Source: a virus. Taken from it: DNA of 38,043 nucleotides. Position 1 is the stretch's first letter. Each line of letters starts with the position of its first letter. The notes below the pieces were generated by a model. It had not been told where the DNA came from. It did not search any database and worked only from the letters and a program-made list of their open reading frames with translations. The DNA lies in the IMG/VR virus record IMGVR_UViG_3300006751_000040, positions 1 through 38,043 of that record. One strand, 5' to 3'. A program made the translations under genes and the position numbers. Of this stretch, positions 1 through 38,043 are shown piece by piece.

Positions 1-2
1 AT

Positions 3-1457
3 ATTATAAAAGCCAATCAGCAAAAGAATTTAAGTGTAGAACAGGCAGATGCTGCTGCGATCAATCAGGCTGCTCTACAGGATGCTATCCAGACCATGCA
101 AGCTATTACACAAGATAATAATAGCGTGCTAGGAAAATATCAGGCAGAAGTAGCCCATTATCAGGCTGAAGTTAGTACTGAAGTTCAAGAATATCAACAC
201 AATAGTACAAAAGAGCTTCAATTATGGACTGCTCAACAGAACACTATTATTCAACAATATCAGGCTAGTGTGCAGGATTCACTTAATACTTTTAATAAAG
301 ATAATATAATTTATCAAGCTGAACTTCAAACAGCCCTTGCTGCTTTTCAAGGGGATGTTCAGGAAGCTCAAAAAGAGGGTGATTTATTATTTCAAGCAAA
401 AATTCAGGATTATACATTAACTCTTCAGCAATACCAGGCAGAAACACAGGCATACCAGGCTGAAGTTGCTTCTGAAGTACAGGAATATACTCAACAATTA
501 CAGGATGTTAATACAGCCAATGCCAGCAATCTACAAAAATACCAGACAGAATTAACCCAGTATCAGGCAGAGGTTGCTAAAGAAACACAAATTATACAGG
601 CAAGCCTTCAGAATGAATTAAATGAATTTAATAAAGAGAATGTAAAATATCAAGCCAATATACAGACTGAATTGGCAAAATTTCAAGTCGATGCTGCTGA
701 GGCACAAAAGGAAGGAGATCTGAGTCTACAGGCTGATATTCAGGAGTATACTTTGACTATCCAGAAGTTTCAAGCTGATCTAGCTTCCTATCAGGCTGAT
801 GTGGCTAGTGAGGTACAGCAATATACTCAGAATCTACAAAAAGCATTACAAACTTGGACAGGAGAACAAGCTAATGAGATACAGAGATATCAGGCTGACC
901 TCCAAAATGCGTTAAATGCCTTTAATCAGGATAATGTTATCTATCAGGCGACAGTTCAGGAAAAAATACAGGAGGCTCAATTAGGAGATACTGAAGAAAA
1001 TAGAAAATTACAAAAGTATTCAGCTGAAGTACAGGCGTATGGTGCTGAAGTTAATGGTCTGATTTCACAAAATACAGCAGAAATAGCTGCATGGCAGAAT
1101 GAATGGAGCTTAAGGACACAGAAATATACTGCAGAGGTAGGGGCAATTGCCCAGGAATATCAGGCAGAGATAGCCGGAGAATCCCAAATATCGCAATCTC
1201 AAGTTGCTATTTATACCGCACAATTATCCCGAGCTAATCAGGAACATCAATCAGCTTTGGCTGTATATCAAGCAAAAATAGCAACATACCAAGCTGATGT
1301 ACAGGCCAAGATAGGTAAACATACCCAAGAACTTCAAGCTGATAATGCCGAATATCAGTGGCTTCAAGATCAATACACAAGAATTAAAGCAGAATATGAT
1401 ACAGCTTTTGTGGCTTTGGCACCACCACAATCTGGATCACAACAAGAAAGGAATTAA
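3..1457 (+). CDS. Long coiled-coil virion protein with YQAEV repeats (5' end outside window)
   Basis: The reading frame is open to the left edge, so the gene starts outside the window; the first internal ATG is at 96 but has no reason to be the real start. The visible protein is almost entirely Gln/Ala/Glu/Tyr-rich helix with the pentad YQAEV or close variants recurring every 7 residues, the mark of a long coiled coil. A higher-order repeat is visible: the block around LN-x-FN-x-(D/E)N recurs at residues 63, 175 and 273, counted from the ATG at 96. The C-terminus ends in a short Pro/Ser/Gln tail. It sits directly before a string of small virion proteins and a tail fibre. A fibrous tail or ejection component is inferred from this; I know no specific function. 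Two bases separate it from the next gene. Confidence 0.8.
   Translation: MIKANQQKNLSVEQADAAAINQAALQDAIQTMQAITQDNNSVLGKYQAEVAHYQAEVSTEVQEYQHNSTKELQLWTAQQNTIIQQYQASVQDSLNTFNKDNIIYQAELQTALAAFQGDVQEAQKEGDLLFQAKIQDYTLTLQQYQAETQAYQAEVASEVQEYTQQLQDVNTANASNLQKYQTELTQYQAEVAKETQIIQASLQNELNEFNKENVKYQANIQTELAKFQVDAAEAQKEGDLSLQADIQEYTLTIQKFQADLASYQADVASEVQQYTQNLQKALQTWTGEQANEIQRYQADLQNALNAFNQDNVIYQATVQEKIQEAQLGDTEENRKLQKYSAEVQAYGAEVNGLISQNTAEIAAWQNEWSLRTQKYTAEVGAIAQEYQAEIAGESQISQSQVAIYTAQLSRANQEHQSALAVYQAKIATYQADVQAKIGKHTQELQADNAEYQWLQDQYTRIKAEYDTAFVALAPPQSGSQQERN
282..1010 (+). repeat. Three diverged ~100-112-residue coding repeats in the coiled-coil protein
   Basis: Units start with LN-x-FN-x-(D/E)N and run through a second YQA segment; units 1 and 2 also share EAQKEGDL and a D/E-Y-T-L-T element. 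Starts lie at about nucleotides 282, 618 and 912, giving spacings of 112 and 98 residues. Units 1 and 2 are most alike; unit 3 diverges after its first third. This is an internal protein repeat and not a DNA element. Confidence 0.6.
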
Positions 1458-1459
1458 CA

Positions 1460-1936
1460 ATGGCAACAACACATGAAGTAAGATGGTCTGTATCAGCCAC
1501 GCCAGTAGCCAAAGAAACAGGTGATGATGGAGGTACTATGGCGCATGATACAATACATGAGAATATTAGAAAGTCTGTAGGTGGCAGTGGAACAACTGCA
1601 ACTGATGGAGCTACTGATTTTGGAGGTACATGGACTAATGGTACAAGTTCCACACCTTATCTAAGCGCCACATCTGGTGGAGTTAATGTAGGAAATGCTG
1701 ATACAACATTTATTTATATTAAAAATACAGGATTTGAATATTCCAGCGCTACAGTATTGGGTGATGTCAGTACAGATACTATAACAGTATTTATAGATGC
1801 AGAACATATAGCAACATTAAATGCTGGTGAATCTTGGATTATACCAATTCCAGGCAGTTCCAGTACGGCAACTAATTATATAGTTAAGCGTGGTGGTTCA
1901 GCAGATCTAGCAATTGAAGCGATTGGAATGGATTAA
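1460..1936 (+). CDS. Small virion protein, paralog A (decoration or fibre type)
   Basis: A 158-residue Thr/Gly/Ser-rich, predicted beta-rich protein. The start is supported by an AAAGGA-like ribosome site in the end of the preceding gene. Residues 84-91 read FIYIKNTG and residues 120-132 hold an N-A-G-E-S-W-I-I-P segment. The same two elements, in the same order, occur in the next two gene products, so the three look like tandem paralogs. The stop overlaps the next ATG by one base. Position among tail and fibre genes suggests a small structural or decoration protein. No specific family is recognised. Confidence 0.75.
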   Translation: MATTHEVRWSVSATPVAKETGDDGGTMAHDTIHENIRKSVGGSGTTATDGATDFGGTWTNGTSSTPYLSATSGGVNVGNADTTFIYIKNTGFEYSSATVLGDVSTDTITVFIDAEHIATLNAGESWIIPIPGSSSTATNYIVKRGGSADLAIEAIGMD

Positions 1937-2349
1937 TGGCAACTAATTATAAAATAACTTATAAAAATCACTGTACTCCTCAGGAGTATCTAACTGAAAA
2001 TAGTAGGTGGTATCTTGACAGTGATATAGGTACTAGGCTTACTGGTACTGCTGTAGTGGATTTATCTACAACGCAACCTACCTATGCTACTGACACTCTT
2101 ACAGGGGTGCAAACGGTTGTCATTACAACTGCAGCTCAGGACTTTATGTATGTTAAGAATACAGGAGCTACTGGTGAAGGTGATATTACTATATCCTTTG
2201 CAGATGCTGATGCTGATGGCAGTGAGGCGGCTGGATATAGTATTCGTATATCTCCAGGAGAATGTTTTGCATCTAAAGTAAGTACTTTTGCTAACTTGAT
2301 TGTAAAAAGTACCGCCACAACAACTTATGAATATATTATTGCAACTTAG
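1936..2349 (+). CDS. Small virion protein, paralog B
   Basis: A 137-residue predicted beta-sandwich protein translated by a TAATG overlap from paralog A. Residues 70-77 are FMYVKNTG, followed by GATGEGD and an acidic stretch (ADADADG). Then comes S-P-G-E-C-F, equivalent to the PG/AG-E element of paralog A. It ends in YEYIIAT, which resembles the IEYVLAE ending of paralog C. Function is inferred only from context and paralogy: a repeated structural component of the virion surface or tail. Confidence 0.75.
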   Translation: MATNYKITYKNHCTPQEYLTENSRWYLDSDIGTRLTGTAVVDLSTTQPTYATDTLTGVQTVVITTAAQDFMYVKNTGATGEGDITISFADADADGSEAAGYSIRISPGECFASKVSTFANLIVKSTATTTYEYIIAT

Positions 2350-2358
2350 GAGATAGTT

Positions 2359-2925
2359 ATGGCTGATGATAGGCGAATTATAACTGGAACACATGTAGTA
2401 GCCAAGGAAGGTAGCTTATTGGAGGGTGGACTTGAAGCTAACAGAAAGTGGAAGATGGATGATACTGTAGGTAAAACCCTTGGTGGAAAATCTATTGTTG
2501 ATATTACTACTACACAAAATTGGTCAGGTGGAGATTATTCTGGTTGGTATCGTGGAGATAATAAAAGTACCGAATTGTCTGTTTTAGGTGTCACAAAGGC
2601 TGATACTACTGACGGTACAGAAGCTATGAAGTTTTTATATGTAAGAAATTTAGACGCAACTGTTGATTGTCTTGTATCATTAACAGTAGAAACAACATGG
2701 GAGGGAACCTTTGCAACTGCAACTGATTGGGATACTCCTACCGCAGTAGCGAAAACTCCATCATATGACCAGAGATGGGATGAGGGAATGTATATTATAG
2801 TTCCCCCAGGAGGCAGTGTACAATTAAGGGGGAATGCTAATAATATCCCCGATTTGAGACACGTTCACTTTAGAAGTGGAACTCCAGGTAGTACCATAAA
2901 CATAGAATATGTTTTGGCAGAATAA
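2359..2925 (+). CDS. Small virion protein, paralog C
   Basis: A 188-residue protein preceded by a good GGAG ribosome site nine bases after paralog B. Residues 92-100 are FLYVRNLDA, matching the YVKNTG element of its two neighbours. Residues 149-153 (PPGGS) match their Pro/Gly turn, and the IEYVLAE end matches paralog B. It is longer because of extra sequence near residues 55-90 and 113-140. Probably a structural protein with the same fold; not assigned to a named family. Confidence 0.75.
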   Translation: MADDRRIITGTHVVAKEGSLLEGGLEANRKWKMDDTVGKTLGGKSIVDITTTQNWSGGDYSGWYRGDNKSTELSVLGVTKADTTDGTEAMKFLYVRNLDATVDCLVSLTVETTWEGTFATATDWDTPTAVAKTPSYDQRWDEGMYIIVPPGGSVQLRGNANNIPDLRHVHFRSGTPGSTINIEYVLAE

Positions 2926-2955
2926 CAAAATAATGCATTAGTAAAGGAGATTGAA

Positions 2956-4512
2956 ATGGCTTTAACAGTACCAACAAATGACTTATCGGGTGAAACAATT
3001 GCAAGTACGTTTGCCCAACTATTATTTTTAGACAACACAGATGGAATGCATGAGACTACCTTAAGGGTTGTTTCATCGGAAATTGGCAGGTCTTGTCTAC
3101 AACTTGCTGCAGAAAGAGTTCTTTTTAAGAATGGAGCTGATACTACGTCCTCAACATTTTTTGATATACAGGTTGGCACTGATAGTGTCTTTAAAGTTAA
3201 TTCCGCAACCCCATACATGTTTATCAATGAAGACAAGATTGATATGAATATTAGATTCTCAGGGGATACTGAGACAAATCTTTTGTATCTGGATGCAGGG
3301 CTTGGTTGGGTTGGTATAGGAACTTCTACTCCAGATTGTGCTCTTCATGTTGCAGCAGCAGCAGGCAATCCTTCTGTTGTTACAAATGGAGGTCATGACT
3401 ATGCGGTTGTCACTGGTCAGCATCTGCAATGGGGAGAATGGACTGTTGGCACTACTACATTTCTAGAGCATATGAGGGTAGTACCTTCTGGTTATGAAAC
3501 TGGTAATGTACATGGTGTTGGAATTGGAACTACTCAGCCAGGGCATGATATTACTCCAGCTAGTGAAACTAATTTAACCATTGCTGGTGCTAATCCTAGT
3601 TTTTGGATACAGCACGACCAAACAAATGAAGATGAGGCTGGATGCATTTATTTTACTGAAGATGATAAAGCATTTGGAATTACGGGTGGATATGGATTTA
3701 AACTAAGGCATTATGGAAATCCTTCTTCTGGTGGCGGTGCTCTTCAAGTTTGGTCAGGGGCTCAAACAGTTACTGATTGTAGACTTAGTATAGTGCGAGA
3801 TACTGGGGCTGTGGGCCTAGGAATAGCAGACCCACTCGCTCAACTTGATGTAACACAACCCAACAATGCAATTGGGCTAAGGGTTACACAAACAATAAGT
3901 ACAGATACAAACGCTCCTATCGCTTGGTTTAAAGATGAGGAAGGTACTATGGAATCTGGCGAGCAGGGAGTAGTAATACAAGCCGATGTTGCTGACCCTT
4001 CTAGTGCTGCATATTATTTTCTTTCTTGTTGGGATGATACTGCTAGTATGGGATGGCTTACGGCTGCCAATGCTACTCAGATTAATACAGCTTTTACAGC
4101 GGCATCTGATGTTAGATATAAAAAAGATATAGAAGACTGGGATTTTAATGGACTTGAAGTTATTAATGCTTTAAAACTAAGAACTTTTACATACAATGAT
4201 GTAGGATATAAAGGTAAGCATGATGGCGTGAAATCAGACGGATTTATTGCAGATGAAGTTTACGAGGTGTGGAAACCAGCTGCAGATGGCACTCCTGGTC
4301 AAATGAAAAAAGAGCTTATTGAAGGAACGGGCAGTACAGTAAAAGACAATAATCCTAAGCTTGAAGATGGAAGTACAAATCCAGACTATATTGCTCCTAA
4401 ATATAATGACATTATTAATCCAATGGGAGTGACTGAAGGAGCTTTTATTCGTCCTATGATAAAAGCAATACAAGAACTATCAGCTAAGGTAACAGCCTTA
4501 GAAAACGCATAA
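2956..4512 (+). CDS. Tail fibre/tailspike with C-terminal S74 intramolecular chaperone
   Basis: A 518-residue fibre protein. Three spaced copies of a V-G-(I/L)-G-(T/I)-x-x-P motif lie in the shaft, which is common in fibres carrying this C-terminal domain. The last ~135 residues match the peptidase S74 (endosialidase-type) chaperone: S384-D385 followed by R-Y-K-K, then the GFIADEVYEV segment, and a C-terminal helix with I-K-A-I-Q-E-L. In this family the Ser of the SD pair and a Lys five residues later (here K389) form the catalytic dyad that releases the chaperone after trimer folding. A ribosome site (AAAGGAG) precedes the ATG. Probably host-receptor recognition; the receptor cannot be told. 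Confidence 0.9.
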   Translation: MALTVPTNDLSGETIASTFAQLLFLDNTDGMHETTLRVVSSEIGRSCLQLAAERVLFKNGADTTSSTFFDIQVGTDSVFKVNSATPYMFINEDKIDMNIRFSGDTETNLLYLDAGLGWVGIGTSTPDCALHVAAAAGNPSVVTNGGHDYAVVTGQHLQWGEWTVGTTTFLEHMRVVPSGYETGNVHGVGIGTTQPGHDITPASETNLTIAGANPSFWIQHDQTNEDEAGCIYFTEDDKAFGITGGYGFKLRHYGNPSSGGGALQVWSGAQTVTDCRLSIVRDTGAVGLGIADPLAQLDVTQPNNAIGLRVTQTISTDTNAPIAWFKDEEGTMESGEQGVVIQADVADPSSAAYYFLSCWDDTASMGWLTAANATQINTAFTAASDVRYKKDIEDWDFNGLEVINALKLRTFTYNDVGYKGKHDGVKSDGFIADEVYEVWKPAADGTPGQMKKELIEGTGSTVKDNNPKLEDGSTNPDYIAPKYNDIINPMGVTEGAFIRPMIKAIQELSAKVTALENA

Positions 4513-4531
4513 CAAACGGGAGAAAGTACCA

Positions 4532-4768
4532 ATGGCGAAAGCAACAGAAACCCCTCAAGAGAAGATTCTAGCGAATCCTCAAGGGAAGACAGTGGAGGAA
4601 CTGAAGGAAATAGCTCAGAATCTTCAGATTCAAGTGAATCAGTATCAGAATCATGCAGTAAAAGCTCAGGGAGCCTTGGAGATGCTTCTTCAGATGATTC
4701 CAAAGGAGGAAGTGGAGAAGATGATAGTTCAGGAAACGAAGAATAACGGAGAAGCAAGTGACGGTTAA
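4532..4768 (+). CDS. Small coiled-coil protein
   Basis: A 78-residue Gln/Glu/Lys-rich protein with a single predicted helix: V-E-E-L-K-E-I-A-Q-N-L-Q-I-Q-V-N-Q-Y and on to MIPKEEVEKM. The ribosome site is GGGAGAAAG before the ATG. Its 3' end overlaps the next gene, whose GTG start lies inside its last codons, so the two are translationally coupled. It may be a small chaperone or scaffold for the adjacent neck protein, but nothing in the sequence proves that. A Ser/Glu/Leu-rich ORF on the opposite strand here is judged a shadow. Confidence 0.7.
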   Translation: MAKATETPQEKILANPQGKTVEELKEIAQNLQIQVNQYQNHAVKAQGALEMLLQMIPKEEVEKMIVQETKNNGEASDG

Positions 4769-5039
4769 AGAACTTATGGAACGTGTGGGCATGACTGAAA
4801 CAGGTCGTGCCCTTGCGTATATCAAAGATGGTTTAGAAGAGATGAATATCTTGGCTGAAACTCATGTAACAACCGAAAGGATTGATATTACAGAGGATCA
4901 GAGATATTATGATTTTCCTCAAGATCTAATTAAAGTTCTGGATATTCGCTGTAAAAATCATCTAAATAGGGATGATGAGTATAGATCTATATCACGCATG
5001 ATAGGTGAACCATTAACAGAGGATGCAGATGGCAACTAG
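4758..5039 (+). CDS. Neck/head-tail adaptor-like protein, N-terminal part
   Basis: A 93-residue product starting at GTG 4758. The start is chosen because GGAG lies six bases upstream and the T-V-K-E-L-x-x-R-V-G opening is typical of phage head-tail adaptor proteins. The sequence has the pattern ITEDQRYYDFP, then IKVLDIRCKN, which is also typical of that group, but it stops abruptly at ADGN. The next ORF, in the +1 frame, continues with an aromatic/charged segment that would naturally complete the same fold. The two ORFs overlap by 11-17 bases. Either the gene is split into two interacting chains, or expression or sequence involves a frameshift. Function is inferred. Confidence 0.6.
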   Translation: MTVKELMERVGMTETGRALAYIKDGLEEMNILAETHVTTERIDITEDQRYYDFPQDLIKVLDIRCKNHLNRDDEYRSISRMIGEPLTEDADGN

Positions 5040-5733
5040 TAGGGAATATGCATATTTTATAAAAGGTAATAAGGTTGCTATTGTTGAACGGGATCGTAAT
5101 GATACCAGTGGTTTAACATCCCCTAGTTCAGTCCCTTCCATAGATCTGCCAAATCAATTTTCTAAATGGAAAAGCCCACAGGCAACCGTAGCAGATGCAT
5201 TAGAGATAGAATATGTATATAGTCCTAAATATTCTATAATAAATACAAATGTTACACATATTACACTTACTAATTATAAATCTACCACAACTGGTGGTTA
5301 TCTTAAGGTAAAGGGTGGTTCTGTTAATTACGATACAACTCTGGACGTAGGTGATTATGTAGTTCTGCGAAATGCAGGTCAATTCAATGGATTGCATAAA
5401 ATTACAGTTATTGAGGATGCAGCTGCAACTAAGGATTCCCTCACATTTGATACTAAATATTCTGGGTCTAGCAGTTGGTCTGCATTTGAGGAAACCGTTA
5501 CTTTATATTACAGTATCAGTGTATTAGAAGATGAATCAGGAACGATAGATTTACCCACATATTTATCTAAAGCTTTAGTATGTTATGTTAGGGCTCAGTT
5601 AGCAGAAGATATAATGGAAATGGAATTAGCAGCATATTGGATGGTAAGATTTAGAAAGATACTTGAAAAACATGAAAATAGCAAAATACCTGGACCTCGT
5701 AGAGTTATTCCTGGCTCTGGAGCGATTTTATAG
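5029..5733 (+). CDS. Neck/head-tail adaptor-like protein, C-terminal part
   Basis: A 234-residue product. ATG 5029 is preferred over ATG 5023 because AGAGGA lies at the right distance. It opens with SREYAYFIKGNKVAIVERD, the sort of strand-turn-strand that follows the YYDFP region in single-chain adaptor proteins. The middle is Thr/Ser-rich beta. The C-terminus is a long helix (YVRAQLAEDIMEMELAAYWM), then a basic tail. It abuts the LamG gene with no gap. Read together with the preceding ORF it gives about 325 residues, a credible size for one neck protein. Confidence 0.65.
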   Translation: MATSREYAYFIKGNKVAIVERDRNDTSGLTSPSSVPSIDLPNQFSKWKSPQATVADALEIEYVYSPKYSIINTNVTHITLTNYKSTTTGGYLKVKGGSVNYDTTLDVGDYVVLRNAGQFNGLHKITVIEDAAATKDSLTFDTKYSGSSSWSAFEETVTLYYSISVLEDESGTIDLPTYLSKALVCYVRAQLAEDIMEMELAAYWMVRFRKILEKHENSKIPGPRRVIPGSGAIL

Positions 5734-7158
5734 ATGGCTGATTTACAATCAATGACATTACAGGAAAGGATGATCACCATTATTAATGCTGAGCATAGTT
5801 TAAGTTATGGTATTAATGATCTGACATTACAGGAAGCATGTAATAAATGGCTGATAGAAACTGGCACAGTAAATGGTGTTGATTATAGTGGGATTAGTAT
5901 TAATAAATATAGTCCTGAGGAAGCTTTTGCTATCATAAGGCATAAACTGGATCTAAGGTCAGAAAATTTAACAGAATTAGTACATGAACTAGGTCCGTAT
6001 TATCCTATACATAAATATACAGCACAGGAAGCTTTAAATAAGAAGAATGCTGTATTGGCTCCTTATTCACTTAGTTTTGATGGAAGTGGAGATTATGTGA
6101 ATTTAGGTGATTCTTCAACTTTTAGTTTTGCACCTACAGAACCCTTTTCTATCAGTGCTTGGGCTAAATTTGATGTTGCAGCAACGCGAACTATAATTAC
6201 TAAAGGGGCTAATGCTACTAGTGATTATGAATGGCGATTTTTTACAAATGCCAATGGTTATCTACATCTAGCTTGTTATCATAATACTGTTGGTCCTTAT
6301 ATTGGACGCAGTTATGATGTAGCACTTTCAACAGGACAATGGTATCATTTAGTTGGAACTTATGCTGGAGGAACTGTATCAAGTGGAATTGAAGTATATG
6401 TAAATGGGGTAGCTGTCTCAACTACTACTTATGAGTCTGGTTCTTTTACTGGTATGACTGATAATAGTGGGGATGTTATTATCGGCAAATATAGCAATGA
6501 CTTTGATGGTAAAATAGATGAAGTTTCTATATTTAATAAAGAGCTAACACAAGCAGAGATAAACAGCCTATATGCTGCAAATCCACAGAATGCTGGTGAT
6601 GCAGTGGGAATAACTAATTTAGTTGGATATTGGAAGATGGATCATGGTTCTGGATTAGTTGCAAGAGATGTTAGTGAGCCTGAAGAATTAAGTGCTAATA
6701 TGGTTGAGGCTGATGCAAGTGCAAATATAAGTGGGACTTATGGTTGGACTGCTTACGGAACAAATACAATAACAAATGACAATGGCTCTTTAATGATAGA
6801 CTATGGTAATGATCAGTATGGGGCATCATTTTACTTTAAAGCTGCTGAAGATGGATTTACATCAAATTTAGTAATAGGCAAGACATATAAGGTTACCTTT
6901 GATACAAAGATTGCTGCTAATTCAGCAAGATGGATAGTATACAACGGAACTAACTATACCTACGGAAGATATATTACTAACACGGAATTTGAGCGCGAAG
7001 AAATCTATATAATAGCAACAAACACAACAACCTGCAGAATACAAACAGTAAATTTCTCAGCTGGTGATGAGTATATATGGATAGATAATTTATCAGTTAA
7101 AGAGGTTACCAATGGAAATCATGGCACAATAACTGGAGCAACATGGACAGTACACTAA
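5734..7158 (+). CDS. LamG/concanavalin-like surface protein with N-terminal helical repeats
   Basis: A 474-residue protein with three parts. Residues ~1-105 contain three short helical units with the pattern L-T-L-Q-E-A / S-P-E-E-A / T-A-Q-E-A. Residues ~110-280 are a LamG (Laminin_G_3-type) jelly roll: LSFDGSGDYVNLG, ISAWAKF, QWYHLVGTY, IEVYVNGV, then DGKIDEVSIFNKELT. The remainder is a second beta-sandwich resembling a carbohydrate-binding module, ending IWIDNLSVKEV. LamG domains bind sugars or proteins, so a role in surface attachment or virion decoration is likely. A motif (YT-x-QEA-x-N) is shared with the next gene product. Confidence 0.85.
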   Translation: MADLQSMTLQERMITIINAEHSLSYGINDLTLQEACNKWLIETGTVNGVDYSGISINKYSPEEAFAIIRHKLDLRSENLTELVHELGPYYPIHKYTAQEALNKKNAVLAPYSLSFDGSGDYVNLGDSSTFSFAPTEPFSISAWAKFDVAATRTIITKGANATSDYEWRFFTNANGYLHLACYHNTVGPYIGRSYDVALSTGQWYHLVGTYAGGTVSSGIEVYVNGVAVSTTTYESGSFTGMTDNSGDVIIGKYSNDFDGKIDEVSIFNKELTQAEINSLYAANPQNAGDAVGITNLVGYWKMDHGSGLVARDVSEPEELSANMVEADASANISGTYGWTAYGTNTITNDNGSLMIDYGNDQYGASFYFKAAEDGFTSNLVIGKTYKVTFDTKIAANSARWIVYNGTNYTYGRYITNTEFEREEIYIIATNTTTCRIQTVNFSAGDEYIWIDNLSVKEVTNGNHGTITGATWTVH

Positions 7159-7167
7159 GGAGATATT

Positions 7168-7542
7168 ATGTCAAAACTTGAAACAGGTTCTAAGATACAT
7201 CCTGGTATACGTAATTATACTGGTCAGGAAGCAACTAATCTTGTGCTTGGACAGGGTGGGTTTGATATTATAAAAGGAGCTGGTGGTGCAGGAACTATTG
7301 CAATAGCAGGTCAAGGAGATTATGCAAATGTGCGTATGTGGATAGCATTAAAAGCAGTGGAAGGAGCTTTAGCCAATATCAGTTGTGAAACTCTTATAGG
7401 AGATGATTTTTCAAAGAATAAGATATATCAAGCTACTGCAGGAAATGAGATGACATTACAAGATCAAGATATGGTAAATGGTGCCTTTACAACAGTTAGG
7501 GTTGTGGGCACATCAGCTTATATATTAGCATATCGTGGTTAA
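7168..7542 (+). CDS. Small virion accessory protein (decoration-like)
   Basis: A 124-residue Gly/Ala-rich, beta-predicted protein with an AGGAG ribosome site. The N-terminal tail (residues ~1-25) contains NYTGQEATN, matching KYTAQEALN near residue 95 of the LamG protein upstream. The rest (GAGGAGTIAIAGQGDYANV, then CETLIGDDFSKNK, then VVGTSAYILAYRG) reads like a compact beta barrel. Probably a capsid or tail decoration protein that shares an attachment tail with its neighbour; not assigned to a family. Confidence 0.65.
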   Translation: MSKLETGSKIHPGIRNYTGQEATNLVLGQGGFDIIKGAGGAGTIAIAGQGDYANVRMWIALKAVEGALANISCETLIGDDFSKNKIYQATAGNEMTLQDQDMVNGAFTTVRVVGTSAYILAYRG

Positions 7543-7564
7543 TTAAAAAACAAAGGAGTAAACA

Positions 7565-7837
7565 ATGACAACAATAAAGAAGAAAAAAAGGGGTAGCAAA
7601 AAAGGCATCCAATATTATGGCAAGGCGTCTGACGGTTATGATCCCTCAACACAGGATGGTAATTGGGACCAAACTGGTAGTGATGATGGTGGTGGTAGTG
7701 AGATAAGTCCACTGAGCAAATCTTCAATGGGGCATCAGGCAAGATCTGGTTCTTCCAAGACAGCAGTTACAAAGAAAGCTGCAAAGAAACCAGTTAGTAA
7801 ACCAGCATCTCCGTCTACACCAGTCAGACGACCATAA
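7565..7837 (+). CDS. Small basic low-complexity protein
   Basis: A 90-residue protein with a strong AAAGGAG ribosome site. Lys-rich N-terminus (KKKKRGSKK), then an Asp/Gly-rich segment (SDDGGGS), then a Lys/Ala/Pro/Ser C-terminal tail with AKKAAKKP. The ends resemble histone-H1-like or nucleic-acid-binding tails, while the acidic middle is different. It lies between virion accessory and lysis genes. It may be DNA-associated or intrinsically disordered; no function can be assigned. Confidence 0.6.
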   Translation: MTTIKKKKRGSKKGIQYYGKASDGYDPSTQDGNWDQTGSDDGGGSEISPLSKSSMGHQARSGSSKTAVTKKAAKKPVSKPASPSTPVRRP

Positions 7838-7840
7838 TAG

Positions 7841-8278
7841 ATGCATGGAGCTATTAAGAAGATTATTAAGCATGCCTTAAAGCAGCTTAATATGTATAAT
7901 GAAGATGCTGCTGATCTGGTTTTTAAAACAGGTATGGCAGAGTCTGGTTATAAACATCTTCGGCAAATTAGCGGGCCTGCTTTAGGTTTCTTTCAGTGTG
8001 AACCAGCAACAATGGATGACGTATGGGAAAATTATGTTTCCTATCGAGCTCCAATTAAGGTTCAACTATGGGAACTTGGATATAAGGAAGATGATAGAAT
8101 GTCATTCCTTAGTAATATAGCAGTGCAGGCAGCATTTTGCAGGTTGCAGTATCGACGAGATAAGCACCCACTTCCGTCTAAGGATGATATAGATGCTCAG
8201 GCAGAATATTGGAAGCGGGTATATAATACAATGAAAGGTAAAGGTACGTTGAAACACTTTATAGAAGCAAATGGATAG
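7841..8278 (+). CDS. Lysozyme/transglycosylase-like endolysin
   Basis: A 145-residue protein with a lysozyme-fold signature. E34-S35-G follows a hydrophobic helix, and ALGFFQCEP at residues 47-55 corresponds to the G-x-x-Q motif of lytic transglycosylase-like enzymes. E34 would be the catalytic acid. It would cleave the glycan strands of peptidoglycan at lysis. There is no signal peptide, so it needs the holin encoded immediately downstream, whose ATG overlaps this stop by eight bases. Only a weak ribosome site is visible. An N-acetylmuramidase rather than transglycosylase activity is equally possible. Confidence 0.75.
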   Translation: MHGAIKKIIKHALKQLNMYNEDAADLVFKTGMAESGYKHLRQISGPALGFFQCEPATMDDVWENYVSYRAPIKVQLWELGYKEDDRMSFLSNIAVQAAFCRLQYRRDKHPLPSKDDIDAQAEYWKRVYNTMKGKGTLKHFIEANG

Positions 8279-8426
8279 TATAATTGATACGTTAAAAACA
8301 AGCGGTGCGGGTTTAGGTGGTTTCTGGATTTCTATGTGGGGCTGGTTGCCCGATATAGTCAGCCTATCTGTAGGATTGGCTACATTAATATACCTTATCA
8401 TTAAAATAGGCAAGGAACTAAAATAA
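8271..8426 (+). CDS. Holin-like small membrane protein
   Basis: A 51-residue ORF starting inside the end of the endolysin gene. After a short amphipathic N-terminus and a Trp-rich bend (FWISMWGW) there is one clear transmembrane segment at about residues 28-46 (IVSLSVGLATLIYLIIKIG), then a charged KELK tail. Size, single or double membrane span and direct coupling to the endolysin fit a phage holin that permeabilises the inner membrane. Other small lysis proteins are possible. Confidence 0.7.
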   Translation: MDSIIDTLKTSGAGLGGFWISMWGWLPDIVSLSVGLATLIYLIIKIGKELK

Positions 8427-8442
8427 ACAATAAGGGGAGATT

Positions 8443-9243
8443 ATGGCGAAGCAGGAACTAGTGTTAAGTAAACGGGAACTAGTAAAGCGAGTTATTGTCA
8501 CACCAGACAAGCATTTCCCACTTGCAGATGATCCGGCTATCAATGTGCTTTGTAAGGCAATCCATAAGGTAAAGCCACATGCATACATTGATTTAGGAGA
8601 TGTAGGTGAGTGGAGTTCGGTTTCAGCCTGGAAATATAAAAGAAAAATAGCTCCACCAGTAGAGTTTATATTGGAAGAGTTAAAGCAAGATATTAAAGAT
8701 GTTAATGCTGGAATGGATATTATAGATGAAGCATTAGATACTACAGGGTGTAAAGAAAGGCATTTCATTGAAGGGAATCATGATGACTGGGTTAATAGAT
8801 TTGTTGAGAAGTACCCGTATTTGTCCCAATATGCCCTCTCTAAGGCGATTAAACTGGATCAGAGGGGTTATACCTACCATCCATTCGGAAAGCACCTTAA
8901 AATGGGGAAATTATATTTTTATCATGGGCATCAGTATGGAGGGCAGTATCATTCTGCCAATCATTTACGCAAGCTTGGGTGTAATATAATGTATGGACAT
9001 TGGCATGATCTGCAACATATGACAGTTACTCATATGGATGGGCCAAAGGCAGCCTGGTCAATAGGTTGTTTAAAAGATATGAAAGCCGAAGCAAATGAAT
9101 GGCTTAGCAATAGAAAGATTAACTGGGGGCATGCTTTTGCTATCGTAGATTTCTATGGTAAAGGCGAGTTTACAGTTGATGTAGTACAGATAATAAATGG
9201 AAGGTGTTCAATCTGGGGTGAGCTTTTAGATGGGAATAAATAA
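8443..9243 (+). CDS. Calcineurin-like metallophosphoesterase
   Basis: A 266-residue enzyme with all the family motifs in order: D22-x-H24, G52-D53, G111-N112-H113-D114, H161-G-H163 and G185-H186-x-H188. These residues bind the two metal ions. A good GGGGAGA ribosome site precedes the ATG. The substrate is unknown; phage members have been linked to phosphodiester or nucleic-acid end processing, but its place inside the lysis module says little. It ends in a TAATG overlap with the next small gene. Confidence 0.88.
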   Translation: MAKQELVLSKRELVKRVIVTPDKHFPLADDPAINVLCKAIHKVKPHAYIDLGDVGEWSSVSAWKYKRKIAPPVEFILEELKQDIKDVNAGMDIIDEALDTTGCKERHFIEGNHDDWVNRFVEKYPYLSQYALSKAIKLDQRGYTYHPFGKHLKMGKLYFYHGHQYGGQYHSANHLRKLGCNIMYGHWHDLQHMTVTHMDGPKAAWSIGCLKDMKAEANEWLSNRKINWGHAFAIVDFYGKGEFTVDVVQIINGRCSIWGELLDGNK

Positions 9244-9383
9244 TGGAATTTGTAAGAGATTATTGGCCACAATTAGTGTCCCTATTTGGATTAATAACAG
9301 TTCTAACCACCATGAAGGTGGATATAGATGTATTGAAGGAGAAAGTAAAAACGCTGTTTGAGCTATGGAATAAGGAGAGATAA
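9243..9383 (+). CDS. Small membrane protein of the lysis region
   Basis: A 46-residue ORF coupled by overlap to the genes on both sides. Residues ~9-24 form a hydrophobic segment (PQLVSLFGLITVLTT). The C-terminal half is a charged amphipathic helix (VDIDVLKEKVKTLFELWNK) that could form a coiled coil. One membrane span plus a coiled coil suits an accessory holin or regulator. No family is recognised. Confidence 0.6.
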   Translation: MEFVRDYWPQLVSLFGLITVLTTMKVDIDVLKEKVKTLFELWNKER

Positions 9384-9775
9384 TGATATTTAAAAAGAAG
9401 TTAATAACTACAATATTAAAGCTTATACTACCAGAGATAGTTAAGTTAATTAAGCCTTTGAAGCAATATGTAGATGAGCCTAATGAGCTAGATGAGTTAT
9501 GTAAGAACCTGAAGCAACAAGCAGATGCTGCACATGATATATTGATTGATGTAGGGAAAACAGCAAATGCTGTGGAGGAAGATTTTAATAATTTTAAGAA
9601 AAAGGCTGAAGCAGGATTAAAGAAGATTAAGGAATTAGAGGAGATAGGTCCTCGTCTGATCACACTTCAGGCCATGGTAGATAAATTTGATCGTGATCAG
9701 GATTACTTAGATCAGAAGATTAAAGATATCGGAAGTATTGTAAATACAATAACAATGTTTAAAGGAGTAAAATAA
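9383..9775 (+). CDS. Helical coiled-coil protein of the lysis region
   Basis: A 130-residue protein. The N-terminus (residues ~1-28) is basic and hydrophobic (FKKKLITTILKLILPEIVKLIK), fitting a membrane-associated amphipathic helix. The remainder is almost continuous charged helix with heptad spacing. TAATG overlaps join it to both neighbours. Spanin-like or virion coiled-coil roles are possible, but there is no lipobox or clear signal peptide, so I leave the function open. Confidence 0.6.
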   Translation: MIFKKKLITTILKLILPEIVKLIKPLKQYVDEPNELDELCKNLKQQADAAHDILIDVGKTANAVEEDFNNFKKKAEAGLKKIKELEEIGPRLITLQAMVDKFDRDQDYLDQKIKDIGSIVNTITMFKGVK

Positions 9776-9918
9776 TGGAATTTTTATCAAGTAATTGGGA
9801 ATATGTTTTGATAGCACTTTTATGTGTAGATAAAGTAGTGGCGCTTAGCCCTACAAAATGGGATGATTTAATTTGGACATCAGTTAAAAAGGCTATATAT
9901 AAGGTTATGGGAAAATAA
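9775..9918 (+). CDS. Small membrane protein (V-D-K-V-V-A-L-S-P-T-K-W type)
   Basis: A 47-residue ORF coupled to its neighbours (stop immediately before the next ATG). A hydrophobic stretch (YVLIALLCVDKVVAL) is followed by SPTKWDDLIW and a basic C-terminus. The D-K-V-V-A-(L/I)-(S/T)-P-T-K-W/Y-D-D pattern is one I recognise from small phage proteins that sit near lysis genes, but I cannot name a characterised member. Likely membrane-inserted. Confidence 0.65.
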   Translation: MEFLSSNWEYVLIALLCVDKVVALSPTKWDDLIWTSVKKAIYKVMGK

Positions 9919-12135
9919 ATGCCAAAAGATTCTATATCAATTAATGCTTTTGAAGGTGGGTTGAATCTTCGCGATGATCCTCGAGATATTGGAGGAGAAG
10001 CAAATAATCAACTTAGCCAAGCTATTGGTGTAGATTTACAATACAAAGGTCGTATTGTTAATGCTGTTTCTGGACAGGCTTCTTCTGGGACATGTGGAAC
10101 CCTAGGAACTGCTGCTGGATATGGATTACATTCCTTTAGCGCAGATTATGATGCCAGTGGTAATCCTAATGATACGGATTATTATCTAGTAGGCTCAACG
10201 GGCGGAACTGTCGACGCAGTAACATCGGCTTTTGGGGCTGCATCTGCCCTAGACCTGAGTATAGGTAGTGGGGATACCGGCAATCACTATGCTTTTTTTG
10301 TGGCTGATGGTGGTGTAAGAGTTTCAGATGGTAATTATGCCAATACCAATGCTGCTAATAAAGTAGCTATGGTTAAATATGTTCAAAATCCTTGTATAGG
10401 AGGTAATATTGGATCTAATGGAGCGTGGGTTGCTTCTGATTCCAGTCTATCTCCTCCTCAAAGTGTACAGTTGTCAGGATCTACTCTTGATACTGCACCT
10501 GAAAATCAAAGACCAGAAATATTTTTTACAGCAGCTGGAGCTGATGATTCAGCTGTTGGATGGGGAAAGGATCCGGATGCTGATACTAACGGTGGTGATT
10601 GTTCAGCCGCAGGGGATGCTCAGCATTCTACTATTGAATGGGAAGTGGGCTGCAGTTTTGTATATGATGAGGATCAGGAAACTACTGTGACAAAATCTTT
10701 TGTTTATTCATCAGGAGCAGGGGATTATACCTATATATATAGTGCGAGTGCCGCTAGCGCTACACCCCATATTGATGATAGCATAAGATTTAGTACTAGG
10801 CAGGCATTTAAAGTGGGTATGGCCATCAAAACTAATACTGGTGATTCTCTGTCTAACAATTCAGGGTATCAGCGTATTACTAAGGTTAAGGGCTATATGA
10901 GGAAAAAACAGGCTGGATCCTCTTGGTTTCTTATCATTGAAGCTGATTTAAGTGCTACTGGTGGCGTAAGGAATCCCTTTGATGATGATTATAATGCATG
11001 GGATGCTACAGGCATGACTGATGGATATTTTGGAAGAACCAATGCCAAAAAGCAACCACCACAGGCTGTAACCTTTAGATCGGAAACTGGATATGATGCA
11101 GACTCAGGCATAACATACGAAGCAAGGTTTAAAACTGCTGCTGCTATTAATAGAAGGGCGTATATAGGTAATATATATCAAAATGGAGAGAAGTTCGGTG
11201 ATAGATTATTAAAGACTGGACCTAATCAATTTGATATATATCCTGAAGGAAACTGGATTGATGTAGTCATTAATGATGGTGATTTTATTACAACAATGGT
11301 AGTATATGCAGACAGGATATTTCAATTTAAAAGACGTAATCTCTATCTACTTAATGTAGCAGAGGATACTGAATTTCTTGAAGGACAATATCTTAATTAT
11401 GGGGTTATGTATCCCAGCCAGGTATGCGTATGTTCATTTGGGGTCTTGTGGGTAAATGAACATGGCTGTTATAGGTATGATGGAGAATCTGTTATAGATT
11501 TAACTGCGGAAAAGATTCCTGTATCTGATTGGGCAATTACAGAAACAAGTGGCCTTGGTAGCGTTCCAGGGATATCTTATAGTGAAAAATTAAGAAAATT
11601 ATTTATCTGTCCTGATTTAAGCAATACTTCTTCTGCATTTGATGGTACTGGCGGATGGTCTTTTGATATGGTAAATGAAGGCTGGACTCAATTGCCAACT
11701 GGGTTTTTTGCTACAGGCAAAAAGTCTAATTTTCATATAGATTTTGATGGTGATATATGCTATGTAGTTGGTAGTAGCTTATATAAAGTAGGCACAACTC
11801 CAGGTGCCCAAACAGATTATGATGTAAGGACTAAGGATTTAGATTTTGGAGCTACAGGAGTTATAAAGAAGATTTATAAAACGTATATTACTTATAAGTG
11901 TAGCGCAGATTCTAATGTGACGGTAGCCTATGCTGTTGATGCAGATGATAATAGTTGGACTGATATTACTTCAGAGCTGCTGAGTACAGGTGGTGAATGG
12001 GACACTGTTGCTTTAACATCCAAAACTAGTGCATATACCTATCGGATAAGATTATACGATAATGGTAGTACAGTACCTGCTGATTTTGAGGTGAATGATA
12101 TTAGCGTTACTTACAGAACTAGGCCGGCCAAATAA
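9919..12135 (+). CDS. Large virion structural protein (tail/propeller-like)
   Basis: A 738-residue beta-rich protein. The N-terminal pattern FEGGLNLRDDPRDI is followed by E-A-N-N-Q-x-x-Q-A-I-G-V-D. Midway (residues ~420-545) come KTGPNQFDIYPEG, YADRIFQFKRRNLYLLN, VLWVNEHGCYRYDGESV. The repeated strand-turn patterns, including the bare W-V-N-E-x-G-x-Y-R-Y-D-G element, resemble beta-propeller blades of phage tail or stabilisation proteins. A tail-hub, tail-tip or nozzle role is inferred. A TAATG overlap couples it to the tail-collar gene. Confidence 0.7.
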   Translation: MPKDSISINAFEGGLNLRDDPRDIGGEANNQLSQAIGVDLQYKGRIVNAVSGQASSGTCGTLGTAAGYGLHSFSADYDASGNPNDTDYYLVGSTGGTVDAVTSAFGAASALDLSIGSGDTGNHYAFFVADGGVRVSDGNYANTNAANKVAMVKYVQNPCIGGNIGSNGAWVASDSSLSPPQSVQLSGSTLDTAPENQRPEIFFTAAGADDSAVGWGKDPDADTNGGDCSAAGDAQHSTIEWEVGCSFVYDEDQETTVTKSFVYSSGAGDYTYIYSASAASATPHIDDSIRFSTRQAFKVGMAIKTNTGDSLSNNSGYQRITKVKGYMRKKQAGSSWFLIIEADLSATGGVRNPFDDDYNAWDATGMTDGYFGRTNAKKQPPQAVTFRSETGYDADSGITYEARFKTAAAINRRAYIGNIYQNGEKFGDRLLKTGPNQFDIYPEGNWIDVVINDGDFITTMVVYADRIFQFKRRNLYLLNVAEDTEFLEGQYLNYGVMYPSQVCVCSFGVLWVNEHGCYRYDGESVIDLTAEKIPVSDWAITETSGLGSVPGISYSEKLRKLFICPDLSNTSSAFDGTGGWSFDMVNEGWTQLPTGFFATGKKSNFHIDFDGDICYVVGSSLYKVGTTPGAQTDYDVRTKDLDFGATGVIKKIYKTYITYKCSADSNVTVAYAVDADDNSWTDITSELLSTGGEWDTVALTSKTSAYTYRIRLYDNGSTVPADFEVNDISVTYRTRPAK

Positions 12136-12968
12136 TGAAAGTATCGAGTAGAGGATATGGTGATGCAGTACGGGGCCTTAGTCACGGGAAGGGAGCTAAA
12201 GTATCTTTAGGTAGAGGTTCACCAACTAAGCGTGAGGGTAGTGATGGTGATTTAACATTACGCAATACTAATCAAGGAGTAATTTTATATGCAAAATATG
12301 GTGGTAGGTGGTATAGTATGCATACACAACAAGGATTAGTACCAGGAATGATTATGATGTGGTCAGGCCAGAAACATACTATTCCTTTTGGGTGGGCATT
12401 ATGCGATGGGAATACTGGTACTCCAGATCTTAGAGCTAAGTTTATTATTGGAGCTGGAACTGGTGGTGTTAATATATTTGACTCAGGAGTACCATCATAT
12501 AGTACTACCATCTTTGGACCATCTGATGATAGTTATGGTACAGACAGTATAACCTATGGACAGGGTGATACGGTAGAAGTTACGGCTGAAACTGCATCGG
12601 GAACTAGTGATCCACATACGTTATTGGCATCACAAATACCTGAGCATACTCATGATTATGAGAAAAGTAACAATCATGGCGATGTAGATCATGATAGTCT
12701 TGGTTCTGGCTATACTGTAGCTGACGATCAGGATACTACTACACCGACTAGCGTTAATGCTGGCGGTGGTGGAAGTCATACACATGGACTTCCTAGTGGT
12801 ATAGGTGTTACTGGAGATACTGTTAAGGCAACTGCAGGGTTGCCACTAGTTGATTTTTATAGTTTAGCATTTATCATGTATGTTGGATCTGCTGCCGATC
12901 CTGGAACAGAAGGTTATAATCAGGGTGGCGGTGAAGGCGGTGATAGTCTTGGCAGAGAAGGTCCATAA
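12135..12968 (+). CDS. Tail-collar domain fibre protein
   Basis: A 277-residue protein. The short N-terminus contains DGDLTLRNTNQGVILYAKYG, an attachment segment common in phage fibres. It is followed by the phage tail-collar domain: PGMIMMWSGQKHTIPFGWALCDGN, then GTPDLRAKFIIGAG. Near the end, SHTHGLP supplies the H-x-H pair that in trimeric fibre tips often binds metal. The C-terminal 20 residues are Gly-rich. Probably a short tail fibre that contacts the host surface. Confidence 0.85.
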   Translation: MKVSSRGYGDAVRGLSHGKGAKVSLGRGSPTKREGSDGDLTLRNTNQGVILYAKYGGRWYSMHTQQGLVPGMIMMWSGQKHTIPFGWALCDGNTGTPDLRAKFIIGAGTGGVNIFDSGVPSYSTTIFGPSDDSYGTDSITYGQGDTVEVTAETASGTSDPHTLLASQIPEHTHDYEKSNNHGDVDHDSLGSGYTVADDQDTTTPTSVNAGGGGSHTHGLPSGIGVTGDTVKATAGLPLVDFYSLAFIMYVGSAADPGTEGYNQGGGEGGDSLGREGP

Positions 12969-12985
12969 ATGAAAGGAGTAATAAA

Positions 12986-13801
12986 ATGGCATTAGGATTT
13001 AGTAGGGGTGGGTATAACCCAGGTGGGAGAATAAGGGAATCTAAACGAAACCTGAAGACTTTTCTTTTAGAAGAAGAACAGGCAAAGAATTTAGAATCAA
13101 TAAACGCTAGTAAAGCAGCTGCAAAAGTAAAGGCGCTTCAAACTGGAAAGGATTTATATAGCAAATATTTACATAATAAATCAGCAGCAGTAATGAAACA
13201 AGATAAAATTAAAGATGCAACCTCGCTTGTCCAAGGAGATAAAGTTAATACTTATGGAAAATATGGAGATAATCCTGTAGCTGAGTTATTAGGTATAGAA
13301 TCTGTTGGCGTTAACCCTAAATTATATCAGGATGTAGGACATGAGTTTGCTACCAAATATAACATAAAGGACTTTAGCGATACTCAGAAATTAATTGCTG
13401 GTCGAAAATTAGCTGCTGGACAACAGGTGAAGGTTCCTGGAAGTGATGTTGTCGCGTCAAGTAATATGATAGATACTAGCATAGTAAATGAAGCAGAATC
13501 AGTATTAGAAGGGGCTGGAGGATTATCAGGTGCTGGAGGTTTCATATCAAAATATGCATTACCTGGAATATCAGTTGGAACGAGTTTATATGGAGCGCTT
13601 AATGCTGAAGATGATGAGCAGGCAATTCAATCTGCAGCAGGAATAGTAGGAGGGGTTAGTGCTATAGCAGGTACCGCTGCGTCAGCAGGAGCATTTGGCG
13701 CTGGTGAAGCAGCAGCAGCAGTTGCGGCCTGGGGAGGCCCAATTGGATGGCTAATAGCTGGAGGCTCGATGTTATATTCATTAGCTGATTATAGAGTATA
13801 A
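12986..13801 (+). CDS. Internal virion (ejection-type) protein with hydrophobic C-terminus
   Basis: A 271-residue protein with a strong AAAGGAG ribosome site. The N-terminal half is basic and helical. Residues ~175-265 are Gly/Ala/Ile-rich (GAGGLSGAGG, then SAAGIVGGVSAIAGTAAS, then WGGPIGWLIAGGSM). That looks like the membrane-active segments of podovirus ejection proteins. It heads a run of seven genes likely to encode internal head proteins. Function is inferred from composition and place. TAATG overlaps the acetyltransferase gene. Confidence 0.65.
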   Translation: MALGFSRGGYNPGGRIRESKRNLKTFLLEEEQAKNLESINASKAAAKVKALQTGKDLYSKYLHNKSAAVMKQDKIKDATSLVQGDKVNTYGKYGDNPVAELLGIESVGVNPKLYQDVGHEFATKYNIKDFSDTQKLIAGRKLAAGQQVKVPGSDVVASSNMIDTSIVNEAESVLEGAGGLSGAGGFISKYALPGISVGTSLYGALNAEDDEQAIQSAAGIVGGVSAIAGTAASAGAFGAGEAAAAVAAWGGPIGWLIAGGSMLYSLADYRV

Positions 13802-14253
13802 TGGTAATAAAAACAGCACATATTAATGATATTGAAAAAATAACAGATTTGGGTGAGGAATTTGTAGCAGAATCTCCATCTTTATCTTTGTTAAGTTATT
13901 CGCGCAAAGAGTATCAGCGCTTTTGTACAGATCTTATTTCTAGTAAAATAAAATACATGGTCATAGCGAAGGATAAAGAGAAGGTTGTTGGGGTTGTTGG
14001 TGGTGGACTTCATAATAGGATTGGAAGTTCTGATAAATATCTTAGTGAATATATTTTCTATGTTAGTCCTTCTGCACGAAAAAGCGGTACAGGCAGACAA
14101 TTAATGGACAAATTTTGTGATTGGGGGAGAAGCCAGAAGGTTAAAGTAGTTGAGATGGGTGTTACATCTGATATTGATCCCAAGCAGGCGGATAAATATA
14201 TGTCAAATTTGGGATTTAAATATATGGGGGCTAATTTCTATAAGGAACTGTAA
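13801..14253 (+). CDS. GNAT-family N-acetyltransferase
   Basis: A 150-residue protein with the GNAT fold layout: an N-terminal strand-helix (IKTAHINDIEKITDLG), a beta-hairpin core (YMVIAKDKEKVVGVVGGGL), then FYVSPSARKSGTGRQLMDKF. That last segment contains the R-x-x-G-x-G/A-x-x-L acetyl-CoA binding loop, and the C-terminus is LGFKYMGANFYKEL. It transfers an acetyl group from acetyl-CoA to an unknown amine, possibly a lysine of a virion or host protein. It is translationally coupled (TAATG) to the Hint-domain gene, an unusual partnership. Confidence 0.85.
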   Translation: MVIKTAHINDIEKITDLGEEFVAESPSLSLLSYSRKEYQRFCTDLISSKIKYMVIAKDKEKVVGVVGGGLHNRIGSSDKYLSEYIFYVSPSARKSGTGRQLMDKFCDWGRSQKVKVVEMGVTSDIDPKQADKYMSNLGFKYMGANFYKEL

Positions 14254-14606
14254 TGAAAACTAAATCAATTAAAAATATTAAGGTCGGGGATTATGTACAG
14301 AGTTATAATCATAAGAAAGACCAATTAGTTTCTGCTAAAGTAACTAAGACATTTAAACATAAGGATGTCCCTGGCGTAAAGTTGGTTATTAATAAGGATT
14401 TGACTGCCACAGGTAATCATCCGTTATATATTAATGGAGAATATAAGCCCGCAGCTAGAGCTAAGGTTGGAGATATTGTAGTTAACCCAGATGGAATAGA
14501 AATTAAAATTCATACTTTAGCTTTAAAGCCTATGAAAATTGATGTTTATAATATTGAGGTTGAAGGTGATCATAACTATTTTGCTGGAGGATTGCTAAAT
14601 CATAAC
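14253..14606 (+). other. Hint domain C-terminal portion (blocks B, F, G), at the protein N-terminus
   Basis: Codes residues 1-118. T53-x-x-H56 is the block B signature, D106-H107-N-Y-F the block F region, and H117-N118 the terminal dyad that in inteins undergoes Asn cyclisation. No homing endonuclease is inserted; with the 17-residue C-terminal piece the total is about 135 residues, the size of a mini-intein. Confidence 0.8.
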
Positions 14607-15779
14607 AAATGTGGAATTTGGGAGGGAGATGATGTTACTGTAGAAAAGGCTCGGAATACTTTGAAAGATAAATCTCGAACATTGTGGGAAGAATCAGCAC
14701 GTGAGACAAGAAACTATTTTCGCGTTAAAGCAGAAACTATAGGTGCTCCTACTAGTACTGATTTCGTTTCATTAGGATCTGGGATTGATGATGATGTAGA
14801 TACTACAGATATTGATGAATCTCTCTTTTCCTTTATAGATGAAGAGGGTTCAGCACAGAATATTTCAATTCCAGGATGGCAGACAACACATGGTGGTTAT
14901 AAAACTGATTGGGGAGAAAAACTAGATGATTTTTTTGGTGCCAATGATGCTTACCAAACAGCATTACAAGACGCTGCTAATGCAACAATTGCAGCAGAAA
15001 CTACATTGGAAACCGCTACGAGTGATGTAGTAACTAGTTTAGAGGAAGGTGGTGGAGAGATTGCAGCAGAGGCAGAGGGAGCTCTTCAGGATGTTGAGTC
15101 AGCAACTGCTGCTATGGGATTTGCAGCATCTGGAGCTGAAGAAGAGATGAAAGGCGATGTTCGTAGAGGGTCTGGAGAAGCATGGGCCACTACAACATCT
15201 AGTGCACAATCTAGCTTACAGTCTGCATTGGATGATTATGCAGGTGTAATGGGTGATGCGGATGCAGCTACCGTAGATGTTTCTGGTCAGGAATTGGGAA
15301 ATCTTGGTTCAGTACAGACTAACTTAAATACTGCTTATGATAACTTTACGAGGGCAAGGAAACAATTAGACACAGATATCTCTATTATTCAGTCTTCATT
15401 AGATAAGGGATTTGCTGATTATGAGGACACCCTTGGGGCTTATAAAAGCACTTTTGAAACAGCTTACACTACAATTCAAAGTACTGTCGGTGCACAAGAT
15501 GCCGCATATGCTATACCTCAAATGTCTGAGATTACAGGGGAGATAGAGTCGAGTATCGGAGCATATATTGGACATACAGGAGATACAGAATTTACGTATG
15601 AGTCTATGAAGGGGATAAATACACCCACCTATACAGATCCAACGGACTGGGGTGAGACGGGATCTTGGTCTAGTGGTCAGGGTGGAGGTACGAATTTCTT
15701 ATATATGGGACGCGGAGAACACCAATGTTTAGAGGGTAATGTAAAAGTTGTGATGGGAGATAAAAATGCCAGCAAATAA
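14253..15779 (+). CDS. Virion-region protein flanked by a permuted split Hint (intein-like) domain
   Basis: A 508-residue protein. Residues 1-118 match a Hint domain without its first strand: IKNIKVGDYVQSYN, block B T53-G-N-H56-P-L-Y, KVGDIVVNPDG, block F VYNIEVEGDHNYF, and block G ending N116-H117-N118 before K119-C120. The conserved N-terminal Cys strand is missing, and a stop codon lies just upstream in frame (14241-14243), so it cannot be restored there. Instead the last 17 residues (C492-K508) read C-L-E-G-N-V-K-V-V-M-G-D-K, a block-A look-alike. The cargo between is acidic, Ala-rich and largely helical, as expected for an internal head protein. The predicted chemistry (cyclisation, concatenation or cleavage) is inference. 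The +1 residue Lys makes it more like a bacterial intein-like (BIL) domain than a classical intein. Confidence 0.8.
   Translation: MKTKSIKNIKVGDYVQSYNHKKDQLVSAKVTKTFKHKDVPGVKLVINKDLTATGNHPLYINGEYKPAARAKVGDIVVNPDGIEIKIHTLALKPMKIDVYNIEVEGDHNYFAGGLLNHNKCGIWEGDDVTVEKARNTLKDKSRTLWEESARETRNYFRVKAETIGAPTSTDFVSLGSGIDDDVDTTDIDESLFSFIDEEGSAQNISIPGWQTTHGGYKTDWGEKLDDFFGANDAYQTALQDAANATIAAETTLETATSDVVTSLEEGGGEIAAEAEGALQDVESATAAMGFAASGAEEEMKGDVRRGSGEAWATTTSSAQSSLQSALDDYAGVMGDADAATVDVSGQELGNLGSVQTNLNTAYDNFTRARKQLDTDISIIQSSLDKGFADYEDTLGAYKSTFETAYTTIQSTVGAQDAAYAIPQMSEITGEIESSIGAYIGHTGDTEFTYESMKGINTPTYTDPTDWGETGSWSSGQGGGTNFLYMGRGEHQCLEGNVKVVMGDKNASK
15726..15776 (+). other. Candidate Hint block A segment at the protein C-terminus
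   Basis: Codes residues 492-508, starting with Cys and following G-R-G-E-H-Q. The C-L-x-x-x-(T/V)-K-(V/I)-x-M-x-D pattern is what normally opens a Hint domain and leads straight into I-K-(N/D)-I-K-V-G-D, which is exactly where this protein begins. The last 14 bases overlap the next gene. Confidence 0.6.
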
Positions 15780-16767
15780 ATATGATGCAATGATTGCAGC
15801 TTTAGATATGTTACAAACCATTACCGATAAACCAGACTGGATGCTTCGTGAGGAAGAGATGGCATTGCGTGAAAAGATGCATAATGATGAATTGGAAATG
15901 TCCCTCATGATGACACAGATCAAAAATGAGCAAGATAGGGTAGACTTTTTAGATGGCCAGATAGCTGATCATCAGTCAACATTAATACAGGTTAGAAGCG
16001 ATATTAAAGCTACTGGTGCTAACTTAGACAAACTTCCAGACTATGAAAAAACAGATTCTGGTCAAGGAACTCCAGACTCTATCTATGAAGATATAGAAGA
16101 TAAATATAAGGAGCCTCTCCAACGGTTAGAGCGTGATAAACGCGATCGACAGGAGATATTAAACGAATTAAAACATAAGGTTAAACTTAGAGGTGATGAA
16201 CTTGGGGATGAAGTTGGAAAGTTATCTATAAAGAAAGAGGCAGATGCTACGCGACGATTAGCAAATGAAGATAAAAGATTAATTATGGCTGAACAGACAG
16301 CAAAAGAAGTGCAAAAGATACGAGAGGCACAAGAAGAACGTGCTGGGGGTAAATATGCAGGTACAGATCCAGCCTCTATTCAGGAACAAATGAATCTTGC
16401 TTATGCAGGCATACAATCATTAACAGTTGAAGATGGAGCATTAGATGCTAGTTCTATTGAGGAATTAGCAGAAGCTTCTGGGGGTATTTATGCAGAGAAT
16501 GCAGCATTGATCTCTACCACATTAACACAGTTATTTGCATCTAGCAATACTGGTGAGGGGTTTTTAACAGCACTTGCAGGTGAAAATCGTATGTATAAAG
16601 ATTTCTTAATGCAGGATGGTATGGTGTTAACTAAAAATAATTTATCAAATTTATTGTTATTATCTCTTTCAGATACTGCTGCAGATTCTGTTACTAATCC
16701 TCAGCAGATAATCCAAATGAATCGTAAGAAGTTACCTCCCTTCCCAACCATTAATATTAAGAGGTAA
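15766..16767 (+). CDS. Coiled-coil internal virion protein
   Basis: A 333-residue protein with a long charged helical region at about residues 25-200, including the D-R-V-D-F-L-D-G-Q-I-A-D-H and E-R-D-K-R-D-R-Q-E-I-L-N-E-L segments. A more globular Ala/Ser-rich C-terminal part follows. GGGAGA before the ATG lies inside the last codons of the Hint gene. No enzyme motif is visible. Placed among ejection-type genes; a structural or ejection role is inferred. Confidence 0.65.
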   Translation: MPANKYDAMIAALDMLQTITDKPDWMLREEEMALREKMHNDELEMSLMMTQIKNEQDRVDFLDGQIADHQSTLIQVRSDIKATGANLDKLPDYEKTDSGQGTPDSIYEDIEDKYKEPLQRLERDKRDRQEILNELKHKVKLRGDELGDEVGKLSIKKEADATRRLANEDKRLIMAEQTAKEVQKIREAQEERAGGKYAGTDPASIQEQMNLAYAGIQSLTVEDGALDASSIEELAEASGGIYAENAALISTTLTQLFASSNTGEGFLTALAGENRMYKDFLMQDGMVLTKNNLSNLLLLSLSDTAADSVTNPQQIIQMNRKKLPPFPTINIKR

Positions 16768-16770
16768 GAT

Positions 16771-17562
16771 ATGCCACCAAAAAACACAGTATTTAATTCT
16801 AAGACAGGAAATTATGATAAACCTAACGTTCCTCCAGAAATTAAATCACATAGGCTTCATCCTCTTGATATTGCATTGAAGGATACAGCAGCATTTAATA
16901 CAATTTTCAATCAAATAGCTGATTATAAGGATTTAGCTGATGATGCTCCTGATGATACAACAAAAGGTTATTATCTAGCTGAGATGCATAAAATATCGGA
17001 TGATTTTGAAGCATTTTTATCTAATGACTCTACAATTGTTGATATAGGTCCATTTTTTGAGATGTGGGTAGAAGAAGGTGGTAAAAGTTTCTCTCCTTTT
17101 GTTATACAGATGAGCGAGGCTGAGCAGGCAGCTAAATTAGCTACTATACATAGTGATACTTCTGGTATAGATCTATCTCCTGAACAGAAAACCCAAGCTG
17201 TGGCAGGCCTAGATGCGTCAAAAGCAGAATTAGATGAGATAAATCAATACTCAAAGGAATGGGCTGATCATTATGCTACAGTCGAACAAAATATGACCTC
17301 ATTATGGAATAGATATGAAGCCATTAAAGATGCCGATCCAGATAAAGATTGGTGGGCTGAATCTAGATTTGTATGGTGGGGTTTAGCTGATCCTGATAAT
17401 GCCATACAAGAAGAGATAGCAGCATTAGGCAATGAATATAGAAAATGGGATATAGCGAGCAAATCAGGCCCATTGCCTGCGGTAATAGATTCACAGAGAG
17501 ATAAAGCCCAATCTAATTATGATAGAGCTTTAGAAGCATTAAATAATTTAAAGGGAGAATAA
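16771..17562 (+). CDS. Helical virion-region protein of unknown function
   Basis: A 263-residue acidic, mainly helical protein rich in Asp, Ala and Trp (DKDWWAESRFVWWG near residue 195). It is preceded by AAGAGGT and separated from its neighbours by three bases upstream and none downstream. I do not recognise the family. Its place immediately before the giant protein gene suggests a partner of that protein in the virion. Confidence 0.6.
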   Translation: MPPKNTVFNSKTGNYDKPNVPPEIKSHRLHPLDIALKDTAAFNTIFNQIADYKDLADDAPDDTTKGYYLAEMHKISDDFEAFLSNDSTIVDIGPFFEMWVEEGGKSFSPFVIQMSEAEQAAKLATIHSDTSGIDLSPEQKTQAVAGLDASKAELDEINQYSKEWADHYATVEQNMTSLWNRYEAIKDADPDKDWWAESRFVWWGLADPDNAIQEEIAALGNEYRKWDIASKSGPLPAVIDSQRDKAQSNYDRALEALNNLKGE

Positions 17563-20500
17563 ATGCCATTAACTGAATCATTCCTTAATAGAATAAAGGA
17601 AGACGAAGAGAAGAAGACCAGGATAGGTCCATCTCTTGGTGGTACAGAAATGTCTGCTCTTGATGCTAGTCGTCAGATTGTTAGACCTGGTGATGAACCT
17701 GAAGATGATTTTAGCTTGATGGATATGGCTGGGTCTGCCCTATGGGGTGCTGCATCTGGTATGACATTTAGTGCAGCTTCAGCTTTCCATGATAAGCCAT
17801 GGGAAGAAATGGGTACCGATGAACGTATTGGCTGGGCTGCTGGTGAGGCCTTAGCATTAGTATCTCCTATAGGACCTTTTAGTTTAATTGGTAAAGGTGC
17901 GGGTAAAGCAGTATCGGCTTTTGCTAGCTCTGGGGGTAAAAGAATTACAGCTGAGGCTATTAAAAAGGTTACCACAGAAGCAGCTAAAAAAGGACTTGCT
18001 GCTGAGGTAGTTGAAGAAGGTTTAAGGAAACAAGTTTATAGTAAGGTAGGAAAACGTTGGCTCCAGGAACATTCTGTAGGTGGTGAAGCTCTAGAAGAAG
18101 CCAATGTAATGATGTCTCGTATGGCTCATGGTGGTATTAAAAAAGCCTTTACCGATGGTGGTATCGAAATTTCTGATGATGTTGCTAGAGATCTTGGTGG
18201 TAAATTTGCCGATGCATTAAAGGTTAAAGGTAATCACCTTAATACTGTTGATTCTTGGGTGGAAAATGCTCTCCAAACAAAACTCCCCTTTGGTGTTAAT
18301 GAACGTGTAGCTCGATATCTTGGTATGGGAGCCCAGGACATGGTAGTACTTGGTGTTCATGGACTAATAGATGATGCTGTTAAATCTCGTATTGAAGACA
18401 GAGATTACGAACCCCTTACTACAATGGAACATGTATTAATGATGTCTGCTACTTTTCCTCTTGTCCGTGGTATTAAAAATATTGGCGGTTGGGGTAAAGC
18501 AGGTCATGGCTCCTTAAAACAAGGTTGGAAGTCTATGATGAATAAATATGCTTCTGCTGATTATAAGGGTTTAACTAAAAAGCATGGTGAAGAAACTACC
18601 AGAGGTCTCCTCCAAGTATTAACAAATGGTGGTAGATATAATGTTGCTAGTAAAGGTATGGGTAAGGATAGAGTATGGGATGTAGCAGGAGAAAAATATG
18701 CTTCTGCAAAGATTAATTCAAGTATCAATACAATGCCCATGGACCATGTTTATGATTTATTAGGTCAATATAAAAAGGAAGTTGGTAGATTTGGATTAAG
18801 TACTTGGTCTAAAGGATATGCAGCTGATTATCTTGCTTCTGTTCCTCGTATGGTAGCTGGTGCTATGGCTATGAATTGGGAGATGATTAAAACAGGACAG
18901 ATGGATGACTTAGATCCTCGTGAAGCTATGACTCATCTCTTTATTGCAGGTTTAATGACCAAAAGTCGTGGTGCCTGGGGTAGAGATACAATGCGTGAAT
19001 ATGTTATGGATTTCCAAGGACACCAAGAAACAATGGATCTCCTTAATATCAAGCATGAAGGTATTACTGAAATGATTCAAACCTATAATGAAGGCCAGAC
19101 AACGGCAGCATTTGGGGCTTCATATCGTAGCAATCCAGTAGCACAAAAATTAGAACAAATATATGAAAAGAGGAGAAATGACCAGACACATCCTGAATCG
19201 GAATATACTAATGAAGGAACTAACTTTAAAATTGTAGAGGACTTTAGTAATATTGTTAATATGATGGGCATGAGTGCTTCTGCTGACCCTGGTACCTATC
19301 CTCGTATTGAAGTTCGTAGATTAGGTAAGGCCAATCTCGAAGCAATGAAAGCAGAAATTGAGGAAATACAATTTGCTAATGGTGATAAATTAGGGGAGTT
19401 AGGATATTCTGTTGGTGCTAGTCGTATTACTGGGGAAGTAGCTAATGCTAATAAGCAGATCTATTTCAATATGTTCCAGGAGCTTAATGATGCGATAGGT
19501 CTTCCTGTTCGTGTTGCCAATGATGGTAAGTCGTTAGAACTTAGTACTATGAATATTCCTCTTGGCACAAGTTTAGGTGAATTTGGAACTGTACAGTCTG
19601 CTCTCCATCTATTTAGAGATATAGGATTAGCTAGGGAGACTGTTCCTGGTGCAGAGGTGGGTTTTAGGATTAAAGATGATGGTAAGCTAGTACGTACAGA
19701 TATTAAAGATAAAAATGATCCTTTATATGATAAGGATCTTAATCCTATTGTTGATGGTATTGTTGATAAATATACAAGTCTCCTCGTAAAAAGCAATCAT
19801 GGTAATGATTTTAATAGATATGTATCATTAGATGGTGCTGACAATCCATATCTCAAGGCTATTATCCACAATGAAGGTGTTCAAGCTCTGGAAAAAGTAT
19901 ATAAAATGTCTACCAGAGATATGGAAAACATGGACACAACTGAAAAGAACTTTGTTGTGGCCGCTGATCGTGCTCTTCGTATTAAAGATGCGTGGGAGGA
20001 TCCATCTCTTCTTGGTAGAATCTTAGCTGATCCTGGTCAGTATACTATTGGTGAGAAAAAGTTAACCGGTAAGGACAAGGATAGTCCTGATGCAATAGAA
20101 AAAGCTGCTGAATTATCTGAAAATCTCACAGTACAGATACGAGAAATTATCCATCCTATGATCGCTGCAGCTGAAACATCTGCAAGAGATCCTAAGACAA
20201 AACATACTATTCCATTTGAGGTTGCAGAAAGCTTAGTTGAGGAATATAATAAGTTGGGATTTAGGATTCCTGCTGATAATTATCTGTCAGCTTTTGGTAG
20301 AGATTTTGAATCTTCTGTTGAAAATTATACAATGAGTAGGTTATTACGTGATTGGAACTACAGTGATGAAGCATTAAATATAGTTATGGCAGCTAGAGAT
20401 GTAGGCATGTTAACCATAGATGCACGTGGTGGCCTTGAAATCTCATCAGTAAAGGCTATCAGAAAACAAGCTGTGGCAGAAGGTCTTGAGGTTCCAACAC

Positions 20501-23500
20501 AAAATGATCTAGCTAGAAAACATGCAGCAATCTTAGATATTGTTGCAGGCCCTAAGGTGACTGAAGTAGGTGAAATATTCCAAGCTGATCCAGCTACAGG
20601 CCTTCAGCCATTCTATGCTAATGATGTTAATAAGGTATACAATAGATTAAATACAGTATTTGCTAAAAAGGTTTCAGAACAGGCAGAGCGAGCATTAAAG
20701 CTTGTTGATCGTGATCTTGAAGGTAAAAAGATAGAATTAAATCGTACCGATATCATGTCAGGTATTGATAAGTTTAATAAGACTGGAAACATTGAAAACC
20801 TCGCAGGCGTCGAAAATGCCCTCAAAAACCTTAGAAATGATTTTGGTGGTAAGGAAGGCTACGAAGCAGTATTAACGCAGTTAGAGGGCCAAATAGGGCG
20901 TTTTAAGGATGCTCGGCTAGAATCTAATAAAATATTGACTGAAGTATATGGTGATTATACTATGTCTATTGGTGAAGGTATTCAATATATAGCTGATAGA
21001 TCAGAAACTGCTAATAATAAGATTGCCCAGGTAATGGATAAGATTAATCTATTAGGTAAAGATCCTATGACCAGGGGTGAAGCACTCCGTCACAAAGATT
21101 TTTTAATGAAACAATTAATGTCCGAACTTGGGACAACTGATAATTTACGTAAAAATACATTAGATGAAGCTGTTGATGTCTTCTTACAAGGTAGGACTCA
21201 TGAAGATCTTGCAGGTCTTATGGTTGGTGTTCATAAGGTTATAGAACAAAATCGTGCATTTAATGTAGATCAGGTTGAGCAAATGAAGGCTGATGCTGCT
21301 AAGTTTGGTGAATTATATAAGGAAAGTGTATCTCATCTCACCACTATTAAAGATCTCCATATAGCCAAGAAATATGGCTTAACTGATCCAGATAATATCA
21401 ATAAGATTGATCCTAAGTTTATTGAAAACATGGAGACTGAGGGGATACATACAGCATTATATGAAGTGCGAGATCAGATCTATGCCAATAAAGATTATGT
21501 TAATGACAACCAGAAGCGTGAAGCATGGAAGACATTTAGAGCAGAGGAGATGCCAATTCTAATCAAAGGTGCGTTTGCATCTATTGGTGGTTCTCGTAAA
21601 ACTGTTCAGATTTATGGTAATAATGTAGTAGTTAGGGATAATGTTCCTGGTAGGTCTAATAAGTCAGATGATTTCTACAATGTTAACAATTATGATGTGT
21701 TTTTCCTAGAACAGAAAGGTATACTTGCTGATAGGGAACAAACAGTTGAAGCTAGGGATGATCTATTTGACATCTTAAATGGTGAAGGTCCCAAGGGACG
21801 TAAAACCCGTGTTAACCAAGATTGGCTAGAATATTATGCTGCTGAAGGTAGAAATGCTGATAAGTTTGAATTGGAGGATAAAACAAGTCAATATATAGAA
21901 GGTATGCCTCCCAATGAACTTGTTCCTATGGATATTAATGCTGGTCGTACAGTGTTGTTCCATTGGACTAAGGATAATCAAAAACGTTTAAATACTAACT
22001 TTGCACAATGGTATGAAGCAAAACGTAATAGACTGTCAGGTAATCAAAAACTCAATTTTGAAGATAGTTTTGGACATCTATCTACCTTAGAAAGTCCTGG
22101 CTTTAAAGATGCTGAGTTAAAGATGTTTTTAATGCATGCAGATTACACCAATACTTCTGGATTGAATAGATTTTTACAGAGTGATGTCTTCACAGACGCA
22201 ACTGCACGATCTGAATGGTATGATAAATATTTCAAATATAGTAAAAGTTCAGAGGGTGGGAATACATCTAGAATGACCAATGAAGTATTGACCTATATGT
22301 CCACTCATCATCCAGATATGCAGGTTAGACAAGCATTTAAAGATGTTGTTCGGGATGGTGTTAATGCTACTGCAGTCCAGGATGAGTTTTATGATGCATC
22401 TAATCCATTTTATAATTTAAATAATATTAGGACAGATATTACTGCTATCTCTGTTGATCAGGCTCGATCTCAGGCTGAACGAGATAATGCTACAGCATTT
22501 TTAACTGAATTAACTGCAGAGAATAAGCCAAGTACCCAATCTAGCTCTATTGATGGTGGTATGTTTATCAACCAAAAATTAGCACGTGTTATTTGGGCAT
22601 TAGAAGGCAAAGAAATAGGTGATTTCAATGGCTTAAAACCAATAGTATTTCATAACAATCCTGAAGCTGGTAGTACAGCTATTTTAAAAGGATTTATGGT
22701 ATATCATCCAGATATTGCAGGTAGAATGGGTAATTCAGATATTTTTATGGGAGAATCTACTGCTAAAGAATTTGGAAGAGATGGCTTAGTTCCACTTAGA
22801 TTTAGCAATCCAGACTGGCGCCAAGATATGCATGGACTAGGGCCAGATAATACAATTAATATACTACCTAGCGATATTGGCCTTGGTTTTCACGGAGAGG
22901 CTGGTAAAGGTGTTGTATTATCGCATACTTTAAATGATTTCCATGACGTACGTATGACACAAGCTGTTCAGGCATGGCAAGGTTTGGAAAAAATGGTTAC
23001 AGAAATATCAGGATACAATACAGAGTTACTTGGTAGATCCAATAATGAATTATCTGATATTTTATATGATATGAAGGCTAGAGAGGGTTTTGAATTTGAT
23101 CAAGGTATAAATTCTTTAGCTCAAAAGCTCCTTGTATATGGTATGGAAACTAATAATGGTGTTATTAAAACTGCAATAGGTCGTTTATATAGGTCTAAGA
23201 TGATAGATATACTTAGAAAGCCTATTACATCTAAAGGTGCTGATACATATATTATACCAGAGATTACTGCTCCTGAACATAGTCTGCGTAATCCAGTTAT
23301 TAGGCGGGTTGAAATGGATGTTAATGGAACTATTGTAGATACTGGATCTAGGATTTATACTCGGTTTGGCGGAGCTAGGGTTGGTAATAGTTTTTATAAA
23401 AAACCTGTAAGCAGTATAGGGGAATTGGATTTTATATATAATGATAATGGTATGGATATTGTCATACGGAAGAGTGGCAAAGATAAGCCAGACTTGTCAA

Positions 23501-26496
23501 ATTGGTCAGTACATAATACTTATGAACAAATGGTAAGAGGTCGTGGTGCTAGATTTGCAGGAGGAGATCCATATAGTAATTATAACTTCTCTACACAAAC
23601 CCAATCCAGGGTTAGAGATATTATTAGTCAAATAGATGCTTATGTCAAGGATAAAACCCTGTCATGGAGCTATGGAGACGTGTTTAATCTATTAAATACT
23701 GGTATTGCCAGAGTTCGTGACCGTAATGGTAAGCGAATTGTTAAGAAATTACAACAACTTCGTGCAGATGTAAAGAAATATGATATACAGCTGGGTATTA
23801 ATGCTGTTGCTATACCTAAGAAATCATATGATATAGGTTTCCATAGAGTAGAAGGCATTAGTTCTAGGGTATTAGGAGAAACATCATCAGTTAATGCTTA
23901 TGACCTTCGTGTTATGCATCAACGTGATTTTGATGGAGATCATTTATATTCCTGGTATGGTACACCATTTGAAGTATTATCACATAATATTAATAAAATG
24001 GGTATTATATCTGACTATCATCAGATGGATAAAACACCACATGATATAGACCCAATGGGATTTGGAGAATCTATTGCTAAAAACAAGCCTCGTGCTGGTG
24101 CTATGAATAGATCTATTGGCTTTTCTAAGTTAAAACAGTTCCAACAAGGTAAAGCTATTGCTGTTGGTGCTAATATAGGCATGAAGAATGTTATTAATTG
24201 GATGCAGAATGTAGGACTTAGAATAGGTGACAATGCAATTCGTCCATTAAATAATGCTGCTATTGGAGAGGGAAGAGCAGATCAGCTCAATTCAGGTGAA
24301 ACAATAGGTGTTCTAGCTCGAATGGCTAATATTAATCAGTCTACTGTAGACCAATGGGGTGGATCTAATAGTATATTGCTCCAAAATATGCGTAACTTCC
24401 TATTATATGGTGAAATTCCAACAGGAATGGAAAATGCCGTTAATCCTGTAAATCAGCATATGAATTTGCAGTCTATCTTTACTGGCACACTGCGTAATAT
24501 GACTCGTGCAGATGCTCAGTCTGGCCAGGTAAGACAGACAATAGAGCGTGATATAGTTGATATTATTTCAGGTACAATGCGTAAAGCATCAATGATATTC
24601 AATGATACATATGATTCGGGTGGTAGACATACTCCTGAAAACTGGGAGCTTAGTAAGGTACAAGATGATTTAAGATTTATGTTTAAAAGTCCTAATCTTT
24701 ATGTTGCTAAGAAATTGCTCTGGAAACATCGTAAGGATGAAGCTAAACAGATTGGTATTGTTAAAATGTTCTATGATGCTGGGGGGTTTGCTAAGCATTT
24801 TAGATTAGGTGATAGATATGCTTTAAATATGATCCTAAAAGATATAAGGAAAGGTAATGTTCCTACTCCTTCAGCAGAGGTTGTTAAGTTTTCTACTATT
24901 GCACCAGCAAGGGATAAAAACAATCAGGCAATTCGTAAAGAAAATTACTTAATGGGTTTAAATAATTCTGGATATCTTATTAATCAGGTATTAGAAAATA
25001 GAGCTTTCGGCTCAGAATCCAGGTTTGGGACATTAAGTAAAGATGCAGTATCCTCTGCTACTAAATTTACCAGTAACCTTATTGATAGAGTTGCTTTTAT
25101 GCAGGCCTTTGGACATAACGTAACAGAGCCTATTAAGTTGATGCATGAAGATGGAACATTAGATTCAGAAGCTCCATTTTTATTGCAATATAAGGATGGT
25201 TTAGGTAATCATTATCGTCCTGCTCGTCAGATGCAGATGGAAGGTGCTGTGCATAGCCTATTAACCAGAGAAGCTGCTAGATTAGGTCGTAACATACAGA
25301 AATATAGGGCTGGTGGCAAGTTTATGAAGTTTGATTTAGAGAATGCTACTGAACGTTATGAAGCAGTTGAAGCTGCAATGAATACTGTTGAGAATCGTGC
25401 TATGTCTGAGGTTAAACCTGTTGATATTAAATTGACTAAATTAAAAGCTATAAAAGATCAAAGATTGCAACAAAAATCTATTAAGGTTTTCGAAAATAAA
25501 TATGTTTATGCATATAGGGGGGATATATTAGACTCGAAAGACTTTGGTCGAATTAAATATGAAGAATTAAATGATGCTATTGGTTTTGTAAAGGCTGGAG
25601 ATCGTTATACTGCTAAACCAGGTATGACCTATATAGAGGTTAAAAAACCTATTATACATCAAAGTATCAGTGATGACGAAGCTCGTGCTGGTGTTGCATT
25701 ATATAAAGCTGCTAGTTATGACATGAATCCAGCTAAGTTCTTTGATGAAACTACAAGATTTAATTTTTCAGAACATACTGCCCTGATACAAAGCGAAATA
25801 TCTGATAATTACAGAGATGTATTAAAACAATTAAAAGCAGCAGGATCATCTGGTACAGCATATTCATCAGATTTATGGGGACAGGCTACTACTAAAGATC
25901 AATGGTTATTAGATGCTTACTTTAAACGGTTTGCTGGGAAAGAATTAGATAAAGAACAAGAATTATTAATGGCTGTGAAGTACTTAGTTATGCCACGCCC
26001 TATGCAGGGTAGGTTTATATCTACTAAAGGAGAAATACCAGGTGTTCCAGAAGTTCCTTATTTCGCTGTTAATAAACGCCTCCTTTCTGCTACCTTTGAA
26101 TGGTTAAGTAGAAATGGCTTTCTTGAAGTAGATGGTTCTGGTGCTGTGAATGAAAGACTTCCAGGTATGCAGAAATTTATTGAAAGTTGGGGCACATATG
26201 ATAAACAGATGAGAAATGGTAAGGATTGGGAGTTTGAGGATATTAATAAATCACTTGGTTCTCGTAACTTAATGTATATGAATAACTATAATTTTAACTT
26301 TGAAAAGCTGGGTAGTAACGCAAGCTTAGTTGGTAATATGATGGCAGATCATGCATTTTATGATCCCGCTATGGAGACAATGATACAGGATTATAATGTT
26401 CTGCCTAGTGGTAGGGAGATAAGTAAATTTACTGCTGATCCACTTAAATCACAGAAAATTAAGAAGAGATTATTAGATAGGGGATGTAAAAACTAA
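17563..26496 (+). CDS. Giant virion-region protein with RNA polymerase-like double-psi barrel motifs
   Basis: A 2977-residue protein with a strong GGGAG ribosome site. Residues ~45-130 are Gly/Ala/hydrophobic and may interact with membranes, as in ejection proteins. Residue 1725 onward has SDIFMGES, like the E-D-S-I-I-I-S segment of RNA polymerase beta. Residues 1769-1784 (P-S-D, then G-x-H-G, then K1782-G-V) resemble the beta P-G-D-x-x-x-G-x-H-G-x-K-G-V loop. At 2122-2126 is DFDGD, identical to the beta-prime metal-binding core, preceded by an H-R-x-x-x-G-I segment about 28 residues before it, again as in beta-prime. Giant single-chain two-barrel RNA polymerases packaged in virions are known from crAss-like phages. 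The assignment here is inferred from motifs only. An ejection role for the long N-terminal and C-terminal regions is likely. Confidence 0.7.
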   Translation: MPLTESFLNRIKEDEEKKTRIGPSLGGTEMSALDASRQIVRPGDEPEDDFSLMDMAGSALWGAASGMTFSAASAFHDKPWEEMGTDERIGWAAGEALALVSPIGPFSLIGKGAGKAVSAFASSGGKRITAEAIKKVTTEAAKKGLAAEVVEEGLRKQVYSKVGKRWLQEHSVGGEALEEANVMMSRMAHGGIKKAFTDGGIEISDDVARDLGGKFADALKVKGNHLNTVDSWVENALQTKLPFGVNERVARYLGMGAQDMVVLGVHGLIDDAVKSRIEDRDYEPLTTMEHVLMMSATFPLVRGIKNIGGWGKAGHGSLKQGWKSMMNKYASADYKGLTKKHGEETTRGLLQVLTNGGRYNVASKGMGKDRVWDVAGEKYASAKINSSINTMPMDHVYDLLGQYKKEVGRFGLSTWSKGYAADYLASVPRMVAGAMAMNWEMIKTGQMDDLDPREAMTHLFIAGLMTKSRGAWGRDTMREYVMDFQGHQETMDLLNIKHEGITEMIQTYNEGQTTAAFGASYRSNPVAQKLEQIYEKRRNDQTHPESEYTNEGTNFKIVEDFSNIVNMMGMSASADPGTYPRIEVRRLGKANLEAMKAEIEEIQFANGDKLGELGYSVGASRITGEVANANKQIYFNMFQELNDAIGLPVRVANDGKSLELSTMNIPLGTSLGEFGTVQSALHLFRDIGLARETVPGAEVGFRIKDDGKLVRTDIKDKNDPLYDKDLNPIVDGIVDKYTSLLVKSNHGNDFNRYVSLDGADNPYLKAIIHNEGVQALEKVYKMSTRDMENMDTTEKNFVVAADRALRIKDAWEDPSLLGRILADPGQYTIGEKKLTGKDKDSPDAIEKAAELSENLTVQIREIIHPMIAAAETSARDPKTKHTIPFEVAESLVEEYNKLGFRIPADNYLSAFGRDFESSVENYTMSRLLRDWNYSDEALNIVMAARDVGMLTIDARGGLEISSVKAIRKQAVAEGLEVPTQNDLARKHAAILDIVAGPKVTEVGEIFQADPATGLQPFYANDVNKVYNRLNTVFAKKVSEQAERALKLVDRDLEGKKIELNRTDIMSGIDKFNKTGNIENLAGVENALKNLRNDFGGKEGYEAVLTQLEGQIGRFKDARLESNKILTEVYGDYTMSIGEGIQYIADRSETANNKIAQVMDKINLLGKDPMTRGEALRHKDFLMKQLMSELGTTDNLRKNTLDEAVDVFLQGRTHEDLAGLMVGVHKVIEQNRAFNVDQVEQMKADAAKFGELYKESVSHLTTIKDLHIAKKYGLTDPDNINKIDPKFIENMETEGIHTALYEVRDQIYANKDYVNDNQKREAWKTFRAEEMPILIKGAFASIGGSRKTVQIYGNNVVVRDNVPGRSNKSDDFYNVNNYDVFFLEQKGILADREQTVEARDDLFDILNGEGPKGRKTRVNQDWLEYYAAEGRNADKFELEDKTSQYIEGMPPNELVPMDINAGRTVLFHWTKDNQKRLNTNFAQWYEAKRNRLSGNQKLNFEDSFGHLSTLESPGFKDAELKMFLMHADYTNTSGLNRFLQSDVFTDATARSEWYDKYFKYSKSSEGGNTSRMTNEVLTYMSTHHPDMQVRQAFKDVVRDGVNATAVQDEFYDASNPFYNLNNIRTDITAISVDQARSQAERDNATAFLTELTAENKPSTQSSSIDGGMFINQKLARVIWALEGKEIGDFNGLKPIVFHNNPEAGSTAILKGFMVYHPDIAGRMGNSDIFMGESTAKEFGRDGLVPLRFSNPDWRQDMHGLGPDNTINILPSDIGLGFHGEAGKGVVLSHTLNDFHDVRMTQAVQAWQGLEKMVTEISGYNTELLGRSNNELSDILYDMKAREGFEFDQGINSLAQKLLVYGMETNNGVIKTAIGRLYRSKMIDILRKPITSKGADTYIIPEITAPEHSLRNPVIRRVEMDVNGTIVDTGSRIYTRFGGARVGNSFYKKPVSSIGELDFIYNDNGMDIVIRKSGKDKPDLSNWSVHNTYEQMVRGRGARFAGGDPYSNYNFSTQTQSRVRDIISQIDAYVKDKTLSWSYGDVFNLLNTGIARVRDRNGKRIVKKLQQLRADVKKYDIQLGINAVAIPKKSYDIGFHRVEGISSRVLGETSSVNAYDLRVMHQRDFDGDHLYSWYGTPFEVLSHNINKMGIISDYHQMDKTPHDIDPMGFGESIAKNKPRAGAMNRSIGFSKLKQFQQGKAIAVGANIGMKNVINWMQNVGLRIGDNAIRPLNNAAIGEGRADQLNSGETIGVLARMANINQSTVDQWGGSNSILLQNMRNFLLYGEIPTGMENAVNPVNQHMNLQSIFTGTLRNMTRADAQSGQVRQTIERDIVDIISGTMRKASMIFNDTYDSGGRHTPENWELSKVQDDLRFMFKSPNLYVAKKLLWKHRKDEAKQIGIVKMFYDAGGFAKHFRLGDRYALNMILKDIRKGNVPTPSAEVVKFSTIAPARDKNNQAIRKENYLMGLNNSGYLINQVLENRAFGSESRFGTLSKDAVSSATKFTSNLIDRVAFMQAFGHNVTEPIKLMHEDGTLDSEAPFLLQYKDGLGNHYRPARQMQMEGAVHSLLTREAARLGRNIQKYRAGGKFMKFDLENATERYEAVEAAMNTVENRAMSEVKPVDIKLTKLKAIKDQRLQQKSIKVFENKYVYAYRGDILDSKDFGRIKYEELNDAIGFVKAGDRYTAKPGMTYIEVKKPIIHQSISDDEARAGVALYKAASYDMNPAKFFDETTRFNFSEHTALIQSEISDNYRDVLKQLKAAGSSGTAYSSDLWGQATTKDQWLLDAYFKRFAGKELDKEQELLMAVKYLVMPRPMQGRFISTKGEIPGVPEVPYFAVNKRLLSATFEWLSRNGFLEVDGSGAVNERLPGMQKFIESWGTYDKQMRNGKDWEFEDINKSLGSRNLMYMNNYNFNFEKLGSNASLVGNMMADHAFYDPAMETMIQDYNVLPSGREISKFTADPLKSQKIKKRLLDRGCKN
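23926..23940 (+). other. DFDGD motif (predicted RNA polymerase catalytic metal-binding core)
   Basis: Codes residues 2122-2126 in a hydrophobic/charged context V-M-H-Q-R-D-F-D-G-D-H-L-Y. In multi-subunit and YonO/crAss-type RNA polymerases the three Asp residues of this motif hold the catalytic Mg2+. Confidence 0.65.
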
Positions 26497-29243
26497 TGCC
26501 AAATTTATGTTTAGATTTTTCTCAACAACGTGAAGAACATGTGAAACGCATGAAGGCCATTAATAAGGTATGGGATGATTCCAAGCTTATTACTAAGCTA
26601 TATGGTGAGTCTAGTACTGATCTTGGCAAGGAAATGCTTACATATTTTTCTGAAGATATTCACAAAGGGAAGCCATTTGATGAATACTGGGTATTAACTG
26701 AACCTGAAGCTGTACGTATAGAGAATGCTATTAGGAAGCATGAAAAAGAAATATCTGGTGGTAATATTGGTTGGATTCGCAGGAATACATTAGTTGTACC
26801 TGCTGCAGTTGCTCGTAAATCACCTGCTACAGCTAAGTTTTATGATAATTTAAACCTAGCAGTCAATTATGAAAGAACGCAGCGTAACAAGCAAGTACAG
26901 GCTTCCCGTGCTATTGCTATGCATATGCGTAAGGCACATATAGATGAGGCAAGACAAGATCGAAAGTTCAAGCAAACCAGGTACTTACCAGGGATTGATG
27001 CACTTCGTGAGATTGATAGGTTGCAGTATGAAATACAAGGTTCTACTGATTCTGCTAAAGTGAACGATTATCAAGCTGCAGTTCAAGATTTAGTTAAAAG
27101 TGATCAAGGCAAGCTTGTACGTCAATTTATGACTTTAATGGAGATGAAGCAGGGAGATTTTGATAGAATTAGAGCTAAGAGGGGAGAATATAATCCTGAT
27201 GTTGTTCAGGCTGTTATAGCTGGCAAAACATTGATGCAACAAATGTCTGGTGTGATGACAGCTGGACTGAGAAATATGCGTGACGTGATCTCACTTAGGA
27301 CAGTTGGTGAGCGATATAATGAAAAGGATCCGCAGTCATTGATACTCACGAATCCACATGCGAAGAGCAGTATCAGGGCTATTAATGATGCCATTGATCG
27401 TGTTAATGTTGGACGAAAAGGTCGTGACTATATGCCACATTTGATCCTAGATGATCTAGTCAGAGCTAAACAGGATTTCGATAACTTTGCAGCATTAAAA
27501 ACTGAAGGTGAGCGAAATAATGCTTTGACTAGTATGTCACGTACATTAGATGGTATATTCCAAAGCCAAGGCAGCGCTCCTGAAACGGCTAGAGCTAGAA
27601 ATGCTAATATTGAAACTTATTGGAATAAAAACCCTTTATTTATATTACAACAATATGCACAGGATGTCATAGGATTTAATAAAGTTAATAAAATCCAGGC
27701 TGATTATATTGAGGTAATGAAATCTTTTGGTAAATCAGGTGTAGATACAAAGTTTGTCACTGGGATGAGAGAATGGATTAATGATGAGTTTATGATTGCT
27801 ACCAGAGGACTAAGGGACAGGCCTCAATGGATGAATAATATAGTGCGGGTAATTACGGCTGCTGAAACGATTAAAGCCATGGGCCTGTCCGTTACTGGAA
27901 CAATACGTAATGCTGTATCTGCTATGTATTTCTTTACAGATGTTGGCTTCCTTAATGCTAAGCGAGCTATGCATGATTATAATAATGATGGCATGGTACG
28001 GGAGGATAGCAAAGGTAACCGTGTTAGCGTAGCACAGAGATTGTCCAGGATTGAACAAGAGCAGGGATTTAAATTTGGGGATATAGGTGCTGAATTGTTT
28101 GCAGAAGGATTATTACCTACCCAGGGTGTATCCCAGTCAGATGTTAAATTTAATCCATTATCTGGTAAGATAGAATATAAACAAGATCAAACATGGAAAG
28201 TATTAGATAAAGGTATTGATTGGTCTGTGTCTAAGTCGTTGACATTCCATAGAATTACCGAGAATTGGTCTCGTAACTATATGTTTAGAATAGCTTATAT
28301 AATGGCAGAGAAACAATACAGATCTAATCCTGATTATGAAGCATCTATTGGTGAAACAGCATTGCAGAAGAAGGCTGCTAATGTCGCACTTAAGGCGGTT
28401 AATGCATTTGCCTTTGAATATGCTGCACATGCTAAACCAAGGTTGATGTCTGGATATCCTGGTAAATTAGTTGAAAATAAGGATACAGGTCAATTAGAGG
28501 TAGTACAAGATCCTAAGGCAGCATTAGGCGCTGCAGGTCAGCTTACCTTTCAGCTATTACATTATCCTCTATCATTTATGGATATGCAGTATCAAATATT
28601 AAAGGGAAGTAAAAATGCTGTAATGGCAGGACAATGGGATGCTCCTGAAAATATGTATTTAGCTAAGTATGCTGGACTGTATTTTGCATTACAGGCCCTA
28701 TCAGTATTAACTAATGCTGATATGAATACAATTGCTGAAAATGATACTTTTAGGAAGATAGAATCTATCAAAGAACATTTTGATGAAGATTCAAAGAAAA
28801 CCAGAAGAGGTTTAATATCTGAGGTTACAGGTCCTGCAATTGGTGATGTACAATATGCACTTATGATGTCTGGATTAATGCAACTACCTGATTCAGATTG
28901 GGGTAAGATTGCCTTAGGCTATGAAGATTATGCTAACAAAAATGAAGATGAACAAAGTGCTGACTTTTGGAATAAGGTTAATACTGAGGTAGGCAGATGG
29001 AACTCAAAGATGATTCCAGCTATTAAAGATGGCAGAGGTACAGATATGATGCGTCATTGGCTTGCTATGTATCCTAGGGATTGGACTAAAAGTTATCGTG
29101 AAAAACTATTTGGTAAGAAACGTAAGCGTTGGCCCAAACATATTGCTACAACCAGGAAGAAAGCAGGGTTATCATTAGGATATACTGAACCATCTGAAGA
29201 AAAGATAGAAGCATTAAAAGCATTGGATTTACTAGATAAGTAG
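26496..29243 (+). CDS. Large internal virion protein (ejection-type)
   Basis: A 915-residue mostly helical protein joined to the giant gene by TAATG. The N-terminal third is basic and helical. The C-terminal part (residues ~555-770) has the sequence FHRITENWSRNYMFRIAY, a Tyr/Ala/Pro/Arg-Leu segment (YAAHAKPRLMSGYPG), QLTFQLLHYPLSFMDM and a hydrophobic LAKYAGLYFALQALSVLT. This layout resembles the C-terminal domains of large polyvalent or internal head proteins of big podoviruses. The C-terminus is strongly basic (KKRKRWPKH). Role inferred: part of the ejected protein set. No catalytic motif is found. Confidence 0.65.
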   Translation: MPNLCLDFSQQREEHVKRMKAINKVWDDSKLITKLYGESSTDLGKEMLTYFSEDIHKGKPFDEYWVLTEPEAVRIENAIRKHEKEISGGNIGWIRRNTLVVPAAVARKSPATAKFYDNLNLAVNYERTQRNKQVQASRAIAMHMRKAHIDEARQDRKFKQTRYLPGIDALREIDRLQYEIQGSTDSAKVNDYQAAVQDLVKSDQGKLVRQFMTLMEMKQGDFDRIRAKRGEYNPDVVQAVIAGKTLMQQMSGVMTAGLRNMRDVISLRTVGERYNEKDPQSLILTNPHAKSSIRAINDAIDRVNVGRKGRDYMPHLILDDLVRAKQDFDNFAALKTEGERNNALTSMSRTLDGIFQSQGSAPETARARNANIETYWNKNPLFILQQYAQDVIGFNKVNKIQADYIEVMKSFGKSGVDTKFVTGMREWINDEFMIATRGLRDRPQWMNNIVRVITAAETIKAMGLSVTGTIRNAVSAMYFFTDVGFLNAKRAMHDYNNDGMVREDSKGNRVSVAQRLSRIEQEQGFKFGDIGAELFAEGLLPTQGVSQSDVKFNPLSGKIEYKQDQTWKVLDKGIDWSVSKSLTFHRITENWSRNYMFRIAYIMAEKQYRSNPDYEASIGETALQKKAANVALKAVNAFAFEYAAHAKPRLMSGYPGKLVENKDTGQLEVVQDPKAALGAAGQLTFQLLHYPLSFMDMQYQILKGSKNAVMAGQWDAPENMYLAKYAGLYFALQALSVLTNADMNTIAENDTFRKIESIKEHFDEDSKKTRRGLISEVTGPAIGDVQYALMMSGLMQLPDSDWGKIALGYEDYANKNEDEQSADFWNKVNTEVGRWNSKMIPAIKDGRGTDMMRHWLAMYPRDWTKSYREKLFGKKRKRWPKHIATTRKKAGLSLGYTEPSEEKIEALKALDLLDK

Positions 29244-29244
29244 C

Positions 29245-30303
29245 ATGAGCATTCTAGATAAATTATCAGCAGTTAAAAGTGTTATTTCTGAGTATGGTGA
29301 AACTGGGAATTTTGGTGAGGCTATTTCAGCTATGAACCAAGCAGAGGCAGATGAAGCATCAGCAGCATTAAAAGCATTAAATTTATTTGCTGAGGAGAAT
29401 CCTAAAACTGCTAATATTCTGAATGTGTCTAAAGTAGTTGATTATATAGATCAAAAAGCTTATGATATAGGATCTACTAGTGCTAGTGCGACCAGAAGTG
29501 CAAAAGAGATTGATTATATAGTTGGAGATGATCCTAGTGATGTTACAAAAGGAGCTTATGGAGGTAGGATAGGAAGTTACACTGGTGTAGATGACAGACA
29601 GTTGTATAGTGGGGCTGAAGCACCAGATCTACTTAAGGTTTATTTAGGAATGGAGGAGAATACATTTCCAATGTCTGAGGTCACACCTTCATCCTGGACT
29701 CAAGATACACCAGAACAGGGATGGAGAAGTATTAAGGAATATTCTGATGTAAAACTTGGAAAAGAAACATCATATCCAGATTATTTTGAATCATTTACTA
29801 GTGGAGAAGATGTTATATATGAGGGTGAATCACAGGAATGGAATATGCGGACTGAATATTTGGAAAATGAATCTGCCCTTATAGACCAGTTCAAGAAATT
29901 ACGGACTTCTGTGGAAGAAGGAACTTATGACCCAAGTAAACATGCTGTAAAAATGTCTGCAGGGGAGATTCCTCCAGGCTTAGAAGTTGAAACTCGAGTT
30001 AATGTTGGAAATTTCACTCAATCTATTGGATATGATCCAGATAAAAAAGAATATTATTATAGTATGACTGATGTATGGGATTTTGAACCTGAAATGTATG
30101 CTGAAAATTGGTCTAACCATAGCGGAAGTGCTGAAAGATATCAGGAAAGATATAATCAAGCTGCACTAATGGAAGGTGTAGGGAAATCAGTAGGATTTTA
30201 TGATAGGTACACTATTCCTGATGAATACATTAAAATGTGGGGTGGTGATTTTGGTAGTGAAGATATCACAGACCAATTAATAGATCGTTTTAAAGAAGAT
30301 TAA
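29245..30303 (+). CDS. Last gene of the late block, acidic virion-region protein
   Basis: A 352-residue acidic protein with a weak ribosome site, two bases after the preceding stop. The N-terminal ~75 residues are helical. The C-terminal part contains YYYSMTDVWDFEPEMY and, ~55 residues later, SVGFYDRYTIPDEY. Comparable D-x-W-D-F and F-Y-D-R pairs occur near the ends of large phage virion proteins, so this may be a detached domain of such a protein. No further function is assigned. Confidence 0.6.
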   Translation: MSILDKLSAVKSVISEYGETGNFGEAISAMNQAEADEASAALKALNLFAEENPKTANILNVSKVVDYIDQKAYDIGSTSASATRSAKEIDYIVGDDPSDVTKGAYGGRIGSYTGVDDRQLYSGAEAPDLLKVYLGMEENTFPMSEVTPSSWTQDTPEQGWRSIKEYSDVKLGKETSYPDYFESFTSGEDVIYEGESQEWNMRTEYLENESALIDQFKKLRTSVEEGTYDPSKHAVKMSAGEIPPGLEVETRVNVGNFTQSIGYDPDKKEYYYSMTDVWDFEPEMYAENWSNHSGSAERYQERYNQAALMEGVGKSVGFYDRYTIPDEYIKMWGGDFGSEDITDQLIDRFKED

Positions 30304-30472
30304 AACTTATCATCTGTCTTTGATCCAATAAATATCTTGAAGTGCAATATTGATACTTCAAATACTACTCCAAATATATCATCCACTGTAAAACAAAAAC
30401 TAAATGGGAACATACTTAGACGCCAGTAGTTGGTATTATAATCCAACCCAAAATAATAACTTCCTATTTGAT
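30304..30472. other. Convergent intergenic junction with weak hairpins
   Basis: 169 bases between the ends of the plus and minus gene blocks. Two inverted repeats are visible: TTGAAGT at 30337-30343 with ACTTCAA at 30355-30361 (11-base loop), and GTTGG at 30429-30433 with CCAAC at 30443-30447. Neither has a long T-run, so they are only possible terminators for the two converging transcripts. No credible gene was found in it. Confidence 0.5.
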
Positions 30473-30805
30473 TCATTTAATTAATCCTATAAATTGATCT
30501 AGTTCAATAACAGCATATGTTTTGCTGTTGTTACGTTTCATTACCAATACGGGTGTACCATCTCCAGCATTATCTTCAGCCTGTTGTAAACTCTTCCATA
30601 AGTCCATACGTTCCTTATTCTTACATTCAAAACTATATGGAATAGACTTCCTGGCCTTAGGGGATAGCACAATGTCCATCCCTGACATCCCCATGGTCTG
30701 AGATTTAATATCATCTTCGTGCAATTTAGGAAATGCGGTGCGCAATGCATCACGCAGCATATTCTGCAGCCGACGGCCTTTCGCTTTTACGGATTTTACT
30801 CTCAT
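30473..30805 (-). CDS. PD-(D/E)XK-type endonuclease
   Basis: A 110-residue protein. It opens with a basic helix containing KGRRLQNMLRDALRTAFP. MGMSGMDIVLSP provides the catalytic Asp and SFECKN the E-x-K pair, spaced as in small PD-(D/E)XK nucleases. After these come a helix with a Gln (LQQAEDN) and a strand (PVLVMKRN). Phage proteins of this design are predicted DNA-cutting or Holliday-junction-type nucleases. Its ATG overlaps the upstream stop (ATGA). Last gene of the minus-strand block. Confidence 0.78.
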   Translation of the reverse strand: MRVKSVKAKGRRLQNMLRDALRTAFPKLHEDDIKSQTMGMSGMDIVLSPKARKSIPYSFECKNKERMDLWKSLQQAEDNAGDGTPVLVMKRNNSKTYAVIELDQFIGLIK

Positions 30806-31014
30806 GGATTTAATCCATTACCTTTGCGCATTTCATGTTCTAAATCCTGATTATCTTTAAACTGTCCACTGAGCCAGCCATCAATACATTCTAAATCATG
30901 CTTGATACGCGGTACTGAAAACTCTGTCGGCACTTTGGAAGTCGGTAAGGGGGTCAGGTCCCTCGCATAGATCACTAGACGAGATATCTTTCGCAGTATG
31001 TTGTTTTGTATCAT
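30802..31014 (-). CDS. Small hypothetical protein
   Basis: A 70-residue ORF with a good ribosome site (AGGAGAG, six to eight bases before ATG 31014) and an ATGA overlap with the nuclease gene. The C-terminal half (SVPRIKHDLECIDGWLSGQFKDNQDLEHEMRKG) looks helical and protein-like. It overlaps the next ORF upstream by 119 bases in another frame, which is large. Both have ribosome sites, so both are listed. Function unknown. Confidence 0.55.
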   Translation of the reverse strand: MIQNNILRKISRLVIYARDLTPLPTSKVPTEFSVPRIKHDLECIDGWLSGQFKDNQDLEHEMRKGNGLNP

Positions 31015-31234
31015 GTTCTTCTCTCCTGGTTTGTGGTTTTAATTTAGGCCACATTCCTAATCTCTTCAAAGCATTTTTTATTGCATTAGGAGGTGGGGCC
31101 AATCTAACTGATATTAATTCAAGTTCTAAATCTTTTTTATGTAGTTTCATTGCTATTAAATCTTGTTCAATTTGTAAAATATCTAAAGTTAAATCATCAA
31201 TTGTTTTACGTAATGTTTGTTCGTTAAATTTCAT
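30896..31234 (-). CDS. Small coiled-coil protein
   Basis: 112 residues from ATG 31234, chosen because AAAGGA lies upstream; an ATG further upstream would add 32 residues overlapping the previous gene. Residues 1-50 form a heptad helix (LRKTIDDLTLDILQIEQDL, then LELELISVRL). Then come a Pro-turn and a basic stretch (ALKRLGMWPKLKPQTRREE). The last ~38 residues, in the overlap with the next gene, are low in structure. Function unknown; the real stop may be affected by the overlap. Confidence 0.55.
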   Translation of the reverse strand: MKFNEQTLRKTIDDLTLDILQIEQDLIAMKLHKKDLELELISVRLAPPPNAIKNALKRLGMWPKLKPQTRREEHDTKQHTAKDISSSDLCEGPDPLTDFQSADRVFSTAYQA

Positions 31235-31265
31235 AAAATTTCCTTTGTTATAGTTATAAAGAATA

Positions 31266-31289
31266 GAGGCCCTACTCGTGTAGAGCCTC
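31266..31289 (-). terminator. Hairpin straddling a stop codon, possible weak terminator
   Basis: GAGGC / GCCTC arms with an inner CTAC / GTAG pair around a four-base loop and one mismatch. On the minus strand it is followed by a T-rich TATTCTTTA. It includes the stop codon of the 67-residue gene. The tail is imperfect, so partial termination or RNA processing is equally possible. Confidence 0.45.
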
Positions 31290-31475
31290 CATCTTTGTCT
31301 TCCATCTCTTCCCCAACTCACGTTTAGCACATTTTTTACAGATTATTAAGGAGTCCCAATCAACTAAGTCAGGGATACTTGGAACTGCTGTGTAGGCATG
31401 CATTTTAAAGGATGAAGTATCACACATTTGGCATTTACCATTAGGTATAATACCAATGTATTTACTTATTCTCAT
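31272..31475 (-). CDS. Small zinc-ribbon protein
   Basis: 67 residues from ATG 31475, which overlaps the end of the upstream gene by 14 bases. C-x-x-C (KCQMC) near residue 15 and C-x-x-C (ICKKC) near residue 46 are spaced as in a zinc ribbon. The C-terminus is basic. An in-frame ATG 39 bases upstream would add a hydrophobic piece overlapping the previous gene and is less likely. Possible nucleic-acid or protein-binding adaptor in the replication block. Confidence 0.65.
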   Translation of the reverse strand: MRISKYIGIIPNGKCQMCDTSSFKMHAYTAVPSIPDLVDWDSLIICKKCAKRELGKRWKTKMEALHE

Positions 31476-31767
31476 CAACCATACCCCAAAGTAGGCACAG
31501 ATAAACAATAGCATCTGTTATACGTCCGGTCACATCTTCACGCTGTGAAGTATGTCCATTGATATGAGATGCAATGCCATCAATATGTTTCATGAAATAT
31601 GTCATTAGCACTGCTTCCTTAGGTTGTCCAGTATAGGATCCAACTCTACGAAAGTTTGCAAACACATCTTCATCAGCACGAGCATATTCTGCTTGTCCTG
31701 CATCACGAGTTTTATTGATAATTACGAAGATTTCCTTCATTAACTTATCCATTTCAGGCTTGGTCAT
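31462..31767 (-). CDS. DUF1599/Nmad1-like protein
   Basis: A 101-residue helical protein with the family pattern: AGQAEYARADEDVFANFRR, then KEAVLMTYFMKHIDGIASHI, then GRITDAIVYLCLLWGM. This group has been proposed to be associated with nucleotide or base modification in phages and to resemble MazG-type all-helical proteins; activity is not established. The Asp, Glu and His in the helices could bind a metal or nucleotide. ATGA overlap with the helicase gene suggests coupled expression with replication genes. Confidence 0.7.
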   Translation of the reverse strand: MTKPEMDKLMKEIFVIINKTRDAGQAEYARADEDVFANFRRVGSYTGQPKEAVLMTYFMKHIDGIASHINGHTSQREDVTGRITDAIVYLCLLWGMVDENK

Positions 31768-33509
31768 AATCTTATAATCCTTGCATTGTCTACTTTTAGT
31801 TCCGCTCTAATTTGTTCTCTTTCTCGGTTTTTATCACTTTTCAGTAATAATGTATCAATCAAACCTTCTTCATTCCTGAAGGGCTTCAAAGATAACAACT
31901 TATTTGCATTATATGCAATACGAAAGGAACCTCTGGCAGAGGCAATATCCATACCTTCTCTGAAAGCTGACTTTGATATCTCAGATACAGCAAATACAAT
32001 TACATTGTGTTTCACTGCAATCTCCATTAATGCCTGGGATGCTTCCTCTACCTTCATGTTATTGTCCTTCTGTTTGCTTCTAAATAATCCCAGATGGTCT
32101 ACAACCACTATCTCAGGTTTATTAGGTAGCATGGAAATGCGTTTGTCAAGCTCGAATGGATAACATGGTGAATAATCAACAGTTAACCATTTAAACTCTT
32201 TATCAATTCCATTTTGGAAGGATTTGTAATGTGCTGCGAGTTCTACTTCACTCCATCCCTTAGCAATCATAACAAACCTAGTCCATATTTGACGTGGAGA
32301 CATCTCCATTTCAACAAAGTACGTAGGTCGTTTAAAGTGCGTCATCCAATTCTGAAGTAGCATTGTCTTCATGGATGCGGGTGGTGCTTGTAGAATTACT
32401 ACTTCGCCAGGATATACAGGAAAAGTCTGTCCATACATTTCTCCAATATCTATTGGTGCTAGATCTTTACGGAGAAACTCTATTAATGCCTTTTCCATTG
32501 AAGAGGCGTCCATCGTAGACTGGGATTTCTTGGCTTTGTAAAGCCTACAAGTATTTTTGCAGTATTCATCCATAATAGGATCACTACATCCATACCGATA
32601 TCCATGTCCACCATGTCCATCGTAGCAATTTGTTACTATTTTATCCATCTCATCTTTCTTGAATGGACTATGAGCATTGTCGACTTTCTGTCTCCAACCC
32701 TCTAATACATATCTTACTACACCTTCAGGATACAACCATCGAAACCATGCTGCCAATCTAAGGGCTACATTATGTCTTCTACCCATAGGTTGACTTTCTA
32801 ACATGCTGCTAATACAGGGGTAGTTAGAAGGGTCTGGTGTCCGTCCTTCGTTCACTATGGGGTCGGTTTTAGGCGTTTCCTTGGGGGTAGAGAGCGCTAA
32901 CGTATCAAATACAGGGTTACACTCCATTACATTATTTAACAGCTTCTGTGGGTGTTTAGCGTATTTTAGTATTTGATCAATTGGTTCAGTTAATTCTAAC
33001 CATTGGCTGGGAATCTGTACCTTATATAGGCCAGATTTACCATTTCTAGTGTTAACGATACGTATTAATCTTGGTTTATCTGTTACAGCTGGGTCAGCAT
33101 ATTCAAATACACCAGCATTTGTTAATGCTTTTTTAACAGTCATATGCAAATCTGTAGCTGGCTTCCATCTAAAGGCATCTGTTGGAATGCCTAGATGAAA
33201 CCCAGTGCCACTGAAATAAGCATTGAATGGTATATCCATATCATGAAGATACAATGATAACCCATATGCTTTCTCCCTAGCACTGTCCACGTTAGCTCCA
33301 TCTACATCTAGGATAAACTCATCAGGTATATAGATTAAACCATCATAACCTGCTAATGTATTATGGCTAGCAAAAAACTCTTTTACATAATCATCATATT
33401 CATACAATGACATAAATGTATCTGAATCTAATCCTTGCCATTCTGATTCATTATCGGCATCTTGGAAGTAATGTCTTCGATGTAGACTGAATGCAAATTC
33501 TCTTATCAT
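31764..33509 (-). CDS. Primase (AEP)-DnaB-like helicase fusion
   Basis: A 581-residue protein with a good AAGGAGAG ribosome site. Residues ~60-170 form an archaeo-eukaryotic primase core: D68-x-D70, S100-G-T-G-F-H105, and R-L-I-R-I-V-N-T near 147-154. Residues ~230-330 hold a helical PriCT-like segment, then a Cys cluster (C308, C317, C321, perhaps with C295) that could hold Zn or Fe-S. Residues ~350-560 are a RecA/DnaB-type ATPase: the P-loop A375-P-P-A-S-M-K381-T382 lacks the usual glycines, and the Walker B is IVVVD471. It would unwind the fork and lay primers for phage replication. Primase activity is inferred from motifs. Confidence 0.85.
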   Translation of the reverse strand: MIREFAFSLHRRHYFQDADNESEWQGLDSDTFMSLYEYDDYVKEFFASHNTLAGYDGLIYIPDEFILDVDGANVDSAREKAYGLSLYLHDMDIPFNAYFSGTGFHLGIPTDAFRWKPATDLHMTVKKALTNAGVFEYADPAVTDKPRLIRIVNTRNGKSGLYKVQIPSQWLELTEPIDQILKYAKHPQKLLNNVMECNPVFDTLALSTPKETPKTDPIVNEGRTPDPSNYPCISSMLESQPMGRRHNVALRLAAWFRWLYPEGVVRYVLEGWRQKVDNAHSPFKKDEMDKIVTNCYDGHGGHGYRYGCSDPIMDEYCKNTCRLYKAKKSQSTMDASSMEKALIEFLRKDLAPIDIGEMYGQTFPVYPGEVVILQAPPASMKTMLLQNWMTHFKRPTYFVEMEMSPRQIWTRFVMIAKGWSEVELAAHYKSFQNGIDKEFKWLTVDYSPCYPFELDKRISMLPNKPEIVVVDHLGLFRSKQKDNNMKVEEASQALMEIAVKHNVIVFAVSEISKSAFREGMDIASARGSFRIAYNANKLLSLKPFRNEEGLIDTLLLKSDKNREREQIRAELKVDNARIIRL

Positions 33510-33519
33510 ATTTCTCTCC

Positions 33520-33705
33520 TTATCTATCTTCTGGTTCTACATGATCTTCCATATCAATGTATTGGCATAAGCAATCATCTTCCATTTTCCTACATATTCC
33601 ACAAATAGCTCCATCTAATACATCTTGGCAAAAACCACACACTATCCCTGTTGTTATTGGTTTGTCACATTCAATACAGTGATTAGGCAGTGGCTTTAAT
33701 ATCAT
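33520..33705 (-). CDS. Small cysteine-rich zinc-ribbon protein
   Basis: 61 residues with GGAGG before ATG 33705. Eight Cys in C-x-x-C, C-x-x-C, C-x-x-C and C-x-C arrangements fit two zinc sites in a treble-clef or ribbon fold. The C-terminus is acidic. It lies between the winged-helix and helicase genes. May be an adaptor or regulator of the replication proteins; no family name can be given. Confidence 0.65.
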   Translation of the reverse strand: MILKPLPNHCIECDKPITTGIVCGFCQDVLDGAICGICRKMEDDCLCQYIDMEDHVEPEDR

Positions 33706-33982
33706 TGTTTAACCTCCAGCAAAAGCAAGGCCTTCCATAAGGTCCCATTACTTTAATGGTAGTTTTTACAAGGCGACCTTCTCTAGTTAAGGTATTGATT
33801 GATCTTCTGATACTGGTAATAGGAGCATCAGTATCCATTACTTCTTTTACTGTCCAGGGATTTAACATAGCAGCATCACCATGCGCTGCAAATACAGCAA
33901 ATACTCTGCTATCTTGTTTCTTTGCAGAATCTCGAGCTCTCTCTAGCTCTATATTCTTTTCATTGGTTGTGTTGTAATACAT
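33683..33982 (-). CDS. Winged helix-turn-helix protein
   Basis: 99 residues with an AAAGGAG ribosome site. The pattern LNPWTVKEVMDTDAPITSIRRSINTLTREGRLVKT is a clear winged helix: helix, turn, recognition helix SIRRSINTL, then the wing with G-R-P-C-F-C-W-R-L. It probably binds DNA as a regulator of phage transcription or replication initiation. The 3' end overlaps the zinc-ribbon gene by 23 bases. Confidence 0.78.
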   Translation of the reverse strand: MYYNTTNEKNIELERARDSAKKQDSRVFAVFAAHGDAAMLNPWTVKEVMDTDAPITSIRRSINTLTREGRLVKTTIKVMGPYGRPCFCWRLNNDIKATA

Positions 33983-34008
33983 TGTACTCCTTTAAGGTTA
34001 GTTTATTA

Positions 34009-34170
34009 TTATTTAACAGGTTCTTCACCTCTTAATGCTTTTTGGTGTAGATATCTAGCTCTTTTAACTAGCATTGTAATTGACATATGCGTATAGTCCG
34101 AATCTTTTGGATTTCGTCCTAACGCAATATCAGTTCGGCTAATAAAATCGAAAAACTCTGATGCTCGCAT
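34009..34170 (-). CDS. Small hypothetical protein (MRASEFFDFI type)
   Basis: A 53-residue ORF whose ATG overlaps the stop of the preceding gene (TAATG). It is a helical, basic protein (LVKRARYLHQKAL near the end). It fills an otherwise empty gap between two clear genes in the same orientation, which supports it. Function unknown. Confidence 0.6.
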   Translation of the reverse strand: MRASEFFDFISRTDIALGRNPKDSDYTHMSITMLVKRARYLHQKALRGEEPVK

Positions 34171-34697
34171 TAGAATATTTCAAAACCTCCAGAATTTTTA
34201 GCAAATTCAGCAAAGTTTAACACATTCTCTTTATTAAATGGATAAGATAACATCCAATCATCATGCTTACCAGTACCTTGACATCCATTACATTTAACAT
34301 TACCAGCACCAGTAGCAGGCGGTTCCTTGCGTTTACCTGTACCTTCACATATGGTACACTTAATCTGATCTAATGCTTCCTGTTCATTCTTGTAATTGGT
34401 TTCAAATCTATCAATTGTTCCGTCAAGATCTAATGCTTCCAATTGAATGGCTATCTTTTTAGCTTTAGTAGCGGTGATTTTATGTCCATCATTATATCCA
34501 CCTCGGGCCATATCTTCTTCATTTAATATTTCTGAACAATGTTGGCATACAAAACCCCATAAAGGTCTCCACCACCAACAGTTATTTCTAAAATATATCC
34601 CACTTGCTTCTTCATATTCCAATTGTTTATTTATTTCTTCCCCTTCATATGCAGGTTGCATATTAACAGGGTTTACTCCATGTAAATCAAATCCCAT
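34170..34697 (-). CDS. MGFDLHG-type phage protein with DnaJ-like zinc motifs
   Basis: 175 residues from ATG 34697, preferred over an upstream ATG at 34721 because AAGGAG sits seven bases before it. It starts MGFDLHGVNPVN and has YFRNNCWWWRPLWGFVC, a signature of a phage family with no known function that I recognise by its ends. Residues ~112-150 carry two C-x-x-C-x-G-x-G repeats (CTICEGTGK, CNGCQGTGK) like the DnaJ zinc centre. May bind zinc and a protein partner. A TAATG overlap leads to the next gene. Confidence 0.75.
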   Translation of the reverse strand: MGFDLHGVNPVNMQPAYEGEEINKQLEYEEASGIYFRNNCWWWRPLWGFVCQHCSEILNEEDMARGGYNDGHKITATKAKKIAIQLEALDLDGTIDRFETNYKNEQEALDQIKCTICEGTGKRKEPPATGAGNVKCNGCQGTGKHDDWMLSYPFNKENVLNFAEFAKNSGGFEIF

Positions 34698-34824
34698 CTT
34701 CTTTCTCCTTATACTGTTCATAAAGTTTCCACATCATTTCAGAAAATTCTGATTGCTTCTCTCTACATTTATGAATATTACCTGTCTGCGTTTCATGCCA
34801 AAGCATAACTATTTTTTTAATCAT
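34687..34824 (-). CDS. Small hypothetical protein
   Basis: A 45-residue ORF with a GGAGAG ribosome site three bases before ATG 34824, overlapping the MGFDLHG-type gene start by 11 bases. The sequence (MLWHETQTGNIHK, then SEMMWKLYEQYKEKEDG) is helical and charged. The overlap with the next ribosome site suggests translational coupling. Function unknown. Confidence 0.5.
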   Translation of the reverse strand: MIKKIVMLWHETQTGNIHKCREKQSEFSEMMWKLYEQYKEKEDGI

Positions 34825-34995
34825 TTTCTCTCCAATTTAAAAGGGATAAGCATATTTACGTGTCTCGGTTTCCATATGTCCGACCTTATCCCTTACCTCT
34901 TAGGCTAATGCCCAAATTGTTGAGTAGATAGCTGTGAGGATAATACGAATGTATTGTTTCATCAAGTCGTAAGGGAGCGTATCTACTCAGGCAGA
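34825..34995. other. 171-base intergenic region with two 10-bp inverted repeats
   Basis: AAGGGATAAG at 34841-34850 pairs with CTTATCCCTT at 34885-34894 (34-base gap). TGAGTAGATA at 34921-34930 pairs with TATCTACTCA at 34980-34989 (49-base gap). Both are perfect 10-bp arms, and the region has no credible gene of useful size. Candidate origin, operator pair or structured RNA; it does not fold as a tRNA. Confidence 0.6.
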
Positions 34996-35148
34996 TTAAT
35001 TAGAACGCGATTTCTTTTTTGTCCTAATTCTGTGTTTACCAGTACTATCATATCTCCAACCTTCCAGTTCGACCATATCATTGATACGTTCGTAGTATTC
35101 TGGATTGTTGCTCATATCCTCTATGAGTTTATTTTTAATGTATGACAT
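34996..35148 (-). CDS. Small hypothetical protein
   Basis: A 50-residue ORF whose ATG overlaps the stop of the next gene upstream (TAATG). The N-terminal helix (IKNKLIEDMSNNPEYYERINDMV) is followed by a very basic C-terminus (GKHRIRTKKKSRSN). The tail could contact nucleic acid. Function unknown. Confidence 0.55.
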   Translation of the reverse strand: MSYIKNKLIEDMSNNPEYYERINDMVELEGWRYDSTGKHRIRTKKKSRSN

Positions 35149-35663
35149 TAGAATGGTATTTCTGCAGTCATAGTTTCACGTTCAGCAACACCATTGTCAC
35201 TTTTCAATACATATTTATGATAATATGCTTCAGCTTTCTTTTGCCAAAACATAATATCATCTTCATTGAATGTATCTACAGCATTATTAAATACTGTTGG
35301 TGCAGTTTGTTTTAATATACGAAAATAATCACCATCTTTATATAGATAGATATTTAACGTACATCCATTTAAGTTTTCAGGTTCATCAGATAATTTTACT
35401 ACCATATTACCATCAGGACCTTCTAACCCTTCAACTATACCAGCATTTGCGAATCTAAATAGCTGTCCAACTGCAAACTCTTCTCCATCTTTATTACGAG
35501 TTTCATATATCCTCATATTTAAAGATTCAGGATATCCGTCAAACCATACGTCAATGAATTTACTTCCATTGTATACACCATATTCGGCTCGTTGGACTGT
35601 TGCTGTGTTCCAGCCAGAGTGAAAGTTTCCACCTCCACCCTTTTTGATTGTCAATGTTCTCAT
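35148..35663 (-). CDS. Acidic protein next to ERF (possible ssDNA-binding-like)
   Basis: 171 residues translated from a TAATG overlap with the ERF gene. It opens with MRTLTIKKGGGGNFHSGWNTATV and continues as a beta-rich domain (FIDVWFDGYPESLNMRIYE, then EEFAVGQLFRFANAG) with an acidic C-terminus. Proteins with this opening are often found beside phage annealing recombinases, and an OB-fold ssDNA-binding role is a reasonable guess from context. The sequence itself does not prove it. Confidence 0.65.
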   Translation of the reverse strand: MRTLTIKKGGGGNFHSGWNTATVQRAEYGVYNGSKFIDVWFDGYPESLNMRIYETRNKDGEEFAVGQLFRFANAGIVEGLEGPDGNMVVKLSDEPENLNGCTLNIYLYKDGDYFRILKQTAPTVFNNAVDTFNEDDIMFWQKKAEAYYHKYVLKSDNGVAERETMTAEIPF

Positions 35664-36211
35664 TATGCAGTAACTCCTTTATTTGTACTGTTGGTTGTTT
35701 TACGATGAGGCGCAGTTTCTACCCGTAGAGATTCAGAATGTATCTGACTCAATCCTTTGGCAGTTACAGCAGCATTCCCATCATCATCATGTTGTGCTAC
35801 TCCAGTTAACGCTGACAAACCATAACGTCTTCCATATGTACATGCAGCACCAATAGCATGTGCATCTTTCTTACCTCCAATAGGCATCCGTATCTCACTA
35901 CGAGTCCATTGGCCAGATTCATGTAATAAGGTTGTAGTTACATAGAATCCATTTGTTGATGTACAGAATCTGTTACCTTGTAATACTGATAATCCATGTT
36001 TTGTTAATGCTGGCAAGGATGATTGTATTACGGCATGCAGGTCTGCATATTTACTATTGAAAAAAGGATTCGTGCTTGATACCTGAGCTCCTTTAATTTC
36101 AGCCTGTGCTTTTGACAGTGCCTGAGCTAATTTATCAATCTTTTCAGATTTCCATTCTTCAGTTGTTGTTTGAATAGTTACCTCTTCGGTAACAGGTGTT
36201 GTATCGTCCAT
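35663..36211 (-). CDS. ERF-family single-strand annealing protein
   Basis: 182 residues. Residues ~28-145 match the ERF recombinase family: a helix KLAQALSKAQAEIKGA, NPFFNSKYADLHAVIQSSLPAL, then GLSVLQG, then a tight strand region ending AIGAACTYGRRYGLSALTGV. The conserved pattern F-x-S-K-Y-A and Y-x-x-R-Y-x-L-x-x-L is clear. It anneals complementary single strands for phage recombination and replication. AAAGGAGAG precedes ATG 36211. It heads an operon of at least two genes, downstream of a terminator for the E1-JAB genes. Confidence 0.9.
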   Translation of the reverse strand: MDDTTPVTEEVTIQTTTEEWKSEKIDKLAQALSKAQAEIKGAQVSSTNPFFNSKYADLHAVIQSSLPALTKHGLSVLQGNRFCTSTNGFYVTTTLLHESGQWTRSEIRMPIGGKKDAHAIGAACTYGRRYGLSALTGVAQHDDDGNAAVTAKGLSQIHSESLRVETAPHRKTTNSTNKGVTA

Positions 36212-36277
36212 TTTCTCTCCTTTAATTGACTATATAAATTACTAAATTCTAAATTCCAAAACAAGTAAAATATATCT

Positions 36278-36286
36278 ATTATCACA
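36278..36286 (-). promoter_or_regulatory. Candidate extended -10 promoter for the ERF operon
   Basis: TGTGATAAT on the minus strand matches an extended -10 (TG-N-GATAAT). It lies about 67 bases upstream of the ERF ATG and just after the terminator hairpin of the upstream genes. No good -35 is visible at the usual distance, and the region is very AT-rich, so the match may be chance. Confidence 0.3.
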
Positions 36287-36310
36287 CTTTATGTTATAAT
36301 TTATAAGAAA

Positions 36311-36332
36311 AGGTGAGCGAAGCTCCTCACCT
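36311..36332 (-). terminator. Rho-independent terminator after the E1-like gene
   Basis: AGGTGAG and CTCACCT arms of seven pairs, with an extra inner GAGC/GCTC pairing possible. On the minus strand it is followed by TTTTCTTATAAATT and it begins eight bases after the E1-like stop codon. The plus side also has a short T-run, so it might work in both directions. Confidence 0.7.
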
Positions 36333-36340
36333 GATTTTTC

Positions 36341-36994
36341 TCAGTTTATCTGTAACATCATTGTTGGAAAATTAAATACAATCTTCTTTTCATACGGTTG
36401 ATTAGTAATTAACTTTCTAACTGCATTTACTATGAAGCTACCACTCATGTTTGAACAATAACTGGTAGCTTTACGGTTACAAGGTTCAACATCACCTTCG
36501 GTATCTGCATACCATGTTGCCTTGTACTTTTTTAACGTAGGAGCTTTAAACACATACTGTTGGTAGTGTTCTGCTCCCATCCTCCCGTCAATTATGAATA
36601 ACGGGCGTGTACCTCCCGTACACAGCGCCTCTACTGCGTGTAACCTAGCTTCCATTGAATCGAAACCCAATATGGCTACATTACGTTCACCAGCACACAA
36701 TTCTTTAAATGTTTCATTGAATTGAAATATGTTAGTATCTGAATTAATATCGTTTAATATAGTAGCCAATGCTGTTACTTTTGGCTGACCAATATGACGC
36801 ATATCATACTGGGAAACTCCGATATTCTCTACATCTACTTTATCATAATCATATAGACATAGATTAGTTGCACCCATCCTAACAAGCTGAAGAGCTGCGG
36901 AACTACCAATAGCTCCGCAACCCAATACGTGATAGGTGTACTCATGTATAGTATTAACTATTCCATCATATCTTGATGTTAAGTCAGCTGCCAT
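36341..36994 (-). CDS. ThiF/E1-like adenylyltransferase
   Basis: 217 residues with GGAG before ATG 36994. The Rossmann opening HVLGCGAIGSSAALQLVRMG (G25-x-G27-x-x-G30) is followed by LYDYDKVDVENIG (D49, N57) and G69-Q-P-K72, then ILGFDSMEAR. This is the ATP- and substrate-adenylating core of ThiF/MoeB/E1 enzymes. The usual N-x-x-R-Q arginine is replaced (NIGVSQ). C172 and C180 are candidates for a thiolate or metal site. It would activate the C-terminus of a small ubiquitin-like or sulphur-carrier protein. The partner is the adjacent JAB gene, overlapping by 16 bases. No ubiquitin-like protein or E2 is recognised in the window. Confidence 0.88.
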   Translation of the reverse strand: MAADLTSRYDGIVNTIHEYTYHVLGCGAIGSSAALQLVRMGATNLCLYDYDKVDVENIGVSQYDMRHIGQPKVTALATILNDINSDTNIFQFNETFKELCAGERNVAILGFDSMEARLHAVEALCTGGTRPLFIIDGRMGAEHYQQYVFKAPTLKKYKATWYADTEGDVEPCNRKATSYCSNMSGSFIVNAVRKLITNQPYEKKIVFNFPTMMLQIN

Positions 36995-37878
36995 TGAGTC
37001 TCCTTTACTGCTATATCTTCAAGAAATTGATAAGGATATTTATGCTGTGCAGCATGAAATAACATACCTTCTGACTCACAGTGAACTCTAATTGTAGATT
37101 TAACTTTCACTAATTCTCCATTTAAATCACTGATAGCTTCAACATAATCCTTATACTGCAATGTACCATCCATATAATGATCATTTAATTCATCAACAGC
37201 ACTACAAGCCCAAGATCTACCATTATATTTAGTTAATGTGTCACCAACATGTGGATATTCATTATAACCATTATAACCACCATAGATACCAAAATCATCT
37301 CCATATACATTTGTATCTAGAAGAGATGTTTGTTTACCATTTAGTTTACCTGATTTAACTGTACTCCACACACGAGTACTGCATTGTTCTTCTACTTCCT
37401 TAGTAATACTATCTGGTATTTTCTTATCTGTTACACCAAGTATTTCTAAATCAGTATCAATGTACATCTGCTGTGGTTTCCAAGCCATTATCCTGAATTT
37501 ATATTCCTCTTTTATGTTAACTACAAGGAATACACTCCAAGTACCACTAGCATATTCATCCATTGTCCTTGTATCGGTCCCAGACCAGAAGGCTCCCATA
37601 TTACCATGGCTATGCCACCACATGAATTGTACATCATTTCCATGTTTTAACGCCATATCCACATAGTATGCAGCTAATGCTTCTTTATCCAGAACACAAT
37701 TACCTCCTGAAGTTTCTTGCTTCAAGATTGTAGGATGTGATATAAGATATGTATCTTCATTAGGTACAGGATTAACTACAGCCATTCCACCAATCTCATC
37801 CTTTTCGCTGGTGTATCTAGCTCTAGCATAATTGATTATCTTATTCCAATCTTTCTTACCAATTGTAAAAGTTGCCAT
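36979..37878 (-). CDS. JAMM/JAB-domain metalloprotease
   Basis: 299 residues with AAGGAG before ATG 37878. Residues ~1-130 are a JAB/MPN domain: E28 in DEIGGM, then H89-S-H91 with seven residues to S99 and D102. That is an exact H-x-H-x7-S-x-x-D zinc site, as in active JAMM peptidases, which cut isopeptide or C-terminal bonds of ubiquitin-like proteins. Residues ~140-299 form a second, Tyr/Asp-rich region that I do not recognise, perhaps for partner binding. Its stop overlaps the E1-like start. Confidence 0.88.
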   Translation of the reverse strand: MATFTIGKKDWNKIINYARARYTSEKDEIGGMAVVNPVPNEDTYLISHPTILKQETSGGNCVLDKEALAAYYVDMALKHGNDVQFMWWHSHGNMGAFWSGTDTRTMDEYASGTWSVFLVVNIKEEYKFRIMAWKPQQMYIDTDLEILGVTDKKIPDSITKEVEEQCSTRVWSTVKSGKLNGKQTSLLDTNVYGDDFGIYGGYNGYNEYPHVGDTLTKYNGRSWACSAVDELNDHYMDGTLQYKDYVEAISDLNGELVKVKSTIRVHCESEGMLFHAAQHKYPYQFLEDIAVKETQWQLT

Positions 37879-37893
37879 GTTCTTTCTCCTTAT

Positions 37894-38043
37894 TTAAAAT
37901 GGTTGTCTAACTCTTGTTCCATCATCCAATATAATGTCCTGTTCTCTATCACCTTGAATAGGTGGTTCAGCAATATTAGGATTTCTAGAAACTGCCCATG
38001 TTATCATTTCATTTTGTAGCCTGTTTTGATCTTCATCATTCTC
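37894..38043 (-). CDS. Edge-truncated gene upstream of the JAB gene
   Basis: The last 49 residues of an ORF open to the right edge, ending 15 bases before the JAB ATG on the minus strand. The segment contains QNEMITWAVSRNPNIAEPP and ends with GTRVRQPF. It lacks a Gly-Gly end and cannot be identified. It is co-directional with the JAB and E1-like genes and so probably in their operon. Confidence 0.6.
   Translation of the reverse strand, partial: ENDEDQNRLQNEMITWAVSRNPNIAEPPIQGDREQDIILDDGTRVRQPF

Follow-up and report, generated by a model that had tools for sequence, protein, structure and literature searches.

A phage protein flanked by the two halves of a split, permuted BIL-like Hint domain, and its possible closure into a ring

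Results

Gene layout at the locus

The window, by which we mean the whole stretch of DNA analysed (38,043 nucleotides, IMG/VR record IMGVR_UViG_3300006751_000040), contains a gene for a 508-residue protein that sits between tail fibre/collar genes and the gene for a 2977-residue protein with a DFDGD motif (Table 1). Because of this position, a role of the 508-residue protein in the virion is likely. An earlier, sequence-only reading had described the protein as a Hint or intein-like domain split and permuted around its own cargo, and the open reading frame and the motifs named there (T53-x-x-H56, block F, H117-N118 and C492-K508) all lie at those residues. The protein consists, on one chain, of an IntC-like part, a cargo and an IntN-like tail, in that order, and the order is identical in the two related phages L005 and L015 described below. 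This is the order of IntC, cargo and IntN found on a single chain in SICLOPPS-like cyclisation layouts. Judged by the sequence and by the joining test described below, two separate pieces jointly hold blocks A, B, F and G, as in a split intein or split Hint domain.

Table 1. Coordinates of the 508-residue gene, its parts and its immediate neighbours in the window
Feature	Position	Strand	Basis or remark
508-residue gene	14253-15779	+	ORF call, 508 aa
IntC-like part, residues 1-118, Hint domain without block A	14253..14606	+	PT-HINT, TIGR01443, AlphaFold2, conservation
Cargo, residues 119-491, opening with the conserved +1 Lys119	14607..15725	+	AlphaFold2, 19% invariant in three phages
IntN-like tail, residues 492-508, putative block A with Cys492, conserved core 492-504	15726..15776	+	Profile joining with control, conservation, AlphaFold2
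Stop codon of the 508-residue gene	15777..15779	+	ORF
Next gene, 333 aa	15766..16767	+	Start overlaps tail end by 14 bases
GNAT acetyltransferase gene, directly upstream	13801..14253	+	Present in window and L005, absent from L015

The GNAT gene is dispensable for the permuted layout. An acetyltransferase beside a protein with putative lysine-amine-dependent chemistry is suggestive at most. The 2977-residue protein on the downstream side (17563-26496) carries an RDFDGDH motif, with DFDGD from residue 2122, that is conserved in the relatives read. From the likeness to the catalytic DFDGD motif of RNA polymerases it could be a virion RNA polymerase; Pfam, PHROG and PDB sequence searches gave no match in support of this. 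Elsewhere in the window, a ThiF-family gene lies next to a JAB-domain gene on the minus strand (36341-37878), an E1-like/deubiquitinase-like pair, and a primase-helicase (31764-33509) joins an N-terminal half like the archaeo-eukaryotic type primase of Thermus phages to a DnaB C-terminal half. The first large gene contains a 203-base direct repeat that is 67% identical (291-829). None of the neighbouring genes tested yielded a host assignment.

The N-terminal part is a Hint domain that starts just after block A

The Pfam family PT-HINT (PF07591) matches residues 4-123 with E=1.4e-10 (42 bits against a cutoff of 27.7), which places the N-terminal part in the Hint superfamily by profile, and TIGR01443 (intein_Cterm) matches residues 97-118 with 21.9 bits (cutoff 15.6). 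Block B (T53xxH56), block F (residues 98-113, VYNIEVEGDHNYFAGG) and block G (H117-N118) are all present within residues 1-118. The domain begins with MKTKSIKNIKVGDYV, which corresponds to the place immediately following block A in complete Hint domains such as those of L030 (CFVEGTKVLMGDKTTKNIEDVDVGD) and L029 (CFLKGSKILMADGSRKNIEEIKAGD). An in-frame block A upstream of M1 is not possible because the whole open frame has only 511 codons, and a block A within the upstream gene was also ruled out, L015 having a different gene at that place.

The C-terminal tail completes the Hint profile

The last 17 residues of the protein, C492-K508, are CLEGNVKVVMGDKNASK and very probably represent the block A missing from the N-terminal Hint domain. 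The sequence-only reading had suggested comparing the tail, joined to residues 1-118, with Hint and intein profiles. We placed the 13 core residues of the C-terminal tail before the N-terminal domain and used the 16 residues preceding C492 as a control. The Vint score rose from 15.5 bits unjoined to 27.7 bits joined (cutoff 27), with the control at 16.4, and that for Hint (PF01079) rose from 12.2 to 22.2 bits, with the control at 12.8. Hom_end_hint, which gave no match with the unjoined domain or with the control, reached 17.2 bits from profile position 1 on joining. These three Pfam models include block A, and each of the joined alignments starts at the first tail residue. For L005, TIGR01445 (intein N-terminal) aligned over positions 1-82/83 when the tail was joined, at 22.5 bits and thus below its cutoff of 24.5; in the unjoined protein the alignment began at position 34.

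A weak test was provided by an ungapped matrix built from 28 cis Hint block A segments, on which the tail scored 7.3 bits against 23-38 for the members. When the 11,398 13-mers of the window proteome are ranked by this matrix, the tail nevertheless comes second, and of 2 million random 13-mers 65 score as high. Its G is at position 4, not at position 5, which is the register of many inteins. The joining test with its control is better evidence than the ungapped matrix.

The layout is conserved in divergent phages

A near-identical contig, IMGVR_UViG_3300010151_000113, encodes the same protein at 100% identity. A search with the protein itself found no relative beyond this contig, and annotated phage GenBank records held no full-length relative of the 508-residue protein. 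Further relatives were recovered via the conserved region of the downstream 2977-residue protein. L005 (contig 3300044298) and L015 (contig 3300022693) carry the full gene at 44% and 42% identity, respectively, and in both the Hint part is followed by the cargo and the block A tail (16 residues in L005, CLEGNVKIAMGDKDGE, and 17 in L015, CLEGNVRIVMGDKNGSN). An assembly error is ruled out by the agreement of the near-identical contig with these two divergent contigs from other samples.

In a three-way alignment of the window, L005 and L015, 10 of the 13 residues of the tail core are invariant (77%), as are 61 of 118 in the Hint part (52%) and 71 of 373 in the cargo (19%). Among the 50 residues that immediately precede the tail, 8 are invariant. 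At the cargo rate, 10/13 would arise with a probability of about 1e-5. C492, T53, H56, H107, H117, N118 and the +1 Lys are invariant in all three phages, and all three have a Gly-rich linker ahead of the tail.

More distant relatives (L008, L010 and L012) have a gene of 296-311 residues at the same position, with no Hint domain at either end and too diverged to align, and in L016, where only part of the gene is present, its end lacks the tail. The permuted arrangement may derive from an ancestral cis Hint domain. A search of 11 records with PF07591 matched only the window, L005 and L015, several of the records being fragments; of the eight unmatched records, L006 belongs to a close relative but is a fragment that stops short of the gene, and the other seven are more distant relatives. 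A complete Hint domain lying in one place, which the sequence-only reading had named as evidence against a permuted layout, was found in none of the relatives: they show either this layout, as do L005 and L015, or no Hint domain. A scan of genome contigs returned three loci, all of them cis Hint domains only.

The tail also overlaps the start of the next gene. The likely ribosome-binding site of that gene, GGGAG, lies within the MGDK codons of the tail, with the ATG just after it, and because of this overlap part of the tail conservation may be at the DNA level. Between the window and L005, 11 identical tail codons show zero synonymous changes, and in this pair the conservation of the tail may owe something to constraint on the DNA or to recombination. 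In L015, 3 of 11 identical tail codons differ synonymously. The invariant CLEGNV lies upstream of the likely ribosome-binding site, and its conservation is left unexplained by the start of the next gene inside the tail codons. The homologue of the next gene is split into two ORFs in L015 (5704-6584), perhaps through a sequencing error.

Predicted structure

A first AlphaFold2 run with 3 rows was poor (pLDDT 43; tail 23-26). A second run used 19 rows, in which the 16 added Hint fragments cover the N-terminal part only and none of them the tail. In this model the Hint part has pLDDT values mostly of 85-95, and the cargo forms long helices followed by a Gly-rich disordered linker (458-489, pLDDT below 50). 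The tail has a mean pLDDT of 88 (491-500) with a strand at 498-501. Docking onto the Hint part would be expected to give just such a confidently placed strand behind a disordered linker, and the pLDDT together with the strand assignment suggests that the tail docks in this way. A Foldseek search with the model returned BIL2 of Tetrahymena BUBL1 (6y75, 6tmm) and the Clostridium thermocellum BIL (2lwy) first, and then many inteins. The predicted model thus has a Hint fold, with matches to BIL and intein structures at E-values down to 2.1e-8.

Taken together, the profile joining with its control, the conservation in three phages and the confidently placed tail in the model bear out the proposal of a split, permuted Hint domain around a cargo, and we consider this anatomy very probably real.

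Discussion

BIL-type chemistry

The residue at +1 is Lys119 in all three phages and that at +2 is Cys or Phe, so the domain is not a class 1 intein, which has Cys, Ser or Thr at +1. An ordinary intein in a conserved enzyme is ruled out, the gene having no recognised host domain and Lys at +1. All catalytic residues save the classical +1 nucleophile are present. The invariant H117-N118-K119 provides the C-terminal His-Asn and non-nucleophilic +1 residue of type A BILs. BIL-type chemistry had been offered as an alternative by the sequence-only reading, and both the Lys kept at +1 and the nearest solved structures now favour it over canonical intein splicing. Type A BIL domains, reportedly the subject of Amitai 2003 and Dassa 2004, are among the nearest fold and sequence matches and share with the domain described here the Hint fold, Cys1, TxxH, a C-terminal His-Asn and a non-classical +1 residue. 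However, the known type A BILs are continuous and lie inside a protein, whereas the present domain has a break behind block A and its two pieces flank a cargo in permuted order.

The best Pfam family, PT-HINT of polymorphic toxins and phage tail proteins, likewise includes phage-contig examples with HN-K ends (L027, L046, L047 and L049), but in complete PT-HINT examples block A directly precedes the rest of the domain. HN-K, with Lys at +1, recurs in the BIL-like Hint domains of L027, L029, L046, L047 and L049, mostly on viral contigs, which possibly reflects a lysine-based chemistry. In phage NCTB (L039, 1980-2441) a gene for a 153-residue Hint-like protein, in which a normal block A is seemingly absent, immediately follows the gene of a tail protein with a Hint domain at its own end.

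A model for ring closure and its alternatives

In type A BILs a thioester forms at the N-side Cys, the Asn cyclises and the freed amino group is proposed to attack the thioester (PMC4031507). In the 508-residue protein, the IntN strand (13-17 residues, starting at C492) would fold onto the 118-residue IntC of the same chain and complete the Hint fold, bringing both ends of the cargo into one active site; the Gly-rich linker before the tail would aid the meeting of the two ends. Cys492 would turn the Q491-C492 peptide bond into a thioester and cyclisation of Asn118 would release Lys119. As there is no Cys, Ser or Thr at +1, the free amine of Lys119 would itself attack the thioester, the route put forward for type A BILs. 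Residue 491 would in this way be joined to residue 119 and the cargo (119-491) closed into a ring, while hydrolysis would give linear cargo as a by-product.

We regard self-processing of the protein as probable. That a naturally split, circularly permuted BIL-like Hint domain is wrapped around this phage protein and closes it into a ring has, in our view, an even chance of being correct and is the likeliest of the readings weighed here; the chance that ring closure gives the main product is even or slightly below.

The main rival to the ring is double self-cleavage without ligation, in which the permuted Hint domain would take identical first steps but IntC and IntN are trimmed off and the linear cargo 119-491 is released as part of the maturation of a virion protein. 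Cleavage products predominate among the characterised type A BILs (PMC4031507), which one review holds to be unable to ligate their flanks (PMC7765530), and the +1 Lys of all three phages with its variable +2 neighbour would suit such an outcome. We nevertheless think it rather unlikely, as trimming alone needs just one cis Hint domain and not pieces at opposite ends, and the permuted layout keeps both ends together. A structural clamp, in which the docked tail holds the ends together and nothing is cut, would agree with the lack of a classical +1 nucleophile, but has no need of C492, T53, H56, H107, H117 and N118, all invariant next to a cargo that is only 19% invariant, and is improbable. 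Little credence can be given to pairing of IntN and IntC between chains, yielding linear multimers or polymers, or to an isopeptide link through the Lys119 side chain in place of the backbone bond. The largely helical cargo may oligomerise, the Lys is conserved at +1, and the Lys119 side chain may react, given that BIL2 of Tetrahymena, the top fold match, uses Lys as its nucleophile and forms isopeptide bonds (PMC8616854); on the other hand, intramolecular pairing is favoured by the location of both pieces in a single chain that has a flexible linker. Finally, it is highly improbable that the tail is something other than an IntN, conserved because the overlapping gene starts its translation there, and that the N-terminal Hint domain is a remnant: the GGGAG site and the silent-site identity of the window and L005 would fit, but CLEGNV lies upstream of that site, L015 does carry synonymous changes, and both the joining test and the AlphaFold2 model, whose added rows lack the tail, tie the tail to the Hint domain.

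Relation to known systems

Short natural IntN pieces, BIL ligation without a classical nucleophile (PMC4031507) and the engineered layout are already known. The sequence-only reading had placed a 17-residue IntN among the shortest; it is indeed short but not the shortest, since the natural 15-residue IntN of the PolB16 OarG atypically split intein has been characterised (PMC10189870). That intein shares the natural split just after block A with an IntN of 15-17 residues, but its pieces are two proteins joined in trans with Ser at +1, whereas here they lie on one chain, in reverse order and with Lys at +1. IntC-cargo-IntN is the standard engineered cyclisation design (PMC8114279), and SICLOPPS and intein-based cyclisation have this order on one chain. 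They are man-made and use a classical +1 nucleophile, whereas the present layout is natural and has a 373-residue phage protein as its cargo. BUBL1 BIL2 is, like the domain proposed here, a natural BIL making new covalent links, but it is continuous, lies between ubiquitin-like domains in a ciliate and is neither split nor permuted. In the literature searched, most subscription journals being outside it, the IntC-cargo-IntN order is described as an engineering device and we found no report of a natural permuted layout of this kind.

We tentatively suggest a natural counterpart of engineered intein cyclisation, in which the split, permuted BIL-like domain of these phages ligates without a classical +1 nucleophile and yields a backbone-circular protein of about 373 residues, probably for the virion, although the odds are somewhat against this full reading. 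If the ring forms, it would represent a gene-encoded, enzyme-free viral route to large circular proteins, and a ligation that dispenses with a classical +1 nucleophile and uses a 13-17-residue tag would be useful for protein engineering. With the permuted layout, Hint domains in phage proteins can be given a concrete role that is open to testing.
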